NCBI RefSeq assembly: GCF_036860695.1 | Contig: NZ_JAYKGJ010000003.1 | Location: forward strand, 186,001-250,000 | Reading direction: 5' to 3' | DNA: 64,000 nt | Source: Rosettibacter firmus | Lineage (GTDB): Bacteria; Bacteroidota; Ignavibacteria; Ignavibacteriales; Melioribacteraceae | Shown: positions 1 to 64,000 of the stretch, piece by piece | Position numbering within the stretch: position 1 is the stretch's first letter | Layout of the letters: every line of letters starts with the position of its first letter | The notes under the pieces: generated by a model | What the model was told of the DNA's origin: nothing | The model's database searches: none | The model's input: the letters and a program-made list of their open reading frames with translations, nothing else | Translations under genes and position numbers: made by a program

Positions 1-753
1 AACATTCGTTATGGAAGTGCAGATGATGGTGAAAATAGCTGGCAATACAGAAAAAATATTTTATTTGATGTTATACGTGATTACAATGCAGATATAATTG
101 GAATGCAAGAAGTATTAAAATTCCAACTGGATGAATTATTAATTGAATTACAAAATTACAATTATGTAGGTGTAGGAAGAGATGATGGAAAAACTTCAGG
201 TGAATATTCACCAATATTATTTTCGAAAGAAAGATTTATAGTAGACACAACAGAAACATTTTGGTTTTCTAACACTCCTAAAATTCCTGGTTCAAAAAGC
301 TGGGGAAATAATATAACCAGAATCTGTACCTGGGCAAAATTATTTGATAAATTTTCTCGCAGAAATATTTATGTGTTTAATCTCCATCTTGATCATCAAT
401 CAAAAGAATCAAGAATCAAAAGTGCAAATGCAGTAATTGAAAAAATTAAAGAGTTGAAAATTACTCAACCAGTTATTCTTACAGGTGATTTCAACTGCGG
501 AGAAGACGAAGAAACAATTAGAACAATTTTAAATTCTGGATTTATTGATTCTTATAGATATTTGCATACCAAAACAGCTAACGAAGGAACATTTAATGGT
601 TTTAAAGGAGATGACACAGGTGAGAAAATTGATTTCATTTTTGTAACAAATAATTTCGAGATTCTCAATTCAAAAATTATTAAAACAAACATCAATGGAA
701 GATATCCATCTGATCATTTCCCAGTAACAGCAATAATAAAATATTCAGAATAA
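1..753 (+). CDS. Endonuclease/exonuclease/phosphatase (EEP) family protein, 5'-truncated
   Basis: The reading frame is open from the first base, so the N terminus lies outside the window; 250 residues are visible. EEP (DNase I-like) signatures are present in order: an IGMQEV segment with the metal-binding Glu near visible residue 36, an HLDH segment near 131, TGDFNC near 161-166 (active-site Asp/Asn) and a C-terminal SDHFPV near 237-242. The family hydrolyses phosphodiester or phosphomonoester bonds with Mg2+; the substrate (nucleic acid, phospholipid or sugar phosphate) cannot be told from the sequence. The visible start resembles the NIRYG opening of secreted EEP proteins of Bacteroidota, so a signal peptide upstream is plausible. 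A bidirectional terminator follows. Confidence 0.85.
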   Translation, partial: NIRYGSADDGENSWQYRKNILFDVIRDYNADIIGMQEVLKFQLDELLIELQNYNYVGVGRDDGKTSGEYSPILFSKERFIVDTTETFWFSNTPKIPGSKSWGNNITRICTWAKLFDKFSRRNIYVFNLHLDHQSKESRIKSANAVIEKIKELKITQPVILTGDFNCGEDEETIRTILNSGFIDSYRYLHTKTANEGTFNGFKGDDTGEKIDFIFVTNNFEILNSKIIKTNINGRYPSDHFPVTAIIKYSE

Positions 754-875
754 TAGATCACTAAAGCTAAATGCAGTAATTAAAAATTCAGTTTTATCTC
801 AAATGTTTTTTAGTTCTTAAAAAGATAAAAAATCAGGTTTAAATTAAGATAGGTAATAAAATTAGAATTAAATAA

Positions 876-893
876 GGCTCGATTACTCGAGCC
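876..893. terminator. Bidirectional intrinsic terminator
   Basis: A perfect 7-bp stem GGCTCGA / TCGAGCC with a TTAC loop is followed by TTTT on the plus strand; the minus strand runs into TTATTT. It sits between the convergent EEP gene and the ferredoxin and could stop both transcripts. Confidence 0.8.
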
Positions 894-907
894 TTTTATA
901 TTAAAGT

Positions 908-1240
908 TTATCTTCCAATACTATCGAGATATTCCTTCTTTTTTAATAAAGTTTCTTTATCTTCAACATGATTTGGATCAGGAACACAACAATCGACTGG
1001 ACAAACAGCAGCACATTGTGGTTCATCATGGAAGCCTACGCATTCAGTACATTTATCGGGAACAATATAAAAACGATCTGCAGAAAAAAATCCTGTTGCA
1101 CCAGATGGAGCTGGATCATTTTCTCCATAAGTTTTATCACCCAGTTTCCATTCAGCACCACCTTCATAAATTGCAGTATTTGGGCATTCTGGTTCGCAAG
1201 CACCACAATTGATGCATTCATCGGTTATCATTATAGCCAT
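908..1240 (-). CDS. Ferredoxin, 2[4Fe-4S], Chlorobium/Allochromatium-like
   Basis: A 110-residue soluble electron carrier. The first cluster motif is C9-x2-C12-x2-C15-x3-C19-P. The second site is C64-x2-C67-x8-C76-x3-C80-P, with extra cysteines at 84 and 85. The eight-residue insertion in the second motif and the long inter-cluster linker are typical of the low-potential ferredoxins of green sulfur and purple bacteria. A strong ribosome site (AAGGAGA, about 8 nt upstream) fixes the start. It is probably monocistronic: a hairpin-containing 203-bp gap separates it from the upstream TPM gene and a terminator follows. It is a plausible donor or acceptor for the Rnf complex encoded at 47-54 kb (inference). 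Confidence 0.93.
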
Positions 1241-1313
1241 AATTTGTTCTCCTTGATTTATGAAAAATTTATTAGTTAACTACCTATAATTCCAAGGGAA
1301 TGTAAAGAACTAA

Positions 1314-1360
1314 AGGCAGGAAGTCTTCGTTTAATGTAATATAACGAAGTAAGCCTGTCT
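1314..1360. repeat. Imperfect hairpin between TPM gene and ferredoxin
   Basis: Two 7-bp arms pair on each side (AGGCAGG with CCTGTCT, allowing one G/T wobble, and CTTCGTT with AACGAAG), separated by a 4x4 internal loop and closed by an 11-nt AT loop. No T tract follows on either strand, so it is not a classical terminator. It lies in the 203-bp gap downstream of the TPM stop and upstream of the ferredoxin start. Confidence 0.5.
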
Positions 1361-1443
1361 ACCATTAAAAATCATTAAACAAAATAAATCCATCGAAATT
1401 ATAATAAAAGCCTCTTATAACTTCAAGAATAATTATGAAAAAA

Positions 1444-2169
1444 TTACCAGCTACCACTTGCACCTCCGCCGCCAAAAGACCCACCCCCACCACTAAAACC
1501 ACCAAAACCGCCACCACTGAATCCACCACCACCCCAGCCTCTACTTCTACCTCCACCCATTGATCCAATAATTAACCATGGTAATATACCACCGCTTCTT
1601 CTTCCACCACGAGATAGCAACAAAAATAATAATATCATTATTATATAAATAAATGGAAATTTAATATCGTCTTCTTCTTTATCTTTTTTGTCTCCTTTAT
1701 ATTCACCTTTAGTGGCAGAAATTATTGCATCTATACCTGCTTCTATTCCATGGAAATAATCACCTCTTTTAAAATATGGACGCACTTCATTTCTGAGAAT
1801 TGAACTAGCAAGAGCATCGGGAAGTGCACCTTCGAGACCATATCCTACTTCTATTCTCATCTTTCTATCATCTTTTACAACCAAAAAAAGAACTCCATTA
1901 TTATTTTTTGCAGTACCAATTTTATTCCGAGAAGCAACTTCATAAGCATACATTTCTATTGGATATCCATTTAGAGTTGAAATCATTAAAAAAACAATTT
2001 GATTTGATGTAGAATCGTCAAAGCTTTTTAACTTATTATTCAATAAAGAGATTTCGGATGTTTTCAAAGTAGCTGTATAATCATTAGCATAATTTTTAAG
2101 GATCGGGAATTCAACCTGAGCATTTAATGATAAAGTATAAAATAAAAAAATCAATACAAAATTTTTCAT
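1444..2169 (-). CDS. TPM-domain (YgcG-type) membrane protein with Gly-rich tail
   Basis: A 241-residue secreted, membrane-anchored protein. It has an N-terminal signal peptide (cleaved near LNAQ, residue 18), a TPM domain over about residues 25-155 with the family segment GVLFLVVKDDRKMRIEVGYG, one transmembrane helix near 170-188, and a C-terminal tail made almost entirely of Gly, Ser and aromatic residues ending in GSW. TPM proteins are usually encoded beside lemA, as here (10-bp gap), and act at the membrane in an unclear role linked to envelope or photosystem maintenance. The low-complexity tail produces spurious overlapping reading frames. It is the last gene of the minus-strand run that begins near 6.9 kb. 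Confidence 0.9.
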   Translation of the reverse strand: MKNFVLIFLFYTLSLNAQVEFPILKNYANDYTATLKTSEISLLNNKLKSFDDSTSNQIVFLMISTLNGYPIEMYAYEVASRNKIGTAKNNNGVLFLVVKDDRKMRIEVGYGLEGALPDALASSILRNEVRPYFKRGDYFHGIEAGIDAIISATKGEYKGDKKDKEEDDIKFPFIYIIMILLFLLLSRGGRRSGGILPWLIIGSMGGGRSRGWGGGGFSGGGFGGFSGGGGSFGGGGASGSW

Positions 2170-2179
2170 GATTAACTCA

Positions 2180-2785
2180 TTAGAACTGAACTTTTGGAGC
2201 TTGAGAAGCTTCTGCAGTAGCTCTGAAATATTGTTTTTCTTTAAAGCCAGTCATATTTGCAATTATTGCCGCAGGGAATCTTTTAATCTGAGTATTATAA
2301 TCCTGAACAACCTGATTAAATTTCATTCGTTCAACAGAAATTCTATTTTCTGTTCCTTCAAGTTGAGCTTGAAGCTGTAAGAAATTTTCATTTGCTTTAA
2401 GCTGTGGATAATTTTCTGCTACCACAAGTAAACGAGAAATGGCATTGCTTAATCCATCCTGTGCCTGTTGAAATTTCTGAAATGCATTTGGATCACTTAG
2501 TTGATCTGCAGTAATTCGTACTTGTCCTACTTTAGCACGAGCTTCAGTTACAGCTATATAGGTCTCTTTTTCAAAGTTAGCAACACCCTTTACAGTTTCT
2601 ACAAGATTAGGAATTAAATCATATCTTCTTTGATATTGATTTTCTACCTGACTCCAGGCTTGATTTACACTTTCGTTCAAAGATACCAATCTATTATAAA
2701 CTCCAACTCCCCAGCTAATTGTTAATAAAATTATAATTACAAAAAATGCTACTATACCAAGTGTAATAATTAAACCCTTTTTCAT
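2180..2785 (-). CDS. lemA: LemA family protein
   Basis: A 201-residue protein with one N-terminal transmembrane helix (about residues 5-27) followed by the all-helical LemA domain. The family hallmark YNRLVSLNESVNQAWSQVEN and the RRYDLIPNLVETVKG segment are both present. LemA is an inner-membrane protein with most of the chain outside the cytoplasm; its biochemical role is unknown, but it co-occurs with TPM proteins as here. The GGAGGTAAA ribosome site directly upstream supports the start. It lies 26 bp downstream of the UPF0210 gene and probably shares its transcript. Confidence 0.95.
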   Translation of the reverse strand: MKKGLIITLGIVAFFVIIILLTISWGVGVYNRLVSLNESVNQAWSQVENQYQRRYDLIPNLVETVKGVANFEKETYIAVTEARAKVGQVRITADQLSDPNAFQKFQQAQDGLSNAISRLLVVAENYPQLKANENFLQLQAQLEGTENRISVERMKFNQVVQDYNTQIKRFPAAIIANMTGFKEKQYFRATAEASQAPKVQF

Positions 2786-2811
2786 TTTACCTCCATATAT
2801 TAATGGAAAGA

Positions 2812-4173
2812 TCAGTTTGTAAGACTTCTCATTGGTGCTGGAATTCTTCCACCACGATGTATAAAACCTGAGCTATTTAATAATCTAACATTCATAACAG
2901 GAGCTTTACCAAGTAAACCACCATAATTAACAAAATCACCAACTTTTTTACCGTAAGCAGGAATAATTCGTACTGCAGTTGTTTTATCATTAATAACACC
3001 AATTGCTGCTTCGTCTGCAATAATACCTGCGATAGTAGAAGCAGGAGTATCTCCAGGAATTGCAATCATATCAAGACCAACAGAACAGACTGCAGTCATT
3101 GCTTCTAATTTTTCAATAGATAAATTTCCAGCCATTACAGCACGTATCATTCCTATATCTTCACTTACAGGAATAAAAGCACCACTTAAACCACCAACTG
3201 AAGAACTAGCCATCAATCCTGCTTTTTTAACTGAATCATTCAACATTGCAAGTGCAGCAGTAGTTCCTGGAGCACCTACATCTTCTAATCCCATTGCTTT
3301 CAATATATCAGCAATACTATCTCCTTCAGATGGTGTGGGTGCAAGTGAAATATCAACAATTCCAAAAGGAACACCATTTTTTTCCGCTACTTTTCTTCCA
3401 ATTAATTCGCCTGCACGAGTAATTTTAAAAACTGTTTTTTTAATTATTTCAGAAAGTTGTTGCAAATCTACTTTTCCTGCTTCTCGAATTGCATCGAGTA
3501 CAACACCTGGTCCACTTATCCCAACATTCAATGTAACTTCAGGTTCAGAAACTCCATGAAAAGCTCCTGCAACAAATGGATTATCTTCTACTGCATTTGC
3601 AAAGACTACAAGTTTTGCACAACCAATTGAATCATCTTCCTTAGTCAACTCTGCTGTTTGTTTTATAACTTCTGCCATCATGATGATTGCATCCATATTA
3701 ATACCTGCTTTTGTAGATGCAACATTTACACTTGAACAAACTCTTCTGGTTTGTGAAAGTGCATATGGAATAGATTTAATAAGTTCTCTTTCACCATTTG
3801 TCATCCCTTTCTGAACCAATGCTGAATATCCTGCTATATAATCTATACCTATTTCTTCAGCAACTGAATCGAGAACTTTCGCAATTTCAATAAATTCTTC
3901 TGTTGTGCATGAATCGAATGGAATTGAGATGGGAGTAACAGAAATTCTTTTATTTGCAATGGAAATTCCAAATTGTGATTCTATCTCTTTTGCATTTTTT
4001 ACATGATTTTTACCGTAACGAAAAATTTTATCATAAATTTTTTGTTTCGTAATCTCAATATTGCGATCATAACAATCTCTTAAACTTATTCCCATTGTAA
4101 CAGTACGAATATCAAAATGCTCAATTTCGGTCATTCGTATAGTTTCTAATATTTCTTCAAAATCATATTGCAT
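2812..4173 (-). CDS. UPF0210 / DUF711 (PFL-like) family protein
   Basis: A 453-residue cytosolic protein matching UPF0210 over its full length: an N-terminal [20 protein letters not shown] opening, the conserved GISLRDC segment, and a C-terminal [17 protein letters not shown]-like end. The family has a pyruvate-formate-lyase-like barrel but lacks a proven reaction. In many bacteria the gene is paired with a small ACT-domain protein (UPF0237); the same pair occurs here, though separated by 126 bp instead of a few bases. The function is unknown; amino-acid-responsive regulation through the ACT partner is an inference. Confidence 0.93.
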
Positions 4174-4299
4174 TTTATTTAGCTCGCTTCCCGTTTAATT
4201 ATTAAATTACTTTTTATTCAATAATTTTAATGGAATAATCTTTTCTGGAAAAATACAACTTCTGGATGATAAGTCCGCACAGAATTTTTAAGAATATAT

Positions 4300-4728
4300 T
4301 TATATTCTGTGCATATATCTAAAGACATCTTCATGCTGGAGATATATTTTTATTTTTAATTGGTCAGCAACTTTTGCCATTTCGTTTTGAATTTCTTTTA
4401 AATCCTTATTTGATGTTGAAATATCAATTATCATTATCATCGTAAAAAAATCACCCATGATTCTTTGACTTAAGTCCTGAATATCACAATTAGACTCTGC
4501 TAAGGCTTTTGTAACAGCTGCTACAATACCTGGCTTATTCAAACCAAAAGATGTTAAAATTACTCTTCCCGAAGAAACTTCACCGCTTTTTAATTTCAAA
4601 TCATAATCTGACATTAATTCAATTTTCTTTTGAACAGCTTCTTTTATTTCAGAAGGTGTAGCATCTTTACCAAGTTCATTAATTGTTTCAAGGGTAATTT
4701 TTCTTATTTCTTCTTCCGTTAATTTCAT
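4300..4728 (-). CDS. ACT domain protein (UPF0237) with N-terminal extension
   Basis: A 142-residue protein. The C-terminal part, about residues 52-142, is a UPF0237-type ACT domain (VILTSFGLNKPGIVAAVTKAL, then a DIQDLSQRIMGDFFTMIMII stretch). Residues 1-50 are a helical, charged extension (EEEIRKITLETINELG...) not found in the minimal ~90-residue family members. ACT domains bind small ligands, usually amino acids, and regulate a partner; the UPF0210 protein encoded downstream is the usual partner. The start codon overlaps the stop of the preceding TPR gene by 4 bp (ATGA), implying translational coupling. Confidence 0.9.
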   Translation of the reverse strand: MKLTEEEIRKITLETINELGKDATPSEIKEAVQKKIELMSDYDLKLKSGEVSSGRVILTSFGLNKPGIVAAVTKALAESNCDIQDLSQRIMGDFFTMIMIIDISTSNKDLKEIQNEMAKVADQLKIKIYLQHEDVFRYMHRI

Positions 4729-5552
4729 GGTTTATCGCCTTTATATTCATACTGAAGATAATTTAGAACTTTATTAGAAATTGAAACATTTTTTTCAATG
4801 GCAAACTTTTCTGCATTTTGAATATTACCCCTATAAAATCTTAACCATAATAAACCACCGATTACAATTCCATCGAAAATTCTATCTTGTGAAAATGCTT
4901 TTGCAGTTAATAAGCCAAATAATATATTATAACCAAAGGACATAATGCCAGATAAATAATTTCCTGTATAAATTTGTCCTGCACCAGGTACAATATAAGA
5001 AAATACCTTTGCAAAAGTAACCGAATATTTTTCTTTTATTACTTTATCTGAAATTTTTGCTAATTCATGACCAGGTTGAAACTTTTCAAAATAATATTTT
5101 GCTCTTTCCCAATCATCACGAAAAATATATGCCCACCCACGCCAGTAGTTAAGAGAATCAAGTTTTTCATAATATTCATTCGAGTTTTCCATTTCATATA
5201 AAATTTGTAGTGCCCTTTCAGTGGTTCGGCGTAATAAGTTCGATTTAATTATTTCTATTTTGGCTTGGTACTTATCATCAGGATTTTTCGCAATTATATC
5301 AGCCATCGAAAAATATTTTATTGCATCATCAAATTTTCCACCTGCTTTATAGCACTTACCTATATTAAAATTACAAATAAATGCATAGGTTTTTGTGGTA
5401 TCAAAAAACATAAGTCTTTTGTATTCAGTAATTGCATCAAAATATTGTTCAGCTTTAAATAATGAATCTGCAAATTTCTTTTGTATTGATAAATCCTGTG
5501 CAAATATTGTTAGAATATTCAAACTCACATATAGTAAAAAAATTCTTTTCAT
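4725..5552 (-). CDS. TPR-containing membrane protein, hypothetical
   Basis: A 275-residue protein with a signal peptide (cleaved near FAQD, residue 19). TPR-like helical repeats occupy roughly residues 20-150 (e.g. FNIGKCYKAGGKFDDAIKYF). The C-terminal part, about 165-255, is hydrophobic and begins with the IVPGAGQIYTGNYLSG motif seen in small two-helix membrane domains (TM2/DUF5683-like). It is a paralogue in architecture of the next gene upstream, 3 bp away, and overlaps the ACT gene downstream by 4 bp. No enzymatic motif is visible. It may act as an envelope scaffold together with the YidD-like protein encoded two genes upstream; this is inferred from position only. Confidence 0.75.
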   Translation of the reverse strand: MKRIFLLYVSLNILTIFAQDLSIQKKFADSLFKAEQYFDAITEYKRLMFFDTTKTYAFICNFNIGKCYKAGGKFDDAIKYFSMADIIAKNPDDKYQAKIEIIKSNLLRRTTERALQILYEMENSNEYYEKLDSLNYWRGWAYIFRDDWERAKYYFEKFQPGHELAKISDKVIKEKYSVTFAKVFSYIVPGAGQIYTGNYLSGIMSFGYNILFGLLTAKAFSQDRIFDGIVIGGLLWLRFYRGNIQNAEKFAIEKNVSISNKVLNYLQYEYKGDKP

Positions 5553-5555
5553 TGA

Positions 5556-6449
5556 TTATCTCTCAATAAAATCAAAATGAGGCAAGAAGTAATTTCTTTG
5601 CTTAAAATAATTATTCATTTCATTAATAAAACTACTTTTGACTTTTGCATTATAAACTTTAGCTGCAGCAACCGAGCCATAAATATTTCCAGCATAAGTT
5701 AAAGCTGATAATCCTGCAAATAACCAGCCCCTAAATTGATGGTCATTATTAAAATTATTAACAGATAATATAGTCAGTAATCCTGTTGCTATGAACGCAG
5801 TTACTCCATCTCCAGTTTCCCCCAAGTAAATTTTACCCAGTCCAGGTAGAAATGCAGATAATATTCCTGCTGTTGTTTTACTTTTATATGGAGGATATTT
5901 TTTTAATAAATAGAATTTTTTAATAAATGTATAATTAGAATCATCAAAAGCAGAGAAAAACTTTGATGAATCTGGAAGAGGTGACTTATCAAACAAATAA
6001 GAAATAAATTTCAATCTATTAATGTATTTTGAAAATTTTTCGCTTTGATATATTTCTTTTTCAGCTATTTCTCTAAAATGAGCTAAATTATTGTTAGAGA
6101 GATTCAGGAGAAAATTTGCTCTATAAAAATTGAGTTTTGCTTCTTCTTCAAGTGTCGAATTGAAAAATAGGCTCTTAAAATTTTCTCCGCTTTCTTCAAA
6201 TCTTTCAATTCTTAAAAGACATTCTGCATACTTAAACCGCACTGTATCATTATCATAAACTTTTAAATATTCTTTATATTCTTCCAGTGCTCTCAAATAA
6301 TCTTTTTCGATAAAAAGTTGATTGGCAAATTTTAAACGATTCTCAGGTGAATTGAAAAAATTATTTAATCTCTGTCCATTGTTTATATCAAAACAAATGA
6401 GAAAGAAAAAAATTATATAGCTTATTTTTTTAAGAAAAAACAATAACAT
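5556..6449 (-). CDS. TPR-containing membrane protein, hypothetical
   Basis: A 297-residue protein with an N-terminal hydrophobic segment (residues 2-23, ending near NNGQ). TPR-like repeats lie around residues 35-170 (LRALEEYKEYLKVYDNDTV, KYAECLLRIERFEESG). The C-terminal hydrophobic region, about 195-265, contains AFLPGLGKIYLGETGDG, the same PGxGxIYxG signature as the downstream gene. The two proteins therefore look like an ancient duplication or a matched pair. It sits 48 bp after the YidD-like gene and 3 bp before its partner, consistent with one transcript. No function is assigned. Confidence 0.75.
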   Translation of the reverse strand: MLLFFLKKISYIIFFFLICFDINNGQRLNNFFNSPENRLKFANQLFIEKDYLRALEEYKEYLKVYDNDTVRFKYAECLLRIERFEESGENFKSLFFNSTLEEEAKLNFYRANFLLNLSNNNLAHFREIAEKEIYQSEKFSKYINRLKFISYLFDKSPLPDSSKFFSAFDDSNYTFIKKFYLLKKYPPYKSKTTAGILSAFLPGLGKIYLGETGDGVTAFIATGLLTILSVNNFNNDHQFRGWLFAGLSALTYAGNIYGSVAAAKVYNAKVKSSFINEMNNYFKQRNYFLPHFDFIER

Positions 6450-6497
6450 TTTAATTTATCAATGTGGGATTGGATGTGTAATTATTGATTAATTTAA

Positions 6498-6878
6498 CTA
6501 AAAATAGTTTGTAACTGGATCATATAATTTCCCATTCATTAGTTTTGGATAACCATTAATTCTCTTAAATAAATTTAATTCTCTTGTGAATCTATCTACA
6601 AAAATCAGTGTCCCTTGCAAAATATCAGTCTTTCTAACAGCTTCAATAAAAAATTCTGAACATGAAGGATTAAATGGACAATTATCTCCATCCAGATCAG
6701 ATATAAAAAAATTATAAATAGCTTTTGAAAAAGTTAACGCATCCTTCTCATTTTTTTGTGATGAATTGCTTTCATTATGGATTTTATAAGAAACAACTAC
6801 CTTATCCCACTTAATCCAGTCAGATTGTGCTTTGCATAGTGTAATGGTAAATAAAAAAACACATAAAAAATATTTCAT
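6498..6878 (-). CDS. YidD-like protein with signal peptide
   Basis: The protein has 126 residues from the ATG at 6878. A longer frame opens at 6920, but the internal Met begins a clear signal peptide (MKYFLCVFLFTITLCKAQ), so I prefer it. The C-terminal 75 residues match the YidD core: the CPFNPSCSEFFIEAV segment corresponds to the canonical C-R-x-x-P-S-C-S motif, followed by GTLIFVDRF and a terminal YDPV. Classical YidD is about 80 residues, cytoplasmic-face, and encoded between rnpA and yidC, where it assists membrane insertion. This version carries a signal peptide and stands with two TPR/membrane proteins instead. A role in outer-envelope assembly is speculation. Confidence 0.7.
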   Translation of the reverse strand: MKYFLCVFLFTITLCKAQSDWIKWDKVVVSYKIHNESNSSQKNEKDALTFSKAIYNFFISDLDGDNCPFNPSCSEFFIEAVRKTDILQGTLIFVDRFTRELNLFKRINGYPKLMNGKLYDPVTNYF

Positions 6879-7009
6879 ATATTTTTCTGTTATTTGAAAA
6901 TTGATATAACAAAATAACAAAAAGAAACATATGGTTAAATAATTAATAAATTCATCTACTTACTTTAGTAATCAAATTTTTATGCACACTTTTTTACCTT
7001 CCCATTTTT

Positions 7010-7017
7010 TATATTTG
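7010..7017 (+). promoter_or_regulatory. Candidate Bacteroidota -7 element (TATATTTG) for rlmN
   Basis: TATATTTG matches the TAnnTTTG -7 consensus of Bacteroidota sigma-A promoters and ends only 5 nt before the rlmN ATG. If used, the transcript would be almost leaderless. The -33 TTTG element is not clear, only a T-rich stretch. Confidence 0.3.
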
Positions 7018-7022
7018 AAACT

Positions 7023-8090
7023 ATGATAAAAAAGAATAATAAAATACAGTTAAAAGATTTATCCTTATTAGAACTGAGAGATTTTTTTATCTCGATAGGA
7101 GAACCAAAATACCGAGCCGAACAGCTTTTTAACTGGTTATATAATCACATAGTTTTTGATGGAAATGAGATTAAAAATTTTCCAAAAGCCCTAAGAGAGA
7201 AAATTAATGAAGAGTGTGAATTAAAAACACTTGAACTTGTAAATCGACAAACATCTTCGATAACGAACACACAGAAATTTCTTTTTTCAACTAAAGACAA
7301 TAAAAAAATCGAATCGGTTTTAATACCAGATAAAGATAGAAATACATTATGCATATCAACTCAGGTTGGTTGTCCTCTTGATTGCAAGTTTTGTGCTACT
7401 GGCGTAATGGGATTTAAACGAAATCTTACATCAGGTGAAATTGTAGATCAATATTTATTAACTGCAAAAGAAATCGGGAAAGAAAAAATTACAAATATTG
7501 TTTTCATGGGAATGGGCGAACCACTTTTAAATTTTGAAAATACAATAAGAGCTGTAGAGATCTTTACACATGAATTAACTAAAGGTTTAAGCCGAAAGAA
7601 AATTACTGTTTCAACCGCAGGTATTCCACACAAAATTATTGAACTTGCAGATAGAAATCTTAGAATAAAACTTGCCTTTTCACTTCATTCAGCATTCGAG
7701 GATATCAGAAGTAAAATTATGCCGATTAACAAAAAATATTCTCTTAAAGAAAATCTTGATGCCCTTAAATACTATGCTAAAAAAACTAAAACAAGAATTA
7801 CATTTGAATATGTTATGTTAAAAGATATAAACGATAGACCAGATGACATCAAAGCATTAAAAAAATTGTGTTCTCAACTTCCATCCAAAATAAATGTAAT
7901 TCCCTTCAATAGTATTAAACATATAAATCCCACAGGAATTTCTGCAGAACTTGATTCTACTCCTTACAATAAAATCAAGGATTTTGTAGAACATTTGAGA
8001 AAAGAAAACTTAACTGTTTTTATTAGAGATACTCAGGGCGACGACATCGCAGCTGCATGCGGGCAATTAGCAATTAAACATAATTCATAA
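7023..8090 (+). CDS. rlmN: 23S rRNA (adenine-2503-C2)-methyltransferase, dual-specificity
   Basis: A 355-residue radical SAM enzyme that methylates C2 of A2503 in 23S rRNA and usually A37 of some tRNAs. The radical SAM cysteines are C117, C121 and C124 in CPLDCKFC, followed by ATGVMGFKRNLT. The acceptor cysteine is C346 in AACGQL, close to the position of Cys355 in the E. coli enzyme. The GMGEPLLN segment (SAM-binding GGE-like) and the PINKKY loop are conserved. Length is normal for the family. It stands alone on the plus strand, divergent from the YidD-like operon. Confidence 0.97.
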   Translation: MIKKNNKIQLKDLSLLELRDFFISIGEPKYRAEQLFNWLYNHIVFDGNEIKNFPKALREKINEECELKTLELVNRQTSSITNTQKFLFSTKDNKKIESVLIPDKDRNTLCISTQVGCPLDCKFCATGVMGFKRNLTSGEIVDQYLLTAKEIGKEKITNIVFMGMGEPLLNFENTIRAVEIFTHELTKGLSRKKITVSTAGIPHKIIELADRNLRIKLAFSLHSAFEDIRSKIMPINKKYSLKENLDALKYYAKKTKTRITFEYVMLKDINDRPDDIKALKKLCSQLPSKINVIPFNSIKHINPTGISAELDSTPYNKIKDFVEHLRKENLTVFIRDTQGDDIAAACGQLAIKHNS

Positions 8091-8165
8091 TTAAATTCAA
8101 TAAAAATTGGATTGATATTCATAAAGTTATTGAGTAATATAAAGCTGTAATAAAAAACAATTAAA

Positions 8166-8702
8166 ATGCTGAACCACAGCATAATATGTTTAGTATTTCT
8201 TTTTATTCAATTATCAAATCTTTTTAGCCAATCAGATTTACAACCTGCAAAAGCAAGCACTGTTTTAATAATGCCATTTATACAAAATGAAAAATATCCT
8301 TATGCTTCTGACGAAATTCGATTTTCTCTTATAACTGGTTTTTTACAAAAAGGTTATCATGTTATTGAAGATGATTCAACCTGGAGTAAATTACTAAAAT
8401 TAAATTATAACCTGGCTAATATATCAACAGAAATAGCAGATACGATTTCAAATTATGTAAATTCAGATTTAATTGTATTTGGTAATGCAGAAAATATAAT
8501 TAATCTACGTGAATCCAGTCCTTCAAACAGACAATTAATTTATAAACCAGTATTAATTAAAGTATTTGATACACGGAGTAAGTCCATTATTTATTATGAA
8601 AGATTAAACTTAGTAGAATACTGGGGATTGTTCAAAAATATTACTCAATTAAGTGAACTTGGTTTAAGAATAGCTACGACATTAAGAAATAGAGGTTATT
8701 AA
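8166..8702 (+). CDS. Secreted hypothetical protein, TolB-N/CsgG-like
   Basis: A 178-residue protein with a signal peptide (residues 1-21, cleaved near LFSQ). The mature part has alternating strands and helices: TVLIMPF near residue 33, FLQKGYHVIEDDSTW near 60, SDLIVFGNAENI near 98, and a final helix. This layout resembles the nucleotide-independent domain seen in CsgG, LpoB or TolB N-terminal proteins, but identity is too low for assignment. It lies 75 bp after rlmN and 17 bp before a small lipoprotein-like gene. Confidence 0.65.
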   Translation: MLNHSIICLVFLFIQLSNLFSQSDLQPAKASTVLIMPFIQNEKYPYASDEIRFSLITGFLQKGYHVIEDDSTWSKLLKLNYNLANISTEIADTISNYVNSDLIVFGNAENIINLRESSPSNRQLIYKPVLIKVFDTRSKSIIYYERLNLVEYWGLFKNITQLSELGLRIATTLRNRGY

Positions 8703-8719
8703 GTAAAATAGATATAAAC

Positions 8720-9172
8720 ATGAATAAAAAAGTATTTTTATTATTGATAATTCTAATTACTAATTGCAAAGAAAGTAGTGTTACACCAGAAATAGGAGCA
8801 AAAATTTATCAACTCGATGGTTGTAGACCTATAAATAAGTTATTCAAAATGGATTTAAGTGATTCATGTTTTAGTTATAATTTTTCTGATAAATTAACAA
8901 TCGACTTCTGTGTTAGTGCAAATTGCTGTCCCGATAAAAACAGATTCTTAATTAGAAATAAAATTATAAAAGATACTATTACAATCACCATAACTGATAC
9001 TGCTGCAAACTTATGTCGCTGTATCTGTAATTACATAATTCATGGAGAATTTGAATCGTTGCAAAACGATAGTTATTATATAAAATGCATAAGGACTGAC
9101 TCTGGGGATGAAAAGCTTTTATACTTTAGAAAAATTATAAGAGCAAATAAATACAAAATTTTTTCATTTTGA
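8720..9172 (+). CDS. Cys-rich putative lipoprotein, hypothetical
   Basis: A 150-residue protein with a short hydrophobic leader ending LIILITNC, where a Cys near residue 16 could be lipidated; Asn at -1 is atypical for a lipobox. The mature chain is unusually rich in cysteine, including a paired CC within SANCCPDK and a CRCIC cluster near residue 95, suggesting disulfides in the periplasm or on the surface. I do not recognise the family. The last 9 bases overlap the end of the convergent gene on the minus strand. Confidence 0.6.
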   Translation: MNKKVFLLLIILITNCKESSVTPEIGAKIYQLDGCRPINKLFKMDLSDSCFSYNFSDKLTIDFCVSANCCPDKNRFLIRNKIIKDTITITITDTAANLCRCICNYIIHGEFESLQNDSYYIKCIRTDSGDEKLLYFRKIIRANKYKIFSF

Positions 9173-9679
9173 CTGTACCGATTCAAAATAATCTTGAATT
9201 AACTTAATACTTTCTTTTGCAGCTAAACTAAGGTATTCAGCTGTTCTTCCCATTGATTCTCTATCTGTAGCATCCATTTGCATTAAACGAAGTCCCAATT
9301 GTGTTTGATAACTATTTAAAGCTATTACAACCTGACTCATATCTCCCATAATTTTATGTATCCTTTCAATCGGTTTGAAAAAAAACAAAGTAATTAAATC
9401 AACAATACCAAATCCACCTGCTATCAATGCCTTATATTCTTCAATGTTAGTATTATAAGCTGCTTTGAAAGGGATACTTAAAAGAATAATTCCTATACCA
9501 AACATTATGACGGACAATAAGATAATAATCCAGTAAGTAACAGCAAGTTTTCTTCTTAAATTTTTCAAATCAACTTTACCATCGATCATCGAAGCCTGCA
9601 GATGTCGAATAATAAATTCATTAGCTTTTCTGCGTTGTTCTGCATCAATTGTAAATATTTCTTCTTTTACATCATTCAT
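9164..9679 (-). CDS. Two-helix membrane protein, hypothetical
   Basis: The protein has 171 residues from the ATG at 9679, which has an AGGGGG ribosome site 5 nt upstream; a longer frame to 9715 lacks one. A charged cytoplasmic N terminus (about 45 residues) is followed by two transmembrane segments (about residues 49-72 and 83-103) and a long helical cytoplasmic tail with regular hydrophobic spacing (HKIMGDMSQVVIALNSYQTQ), likely a coiled coil. There is no known catalytic motif. It may be a membrane-anchored oligomeric scaffold; the function is unknown. Confidence 0.65.
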   Translation of the reverse strand: MNDVKEEIFTIDAEQRRKANEFIIRHLQASMIDGKVDLKNLRRKLAVTYWIIILLSVIMFGIGIILLSIPFKAAYNTNIEEYKALIAGGFGIVDLITLFFFKPIERIHKIMGDMSQVVIALNSYQTQLGLRLMQMDATDRESMGRTAEYLSLAAKESIKLIQDYFESVQSK

Positions 9680-9932
9680 AAAACCCCCTATTCCTTTATA
9701 ATAGACATTTAACAATTAAAAATTTTCTTTACAAAATAATTCAGAATATTTTATGAAAAGATCAAATGGGAGAATTAGTAAAGCCTATAGCCAATAAATA
9801 AATTAATATGAGACAAATTAAGGAGTATTTTTCCCGTCTGGAAAATAAGTTAAATAGTAATAAATTTATAATCAACAAAATTTATTTACTATTATTTAAT
9901 ACAAAAATTTTTTTCTTTATTATAAAATGAAG

Positions 9933-9940
9933 TAATTTTG
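9933..9940 (+). promoter_or_regulatory. Candidate -7 element (TAATTTTG) for transketolase
   Basis: TAATTTTG matches the TAnnTTTG consensus 45 nt upstream of the GTG start, leaving a leader of about 40 nt. The -33 region is only T-rich. The rest of the 9680-9984 gap is AT-rich, with no open frame or RNA gene that I can see. Confidence 0.35.
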
Positions 9941-9984
9941 TTCTATGATGAATATATAATTAAAATAAATCCAGGGGAATAAAA

Positions 9985-11961
9985 GTGGCATATAATTTAA
10001 TCAAAAAATCTGAATTTGATCGTCTTATAGCTTTCGATGGTAATTGGGAATTGAAAATGAAACTATTTGCAGAAATGTGTCGCTTTAACACTTTTGTTGC
10101 TGTTAAAAAAGCAGGTTCTGGTCATCTCGGTTCATCCTTTAGCTCAATGGATATTATAACTTACCTATATTTAAATGAACTTAATGTACTAAATGTTGGA
10201 TTAGATAATGAAGAAAGAGATATTTATTTTTCTTCAAAAGGACATGATGTGCCTGCTCTTTATTCTCTCTTTTATGCTGTAGGAATTCTTCCAGAAGAAA
10301 AATTATTGATGTTGCGAAGATTGAATGGATTGGATGGACATCCTGATGTAAGAATACCAGGAATAGAAGCTTGTACTGGTTCTCTTGGTATGGGAATATC
10401 AAAAGCAAAAGGAATGGCATGGGCAAAAAAGTATCAGAAAAAAAATGGAAATGTATTTGTGTTAACAGGTGATGGAGAATTTCAAGAAGGACAGATCTGG
10501 GAATCAATTCAAGCAGCTGCACATCAAAAAATTTCAAATCTTACTGTAATTATGGATCACAATAAATATCAAACAGATATGCTGGTCGAAGATGTAAATA
10601 ACATAGAAGATATTGTAACAAAAGTTAGTTCATTTGGCTGGCATGTTGTAAGAATTAATGGGCACGACTTTAATGAACTCAAAGAAACTTTCACAAATTT
10701 GAAATATGTAATTGATAAACCCAAAATGATCATAGCAGACACTATAAAAGGAAAAGGAATTTCTTTTATGGAAAAACCTTTTACCGAAACAATATCAGGT
10801 AAAACATATTATCGCTGGCATAGTGGAGCTCCTGATGACGAAAATTTCTTGAAAGGATTAGATGAACTAATTAATTCAATTAATAATCTTGCTAAAGAAT
10901 TAGGAATTGAAAAAATAGAAATTCCAGAAAATAAAATAGAAAGCAAAGCATCAACAAAATTAGATAAAGAATTTGTAGTTGAAGCATTTGGCGATGCTCT
11001 CGTTGAACTTGCAAAAACAAATGATAAAATTATTGTGCTTGATGGAGATTTAGCAGCCGATTGCAGATTGAGAAAATTTGAATATGAATTCCCAGATAGA
11101 TTTATAGAAAATGGGATTGCAGAACAGGATATGGTTTCTATGGCTGGTGGATTAGCAAGAATGGGCTTATTACCTGTTGTTAATTCCTTTGCAAGCTTTT
11201 TAGCAGCCAGAGCCAATGAACAAATTTATAACAATGCCTGTGAAAAAACTAAAATAATTTATGTATGTCACTTTGCAGGTATTATTCCAGCTGGTCCTGG
11301 AAAATCACATCAAAGTGTTCGTGATATTTCTTTATTTGGAGCTATACCCAATGTTACTATAATACAACCGTGTAATTCACTTGAGACAAAAAAGGCACTT
11401 GAATATTGTGTTAATCAATCAAAAGAAAATTGTGTTCTAAGATTAGCTATTGGTCCTTCTCCAGAAAAAATTGAATTACCAGAAGATTATGAATTTACTA
11501 TTGGAATAGGCACTGAATTAACAGATGGTAAAGATGCAATTATATTTTCTTATGGACCTGTAATGTTACACGAAGCTTTAAATGCACATAGAATTCTGAA
11601 AAATGCAAACTACGGTTTAAAAGTTGTAAATATGCCCTGGTTGAATAAAATTGATTTAGATTGGATAGATAGTATAACTAAGAATTACAAAAATATTTAT
11701 GTCCTTGAAGACCATTCAATAATTGGTGGATTAGGCGAAAGAATTTTAAATGCTCTTGCAGATGTTCATCATCTCCAGGCAAAAAAATTTGATATAATTG
11801 GACTTGATGATTATCCAGAATGTGGTACTCCATTAGAAGTTTTAGAGTATCATGGATTAGATGGAATGTCGCTTGCTAAGAGAATCTCCGGAATTGAGAA
11901 TTTAGAAACTATAATAGAAAAATCACAGGCAAATATTTATAGTGATTCTGCACCACAATAA
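9985..11961 (+). CDS. tkt: Transketolase
   Basis: A 658-residue thiamine-diphosphate enzyme of the non-oxidative pentose phosphate pathway, carrying both halves in one chain. The N-terminal half holds the GSGHLGSSFSSMDI segment and the TPP/Mg motif GDGEFQEGQIWES ... DHNKYQTD (about residues 165-200). The central pyrimidine-binding domain has the catalytic Glu in ENGIAEQDMVSMAGGLA (about 375-390), and the C-terminal domain runs from about 500. The start is GTG with an AGGGG site 7 nt upstream; no ATG fits the conserved N terminus. The sequence style resembles the archaeal/Thermotoga split transketolases fused together rather than E. coli TktA, which is a subfamily inference. Confidence 0.92.
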   Translation: MAYNLIKKSEFDRLIAFDGNWELKMKLFAEMCRFNTFVAVKKAGSGHLGSSFSSMDIITYLYLNELNVLNVGLDNEERDIYFSSKGHDVPALYSLFYAVGILPEEKLLMLRRLNGLDGHPDVRIPGIEACTGSLGMGISKAKGMAWAKKYQKKNGNVFVLTGDGEFQEGQIWESIQAAAHQKISNLTVIMDHNKYQTDMLVEDVNNIEDIVTKVSSFGWHVVRINGHDFNELKETFTNLKYVIDKPKMIIADTIKGKGISFMEKPFTETISGKTYYRWHSGAPDDENFLKGLDELINSINNLAKELGIEKIEIPENKIESKASTKLDKEFVVEAFGDALVELAKTNDKIIVLDGDLAADCRLRKFEYEFPDRFIENGIAEQDMVSMAGGLARMGLLPVVNSFASFLAARANEQIYNNACEKTKIIYVCHFAGIIPAGPGKSHQSVRDISLFGAIPNVTIIQPCNSLETKKALEYCVNQSKENCVLRLAIGPSPEKIELPEDYEFTIGIGTELTDGKDAIIFSYGPVMLHEALNAHRILKNANYGLKVVNMPWLNKIDLDWIDSITKNYKNIYVLEDHSIIGGLGERILNALADVHHLQAKKFDIIGLDDYPECGTPLEVLEYHGLDGMSLAKRISGIENLETIIEKSQANIYSDSAPQ

Positions 11962-12170
11962 TAAAATAAATTAGATGCTCACCAGTAAATCCAGAATTTA
12001 ATAATAAAATTCTATAACCCATAAATTTATTTCTCATAATTGCAAACATTGTATATGACTTTTTCAGTTCTGGAAAAAACCAGGTTGCAAAAGAAATCAC
12101 AATTTAATTTTTATAACTGGCAAGTTATTTGCAATAATTATGTGAATTTTAATTAAAACTGGAGTAAAAA

Positions 12171-12380
12171 ATGGTAATAACTGATGATTGTATAAGTTGT
12201 TCTGCCTGTATTGATGAATGTGAAAATAATGCTATATACAATGCAGGCGAAGAATATACTGTAAATGGTGAAACTCGTCCCCCTATATCAGAGGATCACA
12301 CATTTATTGCACCCGAATTATGTAATAATTGTAAATCTTGTGTAGAGGTTTGTGCAGTAGATGCAATTGTTGAACAATAA
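12171..12380 (+). CDS. Ferredoxin, 2[4Fe-4S], short
   Basis: A 69-residue protein with two cluster motifs: C7-x2-C10-x2-C13-x3-C17 and C51-x2-C54-x2-C57-x3-C61. The usual Pro after the fourth Cys is Glu in the first site and Ala in the second, which is unusual. An acidic linker of 33 residues separates the sites. The protein is cytosolic, acidic and a likely low-potential carrier. The GGAG site before the ATG supports the start. It is clearly different from the 110-residue ferredoxin at 0.9-1.2 kb. The 209-bp gap before it holds nothing recognisable. Confidence 0.9.
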   Translation: MVITDDCISCSACIDECENNAIYNAGEEYTVNGETRPPISEDHTFIAPELCNNCKSCVEVCAVDAIVEQ

Positions 12381-12392
12381 ATAAACACTTTA

Positions 12393-12426
12393 AAAAAACC
12401 CGATCCAGCATCGAATCGGGTTTTTT
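12393..12426. terminator. Bidirectional intrinsic terminator
   Basis: The AAAAAACCCGAT arm pairs with ATCGGGTTTTTT around a 10-nt loop. The A/T flanks provide a U tract on both strands, serving the ferredoxin (plus) and thioredoxin (minus) genes. Confidence 0.92.
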
Positions 12427-12431
12427 ATTTA

Positions 12432-12767
12432 TTAATTGATATTGTCTATATAAGGTTTAATCTTAGAGACCAGATGATATTTGGGAACTGCACCTATAAC
12501 AGCATCGACTAATTTTCCATTTTTAAATATTCCAAGAGTAGGAATGCTCATAATTCCATATTGAGTAGCTACACCAAAGTTTTCATCTGTATTTAATTTT
12601 ACAACTTTTAATTTCCCAGCATATTCATTTGCAATTTCTTCTACAATTGGTGCAACCATTCTACACGGGCCACACCATGGTGCCCAGAAATCTACAAGTA
12701 CAGGAAGATTGGATTCTAATACTTCTTTTTGAAAATTGAAATCTGTTCCTTCTATAATATTGCTCAT
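12432..12767 (-). CDS. trxA: Thioredoxin
   Basis: A 111-residue thioredoxin with the active site WCGPC (C32, C35), the upstream VDFWAPW strand and the cis-Pro loop SIPTLG near residue 76. It is a general cytosolic disulfide reductase that passes electrons from thioredoxin reductase (not in this window). The length is standard. The start is supported by a TAGGAG site. It ends at a shared bidirectional terminator and has its own 178-bp upstream region, so it is probably monocistronic. Confidence 0.97.
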
Positions 12768-12945
12768 TTAAAAACTCCTATTTTTTTGTCACTAATATGA
12801 TGCAACTATAATTATAAAGATTCATAATCTATAAAAAAGTGGATTTATTTTTGAATTTCAAAAGTTTATTTAAAAGCATTTTAATCCATTATTAAAAGTG
12901 TAGACCTATTTTTTATATAAGATATAATTACTTTCGTAAGTTTTT

Positions 12946-13716
12946 CTACTTCTTTTGATTGAGAATTTTAATGACTTCATCATGAATTGTCCCACCAGTT
13001 GCTACAATGCTATTTCCTTTCAAAGGATTATTTCCAAAATAATCAGTTATCTTTCCACCTGCGCCATTTATAACAGGAATTAAAGCCATTAAATCCCATG
13101 GACTCATTATTGGATCTATCATAATATCTGCATAGCCAGTAGCAACTAAATAATATCCATAACAATCACCCCAGCTACGAAATAATTTTACTTTTCTTAT
13201 AAGATTATTCAATGCATTTAAATTTCTATATTTTTCAAAATTCATGTAATCAGTAATTAATAAAACTGCAGATGAAATCATTTCACATTTTCTCACACTA
13301 ACTTTTATATCATTTAAAAATGTCGAGTTGTTATCACCAATCAAAAATTCTTTAAGTACTGGCAAATTAATAGCTCCTAAAATTGGTTCATCATTTTTTA
13401 ATAAAGCTATCAGAGTTCCAAATAGTGGGGTTCCACAGATAAAACTTTTTGTACCATCAATTGGATCAAGCACCCATTTATATTCTGCATCTGGATTTAT
13501 ATCATCAAATTCTTCACCTATTATTCCATGTTCTGGAAACTCACGCATTATAAGTTCACGCATTTTTTCTTCTGATTTTTTGTCTGCAATTGTAACAGGT
13601 GTAAGGTCTGTTTTAGTTTCAATACTTATTTCCTTTCTAAAAAAATCCATAATAATTTTCTCACTTTCATGTGCTAAAAGTTTTATAAATTTTTTTAGAT
13701 ACTCAATATCATCCAT
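12946..13716 (-). CDS. Inositol monophosphatase family; histidinol-phosphatase-like
   Basis: A 256-residue Mg-dependent phosphatase. IMPase motifs are in order: EEF (metal Glu) near residue 68, WVLDPIDGTKSF near 80-91 and the late PWDLMALIPVINGAGG near 205-220. The TKSF variant and the overall pattern are closest to HisN-type histidinol-phosphatases, which remove phosphate in the penultimate histidine step; inositol or fructose bisphosphate as substrate cannot be excluded. No other his gene is nearby. An AAGGAGA site precedes the ATG. Confidence 0.85.
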   Translation of the reverse strand: MDDIEYLKKFIKLLAHESEKIIMDFFRKEISIETKTDLTPVTIADKKSEEKMRELIMREFPEHGIIGEEFDDINPDAEYKWVLDPIDGTKSFICGTPLFGTLIALLKNDEPILGAINLPVLKEFLIGDNNSTFLNDIKVSVRKCEMISSAVLLITDYMNFEKYRNLNALNNLIRKVKLFRSWGDCYGYYLVATGYADIMIDPIMSPWDLMALIPVINGAGGKITDYFGNNPLKGNSIVATGGTIHDEVIKILNQKK

Positions 13717-13820
13717 TTAAATATCTCCTTTTGATAATTAATCAATTTACCTTTCAAATTAATAGAATTATCAATCTAAACCAAAACTTATTATTTTTAG
13801 AATAACAAATAAAAGATTAT

Positions 13821-14789
13821 ATGAGTATTATAAAAGCCAATAGCGATTCAATAGCACAGGCAGCAGAAATTATTAAAAAGGGTGGATTGGTTGCATTTCC
13901 AACCGAAACAGTTTATGGCCTCGGTGCAGATGGTTTAAATCCAATTGCAGTTGCAAAAATTTTTGAAGTAAAAAAAAGACCATCTTTTAATCCTCTTATT
14001 TTGCACATATCACAAAAAGACTGGATTAAAAAACTCACAATCTATGACGATGAAAGAATTGATTTATTAATAGAAAAATTCTGGCCAGGACCTTTAACAT
14101 TAGTTCTGCAAAAAACTGACTTAGTTCCTGATATAGTAACTTCTGGAAACCCAACAGTTGCTATTCGAATGCCAAATCATAAAGTTGCACTTGAACTTAT
14201 TGAAAAAAGTGAAACGCCTATTGCCGCTCCAAGTGCAAATAGATTTGGACATTTAAGTCCAACACTTGCAGAGCATGTTAAAAAAAGTCTTGGCGACAAA
14301 GTTGATTTAATTCTTGATGGAGGTAAAAGTAATATAGGTGTAGAATCTACAATTGTTCAATTTAGCGAGGGAAATTTTTACTTACTTCGACCTGGTGGAT
14401 TATCAAAAGAAGAAATAGAAAAAATTATTGACACTCAGTTATCATTAAAAATAAATACAACTAATCCAGAATCCCCTGGACAATTACCATATCATTACTC
14501 ACCTTCTGTGCCACTTTTATTCTTGAACGAAAAAAATCTTAAAAAAAACTCAGACAGAAAAATTGGCGTGCTATTCTTTAAAGAAAAAAATATTGACTTT
14601 AATTTTGCATCAATAAAAATTCTTTCTCCATCTGGGGATATAAAAGAAGCTGCAGCAAATTTATTTAAATACCTCCATGAGTTTGAATCTGAAAATCTGG
14701 ATTTAATTTTAGTTGAACCAATTAAAGAAGAAGGTTTGGGTTTAGCAATTATGGATAGATTAAAAAAAGCCTCTAAAAAATATGATTGA
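13821..14789 (+). CDS. L-threonylcarbamoyladenylate synthase, Sua5 type
   Basis: A 322-residue enzyme that makes threonylcarbamoyl-AMP from Thr, bicarbonate and ATP for the t6A37 tRNA modification. The YrdC domain covers about residues 1-205 (GGLVAFPTETVYGLGADG, the KKRPSFNPL loop, SANRFGHLSPT). A linker starting with SPGQLPYHYSP leads into the C-terminal Sua5 domain (about 225-322). The two-domain length separates it from the short TsaC form. The end overlaps the following kinase frame if an upstream start is used there. Confidence 0.95.
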   Translation: MSIIKANSDSIAQAAEIIKKGGLVAFPTETVYGLGADGLNPIAVAKIFEVKKRPSFNPLILHISQKDWIKKLTIYDDERIDLLIEKFWPGPLTLVLQKTDLVPDIVTSGNPTVAIRMPNHKVALELIEKSETPIAAPSANRFGHLSPTLAEHVKKSLGDKVDLILDGGKSNIGVESTIVQFSEGNFYLLRPGGLSKEEIEKIIDTQLSLKINTTNPESPGQLPYHYSPSVPLLFLNEKNLKKNSDRKIGVLFFKEKNIDFNFASIKILSPSGDIKEAAANLFKYLHEFESENLDLILVEPIKEEGLGLAIMDRLKKASKKYD

Positions 14790-14854
14790 TGTATTTAGAA
14801 AATATTGTATATTTAAACAAAAATATTTTAACTCTTACCGGGTGCAAATTTATA

Positions 14855-16426
14855 ATGAATTATAATTCTACCAATAAAAAAGCAAATTCAAACAAAACTT
14901 TTGCAAGTTCTTTTTTTATTACAAAGAAAAATATCAAACTTTTAATTCATGCAATTAATTCAGTTCATGAATGCATAAGTATAACAGATTTAAATCATAA
15001 CATTATCTTCGTTAATCAAACCTTTCTTAATACTTACGGATACACACTTGATGAAATTATAGGAAAAAATACAAGTATTTTAAGATCTCCTAAAAACGAC
15101 CCTGAAATTCTTAAACGTATACACGAAGAAACTCAAAAAGGTGGGTGGAATGGTCGCTTAATAAATGTAAAAAAAGACGGAAGCGAATTTATAATTGAAT
15201 TAAGCACTTCAATTGTGAAAGACGAAAAAGGCGAACCAATAGCATACGTCGGTCTAAGTAAAGATATAAGTGATCTTGTTCAAACTGAAGAGAAGTTGAT
15301 AGAGGCAGAAAAAAAATATCACGAATTGTTTATGGAATTAAAAGATGTAGTGTACGAAAGCACAATCGATGGCAAATTTATAGAACTTAATCCTTCGGGT
15401 ATGGAGTTCTTTGGAATAAATTCAATAGATGAATTAAATAATATTAACATAGTAAATGATATTTATTTAAACCCGGACGACAGAGAAAGATTCAAAAACG
15501 AATTAATAAAAAATGGTTTTGTAAAGGATTTTGAAATTGATATAAAAAAATTAAATGGTGAAATTGTAACAGTAAGAGAAACATCTGTAGCGGTTAAAGA
15601 TAAAAATGGGAAGATAATTGGCTATCGTGGAATATTAAGAGATGTTACAGAAAGAAAAAAGCACGAAGCACAATTAAAAGAATTAGTAAAAGAACTTGAG
15701 ATACTGAATCAAGAATTAAAAAATTCTAATGCTTCAAAGGATAAATTCTTTTCTATAATTGCTCACGACCTGCGAAGTCCATTTAGTTCTCTTTTAAGTT
15801 TTTCTGAGTTTCTTTATCAGGATATAGATGAATTAAGCAAAGATGAAATAAAATCTTTTGCACAAAATATTAATGATGCTGCAAAAACAGTATTTAATTT
15901 ACTTGAAAATTTATTACAATGGTCACGCATTCAAACAGGCACCATATCATTCAAGCCAAGAAAATTCAATATTTATGATGTATCTACCAAAGTAATAAAT
16001 CTTCTATTAAATAATGCTCTTATTAAAAAAATTGAGTTAATAAACAACATTAATAAGGATGAAATTGTTTTTGCAGATGAAGACATGATTTTTTCTGTTA
16101 TTCAAAACTTGTTATCGAACGCAATTAAATTCACTTATGAAAATGGAAAAATAATACTTAGTTCTAAAGAGAAAGATAATATGGTCGAAATTTCTATAAG
16201 CGACAATGGTATCGGGATGGATGATAAAGATATTGAAAAGCTATTCCGAATTGACATCCCCTTCACAAAGAGTGGAACAAGAGATGAAAAAGGAAGTGGA
16301 CTTGGATTAATTCTTTGCAAAGAAATGATCGAGAAAAATAAAGGCAAAATCTGGGTCAGCAGCAAATTAAATGAAGGGACTACATTTACATTTACACTAC
16401 ACAAAAATGAATTTCCAATTACTTAG
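14855..16426 (+). CDS. PAS-PAS sensor histidine kinase
   Basis: The protein has 523 residues from the ATG at 14855. The frame stays open to a TTG/ATG at 14786/14789, overlapping sua5, and no site has a good ribosome-binding sequence, so the start is uncertain. PAS 1 (about residues 30-145, ISITDLNHNIIFVNQTFL with a PAC ending) and PAS 2 (about 150-270) come first, then a coiled linker, HisKA (FFSIIAHDLRSPFSSLL; phospho-His near residue 305) and HATPase with GIGMDD and GSGLGLILCKEM boxes. There are no transmembrane segments, so it is a cytosolic sensor. No response regulator is adjacent, making it an orphan. Confidence 0.9.
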   Translation: MNYNSTNKKANSNKTFASSFFITKKNIKLLIHAINSVHECISITDLNHNIIFVNQTFLNTYGYTLDEIIGKNTSILRSPKNDPEILKRIHEETQKGGWNGRLINVKKDGSEFIIELSTSIVKDEKGEPIAYVGLSKDISDLVQTEEKLIEAEKKYHELFMELKDVVYESTIDGKFIELNPSGMEFFGINSIDELNNINIVNDIYLNPDDRERFKNELIKNGFVKDFEIDIKKLNGEIVTVRETSVAVKDKNGKIIGYRGILRDVTERKKHEAQLKELVKELEILNQELKNSNASKDKFFSIIAHDLRSPFSSLLSFSEFLYQDIDELSKDEIKSFAQNINDAAKTVFNLLENLLQWSRIQTGTISFKPRKFNIYDVSTKVINLLLNNALIKKIELINNINKDEIVFADEDMIFSVIQNLLSNAIKFTYENGKIILSSKEKDNMVEISISDNGIGMDDKDIEKLFRIDIPFTKSGTRDEKGSGLGLILCKEMIEKNKGKIWVSSKLNEGTTFTFTLHKNEFPIT

Positions 16427-16494
16427 ATATTTTAATCTGCCTTATAAATTCCATACTATATATAATAATTTTTTATTAGAAAAAGGGGAATAAA

Positions 16495-17685
16495 ATGCAA
16501 AAAGAATTAATACTCGAAAAGATTGAACAAGCAGCAAAAATATTATCCGAAAAAGATATTGATATGTGGCTTATTTATGTAAGAGAAACAGGAAATATTA
16601 AAGATCCTATGATGGATATGCTTGTAGGAACCAATGCTACCTGGCAATCGGCTTTTATAATTACAAAAGATGGAAATACTCATGCCATCATTGGCTCACT
16701 CGAATATGAAAACATGAAAACAATTGGGACATATAAAAATATTCATCCTTACCTCAAATCCATAAAGGAAAAATTTCTTGATGTAATCGAACAAATTAAA
16801 CCAAATAAAATAGCAATTAATTATTCAAGAAATTCCAGTCTTGCAGATGGACTTACACATGGTCTCTACCTTGAATTACTTGACCACTTAAAAGATACTG
16901 ATTACATAAACAGATTTATTTCTTCTGAAGAAATTGTTTCTACACTAAGAGGAAGAAAATCCCCAAAGGAATTAGAACTTATTAAAAAGGCTATTAAAGA
17001 AACATTAAACATTTTCGATGAAGTTACCAATTACATGAAACCAGGAATGACAGAAAAACAAATAGCCAGCTTTGTGCATAATCTTGTTAAAGAAAGAGGT
17101 TATGAACTTGCATGGGATAAGGAATACTGTCCTTCTGTTTTTACTGGACCTGATACTGCTGGTGCTCACTCCGGTCCAACTGATAGAATAATTGAACCTG
17201 GACATGTAGTTAATTTAGATTTCGGATTAAAGATTGATGGTTATTGTTCCGATTTACAAAGAACTTGGTATATATTAAAACCAAATGAAGATACTCCCCC
17301 AGATGAAGTTCAGAAAGGTTTTAATGTAATTCACGAAGCAATCACAAAAGCTGCAAATGAATTAAGAGCCGGAAAAAAAGGGTGGGAAATAGATGAGGTT
17401 GCAAGAAATTATATTCAGATTAATGGTTATAGTGAGTTTCCACATGGACTTGGACACCAGGTTGGTCGCTCTGTGCATGATGGTGGTGCACTTTTAGGAC
17501 CAAAATGGGAACGCTATGGCAATCTGCCTTTTCTTGAAATAGAAGAAGGAAATGTATTCACACTTGAACCCAGATTAACAATTGACAATTATGGAATTGC
17601 AACTATCGAAGAGATGGTTCTTGTAACAAATAATGGTTGTGAATTTTTATCAGAAAGACAAAAGGAATTGTATTTGATTAAATAG
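16495..17685 (+). CDS. M24 family metallopeptidase (Xaa-Pro aminopeptidase-like)
   Basis: A 396-residue protein with a creatinase-like N-terminal domain (about 1-155) and a pita-bread peptidase domain. Metal ligands are visible: two Asp in VNLDFGLKIDGYCSDLQRTW (about residues 238-255), His in PHGLGHQVG (about 320), Glu in FTLEPRL and Glu in ATIEEMV. The family removes an N-terminal residue before proline or cleaves Xaa-Pro dipeptides. No signal peptide is present, so it is cytosolic. An AGGGGAA site supports the start. Immediately downstream lies a remnant of an unrelated outer-membrane protein. Confidence 0.9.
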   Translation: MQKELILEKIEQAAKILSEKDIDMWLIYVRETGNIKDPMMDMLVGTNATWQSAFIITKDGNTHAIIGSLEYENMKTIGTYKNIHPYLKSIKEKFLDVIEQIKPNKIAINYSRNSSLADGLTHGLYLELLDHLKDTDYINRFISSEEIVSTLRGRKSPKELELIKKAIKETLNIFDEVTNYMKPGMTEKQIASFVHNLVKERGYELAWDKEYCPSVFTGPDTAGAHSGPTDRIIEPGHVVNLDFGLKIDGYCSDLQRTWYILKPNEDTPPDEVQKGFNVIHEAITKAANELRAGKKGWEIDEVARNYIQINGYSEFPHGLGHQVGRSVHDGGALLGPKWERYGNLPFLEIEEGNVFTLEPRLTIDNYGIATIEEMVLVTNNGCEFLSERQKELYLIK

Positions 17686-17698
17686 AAGTATACAATAA

Positions 17699-17884
17699 TT
17701 CTGTTTAGAAAAGGAATTTTTAAACGATACTAAAAATTCAAGATTTAGTTCATTATTTATTATTGGATTAAATGTTGATATGATTTCATTACAATATAAC
17801 AGCAGGTATATTTTCGACAAGGATATTTCTAATAAAGGAAGATTAGAACAATCACTTGTATTAGGTTTTTCTATTAATTTTTAA
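17699..17884 (+). pseudogene. Remnant of outer-membrane beta-barrel protein (C-terminal strands)
   Basis: An open frame with no plausible start runs from just after a stop at 17696-17698 to a stop at 17882. Its roughly 60 codons read like the last strands of an outer-membrane barrel: alternating hydrophobic/polar SSLFIIGLNVDMISLQYNS and RLEQSLVLGFSINF, ending in Phe as barrel proteins do. The upstream part of such a gene is absent; the M24 peptidase gene lies directly before it. I interpret it as the 3' relic of a deleted gene. Confidence 0.5.
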
Positions 17885-18006
17885 TCATTAAATAAAGCGA
17901 TTTTTTATTTCATTAAAACAATAACAATATCAAACATTTTATAATATAATCTGAATAACGGCAATAAAAAGAAATCATCTTCATTTAAAAATCAAAAAAA
18001 TATTTT

Positions 18007-18033
18007 CAGCATCATCTTTTATAGATGATGCTG
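18007..18033 (-). terminator. Intrinsic terminator of the GH130 operon
   Basis: A perfect 11-bp inverted repeat CAGCATCATCT / AGATGATGCTG with a 5-nt loop lies 15 bp past the GH130 stop. On the minus strand it is followed by AAAATATTTTTTT, a delayed U tract. The rest of the 17885-18047 gap is AT-rich and featureless. Confidence 0.75.
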
Positions 18034-18047
18034 ATACTACAATTAGA

Positions 18048-19016
18048 TCAGCCCCATCTTAATGATTCTTCGGGTACTGGACTTGAGAGTATATATTTTC
18101 TTAATTCGCTAAGTTTTGCAGTTGCAAGAGCAATACAAGTATCTGCTGCTCCATAATATAATCTCACTTCATCATCATTAACAATCCATCCACAAGGGAA
18201 AACAACATCATCAACATCTCCTTCTCTTTCATAGTATTCGCGAGGACCAAAAATCCATTCATCACTTCTTCGTAATACTTTTGTAGGATCTTTCAAATCA
18301 AGAAGAACCAGACCAAGTCGATAAATAGCTCCACCAGCTGTTTTCTTTACTCCATGATATAAAACCAACCAGCCCTCTGGAATTTGAATTGGGGGCGGTG
18401 ATAATCCTATTTTGTTTGCATCCCACCATGCTCCTTCTCGTGCTCTAATTAAAATTCTATGTTCTCCCCAATGAATTAAATCAGGCGAAAAAGAAATCCA
18501 GATATGAGCAGCAGAATATGGAGTAGAAATTATTGGACGATGAAGCATTGCCCAACGATTTCCAAATCGAACAGGAAAAAGAGCAGCATCTTTATCTTCT
18601 GGGGGTAATATTGCTCCATATCTCTCAAAATTTTTAAAATCTTCCGTCATTGCAAGTGAAACTAATGGACCACCATGTGAATATGCTGTATAAGTAATTG
18701 CATATTTTTTTAATTCATCAAGGTAAGTTATTCTTGGATCTTCAATTCCCCAAATTTCTTCAGGATAATTTATTGGATCTGGTAATAATGTAGGTTTTGA
18801 ATCTATTTGCCAGTTTTTTATTCCATCTTTACTACGTGCAACTGTTAAATGTGAAATACCTCTTAAATCTTCAACACGCAGTAATAAAATTGTTTCATCA
18901 TTAATTGATACTGCTCCACAATTAAAAACTGAATTTGCTGGATAAGGAATATCTTCAATTGTAATAATTGGATTATTAGAATATCGTTTAAATAATTCAT
19001 GAGAAGAGTTACTCAT
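18048..19016 (-). CDS. Glycoside hydrolase family 130 (beta-mannoside phosphorylase/hydrolase-like)
   Basis: A 322-residue single-domain five-bladed propeller enzyme. GH130 signatures include the early FNCGAV segment, HLTVARSKDG near residue 78, GIEDPRIT near 110-117 (catalytic Asp region) and the YYGAADT segment near 295. Family members phosphorolyse or hydrolyse beta-linked mannosides; which applies here cannot be read from sequence alone. No signal peptide is present, so it is cytosolic. A GGGAGGAA site precedes the ATG, and the gene lies 45 bp after a GT4 fusion gene in the same direction, so both probably act on the same oligosaccharide. Confidence 0.88.
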   Translation of the reverse strand: MSNSSHELFKRYSNNPIITIEDIPYPANSVFNCGAVSINDETILLLRVEDLRGISHLTVARSKDGIKNWQIDSKPTLLPDPINYPEEIWGIEDPRITYLDELKKYAITYTAYSHGGPLVSLAMTEDFKNFERYGAILPPEDKDAALFPVRFGNRWAMLHRPIISTPYSAAHIWISFSPDLIHWGEHRILIRAREGAWWDANKIGLSPPPIQIPEGWLVLYHGVKKTAGGAIYRLGLVLLDLKDPTKVLRRSDEWIFGPREYYEREGDVDDVVFPCGWIVNDDEVRLYYGAADTCIALATAKLSELRKYILSSPVPEESLRWG

Positions 19017-19061
19017 AAATTCCTCCCGAGTGATTTTTCCTCACATAAAATTTTCGAATTT

Positions 19062-21347
19062 TTAATCATAACTTTTTACATGTTCATAAGATTTAATAAG
19101 GTTTTCAATCCTGTGCATTTCAGCAAGTGATAATAAAAAAGATAAAGTTGATTCAGCTCCTTCATTAAGATTAACTCTATCTACATGAAGAGCATCATAG
19201 CAACCACCAGTAATTGGATCATATAAAGCCAGTCCCAGATCATTTCTGCCTAAAAACCATTCGAAAGCTATGCGTGCTTTATTATACCAGTAATAATCTT
19301 CTGTTACCTTAAATGCATCAATACAAGCAGACACGGTTTCATATGCTGCTATTGGTTGTTGATCAAAATCTGCTTTACTTCCATTACGATTATACCAGCC
19401 GTCAGAACCTATAGGTCTAAAATAACCTGTTTCAGAAGTTTGAAGTTCAACTATCCACTTAAGGGATTCAATTCCTATTTCAAATGCTTTTTGATTTTGA
19501 GAAGAATTTCCAGTAATTAAAAGTGCTTGCGATAACCGAGCATTATCATATACAAGATAATTTTCAAACCACTTCCACTCATCTGAAGAGTTATTTTCAT
19601 AGAGTTCTATCAACCTTTGACTTAATGTTTCTTGAATTTGTATTGCAACTCTATCACCACTCATTTTTTGCAGATATTCATGAATACCAAGTAATCCAAA
19701 AGCCCATGCACGAGGTGAAGTTAATTCTAATAATAATGGTAATGTTCTATTAAATAATTGAGTAGCCCACATCTGTAAATCTCGCTTCTTTGATCTATTA
19801 ACACATGTTCCTAAAGCCCACAATGCTCTTCCCTGAGAATCATCTGAACCAATATCTTCTTTCCATTTACGATTAAAGTCCATGAAATTTCTAAATCTGT
19901 TTTTCTTTTCATTAAATGCATATTGAATAAATGCAGCATATCTTTTTGCTAATAATTCTATTTGTTCATCCATCAAGCCAATTTCTTCAAGTAAAATTGT
20001 TAATAAAAATGCTCGTGCATTATCATCAAGGCAATAACCTTCAATTAGATGTGGTATCGTAAATCTTGCATGTTGAATTATTCCTGTTGAATCAGTTAAA
20101 TTAATTAAGTGATTGAATTTAAATGTTGGTAATTCCATACTTTGTTCATTCAGTGTTTTAACAGAAGAAATATTATTGAGAATTTCTATCCTTTGAATTC
20201 TTGCTTTCTGAAAAGTTTCTACATAAAGATGTGCAACATTATTCCAGACCATTTCACGACCAAGCATATAAGCTTTTTTTCTCATAGAATGTCGTCTTGT
20301 TTCATCTTTCAATAAATTAATAATTTCTTCTGCAATTGCATCCGAATCAGCAAATGGTACAATAACACCACGGCTATCGGAAAGTAACTCTTCTGCATGC
20401 CAGTATGGTGTAGATATAACTGCTTTACCGCATCCAAATGAATATGATAATGTACCTGAAGTGATTTGAGCTTTGTTTAAGTAAGGCGTTATATATATAT
20501 CAGCAGCTCCAATAAATTCTTTTAATTCTTCTGCATCTACAAATCTATTATAAAAAATCACATTCTTTTTTATACCTAAATCATGTGCTAATCTTTCCAG
20601 ACTCATTCTATACGATTCACCGTATTCTTTAAAAATATTTGGGTGTGTTGCACCAAGAACAATATAAACTAAATCAGGGAATTCAGAGATTACTTTAGGT
20701 AGTGCTTTTAATACATATTCAATGCCTTTATTTGGTGATAATAAACCAAAAGTTAATATTACATATTTACCTTCAACATTAAATCTATCTTTATAAAAAT
20801 TTGGATCAACAAAAGGCATATCAGGGATACCATGAGGAATAACATCAATTTTTTCTTCGGTTGCATTATAAATCTCTTTCAAAAAGATTTTTCCTTTTTC
20901 TGTCATTGCAATCAATCTGGTAGAATAAGAAATTAATTCTCTCATTACTCTTTTTTGATCGGGATTGGGTTCATTTAATATTGTATGAAGTGTAGTAACT
21001 ATGGGCATTCTTAAATTTCTTAGAAATGCCAAAATATGACTTCCTTCTTTTCCCCCAAATATTCCGTATTCATGTTGTAAACAAACAATATCGAAATTAT
21101 TAAAATTGAGGAAATCAGCTGCTTTTTGATAAGTATTAATGTCCTGTTTATTAATTACAAAACGTACTTCTGATGGATATTCAAAATCCTGATCTTTATC
21201 GTTTAATGCTAAAACAATGCATTCAGTTTGAGGATACTGGTTTTTAACAGCATTTCTTAAATCATAAGTGAAAGTTGCAATTCCACACTTACGTGGAGGA
21301 TAATTACCAACAAACGCTATTTTTTTAAGCTTTTGTAGTTCTGCCAT
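19062..21347 (-). CDS. GT4 glycosyltransferase fused to C-terminal alpha/alpha-barrel-like domain
   Basis: A 761-residue cytosolic protein. Residues about 8-375 form a GT-B glycosyltransferase of family 4: FVGNYPPRKCGIATFTYDL at the N terminus, HGIPD near 168, FGLLSPNKGIEYVLKAL near 190-210 and the nucleotide-sugar-binding SFGCGKAVISTPYWHAEEL near 300. Residues about 400-755 are helical with repeated W/Y-rich motifs (DDNARAFLL, DSQGRALWALG, YDNARLSQALL, FDQQPIAAYETVSA), resembling a six-hairpin glycosidase-type toroid. A strong AAGGAGG site lies upstream. With the GH130 partner, a reversible mannoside synthesis/turnover module is a reasonable inference. Confidence 0.88.
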   Translation of the reverse strand: MAELQKLKKIAFVGNYPPRKCGIATFTYDLRNAVKNQYPQTECIVLALNDKDQDFEYPSEVRFVINKQDINTYQKAADFLNFNNFDIVCLQHEYGIFGGKEGSHILAFLRNLRMPIVTTLHTILNEPNPDQKRVMRELISYSTRLIAMTEKGKIFLKEIYNATEEKIDVIPHGIPDMPFVDPNFYKDRFNVEGKYVILTFGLLSPNKGIEYVLKALPKVISEFPDLVYIVLGATHPNIFKEYGESYRMSLERLAHDLGIKKNVIFYNRFVDAEELKEFIGAADIYITPYLNKAQITSGTLSYSFGCGKAVISTPYWHAEELLSDSRGVIVPFADSDAIAEEIINLLKDETRRHSMRKKAYMLGREMVWNNVAHLYVETFQKARIQRIEILNNISSVKTLNEQSMELPTFKFNHLINLTDSTGIIQHARFTIPHLIEGYCLDDNARAFLLTILLEEIGLMDEQIELLAKRYAAFIQYAFNEKKNRFRNFMDFNRKWKEDIGSDDSQGRALWALGTCVNRSKKRDLQMWATQLFNRTLPLLLELTSPRAWAFGLLGIHEYLQKMSGDRVAIQIQETLSQRLIELYENNSSDEWKWFENYLVYDNARLSQALLITGNSSQNQKAFEIGIESLKWIVELQTSETGYFRPIGSDGWYNRNGSKADFDQQPIAAYETVSACIDAFKVTEDYYWYNKARIAFEWFLGRNDLGLALYDPITGGCYDALHVDRVNLNEGAESTLSFLLSLAEMHRIENLIKSYEHVKSYD

Positions 21348-21523
21348 AAAACATTTCCTCCTTGGTATAGTTTAAAGAAATGAAATTTTTAGAAATGAAA
21401 TAAAATTATCAGTACTTTTTAAATTTTTATCTAATTTTATGTTCCATAAAATTTTTAAGTAGAAATAAATTTTTTATTCTTTCTATCGATAATAATCTGT
21501 GTAAATTCAAATAAAATATCAAA

Positions 21524-21979
21524 ATGGAAGGGAAATATTTAAAGTTTTCACTGAACAATGAACACTATGGAATTGAAATACTAAAAATTATCGAAATAAT
21601 TAAAATGATCAATATTACCCCTGTTCCTAACACACCAAGATATGTAAAGGGTGTAATTAATCTAAGAGGTAATATAGTTCCTGTTGTCGATTTAAGATTA
21701 AAACTCAATATGCCAGAAAAAGAATATGATAGTAAAACAAGAATTATAATTGTAGAAGATAAAATTAATGGATTGAATATTAGAGTGGGTTTAATAGTCG
21801 ACGAGGTTGAAGCTGTTTACGATGTTAAATCAACTGAAATTGAAGAAACTCCAGATTTTGGTACAGGCAACAAAGATGAATATATATTAGCACTGGCAAA
21901 AACAGAAACTGCAATTTTTATTTTATTGAATCTCTCAATTATTTTAAAACCTGAAAACAGAAGTCAAAATAATTATTAA
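21524..21979 (+). CDS. cheW: CheW-like chemotaxis coupling protein
   Basis: A 151-residue single CheW domain: LKFSLNNEHYGIEILKIIEI at the start, TPVPNTPRYVKGVINLRGNIVPVVDLRLKL in the middle (the typical CheW core), and VGLIVDEVEAVYDV later. CheW bridges chemoreceptors and CheA. No cheA, mcp or flagellar gene is found in this window, so it is an orphan here; it could serve a chemosensory array encoded elsewhere or a gliding/pilus pathway. It is divergent from the GT4 gene across a 176-bp AT-rich gap. Confidence 0.93.
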   Translation: MEGKYLKFSLNNEHYGIEILKIIEIIKMINITPVPNTPRYVKGVINLRGNIVPVVDLRLKLNMPEKEYDSKTRIIIVEDKINGLNIRVGLIVDEVEAVYDVKSTEIEETPDFGTGNKDEYILALAKTETAIFILLNLSIILKPENRSQNNY

Positions 21980-22051
21980 GTACAATTTTTTATCTCATCT
22001 CCATTATTTAAAATTTTTCTGTATAATTGAACATCCAATTAAAATTACTTT

Positions 22052-22705
22052 ATGCATCCTTTACTACATGTCTTTATTGGTAGTTTTTTATTAAGTATAG
22101 CTCATGCACTTATACCAAGTCACTGGCTTCCGCTGGTTGCTATTGGTAGAACAGAGAAATGGCATCAGAAAGAACTACTAACTGTTACTTTTATTACAAG
22201 TCTATCTCATGTTTCGAGCACTGTAATTATTGGAATTACAGTAGGATTTTTAGGATATAAATTATCTGAATCATTTTACTTTATCAGTAGAATTATTGCA
22301 CCAGCTATATTAATATTGTTGAGTTTTATTTACTTTTATCTGGAATACAAACATAAGCATACTCATCATAATCATCAGCATCATAATATTGACATTAACG
22401 ACATAATCCAAAAAAAAAGAAATAAGCATTCCATCATTTTAACTCTCGTAGTAGCAATGTTCTTCTCCCCATGCCTCGAAATTGAGATTTATTATTTAAC
22501 TGCAAGTCAATTAGGCTGGAGTGGAATATTTGTAGTATCAGCAACTTATTTATTGGTTACAGTTTGTTGTATATTATTACTTGTTTATATTGCTGCAAAG
22601 GGAATCAGTAAATTAAAGTGGTATTTCTTAGAACATCATGAAAAATTAATTAGTGGATTAATTTTGCTTATTGTAGGATTACTGGCATTTTTTATTGAAT
22701 ATTAG
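22052..22705 (+). CDS. Polytopic membrane protein with His-rich loop, putative metal exporter-like
   Basis: A 217-residue protein with about six transmembrane segments. A cytoplasmic loop near residues 107-123 is dense in histidine (HKHKHTHHNHQHH), and further His residues lie in AHALIPSHW near the N terminus and in LEHHEK near the C terminus. The FSPCLEIEIYYL segment after the loop resembles the second conserved helix of NicO/RcnA and UreH-type transporters. Export of Ni, Co or another divalent metal is suggested by the His-rich loop but not proven. It lies 72 bp after cheW. Confidence 0.6.
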   Translation: MHPLLHVFIGSFLLSIAHALIPSHWLPLVAIGRTEKWHQKELLTVTFITSLSHVSSTVIIGITVGFLGYKLSESFYFISRIIAPAILILLSFIYFYLEYKHKHTHHNHQHHNIDINDIIQKKRNKHSIILTLVVAMFFSPCLEIEIYYLTASQLGWSGIFVVSATYLLVTVCCILLLVYIAAKGISKLKWYFLEHHEKLISGLILLIVGLLAFFIEY

Positions 22706-22718
22706 CCTTTTAAACTGT

Positions 22719-23453
22719 TTAATTCATTTTTCTAATTCGAATTTCACAATCTTTTTTATCCTTAAGCAACTCAATTAATTCTTTTACATTTGTATTTCCA
22801 TAATGATAAGGATAAAGAACTTTAGGATTAATCATATTTACTGCATCAGCAACCATTTCAGGTGTCATTGTATAAGGCAAATTCATTGGTAAAAAGGCAA
22901 TATCAATATTTTTTAAATCTTTCATTTCTGGTATATTCTCTGTATCTCCAGCTATATAAATTCTTTTATCACCAAATGTAATTACATATCCATTGCATTG
23001 ACCTTTTAAATGAAAAGGATTTCCATTATTATTTTTGTGAACAATATTATAAGCTGGAACTGCTTCTATATTAATATCATAAACTTTTTGTATATCACCA
23101 TTCTTCATTATAGTTCCAGTCTTTAATTGTGCATAACACAATTCAGTACATATAATTTTTGTATTCTCTTTTTTTAATGTATCAATAGCTTTCAAATCAA
23201 GATGGTCTCCATGATGATGTGTAATCAAAATAATATCTGCTTTCGGAAGTTTTGAATAATCTGCATATCTATAGACAGGATCAATATGGATAACCAGATT
23301 ATTAAAATTCATCATTAATGTACCATGTCCAATAAAACTAATTACTAACTTCCCTTGCGATGTTGCGATAGTATCGATCTCAAAATTTAATTGGGCATTC
23401 GATATTACTTGCAAACATAGAAAAATCATAGTGAATAAAATATTTTTTATCAT
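22719..23453 (-). CDS. Secreted metallo-beta-lactamase-fold hydrolase (UlaG/UPF0173-like)
   Basis: The protein has 244 residues from the ATG at 23453, which has a GAGGGT site and begins a good signal peptide (ends near ISNAQ). A longer frame overlaps the upstream kinase and is not preferred. The MBL signature is ILITHHHGDHLD (HxHxDH type, about residues 75-88), with the later GDTEN and PYHYGN metal-binding segments. It is close to the UlaG / UPF0173 group, which hydrolyses lactones or phosphoesters, but a periplasmic location is unusual for that group. The substrate is unknown. Confidence 0.85.
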   Translation of the reverse strand: MIKNILFTMIFLCLQVISNAQLNFEIDTIATSQGKLVISFIGHGTLMMNFNNLVIHIDPVYRYADYSKLPKADIILITHHHGDHLDLKAIDTLKKENTKIICTELCYAQLKTGTIMKNGDIQKVYDINIEAVPAYNIVHKNNNGNPFHLKGQCNGYVITFGDKRIYIAGDTENIPEMKDLKNIDIAFLPMNLPYTMTPEMVADAVNMINPKVLYPYHYGNTNVKELIELLKDKKDCEIRIRKMN

Positions 23454-23475
23454 TATACCCTCGCTATTAAATAAT

Positions 23476-24639
23476 TTAATTTGCATTAAATTTAATTGGG
23501 ATTTGTATTGTAAAAATAGTACCCAGTGCATCATTAGATACAAAAGTTACTTTTCCTTTAAGATATTGTTCAACAATTAATTTTACACTGTAAAGACCCA
23601 AGCCTCTCCCTTTCGTACTTTTTGTACTGAAAGATCTTTGAAATAATTGTAACTGAATATTTTCTGGGATAACTTTATTATTATAAACATTGAAATAGAC
23701 ATACTCGTGGTTGCAATATGAATATATTTTAATAATATCATCTTTTTCATCAGAAGCTTCTAATGCATTTTTTATTAAGTTACCAAGTGAGCGTAAGAGC
23801 AATGTTCTATCACACTCAAATTCATTACATTCCGAAGGATATTCTACAATTAAATTTTTATTTTTTGCCAGTTCATGATTTTTATACACTTCTTCAACTG
23901 CTTTTAAGAAATCTATTGTGGAAATAATTTTTATATCTACATTCAATTTCCCATCTTCAGCATTCCTTAAATCACGCTGAGATATTATTTCATTTAATAA
24001 CTGATTCGAAGCCTCGTTCAATGCTCTTATTAGTTCATTACTTTCTTCTTCATTGTCTACTTTACTTAATAATTTTGCAATTCCTTCTATCGCACTCGCA
24101 GTATTTAATATATCATGGAAAAAAATTCTTTCTAATGCTTCTTTTCTTTTTTGACTTGAGATATCTTTCACGGTAAAAAGTATAAACTCGGAATCCTTAA
24201 ACTTGATTGGTTGTGTATTTACCAAAAATTCATAATAAAATTCTTTCCCATTAAGATTTGCAATTATTTTAGATTCTTCTACAGTATTTATTTTATTATC
24301 ATCTGTAAACTTAATGGCTTTTGCTGCTCCACATTCACAACAATATTTAGATGTACCACACCCTGCTTCCATTTCTTTACTATAAATACAATTTAAAGCC
24401 TCTCCAATTCTATTACCCAGTAATTTTTCGGTCTCAGAAATATGAAAAACTTCTGCAGCTTTTTTATTAAAAGCTACTATTTGCCTGTTTTTATTTATTA
24501 TTACTGCTAATTCAGGTATACCTTCAAGAATTTGAGTAATAATGGGATTTAGATGAAAAAGCAAATAATCTCTTATAATTTCTTCTGCACTTGAGCGTTC
24601 TGGAGTATCGAAGTAAGTTTTTAATTCTAAGTTATCCAT
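23476..24639 (-). CDS. PAS histidine kinase with Cys motif
   Basis: A 387-residue cytosolic kinase. A PAS domain (about residues 35-165) contains a cysteine cluster CGTSKYCCECGAAKAI near residue 95-110, a motif found in a subset of PAS kinases and possibly metal- or redox-binding. The dimerisation region has FFHDILNTASAIEG with the phospho-His near 190, and HATPase boxes NLIKNALEASD and GRGLGLYSVKLIVEQY follow. The start codon overlaps the stop of the small outer-membrane gene upstream by one base (TAATG), implying coupling. No response regulator is adjacent. Confidence 0.9.
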   Translation of the reverse strand: MDNLELKTYFDTPERSSAEEIIRDYLLFHLNPIITQILEGIPELAVIINKNRQIVAFNKKAAEVFHISETEKLLGNRIGEALNCIYSKEMEAGCGTSKYCCECGAAKAIKFTDDNKINTVEESKIIANLNGKEFYYEFLVNTQPIKFKDSEFILFTVKDISSQKRKEALERIFFHDILNTASAIEGIAKLLSKVDNEEESNELIRALNEASNQLLNEIISQRDLRNAEDGKLNVDIKIISTIDFLKAVEEVYKNHELAKNKNLIVEYPSECNEFECDRTLLLRSLGNLIKNALEASDEKDDIIKIYSYCNHEYVYFNVYNNKVIPENIQLQLFQRSFSTKSTKGRGLGLYSVKLIVEQYLKGKVTFVSNDALGTIFTIQIPIKFNAN

Positions 24640-25094
24640 TATTTTAAATAATACCTGGCTCCAATTGCTAAATCCAGATTTAGTGCAGTAGCAGGAAAAA
24701 TATTAAACACAGGAACAAATTCAACAAAAACATCAAGTGGTAAATTATCACTTAACCATACAAGACCAATAACACCACGAGCACCAAGAGAATTTTCTTC
24801 GTTCTCAATAAATCTCAATCTTGCACCAAAACCATAATAAACTGGTATGCGATAATTAGATTTGATTAAACTATAATTATGATATAAATAATCAATATGA
24901 AGTGATACAGCACTATTTTTTCTAACAAATGAATAAGCTAATCCACCATCAAATGCATTAGTATTATTTACCCAATATTTTGCACTGAAACCTGTAGGCT
25001 CACCAATCATAACACCTATTCCAAAACCATTTACCTGTGCAAACAAATTGCAGGTTACAAAAAGAATGAGAATTATCAAGTATCTTTTATTCAT
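24639..25094 (-). CDS. Small outer-membrane beta-barrel-like protein, hypothetical
   Basis: The protein has 151 residues from the ATG at 25094; the longer frame would need TTG. A signal peptide (residues 1-19, ending LFAQ) precedes an alternating, glycine/aromatic-rich chain: GFGIGVMIGEPTGFSAKYW, AFDGGLAYSF, VYYGFGARLRF and a final LDLAIGARYYLK with a C-terminal hydrophobic strand. This pattern fits a small eight-stranded barrel of the Bacteroidota/Chlorobi type. It is translationally coupled to the downstream PAS kinase, an unusual pairing. No specific function is known. Confidence 0.75.
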   Translation of the reverse strand: MNKRYLIILILFVTCNLFAQVNGFGIGVMIGEPTGFSAKYWVNNTNAFDGGLAYSFVRKNSAVSLHIDYLYHNYSLIKSNYRIPVYYGFGARLRFIENEENSLGARGVIGLVWLSDNLPLDVFVEFVPVFNIFPATALNLDLAIGARYYLK

Positions 25095-25262
25095 TTTCCC
25101 CAAACAAATTTTTTTTATTATTAGAATTAATAAAAATCCAATTAAAATGGAAGAGTAAATTAATTTTTAGTCCGAGATTAATCACAATTTTTACAGGTTT
25201 ATTATCAAAGAATAACTATTATTGCTAAATTTACAAAGAATAAAAATTTTATAGAGGCACCA

Positions 25263-26765
25263 ATGAATAACTCAGAAAACATCTATGAGTTAATTAAAAA
25301 TTATTCGGACATTTTTGATTATAATAAAAAAGAAACTGCAATAATACTTGCAGCAGGTCATGGCAAAAGAATAAAATCACAAACTTCGAAAATGTTACAT
25401 AAAATATGGGAAATACCAACTGTTGAAAGAGTATTCAATGCATGTGCTAAAGGTTTAAGTGATGCAAATATTATAATTGTTGTTGGCATCAAAGCTAAAG
25501 AAGTAATAGAAACTATAGGAAGAAAAGAATCTTTAATTTATGCCTATCAAGAAGTTCAAAAAGGAACAGGTCATGCAGTTCAAATAGCTCTCGAAAAAAT
25601 TGATCCTTCGAAATACGATGGAACTATTTATGTTTTTCCAGGAGATATGGGATTAATTGATGCTGATACTGTAAGATTCTTTAAAAATGAATTTATATCA
25701 TCAAATTCAGATATGATTGTATTGACTGGTATTTATGAAGGAAATATTCAAAATAATTACTACGGTAGAATAATTAGAGTAAAAGATAAAGATGCTCGAG
25801 GGAATAAAGTTGTTAAGAACAAAGGCAAAGTAATTGAAATACTCGAATATAAAGATATTCTAAATCTGGATGATAAAAAGAAATATAAAACAAAATATAA
25901 AGGGAAAGAATTTTCATATTCAAAAAAAGAATTACTTGAAAATCGTGAATTTAATAGTGGTGTTTATGCTTTTAAGTTCAAACCCTTAGTAGAATTAATA
26001 CCAAAATTAGAAAGCAACAATGTCCAAAATGAAATTTATTTAACAGATTTAATTGGTTTGTTTAATAAAAACAATTATACAGTCTCTGCTATAAGTCCAA
26101 AGCAACAATATGTATTAATGGGCTTCAATAATAAATCAGTACTTAAAGAAATGGATTCTATTGCAAGAAAACTTGCATATGAAAAATTAAAAGACATAAT
26201 ATTAATTGATGACCCAGAAGATTTCTTTATAGACGATGATGTAATTGATGATATAATTAAAATGGATAAACTTGGTGAACCACTTGATATTAAAATAGGA
26301 AAGGGAGTTTATATTGGAAAAGGAGCTAAGTTAAATTACAATCTTAATTTAATGAAAAATGTTTTTTTAAATGGCGACATCAGGTTCGGGAAGAATGTAA
26401 CGATCCGAGAAAATGCTCATCTTTCATGCTATCCAGATCAAATTTTACAAATTGGCAATAATGTAGAAATTTTCTGGGGCGATGTTATTAAAGGAAATGT
26501 TACAATTGGCGATAATTGCTCAATTGAATCTGGAGTTAGAATTACTGGCAGTAATGAATTCCCTGTAAAAATTAATAACAATGTTACAATTAAAGGTGTA
26601 ACTTATATTTTTGGTTCTATTATAGATGATAACATCTTTATAGAACACTCTGTATTAATTAAGAAATTAATTAAGAAACCAGAAGGATTTACTGGAAACC
26701 AGTACAAAATTAGATTTTATTTGCCCGAGCCAGAAGGGAAAGAAGCTATCCATGATTTATTATAA
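25263..26765 (+). CDS. GlmU-like nucleotidyltransferase with left-handed beta-helix tail
   Basis: A 500-residue protein. Residues about 20-290 are a GlmU-type uridyltransferase: AIILAAGHGKRIKSQTSKMLH, EVQKGTGHAV, VFPGDMGLI and FNSGVYAFKF. About 40 residues rich in Lys/Glu (KKKYKTKYKGKEFSYSKKE) are inserted before the latter. Residues about 345-480 are hexapeptide-repeat (left-handed beta-helix) coils, but the region is shorter than in true bifunctional GlmU and the acetyltransferase His/Lys set is not evident. It probably forms UDP-GlcNAc or another NDP-sugar from sugar-1-phosphate; specificity is uncertain. Confidence 0.82.
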   Translation: MNNSENIYELIKNYSDIFDYNKKETAIILAAGHGKRIKSQTSKMLHKIWEIPTVERVFNACAKGLSDANIIIVVGIKAKEVIETIGRKESLIYAYQEVQKGTGHAVQIALEKIDPSKYDGTIYVFPGDMGLIDADTVRFFKNEFISSNSDMIVLTGIYEGNIQNNYYGRIIRVKDKDARGNKVVKNKGKVIEILEYKDILNLDDKKKYKTKYKGKEFSYSKKELLENREFNSGVYAFKFKPLVELIPKLESNNVQNEIYLTDLIGLFNKNNYTVSAISPKQQYVLMGFNNKSVLKEMDSIARKLAYEKLKDIILIDDPEDFFIDDDVIDDIIKMDKLGEPLDIKIGKGVYIGKGAKLNYNLNLMKNVFLNGDIRFGKNVTIRENAHLSCYPDQILQIGNNVEIFWGDVIKGNVTIGDNCSIESGVRITGSNEFPVKINNNVTIKGVTYIFGSIIDDNIFIEHSVLIKKLIKKPEGFTGNQYKIRFYLPEPEGKEAIHDLL

Positions 26766-26766
26766 A

Positions 26767-26786
26767 GCAGCCCTGTAAAGAGCTGC
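26767..26786. terminator. Weak hairpin between convergent genes
   Basis: GCAGC / GCTGC with an inner CT/AG pair, one mismatch and a GTAA loop lies just past the GlmU-like stop. The minus strand continues TTTATAA. Its placement between convergent genes supports a terminator role; the stem is short. Confidence 0.45.
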
Positions 26787-26803
26787 AATAGTTTAATAAA
26801 AAA

Positions 26804-27070
26804 TCAATTTGTAGCTGTTAATAGACTGTTAAGATATTTTGCTAAAGCAGATTTTTTTCTTGCAGCATTATTTTTATGGATTCTACCTTTAGCTGCCTGC
26901 TTATCAAGTGTAGACACAGCTTCTTTGAAATATTTTTCTGCTAATACTTTATCTTTTGTATTGTAGACTTTCTTAATTAGAGTTTTAATTTTAGATAAAG
27001 CAGCTTTGTTTCTTTGTGTTCTTTTGATCGTTTGTCTAATTCTTTTTTCTGCTGACTTATGATGAGCCAT
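26804..27070 (-). CDS. rpsT: 30S ribosomal protein S20
   Basis: An 88-residue, very basic, helical protein. It matches S20 along its length: AHHKSAEKRIRQTIKRTQRN at the start, TLDKQAAKGRIHKNNAARKKSAL near the end. It binds 16S rRNA and assembles early into the small subunit. It is monocistronic, convergent with the GlmU-like gene and divergent from queE. Confidence 0.98.
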   Translation of the reverse strand: MAHHKSAEKRIRQTIKRTQRNKAALSKIKTLIKKVYNTKDKVLAEKYFKEAVSTLDKQAAKGRIHKNNAARKKSALAKYLNSLLTATN

Positions 27071-27206
27071 TAATTTTCCTAAATTTTATTAAAAACACCT
27101 GTAAATATAATTTGAACTTGATTTGAAATCAAACTTTTCTGGAAATTTATAATTCTTTAATCTGTTAACCATTATTCTTATCTTGTATTAAAAAAATACC
27201 AGAAGT

Positions 27207-27845
27207 ATGCTAAAAGTTAATGAAATATTTTATTCTATTCAGGGAGAAAGCTCAAAAGCTGGTCTTCCATGTGTTTTTGTTAGACTAACTTATTGCAATT
27301 TAAGATGCACTTATTGCGATACTGCTTATGCTTTTTACGAAGGAAGTGATTATTCAATAGATGATATAATTAAAAAAATTGATGAATATAAATGTAAACT
27401 GGTTGAAATTACTGGAGGAGAACCTTTATTCCAGAAAGAATCTCTTGAGCTAATGAAACGTCTATGTGATAAAGGATATGAAGTAATGCTCGAAACAGGA
27501 GGAAGCTTACCAATTCAGGATGTTGACAAACGTGTTAAGATAATAATGGATCTAAAATGTCCATCGAGTGGAATGATGAAAAAAAATCTTTATGAGAATA
27601 TAAATTATATTAAATCCACTGATGAAATAAAATTTGTAATTGGTACAAGAGAAGATTATGATTGGGCAAAAGAAATAATTTCAAAATATGATTTATTAAA
27701 TAAATGCACAGTTCTCTTTTCGGTAGTCTTCAATCAGCTTGAACCAATTCAACTTGCTAATTGGATACTGGAAGATAAACTAAATGTTCGTTTTCAGCTT
27801 CAATTACATAAATACATCTGGCATCCAGAAACAAGGGGAGTATAA
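27207..27845 (+). CDS. queE: 7-carboxy-7-deazaguanine synthase
   Basis: A 212-residue radical SAM enzyme that converts 6-carboxytetrahydropterin to 7-carboxy-7-deazaguanine in preQ0/queuosine synthesis. It has the IQGES opening (residues 11-15), the radical SAM cluster CNLRCTYC near residues 31-38, TGGEPL near 70 and a C-terminal QLHKYIWHP segment. The stop codon shares one base with the queD start (TAATG), so the two are coupled. queC and queF are not in this window. I see no preQ1 riboswitch upstream. Confidence 0.96.
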   Translation: MLKVNEIFYSIQGESSKAGLPCVFVRLTYCNLRCTYCDTAYAFYEGSDYSIDDIIKKIDEYKCKLVEITGGEPLFQKESLELMKRLCDKGYEVMLETGGSLPIQDVDKRVKIIMDLKCPSSGMMKKNLYENINYIKSTDEIKFVIGTREDYDWAKEIISKYDLLNKCTVLFSVVFNQLEPIQLANWILEDKLNVRFQLQLHKYIWHPETRGV

Positions 27846-28255
27846 TGAAAATCGCAAAAGAATTTAGATGGGAAATGGGTCATAGATTAACTTTTCATAA
27901 AGGTAAATGTAAAAACCTTCACGGACATTCATATAAATGTTTGATTGAAGTTACAGGTGAAATAGATAAAAATGGAATGGTGATTGACTATTATGATTTA
28001 TCAACAATTATAAATCCTGTAATTGAAGAATTAGACCATTCGATTATGGTTTACAGAGAAGACAAAGAATTATTATCAGCACTTGAAATATTGAATTCAA
28101 AAAAAGTTGTTGTAAACTTTGAATCTACAGCCGAAAATATTTGTCTTTATTTAATTGAGAAAATTAAACCTAATCTTCCTTCTCACATAAAATTTATAAA
28201 AGTAAAAGTTTTTGAAACAGAGAATACATATGCCGAAGAAGAAGCTTCGTTGTAA
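27845..28255 (+). CDS. queD: 6-carboxy-5,6,7,8-tetrahydropterin synthase
   Basis: A 136-residue T-fold enzyme that makes 6-carboxytetrahydropterin from dihydroneopterin triphosphate, the step before QueE. Zn ligands are the His in MGHRL (residue 14) and the two His in CKNLHGHSYKC (about 27-29), with the adjacent Cys as catalytic residue. DHSIM and the terminal VKVFETENTYAEEE segment fit the family. It is directly coupled to queE. Confidence 0.95.
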   Translation: MKIAKEFRWEMGHRLTFHKGKCKNLHGHSYKCLIEVTGEIDKNGMVIDYYDLSTIINPVIEELDHSIMVYREDKELLSALEILNSKKVVVNFESTAENICLYLIEKIKPNLPSHIKFIKVKVFETENTYAEEEASL

Positions 28256-28285
28256 AATTGACTAAAGATTTTTCACAAACAATTA

Positions 28286-29023
28286 TTAACTTTTTATTTT
28301 TTTCACTTCTTCCAGAATTTGGGGAAGAACTTCGCCTGCTTTCCCAAATATTGAATAATCAGCATACCTTGTTAATTCTGTAGGTTCAATATTTATTTCA
28401 ACTATGTAAGAACCAGCTTGTTTTGCACTCATTGGAATATAAGCAGCTGGATAGACTACAGCAGAAGTTCCAACTACAAAACAGATATCACTATATTCTG
28501 CAGCTGCTTCAGCTCCATTAAATTGATCCTGGGGAAGTACTTCTCCAAACCATACAACATCTGGTCTTATCAGACCACCACACTTTTTACATTTAGGGAC
28601 ACCACTGGTTATTTCAAGTTCTGGTGAATTATAAAATGTTCGACAATTTATGCAATAGTTTCTTTCAATATTTCCATGAAGTTCAAAAATTTTTGTAGAA
28701 CCAGCTCTCCTGTGTAAATTATCAATATTTTGTGTAACAACAGTAACATCATAATATTTTTCAAATTCTGCTATAGCATAATGACCTGCATTAGGTTTTG
28801 TATTATTAATAATATTTCGACGATGTTGATACCATTCCCATACAAGATCAGGATTACGCATAAAAGCATCAAAACTGGCAAGTTCTTCTGGTTTCATTTT
28901 TTTCCAGATGCCATCTGCACCACGAAAAGTAGGGATTCCACTCTCTGCTGAAATTCCAGCACCAGTAAAGAATACAATTTTTTTTGCTTCATTTAATTTT
29001 TCCAAAAACTTTTTATCGAACAT
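28286..29023 (-). CDS. cobB: NAD-dependent protein deacylase, sirtuin (SIRT5/CobB-like)
   Basis: A 245-residue sirtuin. NAD-binding FFTGAGISAESGIPTFRG is at residues 18-35, the catalytic His is in ELHGN (about 115) preceded by TQNIDNLHRRAG, and a Zn ribbon C-x2-C ... C-x2-C (CINCRTF, CKKCGG) follows. The YQHR stretch near residue 64 supplies the Tyr-x-x-Arg pair that marks class III enzymes able to remove succinyl or malonyl groups. It is the last gene of a minus-strand run, 5 bp after a TPR gene. Confidence 0.95.
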   Translation of the reverse strand: MFDKKFLEKLNEAKKIVFFTGAGISAESGIPTFRGADGIWKKMKPEELASFDAFMRNPDLVWEWYQHRRNIINNTKPNAGHYAIAEFEKYYDVTVVTQNIDNLHRRAGSTKIFELHGNIERNYCINCRTFYNSPELEITSGVPKCKKCGGLIRPDVVWFGEVLPQDQFNGAEAAAEYSDICFVVGTSAVVYPAAYIPMSAKQAGSYIVEINIEPTELTRYADYSIFGKAGEVLPQILEEVKKIKS

Positions 29024-29028
29024 TAATT

Positions 29029-29802
29029 TTATTTACCTTCAATTTCTTTTAATAACTTTTTTGCTTCTTCTTTACGAATTGAATCATCTTCGTCTTCTAT
29101 TGGACTTTCCAGAGCTTTATGGAGCATTGTTCTGGCTGTTTTATAGTCATCTTCACGTATTAATGAGATAGCATAATCAACATAAAACATTACATAATTG
29201 GGTTTCAAGTCAATTGCCTTTTTATATTCTTTTAATGCAATTTGATTATCTGCCCAACCTAAACCAAGTACAGAACGAGCTGGTTTCCACTTTTCACTGG
29301 TTTTGGCATGAGTTCTAGCTAAAACATAATGTGCAACTGCTTGAATATCATTACCTCCATTATTTAATTGTATTGCCTTCTCAAGATCAGCTTTAACCGA
29401 ATTAACTACTCCCGCAACAGAAAATACACCTTTAAATAAAGCAATTCTTCCATTAGCAATTGCTCTTCGCAAATAAGTAACAGATTTATCTGGAGCCGCT
29501 TTAATTCCTCTTTCAGCATAATCAAGCGCTTTCTGATATGTTGAAAGTTGAGCATCCTTTTGTTCGGAAGTGCTCGAAGGCATATGTTCACCAATATCAA
29601 CGTAAGCTCTGCTAATTCTCCACAGTATTTCATAATTATTTGGTTCTAATTTTTCAGCTTTTTTATATAGTTCCAGAGCTTTCTCGTTATCAAATTTTTC
29701 GTAAAAGCTATCACCTTCTTTAATTAATTGCGAAGCAGACTGAGCAGATAAAGAAACAAAAAACACAAAAGTTAGAATGCTGGTTGTAATAATATTTTTC
29801 AT
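29029..29802 (-). CDS. Secreted TPR protein
   Basis: A 257-residue protein with a signal peptide (cleaved near LSAQS, residue 20) and tetratricopeptide repeats: DNEKALELYKKAEKLEPNNY near residue 38, KALDYAERGIKAAPDKS near 90, LKEYKKAIDLKPNYVMFYVDY near 195. The arrangement resembles the RMD (regulator of microtubule dynamics)-like TPR family found in many Bacteroidota. It is a likely periplasmic scaffold. The start overlaps the stop of the upstream HD-domain gene by 4 bp. Confidence 0.8.
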   Translation of the reverse strand: MKNIITTSILTFVFFVSLSAQSASQLIKEGDSFYEKFDNEKALELYKKAEKLEPNNYEILWRISRAYVDIGEHMPSSTSEQKDAQLSTYQKALDYAERGIKAAPDKSVTYLRRAIANGRIALFKGVFSVAGVVNSVKADLEKAIQLNNGGNDIQAVAHYVLARTHAKTSEKWKPARSVLGLGWADNQIALKEYKKAIDLKPNYVMFYVDYAISLIREDDYKTARTMLHKALESPIEDEDDSIRKEEAKKLLKEIEGK

Positions 29803-30791
29803 ATACTATCCTCTTCAAATGAATTATTAAATTCGTTATTTACATCAGGGATATAAAGAGAAGTATCAGCCAGTTTTATAAATTTTGTCCAGCGACCATT
29901 TTTATTCATTTCTGATTTTATTGCATATTTATATGCATTTGATTTCGAACTAAGCTCGTCTGCATGATAAAGTACAATTGCTTCAAGTGTTTTTGGAATA
30001 ACTGGTGATGCATATTCTAGTTTTCCTTGGTGACTCAAAATCAAATGAATTAATTGATTCTTCAAATCTTCGGGAAAATTTTCAACTTTTAAAATTGCTT
30101 TTTCTACTTCGAGAGCACATATCGTAATATGCCCGATTAATTTACCTTTGTCAGTATAATTAAAAGATGCATCGTAATTTAATTCCTGAGTTTTTCCAAA
30201 ATCATGAAGTAAAGCTCCAGTTATAAGTAAATCTCTATTTATTTCTGGATGTATTTCGCACATTAATTCACATATTTTTACAACTTCAAGAGTATGTTCA
30301 AGCAAGCCATGAAGATAAGCATGATGCCAGTTTGAACCAGCAGGAACATTAAAGAAGTCATTTAATCTTTTACCTGAAAAAATTTCTTCTAACAATTTTC
30401 TCAAATATTGATTATGAATAGAATTAACAACATCATTAAATTCTTGAATCATTATTTCCAGTACTCTTTGCGATACAGGTAGAAAATCTTCTACGCTAAC
30501 TTTATCTTCGTCTGTTGCCACTCTTATTCTTTTTATTTTAATTTGTGGAAGACCATTAAAATCCTGTAAAACTCCATTTACCTTAACTATTTTATTCTGT
30601 TCAATATCCTTTAATAAACCTTCATAATTTTCCCAGTAATAAGCGGAAATTACCGATGATTTATCTCTGAGCTCGAGACTTAAATAAGAACTTCCTGTTT
30701 TACTAGTTTTTGTTTCATATTTATTAATTAACAGAAAAAGAGTAAACTCTTCATCTTTATTTATTTCACTAAGTAATTTTTGATTTAACAT
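29799..30791 (-). CDS. OB-fold plus HD-domain 3'-5' exoribonuclease, YhaM-like
   Basis: A 330-residue protein. Residues about 12-100 form an OB-fold nucleic-acid-binding domain (SYLSLELRDKSSVISAYYWENY, VKVNGVLQDFNGLPQIKI). Residues about 150-310 are an HD domain with the metal motif HAYLHGLLEHTLEV and LLHDFGKTQEL (HD near 196), and LSHQG later. The combination matches YhaM/CBF1-type exoribonucleases that trim RNA 3' ends. Its downstream neighbour overlaps by 4 bp, and a NusG paralogue lies 19 bp upstream, grouping RNA-related genes. Confidence 0.88.
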   Translation of the reverse strand: MLNQKLLSEINKDEEFTLFLLINKYETKTSKTGSSYLSLELRDKSSVISAYYWENYEGLLKDIEQNKIVKVNGVLQDFNGLPQIKIKRIRVATDEDKVSVEDFLPVSQRVLEIMIQEFNDVVNSIHNQYLRKLLEEIFSGKRLNDFFNVPAGSNWHHAYLHGLLEHTLEVVKICELMCEIHPEINRDLLITGALLHDFGKTQELNYDASFNYTDKGKLIGHITICALEVEKAILKVENFPEDLKNQLIHLILSHQGKLEYASPVIPKTLEAIVLYHADELSSKSNAYKYAIKSEMNKNGRWTKFIKLADTSLYIPDVNNEFNNSFEEDSI

Positions 30792-30810
30792 GTGTACTTC
30801 TTTTTATATT

Positions 30811-31323
30811 CTACAATAATTTAATTACACTTTCTAAAGGAAGTTTTACAAGCACTGAGCGCTGAAGCAAATCAATTGAAACAGCAAGCCATTTTTCTTT
30901 ACAGACTAATTTCACCTTACCTACAATGCCTTTGAAAGGACCATCAATAATTTTCACAGATTCCCCACATTCAACCTGATTGGTTATAAATACTTCTGGC
31001 TTCTCATTAAGCATAATTTTTAAGTTTTCTATCTGATAATCTGGTATAATAGATGGTTTACCATTAAAACATATTGTTTTTACAATTGCAGATTGTTGCA
31101 GAGCTATTAATCTTTCTTTTTCATCGCCATAAACAAATATATAGCCTCTAAAGAGTGGCTCAATTATTTTTTTCTTTCGATCTTTCCATTGTCTCACTCT
31201 CTCGATCGTGGGTAAATAATGGCTAATTGATAATGCTTCGAATTGTTGTTGAGCTTTAAACTCATGACGTGGTTTTGTATAAAAAGCAAACCAATGTTTA
31301 AGCTCAATATTATTTGTACACAT
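30811..31323 (-). CDS. UpxY-type specialised NusG paralogue
   Basis: A 170-residue protein with the NusG N-terminal (NGN) domain opening HWFAFYTKPRHEFKAQQQFE, then LPTIERVRQWKDRKKKIIEPLFRGYIF, typical of UpxY/LoaP-type factors, and a C-terminal KOW domain (ECGESVKIIDGPFKGIVGKV). Such factors ride on RNA polymerase and prevent early termination in specific long operons, classically capsule operons in Bacteroides. The target here is unknown; the surface-sugar cluster 9 kb away on the same strand is a candidate, but no regulatory link is visible. Confidence 0.9.
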   Translation of the reverse strand: MCTNNIELKHWFAFYTKPRHEFKAQQQFEALSISHYLPTIERVRQWKDRKKKIIEPLFRGYIFVYGDEKERLIALQQSAIVKTICFNGKPSIIPDYQIENLKIMLNEKPEVFITNQVECGESVKIIDGPFKGIVGKVKLVCKEKWLAVSIDLLQRSVLVKLPLESVIKLL

Positions 31324-31339
31324 TTGCCCTCACCTATTT

Positions 31340-32830
31340 TTAATATTGAAATAAAGATTCCTTAATTGTATTTATCAGTTCTTGTGTATTTATTGGTTTT
31401 GAAACAATCTTATTTACTCCCAGTTTAGCATAGGTTTTAATAATATCATCATCTAATTTTGCAGAGATAACAATAATTGGTATAGATCTATTAACATCTC
31501 GTTTGTAAACTGCTTCAACAAATTGAGTCCCATTCATCAATGGCATATCGTGGTCTGTAATAATGATAGTAGGCATAATATTCTTTAAGAGTGTAATAGC
31601 ATCATATCCATTAGCAGCTGTTTTAATTTCAAAGAAAGGTAAATTGTTTTCAACTAATTTTTTATAAAGTGAAATTACAGATTCATCGTCTTCAACTATA
31701 AGCAAAATATTTTTTGCCTCTGGAACAGTAATATGAAATTCACTTCCTTCACCTACTTTTGAATAAAACCATATATCGCCACCATGTTTATTAATTATTT
31801 CTTTAACAAGTGTTAATCCAAGACCACTGCCTTTATCTCCTTCAGTACTTGGTGTAATAAATTTTTGATCTATCCTGAACAATTTATCCTGTCCTTCCTC
31901 AGAAATTCCAGTTCCCTGATCAACTATAACAATTTCAATCATTCCTTCTTTAAATCTCTGAGAATGTATATTAACTTCTTTTCCTGGATGTGAAAATCTT
32001 ACAGCATTACTAACTAAATTTAATATGGCTTGACCTATCAATCTTTCATCTGCATACATAAACAGATTGGGTTGAATATCAATTTTTATTTCTATGTTTT
32101 TTCTAACAGATATTGGTGTTAATGATATAATTGCATTTGCTACTGTAGTTTTTACATTTAGACGTGTTGGTTCAACTTTTATTTTTCCAGTTTGTAAACG
32201 CGACCAATCCAGCAGGCAATTTATCAAGTTTAATTCAGTTTTTGAAGCTTCATAAATATATTTCAAATACTCATTTCTTTCTTCTTCTGATAATTCTTTT
32301 TCGTTTAGTAAAATTTCTGTAAAGCCCAGCAATGTTGTAAAAGGAGCTCTTAAATCGTGGGAAACTATCGATATAAATTTATCTTTTGTTGCATTTAATT
32401 CTTTTAAGGCTTCGTTTTCTTTTTCTAATTCAAATTCTCTTTCTTTTAATGAAGTAATATTAAACAAAACACTATGCTTTTCTAATATATTACCTTCGTT
32501 ATCGCGAACAACTTTTAGAAATTCTCTCAACCAGATTGTACTATCATTTTTAGGTTTAATTCTATATTCAAGTGTTACATAATTAAGATGTGTATTCGAT
32601 TCTAATTCTACTAATATATCTCTAATTTTATTGTAGTCTCTTGAATCAACTAAAGAATGAATTTTATCTGGTAATTTATCAAGTTCTTCAGGGGAATAAC
32701 CAATTATCTTTTTAATATTCTCGGAATAATAATTTTGTTTTTCATTATCTACAAAATCAATTATAAAAAATATATCGTTCAAGCCCTCGCTAAAATAAGA
32801 AAGTGTGTTTATGTCAAGTAAATTATCCAT
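31340..32830 (-). CDS. Hybrid PAS histidine kinase with C-terminal receiver
   Basis: A 496-residue cytosolic protein. It has a PAS domain (about 10-130, with PAC end TLEYRIKPKNDSTIWLREF), a short coil, HisKA (KFISIVSHDLRAPFTTLLG; phospho-His near 158), HATPase (NLVSNAVRFS, DQGTGIS, GSGLGLTLVKEII) and a receiver domain from about 375 with LLIVEDDESV, the phospho-acceptor in IIITDHDMPLMNG (about 422) and KPI near the end. The order kinase-then-receiver makes it a self-contained phosphorelay start. It is followed after 16 bp by the UpxY-like gene, suggesting coregulation. Confidence 0.92.
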   Translation of the reverse strand: MDNLLDINTLSYFSEGLNDIFFIIDFVDNEKQNYYSENIKKIIGYSPEELDKLPDKIHSLVDSRDYNKIRDILVELESNTHLNYVTLEYRIKPKNDSTIWLREFLKVVRDNEGNILEKHSVLFNITSLKEREFELEKENEALKELNATKDKFISIVSHDLRAPFTTLLGFTEILLNEKELSEEERNEYLKYIYEASKTELNLINCLLDWSRLQTGKIKVEPTRLNVKTTVANAIISLTPISVRKNIEIKIDIQPNLFMYADERLIGQAILNLVSNAVRFSHPGKEVNIHSQRFKEGMIEIVIVDQGTGISEEGQDKLFRIDQKFITPSTEGDKGSGLGLTLVKEIINKHGGDIWFYSKVGEGSEFHITVPEAKNILLIVEDDESVISLYKKLVENNLPFFEIKTAANGYDAITLLKNIMPTIIITDHDMPLMNGTQFVEAVYKRDVNRSIPIIVISAKLDDDIIKTYAKLGVNKIVSKPINTQELINTIKESLFQY

Positions 32831-32966
32831 ACAACATAATTAAGTGTAAGACTTTTCAAATATAAAAAAAACTAATTAATGTAACACCAGTTAGTACAAT
32901 GTAAAATAATTAAAATATCACGATTATTAACTTTTTATAAAATTTTATTTTAGCAAACAAAATTAT

Positions 32967-34349
32967 TTATTCATCTTCTTTTGGGGGTTTTGTAGGAATA
33001 TTCAATTCATCCATTTTTCTGTAAAGGGATGACAGCCCAATTTCAAGTGCTCTGGCAACTTCTTCTTTGTTATAATTATATTTTTTCATTGTCTTGATTA
33101 TATGTTCTCTTTCGAAATTATGAAGTGCATCTTTAAGAGAGTCTGGGTAATCATGAACAGTAACATCTCTCTTAATATAATCAGCAAGGTCATCTACAGT
33201 TAGCATATCTTTATTGCAGAAAATAATTGATCTTTCAATTACATTTTCGAGTTCACGTACACCACCTCGCCAATCATGATTCATCAATATTTTCATGGTC
33301 TCATTATCAACACCAATTATTTTTTTCCCCATTTCTTTACAATATTTTTCTATAAAATGATTAACTAATAGTGGAATATCTTCTTTTCTTTCATTAAGAG
33401 TTGGTAAATTAATTTCAACTACATTTAATCGATAATATAAGTCTTCTCTAAATTCTCCAGTTTTTGTTTTTTCAAAAAGATTTTGATTTGTTGCTGCAAT
33501 AATTCTAACATCTGTACTAACAGGTTTAGTACCACCAACAGGAATAAATTCTTTATCTTCAATAGCACGAAGTAATTTTACCTGAAGATTAAGTGGAATT
33601 TCTCCAATTTCGTCAAGAAATAAAGTGCCACCATCGGCAACTTTAAATAGACCTAACTTATCTTCTGTAGCACCTGTAAAAGCACCTTTCTTATGTCCAA
33701 AAAGTTCGCTTTCAATTAAGTTCTCTGCAATTGCACCACAATTAACAGGAAGAAATATTTTATCTCTTCTTTTACTATTATAATGAATTGCTTTAGCAAC
33801 TAATTCTTTTCCAGTTCCACTTTTACCTGTTATTAAGACATTACTATTTGTGGGTGCAACCTGAGCAATGACAGAAAAAACTTTCTTCATTGCATCACTT
33901 TTACCAATTAGATTTGCATAACTGTAATCTGTAGAAATTCTCTGCCTAAGTATTTTATTTTCAAGAGCAAGTTTTTTGTAATCAAGTAATCTTTTTATAC
34001 GAATAATTAAATCATCAAATTCAATAGGCTTAATTAAATAATCATAAGCACCATGTCTTAATGCTTCGATTGCAGTATTCACAGAAGCATAGGCAGTTAT
34101 TATAATAAAAAAAGTTTCTGGTGAAATTCTGGAAGCAGTTTCAAGAAGTTGTATGCCATCAATTTTAGGCATTTTAATATCTGTAATAACAATATCAAAA
34201 TACTCATTTCCCTGTGTATTCTGAATTTTTTGTAAAGCTTCTTCGCCATCTGCTACTGTTTCTATTTTATATCCTTCTTCTTCAAGTATCATTTTTAAAG
34301 AATCGCGAATAGGTTTTTCATCATCAGCAATTAATATGTTAACTGACAT
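32967..34349 (-). CDS. NtrC-family sigma-54-dependent response regulator
   Basis: The protein has 460 residues from the ATG at 34349. A slightly longer frame has its extra codons made of the ribosome site GAGGAGAG, so the shorter start is right. Domains: receiver (about 1-120; [17 protein letters not shown], acceptor Asp in IVITDIKMP), AAA+ (about 140-380; Walker A GKSGTGKE, the sigma-54 contact loop [23 protein letters not shown]) and a Fis-type helix-turn-helix (about 410-455). It activates sigma-54 promoters after phosphorylation. The cognate kinase gene ends 8 bp upstream. Confidence 0.96.
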
Positions 34350-34357
34350 TTCTCTCC

Positions 34358-35857
34358 TCAACTATTTAGTTTTATAGGTATTTTAACAGTAAATTTACTT
34401 CCTTCATTAAGTTTACTTTTAACAAGTATTTCACCATTATATTGTTTTATAATTCCATAGCTTACAGATAATCCCAGACCTGTACCTTTTCCAACTTCCT
34501 TTGTTGTAAAGAATGGATCAAAAATTTTTTCCATAGTTTTTTCGTCCATACCACAGCCATCATCAATAATATCAATGTAAATATATTCATCATCATAATT
34601 GGATTTGACTGTAATTGTTCCATTACCTTCAATAGCATCAAGAGCATTTATAAGAATATTTACAAATACCTGTAATAATTGGTCAGCAGCAATATTAATT
34701 TTTGGTAAGCTATTTTTCAAATCTGTTACAAACTTAACATTACGAACACGTTTATCATATTTTACTATACCGAGTGCAGTTTTAATAACATCGGTAATAT
34801 CATGCATTGCACGTTCGTAACTTGGTGGTCTTGAAAAGTCTACAAGTTCTCTAACAATTTTTGAAATTCTGTCTATATTTTCTTTAATATATGATAATTG
34901 TTCACTAAAAAATGGATCCTGACTTTTTCTTTGCAGTATTTGAACTAAAGAAGATATTGAAGCCAGTGGATTACCAATTTCGTGAGCCACTCCTGCTGCA
35001 AGCTGTCCTATTACTGCTAACTTTTCAGATTGATCAATTTGTGCTTGTAGCTTTTTATATTCAGTAAAATCTTTTATTACTATCGACCTCCCTGAATAAC
35101 TACCATTACTGGCTGGTAATCTTGATACACTTAATCTAACACTTAGAATTCTTCCATCTTTCGTTTTTCTCTCTGTTTCTAAAATTTTTGTTACTCCCTT
35201 TTTAACTTCTTCTTGAATTTGTCGTAATTCTTCTTGATATTTTTCTCCCTCAGGTAAAAGAAAAGACGAAGGTTTTCCAATTATTTCTTTTTCAGTATAT
35301 CCAAATATCCTTTCAGCACCCTTATTCCATGCTATAAATTTTTCGTTCTCATCAACCATCATTATTGCAGAATCTGATGTATGCAATATATTTTTCAAAT
35401 ATTGCTGATTAAGTTCGAGTTTAAAAGCCAAACGATCTCTTTCATATTTCAATTCTTTCATCTTCGCTTCTTGATGTAACATTGCATATCGAACCAAAAC
35501 CTGTTCTATTATTTCATCAATAAAACCTAACAAAATTACAGGGTCTGTTGGACTCGCAATTTCTTTTTCAATAATGTTAAGAACTGCATATCTCCCCTGT
35601 CCAAACATTTGACTTACTTCTAACAAATTTAAATTCGCACGTGCAAAAAGTGTATATATATCAATTAAGTACTGATCTGCAATTTTATAATCACCTTCTT
35701 CTAAAACTTCAATAAATGTTGTAATACTGCTTTCAACAAATGTTCTTATTTGTGCCTCAAATAGTTTATCTTTAAAAATCTGATAAAGTTTTTCACTCCA
35801 ATTTTCAACCACTTGGTTAAAGTGTTCTTTAAGAAATTCTATTAATAATTTTTTCAT
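34358..35857 (-). CDS. PAS sensor histidine kinase with RsbRD-like N terminus
   Basis: A 499-residue cytosolic kinase paired with the NtrC-type regulator. The N-terminal 130 residues are all-helical with an RsbR N-domain-like pattern ([33 protein letters not shown]), then a coiled coil, a PAS domain (about 160-270, [23 protein letters not shown]), HisKA of the NtrB type ([20 protein letters not shown]; phospho-His near 292) and HATPase ([34 protein letters not shown]). The helical N domain may be a ligand or oxygen sensor; the signal is unknown. Confidence 0.93.
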
Positions 35858-36046
35858 TTATTTGAATAATTAATGGCAGATTGTTTATTAATTTAGAAGT
35901 ATCTTAATTGTAGAGTATTTCTAAAATTAATAAGTAAAATTAAAGAAAGCATATCTCTTTTGAAAGGTTAGTTAATTTTATAAAATTTTAAGAGGGAACT
36001 GGCATTATAATTTCAGGTATAAGAAATAAGTTTTTCGGGAGGTAAT

Positions 36047-37630
36047 ATGAAACATTTAGCTTTATTAATCCTTATTTTTTTATCTACACAGGTAAATGCT
36101 TCAAAAGAACAGTTTATTAAAGCAAATTTAAAAAAAGTAAAAGTATTTCTTAAAGGAGCAGAAATTACTCATTCAGCACAAGTAAAACTTGAAAATGGTA
36201 ATACCGACATTATTTTTTATGGAATTGCACAAAATATTAATCCAAATAGTATTAACATTTCTGTAAATAGAAATTTAAATATTCTATCTGTAGAACAAAA
36301 AGTTGATTACTTAAAATCACCCGAAAAAAATTCTCGCATTAAAGTTCTCGAAGATTCACTGAAAATATTTAAAAAATATCTTTCTATTAAACAGAATAAC
36401 CTTGATGTATTAAATGCAGAAATTGAACTTCTTTTTGCCAATAAAATTATTGGTGGAAAAGATAAAGGCACTTCTATTAATGAACTTCAGAAATTTTCAG
36501 ATTACTTCAGGAAAAAGCTTACAGAATTAAAATATGATATATCTGATCTTTCTCAAGAAATAAAAGATTTACAAAATAATATTGATAGAATAACAAAACA
36601 GCTGAATGAATTAAATGCTAATTTAAATAAACCTGTCAATGAAATAGTAGTTACAGTAAATTCTAAAGAAAAATTAGAAGCAAATTTTACTATATCATAT
36701 TTAATTGACGATGCATCCTGGTCTCCTGCTTACGATATTCGTGTAGATAACATAAATTCGCCAGCAAATTTAAAATACAAAGCCATCATCAAACAAAATA
36801 GTGGTATAGATTGGGAAAATGTTGAAGTGATTTTAACAACCAGAAATACTGCTATCAGTAATAACAAACCAGAATTATTTCCATGGTTTATAGATTTTGA
36901 AAAACAATTTCTAATGAAAGATGCTGGAGTTTCTGCTAAAAGAATTTTTGCACCACAAACTTTAATTTCGGAAGAAAGTTTAGAAAATGCAGCAATTGAA
37001 AATTTTGACATAATTCAAACTCAACTTACTACAGAATTTATTCCTGATATAAACTATTCAATTACATCAGATAATAAACCACATGTCGTTGAATTAAAAA
37101 ATATAACAATTAATACCAATTACGAATATTATGCTGTACCTAAATTAGATAACAATGCATTTCTTGTTGCATATTTGAGTAAATGGAATGAATATAGTCT
37201 TCTTCCTGGCGAAGCAAATATTTATTTTGAAAATTCATATGTGGGAAAAACTTATCTAAATCCATATATTTCGAAAGACACCATGACCATATCACTTGGA
37301 AGAGATCAAAACATTACTCTTTCCAAACAAGTCATCAAAGATTTCACTGAAAATAAATTTTTGAGTAATGACATTGAAAGAACTTTTGCCTACGAAATAA
37401 AAATAAAAAATAACAAAACAATTCCTGTTAATTTAATAGTAGAAGATCAAATCCCTATTTCAAAAAATGAAGATATTAAAGTTAAACTCATTGATTACGA
37501 TAATGGAACTTATTATGAAAATGATGGCAGAATCAGATGGGCTATTTCGCTTAAAGAATCTGAATCTACAACAAGAAAATTAATTTATTCTGTTCGTCAT
37601 CCAAAAGATAAAATTATTTCTAATTTATAA
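36047..37630 (+). CDS. MuiA-family protein (DUF4140/DUF4139)
   Basis: A 527-residue secreted protein: signal peptide (ends near VNASK, residue 20), DUF4140-like N-terminal beta region (KVFLKGAEITHSAQVKLENG), a coiled-coil stretch over about 100-190, and DUF4139 in the C-terminal two thirds (FTISYLIDDASWSPAYDIRVDN, GIDWENVEVILTT, a final RWAISLKESESTTRKLIYSV). The family was first linked to mucoidy inhibition; its mechanism is unknown. A GGGAGG ribosome site fixes the start. The last 11 bases overlap the convergent gene. Confidence 0.88.
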   Translation: MKHLALLILIFLSTQVNASKEQFIKANLKKVKVFLKGAEITHSAQVKLENGNTDIIFYGIAQNINPNSINISVNRNLNILSVEQKVDYLKSPEKNSRIKVLEDSLKIFKKYLSIKQNNLDVLNAEIELLFANKIIGGKDKGTSINELQKFSDYFRKKLTELKYDISDLSQEIKDLQNNIDRITKQLNELNANLNKPVNEIVVTVNSKEKLEANFTISYLIDDASWSPAYDIRVDNINSPANLKYKAIIKQNSGIDWENVEVILTTRNTAISNNKPELFPWFIDFEKQFLMKDAGVSAKRIFAPQTLISEESLENAAIENFDIIQTQLTTEFIPDINYSITSDNKPHVVELKNITINTNYEYYAVPKLDNNAFLVAYLSKWNEYSLLPGEANIYFENSYVGKTYLNPYISKDTMTISLGRDQNITLSKQVIKDFTENKFLSNDIERTFAYEIKIKNNKTIPVNLIVEDQIPISKNEDIKVKLIDYDNGTYYENDGRIRWAISLKESESTTRKLIYSVRHPKDKIISNL

Positions 37631-38447
37631 CTTGAGTATTATCAGTAATAAAAATTTTGGATAGAAGTTTATTATTATTTTTTCTAAATGGTCTGAATAC
37701 ATATAAAAATTGCATAAAGTAATTTTTGGGAAAGAAAGTTTTTAAACCATACTCATTAGCTTTTTCTTGTGGAAGATAAGCTGTATTAAAAAGCCAATCC
37801 CATATAGCTAATTTTGTTGCAAAATTTCGATTACGACCTTTACCTGTTGTGTGATGCCATCTATGCATTTCAGGACCGTTAATGATATACTTAAGTTTTC
37901 CTGTTTTAAAACTGATATTTGAATGAATATACATTCCCCAGACAGCACTAATTACACCTTTATAAGCTATAACTTCTGGTGGAGAACCAAGAAGTACAAT
38001 CGGGAGAAATTCTACAGTTTGATTAATTAATATTTCAAAAGCATGTGAACGTGAACCTGCAAGCCAATCAACTTTTTTTGATGAATGATGTGCTTCGTGC
38101 AGACGCCATAAATATTTATTACTATGCTGCCAGCGATGCATCCAGTAAATATATAAATCATGAGTAATCAAGAAGAAAATTAGTTGTAACCAGATAGGTA
38201 CATTCTCAAATAATTTTAATCGCGATAATCCAGTTAAGTAATCAAATGAATTAATAATGTAAGTAAAAATGAAAATTCCAAGAATATAACTTTGAGCAAT
38301 TGTATATAAAACGAAGTCATCAAAAAAACCTTCTCGAAATAATTTTTGCCCTCTGTTATAAGAAAAAATTCTTTCTAATATTAGAAATAATAATGCGGAA
38401 AAAGTAATTATCAGGTATGATATCAATTCATAACTTTCGAGATGCAT
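37620..38447 (-). CDS. Sterol desaturase / fatty acid hydroxylase family membrane protein
   Basis: A 275-residue polytopic membrane protein with the di-iron histidine boxes of the family: HDLYIYWMHRWQH (HxxxxH-type, about residues 96-108), LHEAHHSS (about 117-124) and MHRWHHTT (about 195-202), with a further His in SHAFE. Such enzymes hydroxylate or desaturate lipid chains using O2; the substrate is not predictable, and use of O2 implies at least some oxygen exposure. It lies 62 bp after the GH97 gene on the same strand. Confidence 0.9.
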   Translation of the reverse strand: MHLESYELISYLIITFSALLFLILERIFSYNRGQKLFREGFFDDFVLYTIAQSYILGIFIFTYIINSFDYLTGLSRLKLFENVPIWLQLIFFLITHDLYIYWMHRWQHSNKYLWRLHEAHHSSKKVDWLAGSRSHAFEILINQTVEFLPIVLLGSPPEVIAYKGVISAVWGMYIHSNISFKTGKLKYIINGPEMHRWHHTTGKGRNRNFATKLAIWDWLFNTAYLPQEKANEYGLKTFFPKNYFMQFLYVFRPFRKNNNKLLSKIFITDNTQVIN

Positions 38448-38509
38448 ATGTCAATATACGTTTTCACATTAAAACAAACCCTCAATAAAATAAGTTTAAT
38501 TCACACTTA

Positions 38510-40462
38510 TTATTCCAGAACTGCTACCCATCCTCCACCTGGTGACATGTGAATTTCTAATTTATCGTTTTTTGTAATTGTCTTTTTTATCATTTTAAAA
38601 TCATTCGCATTTCGATCTGCATTTATGCCATCCTGATAAATTGTAGCTTTATATTCACGTCCATCATCGAGAAATGAAAAATCAATATTTAAATTTCTTG
38701 GTTGCCAGTTTGTCATTGCACCAACATACCATTTATCACCACTTTTTCTTGCAAGTAAAACATATTTAGAAATTTTTGCATCGAGCACTTTAGTATAATC
38801 CCATACAACAGGCACTTTAGAAAGAAATTCCATACATTCTGGTTCTTTCAAGTAATTTGTTGGAGAATCTGCAAGCATTTGTAATGGGCTTTCATAAACA
38901 ACATACATAGCAAGTTGACGACAGCGAGTACCCTGACTCATTGGTTCTGTAAATATAATTCTAAAATTTTCTTTAGTAGCATTTCTCATAGCTCCCGGTG
39001 TAAAATCCATAGGACCAGCAAGCATTCTTATAAATGGAATTGTTAATGTATGTTCAGGTGTAACATTTTCACTCCATTTATTATGTTCTGCACCAAGCAC
39101 ACCTTCACTTGTAATTACATTAGGATAAGTTCTATATAAACCGGTCGGTTTATAAGCTCCATGAAAATCAACAAGGAATTTTCTTTTAGCAGCTTCTCGT
39201 GCTACTTTATAATAGAAATTAACCATTTTAGCATCATCTCTTTGCATAAAATCCACTTTAATTCCTTTGATACCCCATTTTTCAAATTGATTCATTGCTT
39301 CTTCGAATTGATCATCTAAGGTTTTCCAGATTGCCCAGAGAATTATTCCCACATTTTTCTGCTTACCATAATTTACAATTTCTTCAACATCAATCTCAGG
39401 ATTAACTTCCAACAAATTTCCTAATTTGTACCAGCCTTCATCGAGAATTACATATTCAATCCCATATTTAGAAGCAAAGTCAATATAGTACTTATATGTT
39501 TGTGTATTAATGCCCGCACGAAAATCTACACCATAAATATTATTTGCATTCCACCAATCCCATGCAACTTTACCAGGTTTAACCCACGAAAAATCAAGAT
39601 TTTCATCGTGTGGTTTTGCAAGTTTATAGATAATTGTACTTTCGATCAATTGAGCATCGTTTTCTGTAACAACAAAAACACGCCATGGGAAATTGCGATT
39701 ACCAATTGTTTTAACCAAATAATCGGTTCGTTCGACCACATAAATATCTCTATCATTTTTTGCTTCTTCTTTTGAAGGATAATTGGGAAAAAGTCCAGCA
39801 AGTTTGAATTTCGATTCATTATTCCCCTGCAAATACATACCAGGATAATCTTCAAGATCTGCTTCTGTAATTGCACATTTAATATTATTATCAATTTCAA
39901 TCAGTGCTGGTAAAGAACAAAATCTATTTGATGTTATTTCACTTACATTTATATATTTATACAATCTTTCGGAATGCGACATAAAACTTTCTTCTTCAGG
40001 GAAATAAATTTTATAATCATCTGGAAAGTTTGCTTCAAATTGTTCTGAGTAGACTGTAATACTATCTTTGAATTTTGTTACAAATCTATAAGCTACACCA
40101 TCATTATAAACTCTGAAAATGATTGAATAATTATTTTTGAAGTCAAGAGTAAGTTCGTTGTAATTATCAATTATAGTATCAAATTTTTGTTTTACAACAG
40201 GTTTAATAATTTGATTAATTGTTCTTTTTTTAGAATTAATTAAAATTGGCTTTTGACCAAGAATTAAATTATCAGATAATTTCATTGAGATTTGAGAAGG
40301 GGATATAATTTGAAGAGTATCTTTGAAAATTGAATAAGTAATATTACTTGAAATAGTGATATTAGCTTTTAATTTTTTATCTGGTGAATAAATTGTAAAA
40401 TCTTTCCCATGAATTTGAGAAAGAAGAATTAAAGCAAACAAAAGAAAAATTAATTTTTTCAT
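38510..40462 (-). CDS. Glycoside hydrolase family 97 (alpha-glucosidase/galactosidase type)
   Basis: A 650-residue secreted enzyme. The signal peptide ends near IHGK (residue 20). The N-terminal beta-super-sandwich (about 21-270) is followed by a TIM barrel with WDWWNANNIYGVDF, YVILDEGWY, IKGIKVDFMQRDD, FHGAYKPTG and TSEGVLGAE (about 290-470), and a C-terminal beta domain. GH97 contains both inverting glucosidases and retaining galactosidases; I cannot settle the subtype by eye. The start overlaps the stop of the NeuB-like gene by 4 bp, so it is translationally coupled to the sugar-acid cluster rather than to a Sus-type starch locus. Confidence 0.93.
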   Translation of the reverse strand: MKKLIFLLFALILLSQIHGKDFTIYSPDKKLKANITISSNITYSIFKDTLQIISPSQISMKLSDNLILGQKPILINSKKRTINQIIKPVVKQKFDTIIDNYNELTLDFKNNYSIIFRVYNDGVAYRFVTKFKDSITVYSEQFEANFPDDYKIYFPEEESFMSHSERLYKYINVSEITSNRFCSLPALIEIDNNIKCAITEADLEDYPGMYLQGNNESKFKLAGLFPNYPSKEEAKNDRDIYVVERTDYLVKTIGNRNFPWRVFVVTENDAQLIESTIIYKLAKPHDENLDFSWVKPGKVAWDWWNANNIYGVDFRAGINTQTYKYYIDFASKYGIEYVILDEGWYKLGNLLEVNPEIDVEEIVNYGKQKNVGIILWAIWKTLDDQFEEAMNQFEKWGIKGIKVDFMQRDDAKMVNFYYKVAREAAKRKFLVDFHGAYKPTGLYRTYPNVITSEGVLGAEHNKWSENVTPEHTLTIPFIRMLAGPMDFTPGAMRNATKENFRIIFTEPMSQGTRCRQLAMYVVYESPLQMLADSPTNYLKEPECMEFLSKVPVVWDYTKVLDAKISKYVLLARKSGDKWYVGAMTNWQPRNLNIDFSFLDDGREYKATIYQDGINADRNANDFKMIKKTITKNDKLEIHMSPGGGWVAVLE

Positions 40463-41367
40463 TTTATCTCCGTTGAATAAATAATCTCGTTATAAAATCT
40501 TCTCAATTTTTTCATGTTGCTTAATTCACTATCATAAACTTTTTTAATTCCATCGCCAAGAGCTTTTTCAATATCTCTAATATCTTTAACTAATCGAAAC
40601 ATGCCGCCAATTTCAACTGAAGCTGCCTGGTCAGTTCCCCACATTGCTCTATCGAGCGTAATATGTCTTTCTACAAATGTAGCTCCCAGTGCTACAGCAG
40701 CAAGTGTTGGTGCTAATCCAGTTTCATGACCAGAATAACCAATCGGTACTCCAGGAAATTTCTTTTTATAAGTTTGTATTACTCTCAAATTTAATTCTTC
40801 AAGACGACATGGATAGGTTGAAGTACTCTGTGCTATCAATAAATTATTTCTTCCAAGTAATTCTACTGCTCTTTCTATTTCATCGAGTGTTGACATACCA
40901 GTAGAAAGCATAATGGGTCTTTTCGTTGATTTAATTTTTCTTAACAATTTTTCATCTGTTAAAGAAGCTGATGCAACTTTATACATAATGGGATCAAATT
41001 CTTCCAGAAAATCTACTGCTTCTTCGTCCCATGCAGAAGCAAACCAATCAATTCCTTTTTGTTTGCAATATTCATCAATTTCTTTATACTCATTGTAACC
41101 AAATTCTATTTTACGTCGATACTCGATATAAGAAATTCTACCCCATGGTGTATCTCTTTCGATATCCCATTGATCTTTTGGTACACACAGCTCTGGTGTT
41201 CTTTTCTGAAATTTGACTGCATTGCAACCTGCAAAAATTGCTCCATCAATTAATTTTTTTGCAAGTTCTATTGAGCCATTGTGATTAATACCAATTTCTG
41301 CAATAATATACACTGGCTCGCCTTCGCCAATGTAGTGTTTTCCAACTTTAATTTTATTTGTGTTCAT
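40459..41367 (-). CDS. NeuB/SpsE-type sugar-acid synthase lacking SAF domain
   Basis: A 302-residue TIM-barrel enzyme of the N-acetylneuraminate synthase family, which condenses phosphoenolpyruvate with an aldose to a 2-keto-3-deoxy sugar acid. Motifs: IAEIGINHNGS near residue 20, GCNAVKFQKR near 48, MYKVASASL near 130, STGMSTLDEI near 150, GYSGHETGLAPTLAAVALGA near 218-236, and VERHITLDR. Typical members are about 340-350 residues with a C-terminal antifreeze-like SAF domain; here the chain stops after the barrel. It overlaps the KdsC-like gene upstream and the GH97 gene downstream by 4 bp each. Confidence 0.93.
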   Translation of the reverse strand: MNTNKIKVGKHYIGEGEPVYIIAEIGINHNGSIELAKKLIDGAIFAGCNAVKFQKRTPELCVPKDQWDIERDTPWGRISYIEYRRKIEFGYNEYKEIDEYCKQKGIDWFASAWDEEAVDFLEEFDPIMYKVASASLTDEKLLRKIKSTKRPIMLSTGMSTLDEIERAVELLGRNNLLIAQSTSTYPCRLEELNLRVIQTYKKKFPGVPIGYSGHETGLAPTLAAVALGATFVERHITLDRAMWGTDQAASVEIGGMFRLVKDIRDIEKALGDGIKKVYDSELSNMKKLRRFYNEIIYSTEIK

Positions 41368-41894
41368 ATTTTTCTCTTATTTAGTTTTGATTCAATTATA
41401 AATTCTGCAAAATCGCGAAATGCACCATATCCACCATTATTTTTAGTTATAATATGAGCAATTCGTTTTGCAAATTCAGTTGCATCGTTTGGACATGCAC
41501 ACAATCCAACTCGTTTCATAATTTCAATATCATTTGTATCATCACCGATGTATGCAACTTCATCAATAGATAAATTTTTTCTATTCAGAATTTCATCAAG
41601 TATAACTTCTTTATCAATTATGCCAAGATGCAACTCGTTGATTTTTAATTTTCTTGCACGACTTTTTATTATATCAGTATCTTCTCGTGTAATAATACCA
41701 GTTTCTACATTTACAAGTTTTCTTAATCTTTCCACTCCCATTCCATCTCGTATAGAAAATCTTTTCATCTCTTCACCTTTTGCAGAATAATAAACTCCAG
41801 TATCGGTAAGAACACCATCAACATCAGTCAAAAGCAATTTGATTTTAGATGCTTTTTTAATCAATTCTTTTTTTGAATATTTTTTTTTAGCCAT
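41364..41894 (-). CDS. KdsC-type HAD phosphatase
   Basis: A 176-residue HAD-superfamily phosphatase. LLLTDVDGVLTDTGVYYS near residue 19-35 carries the two catalytic Asp, ITRED follows (motif II Thr), and YIGDDTNDIEIMKRVG gives motif IV. The C-terminal GGYGAFRDFAEFI matches KdsC and the phosphatase half of CMP-sugar synthetases. It likely removes the phosphate from the 9- or 8-phosphate sugar acid made by the NeuB-like enzyme, whose gene overlaps it by 4 bp, rather than serving Kdo synthesis. Confidence 0.9.
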   Translation of the reverse strand: MAKKKYSKKELIKKASKIKLLLTDVDGVLTDTGVYYSAKGEEMKRFSIRDGMGVERLRKLVNVETGIITREDTDIIKSRARKLKINELHLGIIDKEVILDEILNRKNLSIDEVAYIGDDTNDIEIMKRVGLCACPNDATEFAKRIAHIITKNNGGYGAFRDFAEFIIESKLNKRKI

Positions 41895-41922
41895 TATTAA
41901 TCCAGAAATTTGTTAATAAATT

Positions 41923-42726
41923 TCACCAAGCTGTCCAGCCCCCATCAACAATAAGATTTGCACCTGTCATATAAGCAGAAGCATCACTGGCAAGAAAAAT
42001 CAATGCACCTTTGTAGTCAGTTGGTTTTGCCATCCTTTTGAGCATAGTTCTTTTTGAATATTGCTCTATAAAAAATTCATCCTGAAAATTTTCAACACCA
42101 CCTGGAGTTAATGTATTAACTCTTACTCCACTGTTTCCCCAATATGCAGCTAAATATTTTGTAAACATTATTATTGCTCCTTTAGTAGCTGAATAAGCAG
42201 GGGGCTTATAAAAAATTTGTTTTCCATCTTTGTCTTGATATAATGATTGATCTGGTGCTACAATTCCATATGTTGATGCAATATTAATTATACTTCCAGA
42301 TTTTTGTTTTGCCATTACAGAGCCAATAATTTGCGAACAAAGAAAGACTCCAGTTAAATTAACATCAACAGATTTTTGCCATAGTTCGAGCGGATAATTT
42401 TCAAATTTGGATTGTTCCAAAGCAGCTTTAGGATTTTCAAACATATCATTAATAGCAGCATTATTAACAAGAACATCAATACGACCAAATTTTTCAATAA
42501 CCTTATCGCGTAAATTTTTTATTGATTCTGGATTAGTTACATCTGCATAAATTCCCATTGATTCGGTTGGAAGTGATTTTGCAAATTCTTTACATTCTTC
42601 TTCGTTTAGATCTACAACAATTACATTTGCACCAGCTTCGCTTAATGCTTTACAATGTTCTTTTCCAAGTAAACCAATAGCACCTGTAACTATAGCAACT
42701 TTATTTTTCAGAGAAAATATTTCCAT
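41923..42726 (-). CDS. SDR-family NAD(P)-dependent oxidoreductase
   Basis: A 267-residue classical short-chain dehydrogenase/reductase: the TGAIGLLG dinucleotide motif at residues 15-22, NNAA near 93, IINIAST with the catalytic Ser near 150, and YSATKGA with Tyr and Lys near 178-182. A roughly 12-residue insertion (YQDKDGKQIFYK) before the Tyr is typical of PtmA-like enzymes in surface-sugar loci. It probably oxidises or reduces a sugar hydroxyl ahead of amination. It lies 11 bp from the aminotransferase gene. Confidence 0.92.
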   Translation of the reverse strand: MEIFSLKNKVAIVTGAIGLLGKEHCKALSEAGANVIVVDLNEEECKEFAKSLPTESMGIYADVTNPESIKNLRDKVIEKFGRIDVLVNNAAINDMFENPKAALEQSKFENYPLELWQKSVDVNLTGVFLCSQIIGSVMAKQKSGSIINIASTYGIVAPDQSLYQDKDGKQIFYKPPAYSATKGAIIMFTKYLAAYWGNSGVRVNTLTPGGVENFQDEFFIEQYSKRTMLKRMAKPTDYKGALIFLASDASAYMTGANLIVDGGWTAW

Positions 42727-42737
42727 AAATTCCGAAA

Positions 42738-44069
42738 TTATTTTTTAGGTTTTATATTAAAGTTATCAACTTTTCTGAATACAGGTTGAACAGGTTCTCC
42801 CTTTAAAGTCTCTCTTAAATTATTTTTTTCTACTGCCTTTTTAAGAATTGACATTGATTCTTCCAGAGCTGCAAGTGTATAATCAATATCTTCATCAGTA
42901 TGAGAAAAAGAGATATTATGAAATCCCTGCCATAAAACACCACGTTTAATCATTTCCTGTTGCATTAGAGATTTTTGTAAAAGTGGGTCACCAGCTTTTT
43001 CATCAAATGTAGCCATTGAACGCCAGTTGTAACCAATTGCTTTTGTAAAATTTATTCCAAGTTTACTTGCAATTTCATTATATCCATCTTTTAATTTTTT
43101 TCCAACTTTATTTAAATATTCAGGAACATTTTTTTCTTTAAGTTCTTCAATAGTTGCTTTAGCTGCTGCGAGAGAAAGAGCTTCGCCACCAAAAGTTGTA
43201 TAAAAGAATACATCATCGTCTAACAGTTCCATAATCTCTTTTCGACCAGTAAGAATTGCGATTGGCATTCCATTAGCAACTGCTTTTGAATAAGTTGCCA
43301 GGTCAGGAGTTATTCCAAAGAATTCCTGAGCACCACCTAATGCCATTCTAAAACCAGTCCACATTTCATCAAAAATCAAAACAATACCATTTTCTTTACA
43401 AAGGTCTGCAAGTTTATGCAAAAAGTTATCTTTAGGTTCATGAAACACTACTGGTTCAAGAATTACAGCTGCAGTATCATCATCAATAGAATTTTTTACA
43501 GAATCAATGTCATTATAATTAAATGTGTAAGTTAAAGATTGGACTTCTTTTGGTATCCCATTATTTCTTGCTGTAACAGAAATATACCAATCGTGCCATC
43601 CATGATATCCACAACATAATATTTTGTTTTTACCAGTAAAAGCTCTTGCAAGACGAATTGCTGCACTTGTAACATCAGCACCAGTTTTACTGTATCGCAC
43701 AGATTCAGCATTTGGAATAATTGAATGAATCATTTCGGCAACTTCAACTTCGAGAGGGTGCATCATCGAAAAAGTAATTCCATCTTCAAGTTGTTTTTTT
43801 ATTGCTTCGTCTACACGTGGATAAGCATAACCAAGAGAGAGTGGACCAACAGCCATCATAAAATCGATATATTCATTTCCATCAACATCCCACACATGAG
43901 AACCTTTTCCTTTAACTAAATATTTTGGAGCAACTCCATTAATCCATTGAGTTGGACCTTTAGCAAGAGTTTGAGTAACAGAAGGAATTAATTTTAGTGC
44001 ACGGTTATAATATTCATTTGATTTTGTAATTTCAGGATAATCATTAGATAAACTTATTTTGTTTGCCAT
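42738..44069 (-). CDS. Class III aminotransferase, glutamate-1-semialdehyde mutase-like
   Basis: A 443-residue PLP enzyme of the GSA-aminomutase group: GVAPKYLVKGKGSHVWDVDGNEYIDF near residues 45-70, SVRYSKTGADVTSAAIRLARA near 120-140, IFDEMWTGFR near 230 and the PLP lysine in TYSKAVANGMP near 263. It is unlikely to be hemL, because it is embedded among sugar-activation genes and no tetrapyrrole gene is present. I infer amination of a sugar aldehyde or ketone made by the neighbouring SDR. It lies 11 bp from genes on both sides, so the operon is tight. Confidence 0.9.
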   Translation of the reverse strand: MANKISLSNDYPEITKSNEYYNRALKLIPSVTQTLAKGPTQWINGVAPKYLVKGKGSHVWDVDGNEYIDFMMAVGPLSLGYAYPRVDEAIKKQLEDGITFSMMHPLEVEVAEMIHSIIPNAESVRYSKTGADVTSAAIRLARAFTGKNKILCCGYHGWHDWYISVTARNNGIPKEVQSLTYTFNYNDIDSVKNSIDDDTAAVILEPVVFHEPKDNFLHKLADLCKENGIVLIFDEMWTGFRMALGGAQEFFGITPDLATYSKAVANGMPIAILTGRKEIMELLDDDVFFYTTFGGEALSLAAAKATIEELKEKNVPEYLNKVGKKLKDGYNEIASKLGINFTKAIGYNWRSMATFDEKAGDPLLQKSLMQQEMIKRGVLWQGFHNISFSHTDEDIDYTLAALEESMSILKKAVEKNNLRETLKGEPVQPVFRKVDNFNIKPKK

Positions 44070-44080
44070 GACGTTCTATT

Positions 44081-44902
44081 TCAATTGTTATTGAATTCTA
44101 ATTTCCCTTTTATTTTATTTTTATAATCATCTATATTTTTTAATTCATCAAGATGATTTTCATACCAGTATTTTCCAATATACTTTTTATTTATTTCATA
44201 AATTTCTGGTTTTTGCTTCAACAAGTTGATAATATCATAAAGACCAAAAGGATAATCCTGTTCATATAATTCTTCATAAACTCTTTTTATAAATTGATAA
44301 TCTTCATCAAAATCAATTGTCCAGCGATGTGTTGTTGAATAGTCAAAACCTGTTTCCCAGACAACATTTCCAATTCTAAATTTATCTGGATTCTCCCAGA
44401 TGTATGGGGTTGTATGTTCACGTTCAAAATCTTTTTGTGCTTCTTTCCATGCACATTCAAGAGCTTTGAAAGAAATTACTTCAACATCATTACCATCTGG
44501 ATAAGTAGCAGGATGCAAATTACTCACGTAATCATACTTATCGGAATTAGCAATATAATATTTAATTACATCATCAATTACATGTGGGTCAATCAGTGGG
44601 CAATCAGAAGGAATTTTAACAACTGCATCTGCATTATAAAATTTTCCAACCTGATAATGTCTGTCCAATAAATCTGTCAAATGGCCTCTAAAGCAATTTA
44701 AATTATTTTCAAGACAGAGATTTTCAATTTTATCGTCTTCTGGATTAGTTGAAGTTGCTATAACAAGTTCACCAATAAATTTTGCTCTTTTGACTCTTTC
44801 GACCATTCTGATCAATAGTGGCTTTCCAAGAATTGGAAGCATTACCTTTCCAGGTAATCGTGTTGAAGACATCCTTGCTTGAATTACAGTTACTATTTTC
44901 AT
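44081..44902 (-). CDS. Cytidylyltransferase, SpsF/NeuA-like
   Basis: A 273-residue nucleotidyltransferase: IQARMSSTRLPGKVMLPILG at residues 7-26 (CTP-binding loop), IPSDCPLIDPHVIDD near 98 and a DFEREHTTPY segment near 160. SpsF-type enzymes activate acidic sugars as CMP derivatives. The chain has only this domain and lacks the GNAT or reductase fusions often joined to SpsF. It is expected to activate the product of the NeuB-like synthase and KdsC-like phosphatase. Confidence 0.9.
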   Translation of the reverse strand: MKIVTVIQARMSSTRLPGKVMLPILGKPLLIRMVERVKRAKFIGELVIATSTNPEDDKIENLCLENNLNCFRGHLTDLLDRHYQVGKFYNADAVVKIPSDCPLIDPHVIDDVIKYYIANSDKYDYVSNLHPATYPDGNDVEVISFKALECAWKEAQKDFEREHTTPYIWENPDKFRIGNVVWETGFDYSTTHRWTIDFDEDYQFIKRVYEELYEQDYPFGLYDIINLLKQKPEIYEINKKYIGKYWYENHLDELKNIDDYKNKIKGKLEFNNN

Positions 44903-44964
44903 TTTTTATATTAATTTTTTTGATGTCTTCATTATTAAATATGAACTCATGATGTTTACTTTAA

Positions 44965-45972
44965 TTATATCGCTTTCAGTTCATATTGTTCATGAATTTC
45001 TTCCAGAGAATAATTTGAAGATTCAAGAAGATGAATACCTATTCTTGCAATTCTCTCTGCAGAAGTTCCATTATTCTGAATCGGCATCAATTGTTTTAAA
45101 ACGTTAATATCAAATGATGAATAAACTTCTTTCCCGAGTGCAAGTCCAATATAAACTACCGATGAATATTTAGTAATTAGTACATCACAATTAGCAATCA
45201 TGTGATTCGTATTCCCATTTTGAAATACAATTGCACCTGGAGCATATTTATTTATTTCTCGAATTGCCCTATCGTATTTTTCATTTGGATGAAGCTTAAA
45301 AATTAATTGACGACCATTTGCAATTCTAACACATTCTTTAATAAACTTTTTTCGATTTTCATATTTAAATGTCTCTCGCATATCCGATGTAGCCACTAAA
45401 ACAAAATTTTTATATGGAAAATCATTATTTAAATATTGTTTGGCATTATCAAAATTCGGAATTCCAGTAACAATTATTTTTTCTGGTTTTGCCCCTTTTT
45501 TTATGAATAATCTTTTATAACCTTCTGAAGCTACACAAAAAATATCATACATATTCGACATTCCCATTGCAGCTGTGCTTGCAGCCCAACGTGGAAAATT
45601 GAAATATTTAACAAGATAAAACAAAAAGTTTTCTGGGTCTGTCATTCCTTCCTGAACAAGAATTACTTTTTTGTTTCGAATATTTTTTGGCATAATTAAA
45701 TCAGCACAGGTATAAACCAGATCATAATTATTACTTAATCCTTTGTAATCTACTTTCAATTCATTTTTTCTTAGATATTCTTCGGTCTGTTTTTTGAAAT
45801 TCCCACCAAGAATTGTAAAATCAAGAATTCCATTTTTTGCAAGCCAGTCCAAAAATCCATCTGCATAGTATGGAGTGAAATAACAATCATAATCTTTGAA
45901 ATGCAACGAAATTTTATGCATCATTGTTGTTTGATTGAGAGAACCACAGATAAATAAAACTTTCTTTTTCAT
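44965..45972 (-). CDS. GT-B-fold glycosyl/polyol-phosphate transferase-like protein
   Basis: A 335-residue soluble protein. Its two Rossmann-like halves resemble UDP-GlcNAc 2-epimerase and CDP-glycerol glycerophosphotransferase folds: KVLFICGSLNQTTMMHKI at the N terminus, KIIVTGIPNFDNA near 170, LIFKLHPNEKYDRAI near 225 and ANCDVLITKYSSVVYIGLALGKEVYS near 260-285, the last being a typical nucleotide-binding loop in that fold. It is the first gene of the cluster and could transfer the CMP-activated sugar acid to a carrier; epimerase activity is an alternative. Confidence 0.7.
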   Translation of the reverse strand: MKKKVLFICGSLNQTTMMHKISLHFKDYDCYFTPYYADGFLDWLAKNGILDFTILGGNFKKQTEEYLRKNELKVDYKGLSNNYDLVYTCADLIMPKNIRNKKVILVQEGMTDPENFLFYLVKYFNFPRWAASTAAMGMSNMYDIFCVASEGYKRLFIKKGAKPEKIIVTGIPNFDNAKQYLNNDFPYKNFVLVATSDMRETFKYENRKKFIKECVRIANGRQLIFKLHPNEKYDRAIREINKYAPGAIVFQNGNTNHMIANCDVLITKYSSVVYIGLALGKEVYSSFDINVLKQLMPIQNNGTSAERIARIGIHLLESSNYSLEEIHEQYELKAI

Positions 45973-46134
45973 AATAACTCGTTTTTAGAATACAATTTTA
46001 TGAAAAAAAATATTTTTTTGATGTTATGCTATTATTACCTTTTAATTAACAAATTGTTAAGTAAAATATAATCCTTAATAATTATTTAATATACAGTTTA
46101 AATTCTCTTAACATTCAACTTGTAAATTGCATAT

Positions 46135-47061
46135 ATGGAAAAAATAAAAATAGCCCACATTTCGGATTTACATATTTGTCTAAAGCACAAAAAGCACAAT
46201 ATTAAGCGTGTTCGCAAGCTTATTAGATTAGCTCTTAAAGAAAATGTTGACCATTTAATCATCACTGGTGACATATCAGATAATTCTAATGAAAATGACT
46301 ACCTAATACTAAAAAAGATTCTTGAAACAAACAACCTTCTTAAGAGTGAAAAAACATCCATTATAATTGGTAACCACGATATATTTGGTGGTGTTCAAAC
46401 AGTAAGTGATATCACAAATTTTCCGTCTAAATGTTCAAATACAAATTATAATGAAAAGTTATTAGTATTTATTTCTCACTTTAAAGAACTATTTGATAAA
46501 ACTATTACAATTTCAAAAAATGTATTCCCATATGCAAAAATATTTGGGAATATTGCATTGATAGGAATTAATTCTATTGATAAATATTCTAAAATAAAAA
46601 ATCCTTTCGCTTCAAATGGAAAAGTAAACAAAGAGCAAAGAAAAGAATTAAAAAAATTATTGAACTTACCACACTTAAAAGAAAAACTGAAAATAGTATT
46701 GATTCATCATCACTTTTATAAAAATAATATTAATGCATCAAGTTCATTCAATGCTTTCTGGAATAAAATTGAAAACTATACCATGAAATTAAGGGGCAAG
46801 AAAAAATTGATAAAATTATTTAAGAAAAATAATATTAAATTAGTATTGCATGGACACAGTCACGAATTAAAAGAATATTATCGCAAAGGGATAAGATTCA
46901 TTAATGCTGGTGGCTCAATTGAAAGTGATTATTATTCACAGCCTGGTTTATATATAATAGAAATACAAAATGATATTATAAATACCAGCTTAAAGTTCTT
47001 ACAATCCGAAGAAATAATCTCAGAAAACAAAAAAGAAGAGCTTGAATCCATAATCGTTTAA
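46135..47061 (+). CDS. Calcineurin-like metallophosphoesterase
   Basis: A 308-residue cytosolic protein with the five metallophosphoesterase blocks: HISDLHI (residues 8-14), ITGDISDN (about 43-50), IGNHDIFGG (about 80), LIHHHFY (about 190) and HGHSHE (about 240). It belongs broadly to the CpdA/Icc-like group; cyclic nucleotide or other phosphoester substrates are possible. It is divergent from the sugar-acid cluster across 162 bp and 186 bp before the rnf operon. Confidence 0.92.
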   Translation: MEKIKIAHISDLHICLKHKKHNIKRVRKLIRLALKENVDHLIITGDISDNSNENDYLILKKILETNNLLKSEKTSIIIGNHDIFGGVQTVSDITNFPSKCSNTNYNEKLLVFISHFKELFDKTITISKNVFPYAKIFGNIALIGINSIDKYSKIKNPFASNGKVNKEQRKELKKLLNLPHLKEKLKIVLIHHHFYKNNINASSSFNAFWNKIENYTMKLRGKKKLIKLFKKNNIKLVLHGHSHELKEYYRKGIRFINAGGSIESDYYSQPGLYIIEIQNDIINTSLKFLQSEEIISENKKEELESIIV

Positions 47062-47247
47062 TTCTCAAAAAGTCAAATAATTTTTTCATTTCTGAAAACT
47101 AAAATCAATTCTATCTCCGATTAGCTTATTAAACATTGCATTCAATAGAATATTTCAAGAATAATTATGTTATAAAATAATTATCAAAGAAAAAAGATGG
47201 CATAGATTATGTCTTAACTCTCATTCTATAATTACTAAGGCACGGTT

Positions 47248-48567
47248 ATGCTATTCTTTAATCAAAAGAAAACATTTAGAGGTGGAATTCATCCCAATAC
47301 TTATAAAGAATTAACAGAAGATCTTTCTTTTGAAATTATGCCTCCTCCAAAACAGGTAATAATTCCTCTCTCACAACATACAGGAAAACCAGCTAAACCA
47401 TTAATTAACAAAGGAACTAAAGTTAAAACTGGCGAACTTATTGCTGAACAAGATGGATACATTTCAGCAAACATTCATAGTTCTGTTACAGGGAAAGTCA
47501 TAAAAATCTCTTCTGCTGTAAATGTAAATGGATTTATTAAAGAATCAATTTTTATTGAAACAGATGAAAACGAAGAATTTTGTAAAATGCCCTCTTTAAA
47601 TATTGAAGCAATAACCGCAGAAGAAATTAAAACAAGAATTAAAGATGCTGGAATAGTTGGACTTGGTGGAGCAGCATTCCCAGCATATGTAAAACTTTCA
47701 CCTCCAGATAAAAAAATTGATTATGTTATTCTAAATGGTTGTGAATGCGAACCTTATCTTACAAGAGATTATCGTTTAATGATAGAAAGAACGGATGATA
47801 TTATATCTGGCTTAAAATTAATTATGAAAGCTGTTAATGCCAGCAAAGGAATTATTGGAATTGAAGACAATAAAATTGAAGCTATAAATAAACTAAAAAA
47901 AGCACTCTCAAATTATTCTGATATATCTATTATTCCACTTAAAACAAAATATCCTCAGGGTGCAGAAAAAATGCTAATTAAGGCAGTTATTAATCGTGAA
48001 GTTCCTCCTGGTAAACTTCCATTTGATGTTGGTTGCATTATTCATAATATCGGGACTACAATTTCTATTTACGATGCAATATCTAAAGGAGAACCACAAA
48101 TAACAGCCGCTATTACTGTATCTGGCAAAGGTATTAACAAACCAAAAAATTTAATTGCAAGAGTTGGAACGCCATTAATCGATATAATAAACTTTTGCGG
48201 TGGAATAAAAAGTAATACTAAAAAAATTATCGTTGGTGGTCCAATGATGGGCATTGCTCAGTACGATTTATCTGCTCCTGTTACAAAAGCAACTTCGGGA
48301 ATCCTTGTTTTAAATGATGAAGAAGTAACTAATTTCAAAGAAACAAATTGTTTAAGATGTGGAAAGTGCGTTGAAGTTTGTCCATTAAATTTAATACCAA
48401 CTCGTCTTGCTCGTTTAACACAATTTAAAAAGTATGAAGATGCTAAGAATCTTGGTATAACAGTTTGTATGGAATGTGGGACCTGTACATATAATTGTCC
48501 AGCAAATATTCCACTTGTTCAATGGATTAGATTGGGTAAACAAAAAGCTATGAGTATAATTTCTTAA
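47248..48567 (+). CDS. rnfC: Rnf complex subunit RnfC
   Basis: A 439-residue peripheral subunit of the ion-translocating ferredoxin:NAD+ oxidoreductase. The N-terminal GGIHPNTYKELT opening and barrel-sandwich region precede the NADH/FMN-binding VGLGGAAFPAYVKL (about residues 136-150) and NGCECEPYLTRDYRL, a SLBB-like region, and two [4Fe-4S] motifs: CLRCGKCVEVCP (about 370) and CMECGTCTYNCP (about 410). It exchanges electrons with NAD+. It is first in an operon C-D-G-E-A-apbE-B-rseC. The gap to rnfD is 135 bp, longer than any other in the operon. Confidence 0.97.
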   Translation: MLFFNQKKTFRGGIHPNTYKELTEDLSFEIMPPPKQVIIPLSQHTGKPAKPLINKGTKVKTGELIAEQDGYISANIHSSVTGKVIKISSAVNVNGFIKESIFIETDENEEFCKMPSLNIEAITAEEIKTRIKDAGIVGLGGAAFPAYVKLSPPDKKIDYVILNGCECEPYLTRDYRLMIERTDDIISGLKLIMKAVNASKGIIGIEDNKIEAINKLKKALSNYSDISIIPLKTKYPQGAEKMLIKAVINREVPPGKLPFDVGCIIHNIGTTISIYDAISKGEPQITAAITVSGKGINKPKNLIARVGTPLIDIINFCGGIKSNTKKIIVGGPMMGIAQYDLSAPVTKATSGILVLNDEEVTNFKETNCLRCGKCVEVCPLNLIPTRLARLTQFKKYEDAKNLGITVCMECGTCTYNCPANIPLVQWIRLGKQKAMSIIS

Positions 48568-48702
48568 GTAAACCATTTTGGATAATAGTTTAATTAGATT
48601 TATAACTTATAACAGATGATCAAAAGAAGCTTTAATGCTATTAAAATAAAATTGCTTTTTATTTTTTATCCGTATAAAAATTTAAAATAAAAATAAAATA
48701 TT

Positions 48703-49662
48703 ATGATCTCACTCGAATTTTCAAACAAATTAGAATTAAGCAGCTCACCACATATTCATTCAAAATGGTCTACAAAAAAAGTAATGTGGTTTGTTGTGCT
48801 TGCTTTAATGCCTTCTTTAATTTCTGGTATAATATTTTTTGGAACTTATCAATTACTTATTGTACTTGTAAGTATTTTCTTTTGTATTACAACAGAATTC
48901 TGTATAAAAAAAATTAGAAAATCAAAAGTTACTATTGATGATGGTAGTGCTGTTGTTACAGGCATTTTACTTGGATTAATTCTTCCACCGAATTTTTCGT
49001 TAACTGCAACTGCTTTAGGAGCAATATTTTCAATTGCAATTGGGAAGGAATTATTTGGTGGACTTGGATTTAATATTTTTAATCCTGCACTTATAGGAAG
49101 AGCATTTTTACAAGCTGCTTATCCAGTAGCTATGACTACTTGGTCTAAACCAAATTTTTCCGTTGACACAATTACTTCGGCAACTCCACTTGCTGCTTAT
49201 AAATTTGATAAAGTATTAACACAACTCAAGCCTATGATTATTGGTAATATCGGTGGCTCAATTGGAGAGACATCTGCTATTGCAATTTTACTGGGTGGAT
49301 TTTTTTTAATTGCAGTAAAAATAGTAAACTGGAGAATTCCACTTTCTATGATATTCGGAATGATTTTATTTAGTGGAATTCTCTGGTTAATTGATCCATT
49401 AAAATATGCAAATCCATTATTTCATCTTTTCGCAGGTGGATTTTTATTTGGAGCATTTTTTATGGCAACTGACTGGGTTACTTCTCCCATCACTTCAAAA
49501 GGAATGTGGATTTTTGGTTTTGCTATTTCTTTAATAATTGTTGTAATAAGAACTTTTGGTGGTTTGCCAGAAGGTGTTATGTATGCCATCTTGATTATGA
49601 ATGCTTTTGTTCCATTGATTAATCGATTAACAAAACCAAAAATCTTTGGAGAACAAAAATGA
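48703..49662 (+). CDS. rnfD: Rnf complex subunit RnfD
   Basis: A 319-residue integral membrane subunit with about nine helices. The covalent FMN attachment motif SATPLA is present, with the acceptor Thr at residue 161. A GKELFGGLGFNIFNPALIGRAF segment (about 110-132) and TDWVTSPITSKGMWIFG (about 258) are family hallmarks. It forms part of the ion-conducting membrane core with RnfA, RnfE and RnfG. The stop overlaps the rnfG start by 4 bp. Confidence 0.97.
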   Translation: MISLEFSNKLELSSSPHIHSKWSTKKVMWFVVLALMPSLISGIIFFGTYQLLIVLVSIFFCITTEFCIKKIRKSKVTIDDGSAVVTGILLGLILPPNFSLTATALGAIFSIAIGKELFGGLGFNIFNPALIGRAFLQAAYPVAMTTWSKPNFSVDTITSATPLAAYKFDKVLTQLKPMIIGNIGGSIGETSAIAILLGGFFLIAVKIVNWRIPLSMIFGMILFSGILWLIDPLKYANPLFHLFAGGFLFGAFFMATDWVTSPITSKGMWIFGFAISLIIVVIRTFGGLPEGVMYAILIMNAFVPLINRLTKPKIFGEQK

Positions 49663-50222
49663 GAAAGACTTTTCAAATAATTGCTACCTTAACTATAATT
49701 GGAATATTATCAGGTGCATTATTAACAAAAGTTAATAAATGGGCTGAGCCTTTAATTGCAGCTAATAAAAAAGCTGAAACCGAAAAAGGAATTTTTCTTG
49801 TTCAACCAGAAGGAAAATTCTATGAGAAAATTAATACAACAGAAATTGATATCTACAAAGTATTTGACTCGAACAAGAAATTAATTGGCTACTCTTTAGC
49901 ATACGAAGGAAATGGTTTTCAAGGAAAAATTAGATTAATTGTTGGTCTCTCTCCAGATTTAAATAAAACTACATCACTCGAAATTTTAGAGCAAGTTGAA
50001 ACTCCAGGTTTAGGAACAAAAATAACTGAAGAACCTTTTAAGAATCAGTTCAAAGGATTACAAACTTTTCCAAAAATAAACTGGGTAAAAGGAAAAGAAC
50101 CAGAAAATCCAAATGAAATTCAAACAATAACTGGTGCAACCATATCTTCTAAATCTGTTGTTTCAATAATAAATGAAGGTATTCAAAAAGTGCGAAGTTT
50201 AAGGGATAGAGGTTTATTATGA
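49659..50222 (+). CDS. rnfG: Rnf complex subunit RnfG
   Basis: A 187-residue protein with one N-terminal membrane helix (about 5-24) and a periplasmic FMN-binding domain. The covalent flavin site is TGATISS with Thr161 as the predicted phosphoester acceptor. VETPGLGTKITEEPFKNQF (about 110-128) is another family mark. ApbE, encoded two genes downstream, should attach the FMN. It overlaps both neighbours by 4 bp. Confidence 0.97.
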   Translation: MRKTFQIIATLTIIGILSGALLTKVNKWAEPLIAANKKAETEKGIFLVQPEGKFYEKINTTEIDIYKVFDSNKKLIGYSLAYEGNGFQGKIRLIVGLSPDLNKTTSLEILEQVETPGLGTKITEEPFKNQFKGLQTFPKINWVKGKEPENPNEIQTITGATISSKSVVSIINEGIQKVRSLRDRGLL

Positions 50223-50905
50223 AAAAACAAGTAAGCTACTGGCAGGAATTTTTTAAGGGCATCTGGGAAATTAATCCAACATTTAAACAAATTTTAGGAA
50301 TGTGCCCAACTCTTGCTGTTACAGTATCTGCACTTAATGGAATTGCAATGGCTCTTGCAACAACTTTTGTTCTTGTCTTTTCAAGTTTTTTAATATCATT
50401 GGTTCGCAAACTCATTCCAGATCAGGTTAGAATTGCATCATATATTGTAATTATAGCAACCTTTGTTACAATAGCAGATTTAGTAATGAAAGCTAAATTT
50501 CCTGAGCTAAGTAAAGCACTCGGTCCTTTTGTGCCTTTAATTGTTGTTAATTGCATAATACTTGGTAGAGCCGAAGCATTTGCTTCTAAAAATACACCTT
50601 TAAGATCAATTCTGGATGCACTTGGCAATGGTACAGGTTTTCTAATTGCTTTATTCATTATGGGAAGTATAAGAGAACTACTGGGTTCAAGAACAATTCT
50701 TGGTTATCAGATTCTTCCTGATTCTTTTGAACCTTTACTCATTATGATTTTACCACCAGGAGCTTTTATAACTCTGGGATTATTAATTGGTTTTGCTAAT
50801 CAATTTATTGAAAGGAAGAAAAAACTCGAACATAATTCTTTAATTAAGAAATATCGAAACAAATTGACTTCAGTTCAATTGAATGAAGAAAATTTATCTG
50901 CATAA
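50219..50905 (+). CDS. rnfE: Rnf complex subunit RnfE
   Basis: A 228-residue membrane protein with about six helices. It has the paired-topology motifs of RnfA/RnfE: NPTFKQILGMCPTLAVT near residue 20 and VPLIVVNCIILGRAEAFAS near 105-123 (the Cys in this half-motif helps bind an intramembrane cluster in characterised Rnf/Nqr complexes), then GNGTGFLIALF. A charged C-terminal tail of about 25 residues extends into the cytoplasm. Confidence 0.97.
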   Translation: MKKQVSYWQEFFKGIWEINPTFKQILGMCPTLAVTVSALNGIAMALATTFVLVFSSFLISLVRKLIPDQVRIASYIVIIATFVTIADLVMKAKFPELSKALGPFVPLIVVNCIILGRAEAFASKNTPLRSILDALGNGTGFLIALFIMGSIRELLGSRTILGYQILPDSFEPLLIMILPPGAFITLGLLIGFANQFIERKKKLEHNSLIKKYRNKLTSVQLNEENLSA

Positions 50906-50923
50906 GATATCAAGCAGGAGGTT

Positions 50924-51499
50924 TTGATGGATTTATTAATAATCTTTATATCAGCTGCTGTTGTAAACAATTTTGTATTATCAATGTTTTTAGGAATATG
51001 TCCTTTTATAGGTGTATCAAACAAAATTTCTTCTGCACTTTCTATGGGAATGGCAACAACTTTTGTTATGACATTAACTGCTACAGTAAGCTGGATTTTA
51101 TATTTCCAAATTTTGATCCCATTCAATCTTGAATTCCTTCAAATACCATCTTTTATTCTTGTAATTGCATCTTTAGTTCAGTTTGTTGAAATGGTTATTA
51201 AAAAAATAAGTCCACCGCTTTATCGTGCTCTTGGAATATTTCTACCATTAATTACAACTAATTGTGCTATACTTGGATTAGCATTAATTTTATCAATGAG
51301 AAATTATACTTTTCTACAGAGTTTATTTTTTGGAATTGGTGCAGGAACTGGTTTTACATTAGCATTATTAATAATGGCTGGAATAAGAGAAGAACTCGAA
51401 CTGGCTGACGTACCTAAAGCTTTTCGTGGAGCACCTATAACTTTAATAACAGCTGGACTTTTAGCTCTTGCTTTTATGGGCTTTGCAGGAATGATTTAA
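50924..51499 (+). CDS. rnfA: Rnf complex subunit RnfA
   Basis: A 191-residue membrane protein with about six helices, homologous to RnfE but inverted in topology. LSMFLGICPFIGVSNK near residue 19 and FLPLITTNCAILGLAL near 107 hold the conserved Cys pair that coordinates an iron-sulfur centre within the membrane. GAGTGFTLALLIMAGIREE follows. A CAGGAGG ribosome site 6 nt before the ATG is the strongest in the operon. Confidence 0.97.
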   Translation: MMDLLIIFISAAVVNNFVLSMFLGICPFIGVSNKISSALSMGMATTFVMTLTATVSWILYFQILIPFNLEFLQIPSFILVIASLVQFVEMVIKKISPPLYRALGIFLPLITTNCAILGLALILSMRNYTFLQSLFFGIGAGTGFTLALLIMAGIREELELADVPKAFRGAPITLITAGLLALAFMGFAGMI

Positions 51500-51500
51500 T

Positions 51501-52463
51501 ATGAAAAACTTTTTCATTTACATATTACTAATAATTTTGCTTGTTTCATGCAGCAAAGAAAAAACATATAAGCGAACAATTATCGCAATGGGTAGTACTG
51601 TAGAAATTCAGGTTCGTGGAGTTAACGAAGTTACAGCAAATAATGCTATCAATGCAGGATTCGAAGAAGTAAGAAGAATTGATACATTGTTTTCTACATA
51701 CTTAATTGGCAATCCCATGTGGAAACTTAACAATACAAATGCAGATGAAATTATTATTGATAGAGAAACTTTCAACGTATTAAAAAGATGCGATGAATTC
51801 TGGAGAATAACCGAAGGAGCATTCGATGTAGCACTTGGTAATTTAATTGAATTAATTGGATTCGATAAAGGTTCGCCAGAAATACCACCACCTGAAAAAA
51901 TCAAAGAAGCCGTAAAAAAAATTGGATGGGAACATATTCATCTAAAAGAGCCAAATATTTTAATAAAACCTGCAAATATTAAACTAAATTTTAATGCCTG
52001 CATTCCAGGCTATGCAGCAGATAGAATTGCAAATATTCTCTCAAACTTTGGAATTAAAGAATATTTGATAAATGTTGGTGGAGAAGTTTTTGCAAGAGGA
52101 AAAAACTGGCATATTGGTATTCAACATCCAAGAAAAGAATTTGAATTGATTGCTACAATTAAAGTTGATGGCAAAGGTGTTTCTACTTCTGGAGATTATG
52201 AACAGTTTATCAAAAAAAATGGAAAAACTTTTACACATATTTTTAATCCTATTACTGGCTATCCTGCAAATGAATGTCAATCAGTTACAGTTATTGCTAA
52301 CGATGCAATGACAGCCGATGCTCTCTCAACTGGAATTTTTGTATTAGGACCTAAAAAAGGAATACAATTAGCAGAATCTTTGAAAAATGTTGAGGTTATG
52401 ATTATAGATTCATCTGGCACAACTTATCAATCTTCAAACTTCAGCAAATATTTAGTGAGGTAA
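51501..52463 (+). CDS. apbE: FAD:protein FMN transferase (ApbE) lipoprotein
   Basis: A 320-residue lipoprotein: leader ending ILLVSC with the lipidated Cys near residue 17. The ApbE fold has AMGSTVEIQV near 30, FNACIPGYAADRIAN near 160-175, LINVGGEVFARG near 185 and the Mg/FAD-binding THIFNPITGYPAN plus NDAMTADALSTGIFVLG near 245-290. It transfers FMN from FAD to Thr in RnfG and RnfD, outside the cytoplasm. Its place inside the rnf operon, 1 bp after rnfA and 2 bp before rnfB, makes the client complex clear. Confidence 0.96.
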   Translation: MKNFFIYILLIILLVSCSKEKTYKRTIIAMGSTVEIQVRGVNEVTANNAINAGFEEVRRIDTLFSTYLIGNPMWKLNNTNADEIIIDRETFNVLKRCDEFWRITEGAFDVALGNLIELIGFDKGSPEIPPPEKIKEAVKKIGWEHIHLKEPNILIKPANIKLNFNACIPGYAADRIANILSNFGIKEYLINVGGEVFARGKNWHIGIQHPRKEFELIATIKVDGKGVSTSGDYEQFIKKNGKTFTHIFNPITGYPANECQSVTVIANDAMTADALSTGIFVLGPKKGIQLAESLKNVEVMIIDSSGTTYQSSNFSKYLVR

Positions 52464-52465
52464 AT

Positions 52466-53278
52466 ATGGAACTAACTTTGATCATTGCAATAGCAACTAT
52501 GGGTGGACTGGGATTTTTATTTTCAAGTGGATTAGCTTATGCAGATAAAAAACTTCGTGTTGAAGAAAATCCTCTAATAGGAAAAATTAATGATTTATTA
52601 CCTGGAGCAAATTGTGGTGCATGTGGAAATGCGGGATGCTATGATTTTGCTGTTAAAGTTGTTGAAAGAAAAATTCAACCAGATGGTTGCCCGGTTGGAG
52701 GTGAAGAAACTGCAAATATGATTGCAGAAATTCTTGGACTTGAAAAATCAAATAGCACAAAATTAATCCCTCGAATTTTATGTAATGGAAATAAATTTAA
52801 TGCTTTCAAAAAAGATGTTGTTTATAATGGACCCGAAAGTTGTTCTGTGAAAGCTATTGTTTCTGGGGGAGACAAGTTATGTTATTATGGATGTCTCGGT
52901 GGTGGAGATTGTGTTAAAGCTTGCCCTTTTGGTGCTTTAATTATGAATGAGAATGAATTACCTGAAGTAATTGAAGAATTATGTACTGGTTGTGGTCTTT
53001 GTGCTAAAGCATGTCCACGAAATATTATAGAAATGCATCCAATCGATAGAACTGTTTTTGTATTTTGTAAAAATCAGGATGAACCTAAACGTGCAAAAGA
53101 AGTTTGTTCTGTTTCATGTATTGGTTGTGGTATATGTGCTCGTAAATCTGATGGCGGAATCGAAATGATTAATAATCTTGCTTATATCAATTACGATAAA
53201 CTGGATGAAACTAAAATCCCATTCGATAAGTGCAGTACAAAAGCACTAAAAAAATTAAATTCAATATCATTTAATTAA
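52466..53278 (+). CDS. rnfB: Rnf complex subunit RnfB, ferredoxin-type
   Basis: A 270-residue protein with one N-terminal membrane helix (about 3-22), a cytoplasmic Fe-S domain with CGACGNAGCYDFA ... DGC (about 50-75, single [4Fe-4S]), and tandem ferredoxin motifs: CYYGCLGGGDCVKACP (about 133-148), CTGCGLCAKACP (about 173-184) and a final CSVSCIGCGICARK (about 213). It takes electrons from reduced ferredoxin and feeds them to the membrane core. The number of clusters is at the high end for RnfB but within the known range. Confidence 0.96.
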   Translation: MELTLIIAIATMGGLGFLFSSGLAYADKKLRVEENPLIGKINDLLPGANCGACGNAGCYDFAVKVVERKIQPDGCPVGGEETANMIAEILGLEKSNSTKLIPRILCNGNKFNAFKKDVVYNGPESCSVKAIVSGGDKLCYYGCLGGGDCVKACPFGALIMNENELPEVIEELCTGCGLCAKACPRNIIEMHPIDRTVFVFCKNQDEPKRAKEVCSVSCIGCGICARKSDGGIEMINNLAYINYDKLDETKIPFDKCSTKALKKLNSISFN

Positions 53279-53282
53279 TAAA

Positions 53283-53714
53283 ATGCTAAACGAAGAATTA
53301 ATTGAAGAAGGAATTGTTATTTCATCTTCAAATGGATATGCAGAAGTTTTACTAAATAAAAATGATAATTGCAAAGAATGTGCAGCTAATATTTTGTGTA
53401 AACCTGCTGATAATAACTCTCTCACACTTAAAGTAATTGATCCATTCAATACAAAACCAGGTGATTACATTAAAATTAAACTTCGTGGTACAACGATATT
53501 AAAATATTCTTTTCTTTTATATGGTATATCATTAATACTTTTTTTACTGGGAATTATTGCTGTGGACTTTTTCTTTTATGATTATAAATATGTTGAAGTT
53601 ATCTCTTTTTTTGCGGGTATAATATTAGTTTTTTTATATTCTATAATTCTAAGGAAAATTCGTGCTATCACAATTATTCCTAAAATTATTTATGTTAAAA
53701 GACAAAGCAAATAA
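53283..53714 (+). CDS. RseC/MucC-like positive regulator
   Basis: A 143-residue membrane protein. The cytoplasmic N-terminal domain has the family cysteine pattern CKECAANILCK (about 31-41) after a beta strand EEGIVISSSNGYAEVLL, then two transmembrane helices (about 79-100 and 107-125). RseC-family proteins are linked to SoxR reduction and to Rnf/Rsx complexes; in this window it ends the rnf operon 4 bp after rnfB, so it probably assists complex function or assembly. The mechanism is unknown. Confidence 0.88.
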   Translation: MLNEELIEEGIVISSSNGYAEVLLNKNDNCKECAANILCKPADNNSLTLKVIDPFNTKPGDYIKIKLRGTTILKYSFLLYGISLILFLLGIIAVDFFFYDYKYVEVISFFAGIILVFLYSIILRKIRAITIIPKIIYVKRQSK

Positions 53715-53796
53715 AATTAATAATTTTAAATTCTTCCAGAGTAATTAAATCATTATCATCACATAAAAACTATAATTAAAACCTTCCTATCAAAAG

Positions 53797-53837
53797 TAAA
53801 ACTAAGAAACTATATAACTTTGCGTTCTTTGCGGTTT
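53797..53837. repeat. Half-copy of dispersed CTTTGCG/TTGCGGTTT palindromic repeat
   Basis: An ACTAAGAAAC left arm and a CTTTGCGTTCTTTGCGGTTTT right arm resemble the elements at 59.3 and 62.0 kb; the left arm here is degraded. It lies between convergent rseC and the large kinase gene. Apart from this, the 189-bp gap holds nothing I recognise. Confidence 0.6.
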
Positions 53838-53903
53838 TTGCTATATGAAATCCAACTTTTTAATTAACTGTTATAATCACAGAAGTAATCCAAAAATTTT
53901 AAA

Positions 53904-56900
53904 CTACACTCTCCCTTTGCAATGAAAAATAACTTTAAAATTACTTCCAACATTCTTTTTAGATTCAACAATTATTGAAGCATTGTTCAACTCACAATAT
54001 TTTTTAACTAGTGCCAGTCCAAGACCATTCCCTTCATATGGTCTGCTGTAACCCTGTTCTTCCTGTACAAATGGTTCAAACAAATGTGGCAAAAACTCTT
54101 CATTAATTCCAATACCGGTATCCTTTACCTCAACAATTTTTTCCCTGTTATTACCTTCTGAAAGAACTATCTCAACAAATCCTTCTTTTGTATATTTAAT
54201 TGCATTATCTATTAAATTAGCAAATATTTGTGTTACACAATATTCGTCAGCAATTATATTAGCATCTTTTACTTTATAATTTTTTAAAAGTTTTAATCCT
54301 TTATTCTCAGCCAGGCGTACATATTCATTAAATAAATTTTCAAGTACATCATTTTTTAAATCAATTAATTTTGGATTAATCTGAAATGCACCAGCCTGAA
54401 GCTCGGACATATTCAAGATCTGATCAATTGTTCTAATAATTCTCATAGATGCTGAATCAATACTACCAAACAGTTGTCTATATTCTTGATCAACATAATC
54501 ATATACAGAATCTTTAATCAAATTTGCACTGCTTACTATTATATTTATTGGGGTTCTTATTTCATGTGATACCTGAGCTAAAAATTCTGTTTTAATTTTA
54601 TCTGCCTGTTCTGCTTTTTCTTTCGCCCTAATTAATGCTTCTTCAACCTGTTTTCTTTCATCAATGTCAATATGAACACCTAATGCTCTTAAAGGTTTAC
54701 CATTAATATCTCTCTCTATTATTTTACCTACATTTAAAATCCATTTCCAATTTTTATCTTTTGTAAGCATTCTACATTCAACACTAAATGTTTCCATTCT
54801 CCCTTCCTCATGTTCTCTTATCTTTTCTTTCACAAGGGGCAGGTCATCAGGGTGTACTAAATTAATGAAAGCATTAACATCAGATTCAATTTCTTCAAGT
54901 CTATAACCAAGCATCTCTGCCCATTGCCTATTTCGGATTATCTTTCCAGTAACAAAATTCTGATCCCATAAACCAATATTTGCATTTTGAATTGCCATAT
55001 TCAATCTTTCTTCGCTTTCCTTTAAAGCTTTTTCAGCTTTTCTTTTCTCTGTTATATCAATGTAAATTACTAAGTATTGTTTTTGATTATTCCAGATAAT
55101 TTCTTTTCTGTATACATCAAGATCTCTAATTTCGCCATCTTTACGTATAATACTTATTTCATAATGTGGTGTTTCAACTCCCTGTTTTCTTAATTCTCTT
55201 CTTTTCTTAAATTCTTCATAACTTTCTTTTGTATAACGATTTGAAACAGAAGTATTCAAAAGCTCATCAATACTATTATAACCATAAATATCAAGTAATG
55301 ATTTATTTGCATAAATAGTTTTTCCTTCTTCATTTACAATTCTTAAACCTACAGGGGAGTTATCAAATGAATGTCTAAAATTTTCTTCTGCCTGTTTTAA
55401 CGCCATTTCTGCTTTCTTTCGCTCAGTAATATCTATTAAAGTTCCAATAACTGCTGGTTTATCTTTATATATAATTCGTACACCGTGAACTTCAACAAAT
55501 ATAGCTTCGCCGTTCTTCTTAAATCCCTTAAATTCATATCGAATTTCTTTAACTTCATTTTCTATTCTTTTCCTAATATTTTCAGCAACAGTTTTTCTAT
55601 CTTCAGGGTGAGTAAGATCTAATGGACCTAACTTTTCAATTATTTCATCAACTTCATATCCAAAAGTTTTTGCTAAAGAAGGATTGACATATTTAAATAC
55701 ATTATCCTGAATAAGATATACTCCTACGAGAGCAGATTCAGAAAGTTCTCGGAATTTTTCTTCACTTTCTTTGATTGCTTTCTGGATTTTTCTTTCTTCA
55801 GTCTGATCTCTGAAAACTAAAACAACTCCAATAATATTTTTGTTATCATCAAAGATTGGAGCTCCAGAATCTGCAATTGGAAATTCTCTTCCATCCTTAG
55901 ATATTAAAACTGTATGATTTGCCAGACCAACTACTATGCCTTCTCTTAAAACTCTTCTTACAGGATTTTCAACTTTATTTCTTGTTTCTTCATTTATGAT
56001 ATTAAAAACTTCTTCAAGTGGTAATCCTATCGCTTCATTTTCTTTCCATCCAGTTAGATTCTCAGCAACAGAATTCATCATTGTAATCATTCCGTCTGCA
56101 TCAACAGCTATTACTCCATCACCTATGCTATAAAGTGTAGTCCTTAGTTGAGATTCTCTTATTCTTAATGATTCTTCGAGTAATTTCCTTTCCGTAATAT
56201 CTTCGTATGTTCCAAGCACACCTTTAATATTACCTTCAGAATCAATTAATGGAACTTTACTTGTTTTAAGCCATATTGTTCTTCCATCAGGAGTTGTTTG
56301 AGGTTCTTCGTAATTCAATTTTGGTTGTCTTGTTTCAATTACAAATTTATCATCCATTCGATATAAATCAGCCTGTTCTTTCCATGCCATATCGTAATCA
56401 CTTTTCCCAATTAAATCTTTAGGTGAATTCAATCCAGAATCAAGAGCAAAAGGTTTATTACATCCCAGATAATTAAGATTCACATCTTTCCAGAATACTC
56501 TTACTGGAATAGTATCTAAAATTAATCTTAGCATTTGACTTGTTTCTTTAAGTTGTTTTTCTGCTTCCAGTCTTTTCTCTTCATCATCAAAATGCTTTAA
56601 TGCATAAGCTAAATCCATTACCAGTTCTTCCAGTAACTTTACCTCATCTGTATTAAAAAAATTATTCTGTGATGAAACTAAGTTAACAGTGCCAAAAAAT
56701 TTATTATCAACTAAAATAGGAAAAACAGCGTACGAGATTAAGCCCAGTTCCTTTGCCACAGACTTTTTATTAATATCATTTAATGAAGCCTGAATATCGT
56801 TACAAATTATCTTTTCCCCTTTTATAAGCCTCTCAATATTTTCAAATTCTTCATTGAATTCTTTTGTAAGCCTTATTATTAAATTTTCTTTTTTCTCTTT

Positions 56901-57335
56901 GAAATTTTTTATGATAAATTTATTAGTATTATAATAGACACTCAACCAGCAAGCATCATAATTACCATCATAAACAACAATTTTACAGATATCATTTATA
57001 AGTTTATCTCTCTCTTTAATTCTTACTATTGCCTGATTAACATCACTCAAAACTTTATATAATCTATTTAAGCTTCTTATTGTCTCTAAACTTTTTTGTT
57101 CAATTAATTCTTCTTCCTTTTCTTTCGATTTAATTAAATAATTGACAATTATTAATATTATCGATAGTAATAAAACAATAATAACAAAAAATGATTCAGA
57201 TTTAATATTCAGAGTGGATATTGTGGAATGTTCTGAAAGAAAGAAGTGAATACCCAGAATAATTAATAAAATAATAACAATTAAATAAAGTATCCCCAGA
57301 TATAAGCGTTCATAAAATTTAATATTCTTAAACAT
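53904..57335 (-). CDS. Membrane-anchored GAF/multi-PAS sensor histidine kinase
   Basis: A 1143-residue protein. Two membrane helices lie near residues 9-32 and 45-68. A GAF domain (about 90-255) is followed by five PAS domains with PAC ends: about 268-385 (LDTIPVRVFWKDVNLNYLG), 390-515 (DGVIAVDADGMITMMNSVAENLTGW), 520-640, 645-765 (GLRIVNEEGKTIYANKSLL) and 770-900 (NIGLWDQNFVTGKIIRN). HisKA is at about 910-975 (LAQVSHEIRTPINIIVS; phospho-His near 922), then HATPase (NLIDNAIKYTKEG, GIGINEEF, GNGLGLALVKKYCE). There is no receiver, so it is an orphan kinase able to integrate several signals. Confidence 0.93.
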   Translation of the reverse strand: MFKNIKFYERLYLGILYLIVIILLIILGIHFFLSEHSTISTLNIKSESFFVIIVLLLSIILIIVNYLIKSKEKEEELIEQKSLETIRSLNRLYKVLSDVNQAIVRIKERDKLINDICKIVVYDGNYDACWLSVYYNTNKFIIKNFKEKKENLIIRLTKEFNEEFENIERLIKGEKIICNDIQASLNDINKKSVAKELGLISYAVFPILVDNKFFGTVNLVSSQNNFFNTDEVKLLEELVMDLAYALKHFDDEEKRLEAEKQLKETSQMLRLILDTIPVRVFWKDVNLNYLGCNKPFALDSGLNSPKDLIGKSDYDMAWKEQADLYRMDDKFVIETRQPKLNYEEPQTTPDGRTIWLKTSKVPLIDSEGNIKGVLGTYEDITERKLLEESLRIRESQLRTTLYSIGDGVIAVDADGMITMMNSVAENLTGWKENEAIGLPLEEVFNIINEETRNKVENPVRRVLREGIVVGLANHTVLISKDGREFPIADSGAPIFDDNKNIIGVVLVFRDQTEERKIQKAIKESEEKFRELSESALVGVYLIQDNVFKYVNPSLAKTFGYEVDEIIEKLGPLDLTHPEDRKTVAENIRKRIENEVKEIRYEFKGFKKNGEAIFVEVHGVRIIYKDKPAVIGTLIDITERKKAEMALKQAEENFRHSFDNSPVGLRIVNEEGKTIYANKSLLDIYGYNSIDELLNTSVSNRYTKESYEEFKKRRELRKQGVETPHYEISIIRKDGEIRDLDVYRKEIIWNNQKQYLVIYIDITEKRKAEKALKESEERLNMAIQNANIGLWDQNFVTGKIIRNRQWAEMLGYRLEEIESDVNAFINLVHPDDLPLVKEKIREHEEGRMETFSVECRMLTKDKNWKWILNVGKIIERDINGKPLRALGVHIDIDERKQVEEALIRAKEKAEQADKIKTEFLAQVSHEIRTPINIIVSSANLIKDSVYDYVDQEYRQLFGSIDSASMRIIRTIDQILNMSELQAGAFQINPKLIDLKNDVLENLFNEYVRLAENKGLKLLKNYKVKDANIIADEYCVTQIFANLIDNAIKYTKEGFVEIVLSEGNNREKIVEVKDTGIGINEEFLPHLFEPFVQEEQGYSRPYEGNGLGLALVKKYCELNNASIIVESKKNVGSNFKVIFHCKGRV

Positions 57336-57561
57336 GATTCATTCATACTCCACATTATCTCCATAAAAAAATTTACACATTACATTTGTAATAAAATCGC
57401 TAATAATGGGAAAAGTAGATAAATAGAATTAATTAAAAAAACTCTACCTACTATTGTCCCTTACAAAACTCTTTCTATTCATACTATTCAGTTATTATTA
57501 TCGATAAAAAAGAATAATAGTTTAAAGCATCCCCTCTATGATTGAGTACAGAACAAATCAC

Positions 57562-59178
57562 TTACTTTAAAAGTATCATTTTCTTGATTAATGTAACTTT
57601 TTCGGTTTCTATTTGATATAGATAAACACCACCGGATAAATTATTAGCATTAAAATTAACCGAATGATAACCGGCTGGTAAGATTCGATTAATTAATGTT
57701 GCAATCTCCTCACCGTAGATATTAAATATTTTCAAACTAACATGAGATTCTTCGGGCAATGCAAAACTAATTGTAGTTGTAGGGTTGAATGGATTTGGAT
57801 AATTTTGATAGACTTCAAATTTCTTGGGTACTCCAGTTTCTTCTTTTACATCAACAAGTGGACTTGTTTTAACAGTAGTAGTATCATAAGTAATATTATT
57901 ATGATTATCCATTACTGCAATAATTATTCTGAATGTTTTATTTGCCTGGTCCTGAGTAGGTATCCATGTAAATAATCCACTTGATGTTATACTTGCATTT
58001 GAAGGGACTTCAACCTGAGCAAATAACAATGGATCTCCTTCAGCATCAGTTGCTTGATATTGAAATGTAAAAGCTACTGGTACATTATGAACTAAAACAA
58101 GTGTGTCTTTTGGAATTTTCTTTGTAAATACTGGGGGTTGATTTGCATCTGCTACATTTATTACTAATGTTTTAGAATCTGTAGCATTATATTCATCAGT
58201 TACAGTAAATGTAATTAAATAACTACCTGCTTGTGTATAATTTGGTTTCCATGTAAATAAACCTTCTGCTGTTACTTCTGCTCCTGCTGGAAGGCCTGTA
58301 GCATAAAATAAAAGTGTTGCACCTGAGTCTGGATCTGTTGCTGTTAATTGCAAACTATAATTTTGACCTTCACTTATATTTACAGGGCTTGTTGTATTTA
58401 GATTTAATACTGGTGGTCTATTAACATTAACTACTGTAATTGTAACTGTCAAAGTAACTGTATTAACTCCATCACTTACTGTAAAAGTAACAGCATAACT
58501 CCCTTGTTGATTAAAATTTGGTGTCCAGGTAAATGTTCTTGTAGATGCATTAAAATCAGCTCCCGATGGTTTATTAATAATACCATAAGTTAAAACATCA
58601 TTTTCTGGATCTGTTGCACTTACTGTAAATGTAAGTGTTTCTCCTTCATTGACTGATTTATCATTAACTGCAGTAAATACTGGTGGATTATTTGTTGTAC
58701 TTACTGAAGCAGTTCCATTTATCCAGCTTACCTGTAAACCTTGTGGTCCAAACATCTTAGGATTCACATTACCATTATCATAAACAATATCGCCAAACTC
58801 TAAGTTAGTTGTACCACTACCTTTAAATTTTATTCTGATATTAAATAAAGTTCCTGAGCCGTTTAAGGGATATGCACTTGCCCACACTACTCTTAAATAA
58901 CCATTGACTGTGTCTATTTTTGTACTAACACTTCCTGCACCACTTAATAATGTTCCAGTTAAACTAATGTTTGTTAGTAATGCAACATTTTTATTATAAT
59001 TTATCTGAAATTGAAATGATGTTACATTTTGGTTTGTTAAATCTGATACTATAACAGGGAACAAATTTTCGCTCCCTGGTGCTCCTATTGCAGTAGGTAA
59101 TGTTATTGTAACTTGTGCTAATGTTAATTTTGACCAGATAGCTAAAATTAATATGAAAAAATTGATTTTTATCTTCAT
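57562..59178 (-). CDS. Cohesin / Ig-like surface protein with T9SS tail
   Basis: A 538-residue secreted protein. The signal peptide ends near TLAQV (residue 21). A cohesin-like domain (about 23-150; ITLPTAIGAPGSENLFPV, then FQFQINYNKNVALLT) precedes three Ig-like (He_PIG) repeats of about 95 residues (YGIINKPSGADFN, FYATGLPAGAEVT, FAQVEVPSNASIT each followed by F-T-W-x-P). The end (about 450-538) is a type IX sorting tail with NYPNPFNPTTTISFALPEES and a terminal LIKKMILLK. It is likely exported and anchored or released at the surface. The 226-bp region downstream has no clear terminator. Confidence 0.9.
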   Translation of the reverse strand: MKIKINFFILILAIWSKLTLAQVTITLPTAIGAPGSENLFPVIVSDLTNQNVTSFQFQINYNKNVALLTNISLTGTLLSGAGSVSTKIDTVNGYLRVVWASAYPLNGSGTLFNIRIKFKGSGTTNLEFGDIVYDNGNVNPKMFGPQGLQVSWINGTASVSTTNNPPVFTAVNDKSVNEGETLTFTVSATDPENDVLTYGIINKPSGADFNASTRTFTWTPNFNQQGSYAVTFTVSDGVNTVTLTVTITVVNVNRPPVLNLNTTSPVNISEGQNYSLQLTATDPDSGATLLFYATGLPAGAEVTAEGLFTWKPNYTQAGSYLITFTVTDEYNATDSKTLVINVADANQPPVFTKKIPKDTLVLVHNVPVAFTFQYQATDAEGDPLLFAQVEVPSNASITSSGLFTWIPTQDQANKTFRIIIAVMDNHNNITYDTTTVKTSPLVDVKEETGVPKKFEVYQNYPNPFNPTTTISFALPEESHVSLKIFNIYGEEIATLINRILPAGYHSVNFNANNLSGGVYLYQIETEKVTLIKKMILLK

Positions 59179-59295
59179 GTTGTGCCCTGATATTATTATA
59201 ATTTTATCAATAAATATAAAATAAAATTACAGCTTTAACAAAAGAAAATTTTCATTATAAATTAATTTGTGACTATGATCTTAGAAAGTTCAATT

Positions 59296-59341
59296 AAACC
59301 GCAAAGGTCGTTAAGATTTATTCTCTGTGTCCTCTGGGTTA
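59296..59341. repeat. Dispersed palindromic repeat, copy B
   Basis: AAACCGCAAAGGTCGTTAAGA, a TTTA loop and TTCTCTGTGTCCTCTGGGTTA form an imperfect inverted repeat of about 20 bp per arm. It is adjacent to copy C in the 300-bp gap between two cohesin-protein genes. Confidence 0.65.
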
Positions 59342-59352
59342 TAAATTATTAC

Positions 59353-59422
59353 TAAACAGCCAAGAACGCTAAGAAACTGTTAAGAATTTTTCTTTGCGTC
59401 TTCCTGGCGTTCTCTGCGGTTA
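59353..59422. repeat. Dispersed palindromic repeat, copy C
   Basis: A left arm with AAGAACGCTAAGAAAC and a right arm with CTTTGCGTC and GGCGTTCTCTGCGGTTA are partly complementary (AGAACGC core against GCGTTCT). The centre AAGAATTTTT and right arm closely match copy D at 62.0 kb, including the terminator that follows. Confidence 0.7.
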
Positions 59423-59433
59423 AATCATAAAAA

Positions 59434-59452
59434 AGCCCCTTATTCAGGGGCT
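59434..59452 (-). terminator. Intrinsic terminator
   Basis: The stem AGCCCCT / AGGGGCT with a TATTC loop lies 26 bp past the stop of the gene that ends at 59479. On the minus strand it is followed by TTTTTTATG. The core is identical to the terminator at 62042. Confidence 0.92.
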
Positions 59453-59478
59453 CTTAAACTTCAAATGTAATATAATTT

Positions 59479-61773
59479 TTATTTTACATAGAGCATCTTC
59501 TTCATCGATACAAAATCATCTGCTTGAATTTTATAGATGTACATTCCAGTATTTAATTCTGATGCATCAAATTTAACAATATGATATCCTGCACTCATGA
59601 AACCATTAACCAATGTCATAATTTCCTGTCCAAGTATATTGTAAATTGTAAGTCTAACATTAGAATCTTTCGGTAATCCAAATTTAATTGTTGTTGATGG
59701 ATTAAATGGATTTGGATAATTCTGTAAAAGAACATAATCAGAAGGTATAACTTCACTTTCTTCTACACCTGTTACAGTACCACTTACTTTAATGGTTCTT
59801 CTTGAAGTAGCTTTTAATGTACCATCTGATACTTCTACAATAAGAATAAATGTCATTCCTGCTTGAGATGGTGTAGGTGCCCATGTATAATAACCATCTG
59901 TTGAAATTTCGCCTGGACCACTTACTATTTTAAATGTTAAAGGATCACCATCCGGATCCTCTGCTTTATATATAAATTCATACGGTACAGGAACATTATG
60001 TACTGGAACAACCTGTCCATCTGGAATTTCAGCTGTAAATGAAGGTGCTCTATTAACATTATTTACAGTGATGTTAACATCGATTGATGCAGATAAACCA
60101 CCTTTATCAGTTACTTTAAATGTTACAGTATAGCTTCCAGCCTGAGTAAAGCTTGGTTTCCATGTAAATACATTATTTGAGAAAGTTGCACCTTGTGGAA
60201 GATTAGTAGCAGAATAAGTTAATACATCTCCAGTATTTGGATCTGAACCAGTTACATTAATTGTAATAGTTTCATTTTCATTTACAACATAAGGACCTGC
60301 TGGTGATACTGCTATTGATGGAGCTACATTTGCTTCGCCTACAAATACTTGTGCTGGTTCAGCAGTTGATATTGGTGTACCGGTATTAAACTTAAATGAT
60401 GTAAAAACAACTTCTGTAGAACCGGTTGCTTTTGCTTTACCAGTTAATTTTAATAATACACCGCTTCCTTCAATATAAGAACCTTTTGCTAATGAAAAAC
60501 TAATTGTACCTGCATTATTATCAACATTAATTGCTGCTAATCCACCTTCACTCAGTGTCGAAGTTAAATCATAATTATTAATTTCAATAACATTTTTATC
60601 AAATGTTGCAGTAAAATCATACGATAAAACTTTTTTATCTGCAGTAATTTCTGTTGTTAGAATTGGAATTACAATGTTATCCCCTTCAATTGCAGAAACA
60701 GAACCACCCTGAACCAATACTTCTGTAGTTTTAATCACACCACCTGATACATTTGCTCCAGGGATACCAAGATTAAATTTAAGAGTGTTTGCTAAGTCAA
60801 GATTTGTAATTCCATAATTCTTAAATTTTATTTTCAGTTTTATTAATGAGCCTTCGCCAACAAGAGCAGGATATCCCGCCCATGCTACTGTAACCTTACC
60901 AGCTGCTACATCTGGATTTGCAGAAAATATTCCTTTACCTTCCAGTATTGTACCTTCAGTTGTAGCTTCTGTAATTTCTATGATATTATTATCATAACTT
61001 AAAACAAATTGAAATGCAGTAATATTTTTACCACTGACATCATCAACTACAATATCTGCTGTCTTTTCAGAATTTAATGTGCCTGATATGACTGGTAATT
61101 TAAAGTTTACTGGTGCATTCGATGCAGTTATTTCTGAAGTATATCCATTAATTTTTACATCCTGAACTAATAGATATTTTGATGTTGATGGTGATGATTC
61201 ATACCATGGATAAACTCTAACATATAATGTATCTCCAGGATAAACATTCTTATTAATATTAAAAGTAAATTGTGTTAGAACATTATTTAGAAGAGCAACA
61301 GGTTCTGAATTTAATTTTACAGGGTAACTAAAAGATGCACGAGTATCATAATAAATATTTACTTTCATAAAACTTGTTGCACCACCACCTAAATATAGAG
61401 TGATATTATCTGCATGTAAAATTCTTCCGCTCTTTGGAGTAACACCAAATTGAACATATCGATTATTATTCTGTTCAGTTTCATTTCCCCATGAAATTGC
61501 TGCTGATCCATCATTGGGCCACCAGCGTTGTGTTGGTCCAAGTGGACCATTTGCACCTGTATAACTTCTTACTCTAAAAATTGATGTTCCTGTTTCATTA
61601 ATACCTGTTACAAATTGATCTTCATAAGAAACTTTCTGGCTATCTGGTACAATACATTTCCATTGAACAAGTACCTGAGACTCTTCTTGTCTTTCCATTA
61701 AATATTCTGCATTTACAAAACTTGAAAAAACTATTACTATAAATAATATGATTAGTTGTAATATATTTTTCAT
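59479..61773 (-). CDS. Two-cohesin / Ig-like surface protein with novel N-terminal domain and T9SS tail
   Basis: The protein has 764 residues from the ATG at 61773; GGAGGTG lies 4 nt upstream, so the GTG at 61779 is not preferred. The signal peptide ends near FVNAE (residue 22). Residues about 25-220 form a beta-rich domain I cannot name (many Trp/Tyr, e.g. RWWPNDGSAAISWGNE and LHADNITLYLGGG). Two cohesin-like domains follow (about 222-350 and 357-485), then two Ig-like repeats (about 490-680) and a T9SS tail with NYPNPFNPSTTIKFGLPKDS. From the second cohesin on it is nearly the same as its downstream neighbour, so the genes are recent duplicates with an added head domain. Confidence 0.9.
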   Translation of the reverse strand: MKNILQLIILFIVIVFSSFVNAEYLMERQEESQVLVQWKCIVPDSQKVSYEDQFVTGINETGTSIFRVRSYTGANGPLGPTQRWWPNDGSAAISWGNETEQNNNRYVQFGVTPKSGRILHADNITLYLGGGATSFMKVNIYYDTRASFSYPVKLNSEPVALLNNVLTQFTFNINKNVYPGDTLYVRVYPWYESSPSTSKYLLVQDVKINGYTSEITASNAPVNFKLPVISGTLNSEKTADIVVDDVSGKNITAFQFVLSYDNNIIEITEATTEGTILEGKGIFSANPDVAAGKVTVAWAGYPALVGEGSLIKLKIKFKNYGITNLDLANTLKFNLGIPGANVSGGVIKTTEVLVQGGSVSAIEGDNIVIPILTTEITADKKVLSYDFTATFDKNVIEINNYDLTSTLSEGGLAAINVDNNAGTISFSLAKGSYIEGSGVLLKLTGKAKATGSTEVVFTSFKFNTGTPISTAEPAQVFVGEANVAPSIAVSPAGPYVVNENETITINVTGSDPNTGDVLTYSATNLPQGATFSNNVFTWKPSFTQAGSYTVTFKVTDKGGLSASIDVNITVNNVNRAPSFTAEIPDGQVVPVHNVPVPYEFIYKAEDPDGDPLTFKIVSGPGEISTDGYYTWAPTPSQAGMTFILIVEVSDGTLKATSRRTIKVSGTVTGVEESEVIPSDYVLLQNYPNPFNPSTTIKFGLPKDSNVRLTIYNILGQEIMTLVNGFMSAGYHIVKFDASELNTGMYIYKIQADDFVSMKKMLYVK

Positions 61774-61959
61774 TTGCACCTCCAGGGTGTTTATGTTTTT
61801 TTAATTTCTATTTTTTATCGTTTACTTAATCAAATTTATTCAACTATTTTTTGTTTTGCAATTAAAAAGTTTAAAAGTATTAAAATTATTTTTATAGCAG
61901 AATATAAAAATGGTAAAAGAATTTTTAATTACCTTATCTTTACTAAGTGTTTGAAATTA

Positions 61960-62029
61960 AAACCGCTAAGTACGCTAAGTTATTGATAAGAATTTTTACT
62001 TTGCGCCTTTTTTGCGTCCTCTGCGGTTA
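61960..62029. repeat. Dispersed palindromic repeat, copy D
   Basis: The arms AAACCGCTAAGTACGCTAAGT and TTTTGCGTCCTCTGCGGTT are complementary except for a few positions; the spacer contains AAGAATTTTTACTTTGCG as in copy C. It is followed within 12 bp by a terminator identical in core to that after copy C. The rest of the 310-bp gap (61780-61959) is AT-rich without features I can support. Confidence 0.72.
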
Positions 62030-62041
62030 GAACATAAAAAA

Positions 62042-62060
62042 AGCCCCTTATTCAGGGGCT
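62042..62060 (-). terminator. Intrinsic terminator
   Basis: AGCCCCT / AGGGGCT with a TATTC loop, followed on the minus strand by TTTTTTTATG. It ends the gene whose stop is at 62090. Confidence 0.93.
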
Positions 62061-62089
62061 TTAAACTTATTCAGTCCTAACAAAATTTA

Positions 62090-63808
62090 TTACTTCACAT
62101 ACATCATCTTTTTCATCGATACAAAATTATCTGCCTGAATTTTATAAATGTACATACCTGTATTTAATCCAGAAGCATCGAATTTAATTGTATGGTATCC
62201 TGCATTCATAAATCCATTAACAAGAGTTGCTACTTCCTGACCAAGAATATTGTAAACAGAAAGTTTAACATGTGAATCTTTTGGAAGAGCAAATTTAATT
62301 GTTGTTGATGGATTAAATGGATTTGGATAATTCTGCATAAGTGAATATTCTTTAGGCATTCCAACTTCCTCTTCAACACCAACTACAACATCACTTACTT
62401 TAACTCTTCTCGTAGAAGTAGCTATTAAAGAACCATCAGAAACCTCTACAACTATATCGAACTCTTTGCCAGCTTGTGCTGGAAGTGGAGCCCATAAATA
62501 TTCACCTGTAGTTGAAATTGTACCTGGACCAATTACTAATCTAAATGTCAAAGGATCACCATCTGGATCACTTGCTTTATAAATAAATTCAAATGGAACA
62601 GGAACGTTATGTACAGGAATTACCTGATTATTTGGAATTTCTGCAGTAAAAACAGGTGCTCTGTTTACATTATTCACAACAATTGCTACTGTCTTTGAAG
62701 CAGATAATCCCCCCTTATCAGTTACTTTAAAAGTAACAGAATAAGCACCAGCCTGATCATATGTTGGTTTCCAGGTAAATACATTATTTACTAATGTTGC
62801 ACCTTGTGGTAGACTTGTTACTGAATATGTTAACACATCACCAGTATTTGCATCAGCACCAACAAGTGTAATAGTTAATGTTTCATTTTCATTAACTGCA
62901 AATGAAGTTTGATTTGGATTTAATGTTAACGTTGGAGCAACATTAGCTTCTGCTACAACTATTAAAGCTGGATCAGCTGTTGCACCTGGTGTTCCTGTAT
63001 TGAATCTAAAAGAATTAAATACTAATTCAGTACTTCCAGCTGCTTTTGCTTTCCCTTTTAATTTCAAGAGAGTTCCACTACCTGTAATATATGAACCACT
63101 TGCAAGTGAAAAGCTAACTGTTCCAGCATTATTATCAACATTAATAGCAGCAAGTCCACCAGCACTTAATGTTGATTCTAAGTCGTAGTTATTAATTTCA
63201 ATTACATTTTTATCAAATGATGCTGTAAATTCATATGATAATACTTTTTGAGCTGCAGTAATTTCTGTTGTTAAAACTGGAATTTCAATATTATCACCAG
63301 CAGTTGCACTAACAGAGCCACCCTGAATTAGAACAGCGGCTGTTTGTAGTGAACCAGCTGTTACATTAGCTACGGGATTACCATTATTGAATTTAAAAGT
63401 ACCACCATCACTTAATGTAGTAGTTCCCGAGCTAACAAATTTAACTTTTAATTTAAGTAAAGTCCCCTGTCCGCTAAGATAGGATCCACTTGCCCATGCT
63501 ACGGAAAGAGTACCGTTTGCTGTATCAGCATTTACTGTAAGTATTCCTTTACCTTCTACCAGTGTACCGGCTTGTTCTACCTCGGCTATTTTTACAACAT
63601 TTTTATTATATGATAGAGTAAATTGAAATGATAATACATTCTTGCCGGTTAAATCACCTACAGTAATTGCGCCTAACTTTTCAACTCCTGATGCACCACT
63701 TACGCTTGGTAATGTTACACTAACCTGTGCAAACGTACTCGTTCCTAACATAAGCATTGTTACAAGAAGACCGAGAAACTTTACAACGCTTATTTTTATT
63801 CTTCTCAT
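62090..63808 (-). CDS. Two-cohesin / Ig-like surface protein with T9SS tail
   Basis: A 572-residue secreted protein. The signal peptide ends near TFAQV (residue 28). Cohesin-like domains cover about 29-152 (VTLPSVSGASGVEKLG, FQFTLSYNKNVVKI) and 158-285 (IPVLTTEITAAQKVLSYEF). Two Ig-like repeats follow (about 290-480, with FTWKPTYDQAG and YLWAPLPAQAG) and a T9SS tail (about 490-572) with NYPNPFNPSTTIKFALPKDS and a terminal KKMMYVK. Cohesins normally bind dockerins, but no dockerin is seen in this window, so the domains may mediate self-association or adhesion. Confidence 0.92.
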   Translation of the reverse strand: MRRIKISVVKFLGLLVTMLMLGTSTFAQVSVTLPSVSGASGVEKLGAITVGDLTGKNVLSFQFTLSYNKNVVKIAEVEQAGTLVEGKGILTVNADTANGTLSVAWASGSYLSGQGTLLKLKVKFVSSGTTTLSDGGTFKFNNGNPVANVTAGSLQTAAVLIQGGSVSATAGDNIEIPVLTTEITAAQKVLSYEFTASFDKNVIEINNYDLESTLSAGGLAAINVDNNAGTVSFSLASGSYITGSGTLLKLKGKAKAAGSTELVFNSFRFNTGTPGATADPALIVVAEANVAPTLTLNPNQTSFAVNENETLTITLVGADANTGDVLTYSVTSLPQGATLVNNVFTWKPTYDQAGAYSVTFKVTDKGGLSASKTVAIVVNNVNRAPVFTAEIPNNQVIPVHNVPVPFEFIYKASDPDGDPLTFRLVIGPGTISTTGEYLWAPLPAQAGKEFDIVVEVSDGSLIATSTRRVKVSDVVVGVEEEVGMPKEYSLMQNYPNPFNPSTTIKFALPKDSHVKLSVYNILGQEVATLVNGFMNAGYHTIKFDASGLNTGMYIYKIQADNFVSMKKMMYVK

Positions 63809-63842
63809 TTACGACCTCATTTTTATTAACAATTTTTTAATT

Positions 63843-63866
63843 GGGGTAGACATTTCTGTCCACCCC
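63843..63866. repeat. Strong palindrome with GAAA loop between surface-protein genes
   Basis: On the minus strand this reads GGGGTGGACA, GAAA, TGTCTACCCC: a 10-bp stem with one G-U pair and a GNRA tetraloop. No U tract follows, so it is not a standard terminator; it may be a REP-like element or an mRNA-stabilising hairpin between the truncated gene at the window end and the 62090 gene. Confidence 0.65.
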
Positions 63867-63879
63867 TTAATTAGCGCAA

Positions 63880-64000
63880 TTACTTCAATAAATTCATCTT
63901 CATGGTAGAAGTATACTTACCAGCAATTATTCTATAGATATAGATACCGGAAGATACTTTGCTACCAAAGTCATTTGTTCCATCCCATCTAACTGTGTAG
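63880..64000 (-). CDS. T9SS-tail protein, C-terminal fragment (runs off window)
   Basis: Only the last 39 residues are visible, ending at the TAA complement at 63880-63882. The visible part reads VRWDGTNDFGSKVSSGIYIYRI and ends MKMNLLK, the typical second half of a type IX sorting domain (WDGxNxxGxxVxSGxYxYR). The gene body lies beyond position 64000. It differs in detail from the tails of the three cohesin proteins, so it may be a separate type of cargo. It precedes the 62090 gene by about 70 bp including a hairpin. Confidence 0.85.
   Translation of the reverse strand, partial: YTVRWDGTNDFGSKVSSGIYIYRIIAGKYTSTMKMNLLK

Follow-up and report, generated by a model that had tools for sequence, protein, structure and literature searches.

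Yu et al. 2011 is reportedly the primary paper cited for canonical YidD, the housekeeping protein of the PF01809/TIGR00278 family. In the excerpts available from the relevant articles, E. coli YidD assists YidC (PMC3573977) and is listed in a table as a SecYEG contact (PMC8082313), while canonical yidD sits in an rpmH-rnpA-yidD-yidC cluster (PMC10502375). The protein described here, YidD2, contains a homologous domain that extends from a helix before the C-x5-C core to a DP near the C terminus, and it scores above both profile cut-offs (40 bits for PF01809, cut-off 27; 42.5 bits for the equivalog TIGR00278, cut-off 40). YidD2 differs from canonical YidD in its hydrophobic, signal-like N terminus and in its length, 126 aa compared with 69 aa for the canonical copy of the same genome. 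It also has a DLDGD loop and, like the other exported copies of the order Ignavibacteriales, an Asp or Glu in place of the third cysteine. Its gene lies outside the rnpA-yidC cluster, and the protein falls in a separate clade.

YidD2 is encoded at 6498-6878 on the minus strand of the window, the whole 64,000-nucleotide stretch of Rosettibacter firmus DNA that was analysed. On the same strand it is followed by TpA (5556-6449, 297 aa), which combines a signal peptide with TPR-like and TM2-like regions, and by TpB (4725-5552, 275 aa), with a signal peptide, TPRs and a TM2/DUF5683-like region. A preliminary description of the window had placed the three open reading frames at these positions and had suggested that the trio was undescribed; no such trio was found among the titles and abstracts listed from the open-licence literature, and the Ignavibacteria signature paper (PMC9318685) makes no mention of YidD, tetratricopeptide or ‘insertion efficiency’. 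The intergenic gaps are 48 nt between YidD2 and TpA and 3 nt between TpA and TpB. An ACT-domain gene (4300-4728, minus strand; PRK00194, 102 bits) lies 3' of TpB and overlaps it by 4 nt, a detail missed in that description. DUF711 comes after ACT, and the ACT-domain gene is a conserved neighbour, probably outside the module. Further 3' of the trio, beyond ACT and DUF711, are a LemA gene and then a TPM-domain gene (1444-2785, minus strand; both over Pfam cut-offs), which in many relatives lie immediately 3' of TpB where ACT-DUF711 was not found. After RlmN there are two orphan open reading frames, signal-peptide-like and with no Pfam match (8166-8702 and 8720-9172, plus strand), each of which recurs next to RlmN in some relatives.

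In TM2 and DUF5683 domains a helical hairpin comes after a PGxGxIY-type motif. TpA and TpB share this arrangement, each with an N-terminal hydrophobic signal-like stretch in addition to the PGxGxIY membrane domain. They differ from the known families in scoring below the curated cut-offs and in that a predicted exported TPR domain precedes the membrane domain. For TM2 (PF05154), TpA reached 27.5 bits against a cut-off of 27.9 and the family was not listed for TpB; for DUF5683 (PF18935), the two proteins gave 12.6 and 15.7 bits, under the cut-off of 26.7. The motif itself is strongly conserved. In TpA it reads PGLGKIY (5826-5846, minus strand), with P202, G203, G205 and Y208 invariant in the 36 rows of alignment A2, and in TpB it reads PGAGQIY (4968-4988, minus strand), with P189, G190 and Y195 invariant in the 36 rows of A3. 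The two proteins match each other with an E value of about 1e-9, in agreement with the paralogy proposed earlier. The TPRs attributed to both are evident in TpB, where TPR_6 (35.5 bits) and TPR_2 (29 bits) exceed their cut-offs, and fall short in TpA, where the ANAPC3/TPR matches are below cut-off.

The proposed two-helix membrane domain fits the confident AlphaFold2 model of TpB (pLDDT 94.6), in which a TPR solenoid is followed by two long C-terminal helices, residues 199-221 and 225-268. The hydropathy call (19-residue window, mean of at least 1.3), however, identified such a segment in TpA and none in TpB beyond the signal peptide. As the TpB hairpin is only weakly hydrophobic, that it enters the membrane is predicted by analogy. 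Compared with the PDB, the TpB model matched generic TPR proteins, including LapB (E 7e-4) and R. marinus BamD (E 9e-3). BamD and PorW/SprE are periplasm-facing TPR scaffolds with a similarly shaped solenoid, but the common repeat alone is shared with them, and the PorW/SprE model gave 22 bits against a cut-off of 250.

We searched 395 genomes of the phylum and 149 of the class with A1, the alignment of exported YidDs; among the matches listed, long strong matches were almost confined to the order. Module loci were found at 14 places outside it, 13 of them in other gene neighbourhoods. At three of these, YidD, TPR and TM2 are fused in a single open reading frame, of 400 aa in L105, 402 aa from the start used in L106, and 398 aa in L202. 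Five are trios (L103, L104, L107, L206 and L258) and six are pairs (L108, L111, L203, L205, L259 and L260); L258-L260 were found in further classes of the phylum. The locus that resembles the order, L107, has the order YidD2-TpA-TpB and the same flanks, and its source genome has 6% contamination. The fusion N termini are hydrophobic, a result of the hydropathy test for L105 and L202 and of inspection by eye for L106; export of the other outside YidDs was likewise judged by eye. The YidD of L205 (the same as L255:6352-6780) is under the Pfam cut-off (22.4 vs 27). Among the 12 YidD loci from outside the order in the series L103-L114, seven have the module, and L109, L110 and L112-L114 are canonical. 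No YidD gene adjoined four weaker TPR-TM2 matches from beyond the class (L261-L264). In plasmid records, the matches listed covered the YidD part alone, and one such record, from Aureibacter (Bacteroidota), has a 77-aa yidD without a partner.

A LolA-like or PEGA-type gene adjoins 11 of the 14 outside loci, with neither seen at L107, L108 or L260. The LolA-like gene is immediately upstream of YidD in four loci (L103, L104, L206/L253 and L258). The PEGA-type gene, whose product is lipoprotein-like by eye, is upstream of YidD in seven (L105, L106, L202, L203, L205, L111 and L259); PEGA is over the Pfam cut-off in five of these, L203 is below it, and L205 was matched by similarity to the others only. 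The module might take part in moving lipoproteins or lipids to the outer membrane, with the YidD2 platform working with the LolA-like carrier or the PEGA lipoprotein. Consistent with this, of three LolA-like proteins scanned against NCBIfam, two had LolA as their best match (E 0.019 and 0.00093). These matches, at 14.4 and 18.7 bits, were nevertheless far under the family cut-off of 112, and the LolA assignment is weak. The L103 protein reached 13.6 in Pfam against a cut-off of 23.6, the L258 protein had no NCBIfam match and its best Pfam match was to another family, below cut-off, and the L206 protein had no Pfam match. When PDB sequences were searched with a profile of four LolA-like proteins, LolA was not among the matches up to E 10. 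Moreover, the upstream regions inspected in Ignavibacteriales showed neither gene type beside the trio, and we consider this traffic role unlikely.

Other genes near the outside loci were recorded. A small protein family is encoded 5' of the LolA-like gene at three loci, in two families (L103:1456-1869, L104:5814-6215 and L253:8133-8657), and the two members scanned had no usable Pfam or NCBIfam match. The upstream genes of L105 and L111, and TpB of the window, gave weak matches to the Leptospira-gene families LEPBI_I2678, LB_137 and LIC12587. The sub-cut-off matches of TpB and the neighbouring PEGA proteins to the LB_137 and LEPBI_I2678 families are a hint that related modules may occur in spirochaetes. 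Among the titles listed for LB_137 and similar names, nothing concerned a YidD-TPR-TM2 module.

Within the order, 97 genomes were compared, that of R. firmus included. YidD2 was found in 90 of the 97, TpA also in 90 (one cut by a contig end), and a strong TpB orthologue in 89; in G035, the 90th, a contig end cuts TpB. All three genes are missing from the same set of seven genomes (G006, G020, G038, G048, G064, G066 and G081). The trio is dispensable, as G064, G066 and G081 lack it though 98-99% complete. This count of 90 with and seven without overstates independence, and joint absence is weak evidence alone because adjacent genes can go in one deletion. The three-gene order, whose conservation the preliminary description proposed to check, was observed in 42/44 loci drawn from the 90 genomes with YidD2, the exceptions being G077 and G095. 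It was also present in 73/80 loci of a second set, the best 80 of 103 found, 24 of which have a YidD2 already counted in the first; these loci come from Melioribacter, Ignavibacterium, Stygiobacter, other Ignavibacteriales or unplaced Bacteroidota-type genomes. The trio is present, for instance, in L190 from Stygiobacter electus. The remainder of the second set consists of six contigs that end too soon and one relocation (L163). Of the nine failures overall, L048 and L163 are broken and seven did not have the 1.9 kb of downstream sequence that was required, with one of the seven, L035 (from G077), truly dispersed. L143, counted among the 73, has a 712-aa open reading frame on the opposite strand between TpA and TpB. 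In most loci neighbouring genes of the trio abut or overlap, with median gaps of -1 or -4 nt and of -4 nt, values that rest on mechanical ORF starts and are biased towards overlap.

One alternative is that the trio is simply a block of neighbours inherited together with no joint function. The wider neighbourhood (RlmN, acyl-CoA dehydrogenase, ACT-DUF711 and LemA-TPM) is conserved as well, and flanking genes remain in four of the seven genomes without the trio (G006, G020, G064 and G081). Among these, ACT is kept in G006 and G020, an unrelated 91-aa open reading frame occupies the trio site in G020, and ACT-DUF711 is missing too in G064 and G081; in G066 LemA has different neighbours, and the contig of G048 is too short to tell. 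Against a passive block stand the fusions, the recurrence of pairs and trios where the surrounding genes are unrelated, and the retention of all three genes after dispersal, inside three different contigs in G077 and with YidD2 apart from TpA-TpB in G095. The YidD-TPR-TM2 fusions in particular largely refute this explanation, which we regard as very improbable. It is instead highly likely that YidD2, TpA and TpB form a module with a joint function.

Two further associations were rejected. A functional link of the trio to its flanks (ACT-DUF711, LemA-TPM, RlmN and acyl-CoA dehydrogenase) is unlikely, as these stay in the four trio-less genomes. Of the outside loci compared, L107 was the only one where the flanks of the order were found; an acyl-CoA dehydrogenase homologue near L259 is in an unrelated context. 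A link to the T9SS was dismissed because SprA is over its cut-off in all seven trio-less genomes (95/97 overall).

The signal peptide reported for the YidD-like protein was borne out by simple sequence rules (hydropathy and cleavage-site pattern). The N terminus, MKYFLCVFLF...CKAQ, contains a short hydrophobic stretch and ends CKA|Q; the predicted type I signal peptide is MKYFLCVFLFTITLCKA followed by Q (6828-6878, minus strand). In A1, a 12-aa hydrophobic core is present in 37/37 rows of exported YidDs, a -3/-1/+1-like pattern in 34/37, and the Gln at the predicted +1 position is invariant in all 37. From these features, export of the YidD2 module is very probable. A1 and the YidD2 model used 6498-6881, and residue numbers are thus +1 relative to the ATG at 6878. 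The canonical SPL..P loop is replaced in the exported YidDs of this order by the DLDGD motif (6684-6698, minus strand), as judged from A1 and an alignment with canonical copies; in this region S61 and D64 are invariant, and D62, G65 and D66 are conserved in at least 90% of rows. The conserved core CPFNPSCSEF (6651-6680, minus strand) retains two cysteines, and C68, F70, P72, C74, S75 and F77 are invariant in the 37 rows. The helix before this core is weakly amphipathic: 10/44 exported and 1/33 canonical copies beat shuffles (p < 0.05).

The conserved Asp and Arg residues of the exported YidDs (D64, D96, R97, R100 and D121 in A1) could also be read as belonging to a secreted lytic or enzymatic protein, for which TpA and TpB would be accessory or immunity proteins; the former name of the Pfam family, given in the available part of PMC3573977, was ‘haemolytic domain’. 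A single copy in 90/97 genomes is unlike a toxin, as is the fusion of YidD with a TPR protein anchored in the membrane, and we give this possibility very little weight. The fold search neither supports nor opposes it. The model of YidD2 is of fair quality (pLDDT 79.5, pTM 0.51, with block means of at least 85 from about residue 71 onward) and had no usable match among solved folds (best Foldseek E 3.2; best Z 3.2), and the family profile gave one match to PDB sequences, at E 2.2.

A second, canonical yidD near rnpA, the absence of which would have marked YidD2 as the housekeeping gene, is present in the same genome (69 aa; G000:C4:57219-57410), between rnpA/rpmH and yidC, with all of these genes Pfam-confirmed. 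Although YidD2 passes the YidD profile cut-offs, this canonical copy and the separate clade refute the idea of a housekeeping yidD whose N terminus has diverged, which is left with practically no probability. A YidD match is present in 96/97 genomes of the order, R. firmus included, and most have two. In G070 a third match comes from an extra 71-aa YidD-domain open reading frame (L072, G070:C113, 2987-3202), near a large open reading frame that is restriction/methylase-like by eye, and a mobile element is possible there.

In a tree of the YidD domain, 33 canonical copies separate from 44 exported copies with support of 0.981 and no intruders. The tree rests on a short domain, and was built without L203, L205 and L206 (core outside the pattern), L107 and L115-L119 (absent from A1), and L258-L260 (fetched later). 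The third YidD cysteine, in the RC after the helix, is present in 33/33 canonical copies and in 0/37 exported copies of Ignavibacteriales, where the position is Asp in 36 and Glu in one, the copy in the window; this substitution had escaped the preliminary description. The cysteine is retained in the three fusions and in two other exported (f7) copies, and its pattern was not found in the pairs L108 and L111. This distribution makes the loss of the third cysteine in exported YidDs look secondary.

We favour, at somewhat less than even probability, a dedicated periplasm-facing inner-membrane envelope module in which TpA and TpB hold YidD2 and aid the assembly or release of envelope proteins. 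All three proteins would be secreted by Sec, as suggested by their signal peptides. The TM2-like hairpin would anchor TpA and TpB in the inner membrane and leave their TPR solenoids on the periplasmic side, and together the two proteins may form a platform that seats YidD2 at the periplasmic membrane face; the natural YidD-TPR-TM2 fusions suggest such a platform. YidD2 would then do outside what canonical YidD does inside, helping envelope proteins that have just been translocated or inserted with their folding, their assembly or their release from the membrane. Points that count against this reading are the fold search with YidD2, which gave no usable match and hence no tie to a mechanism, the weak hydrophobicity of the TpB hairpin, the weakly amphipathic helix before the YidD core, the sub-cut-off YidD of L205 and the dispensability of the trio. 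Lipoproteins are plausible clients, given the LolA-like and PEGA neighbours outside the order. The assembly or insertion role is proposed from the domain content, predicted export, fusions and recurrent envelope-type neighbours, and is put forward tentatively. Slightly more tentative is the suggestion that the YidD domain was recruited within the phylum, once or repeatedly, into a periplasmic-side membrane-assembly complex that takes the form of a trio, a pair or a single chain.

The trio is predicted to be a widespread envelope module of the Ignavibacteriales, one in which an NCBIfam model would simply name YidD2 ‘YidD’, as its score is over the cut-off. An exported, partner-bound YidD whose partner is named by natural fusions would offer a direct handle on the action of this domain at the membrane, and suggests that the domain does not have to work alongside YidC in the cytoplasm. 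The weak matches to Leptospira families, below cut-off, leave room for the module beyond the phylum. If the proposed recruitment is true, YidD would be a general interfacial assembly module for either membrane face, beyond its part as a YidC accessory.
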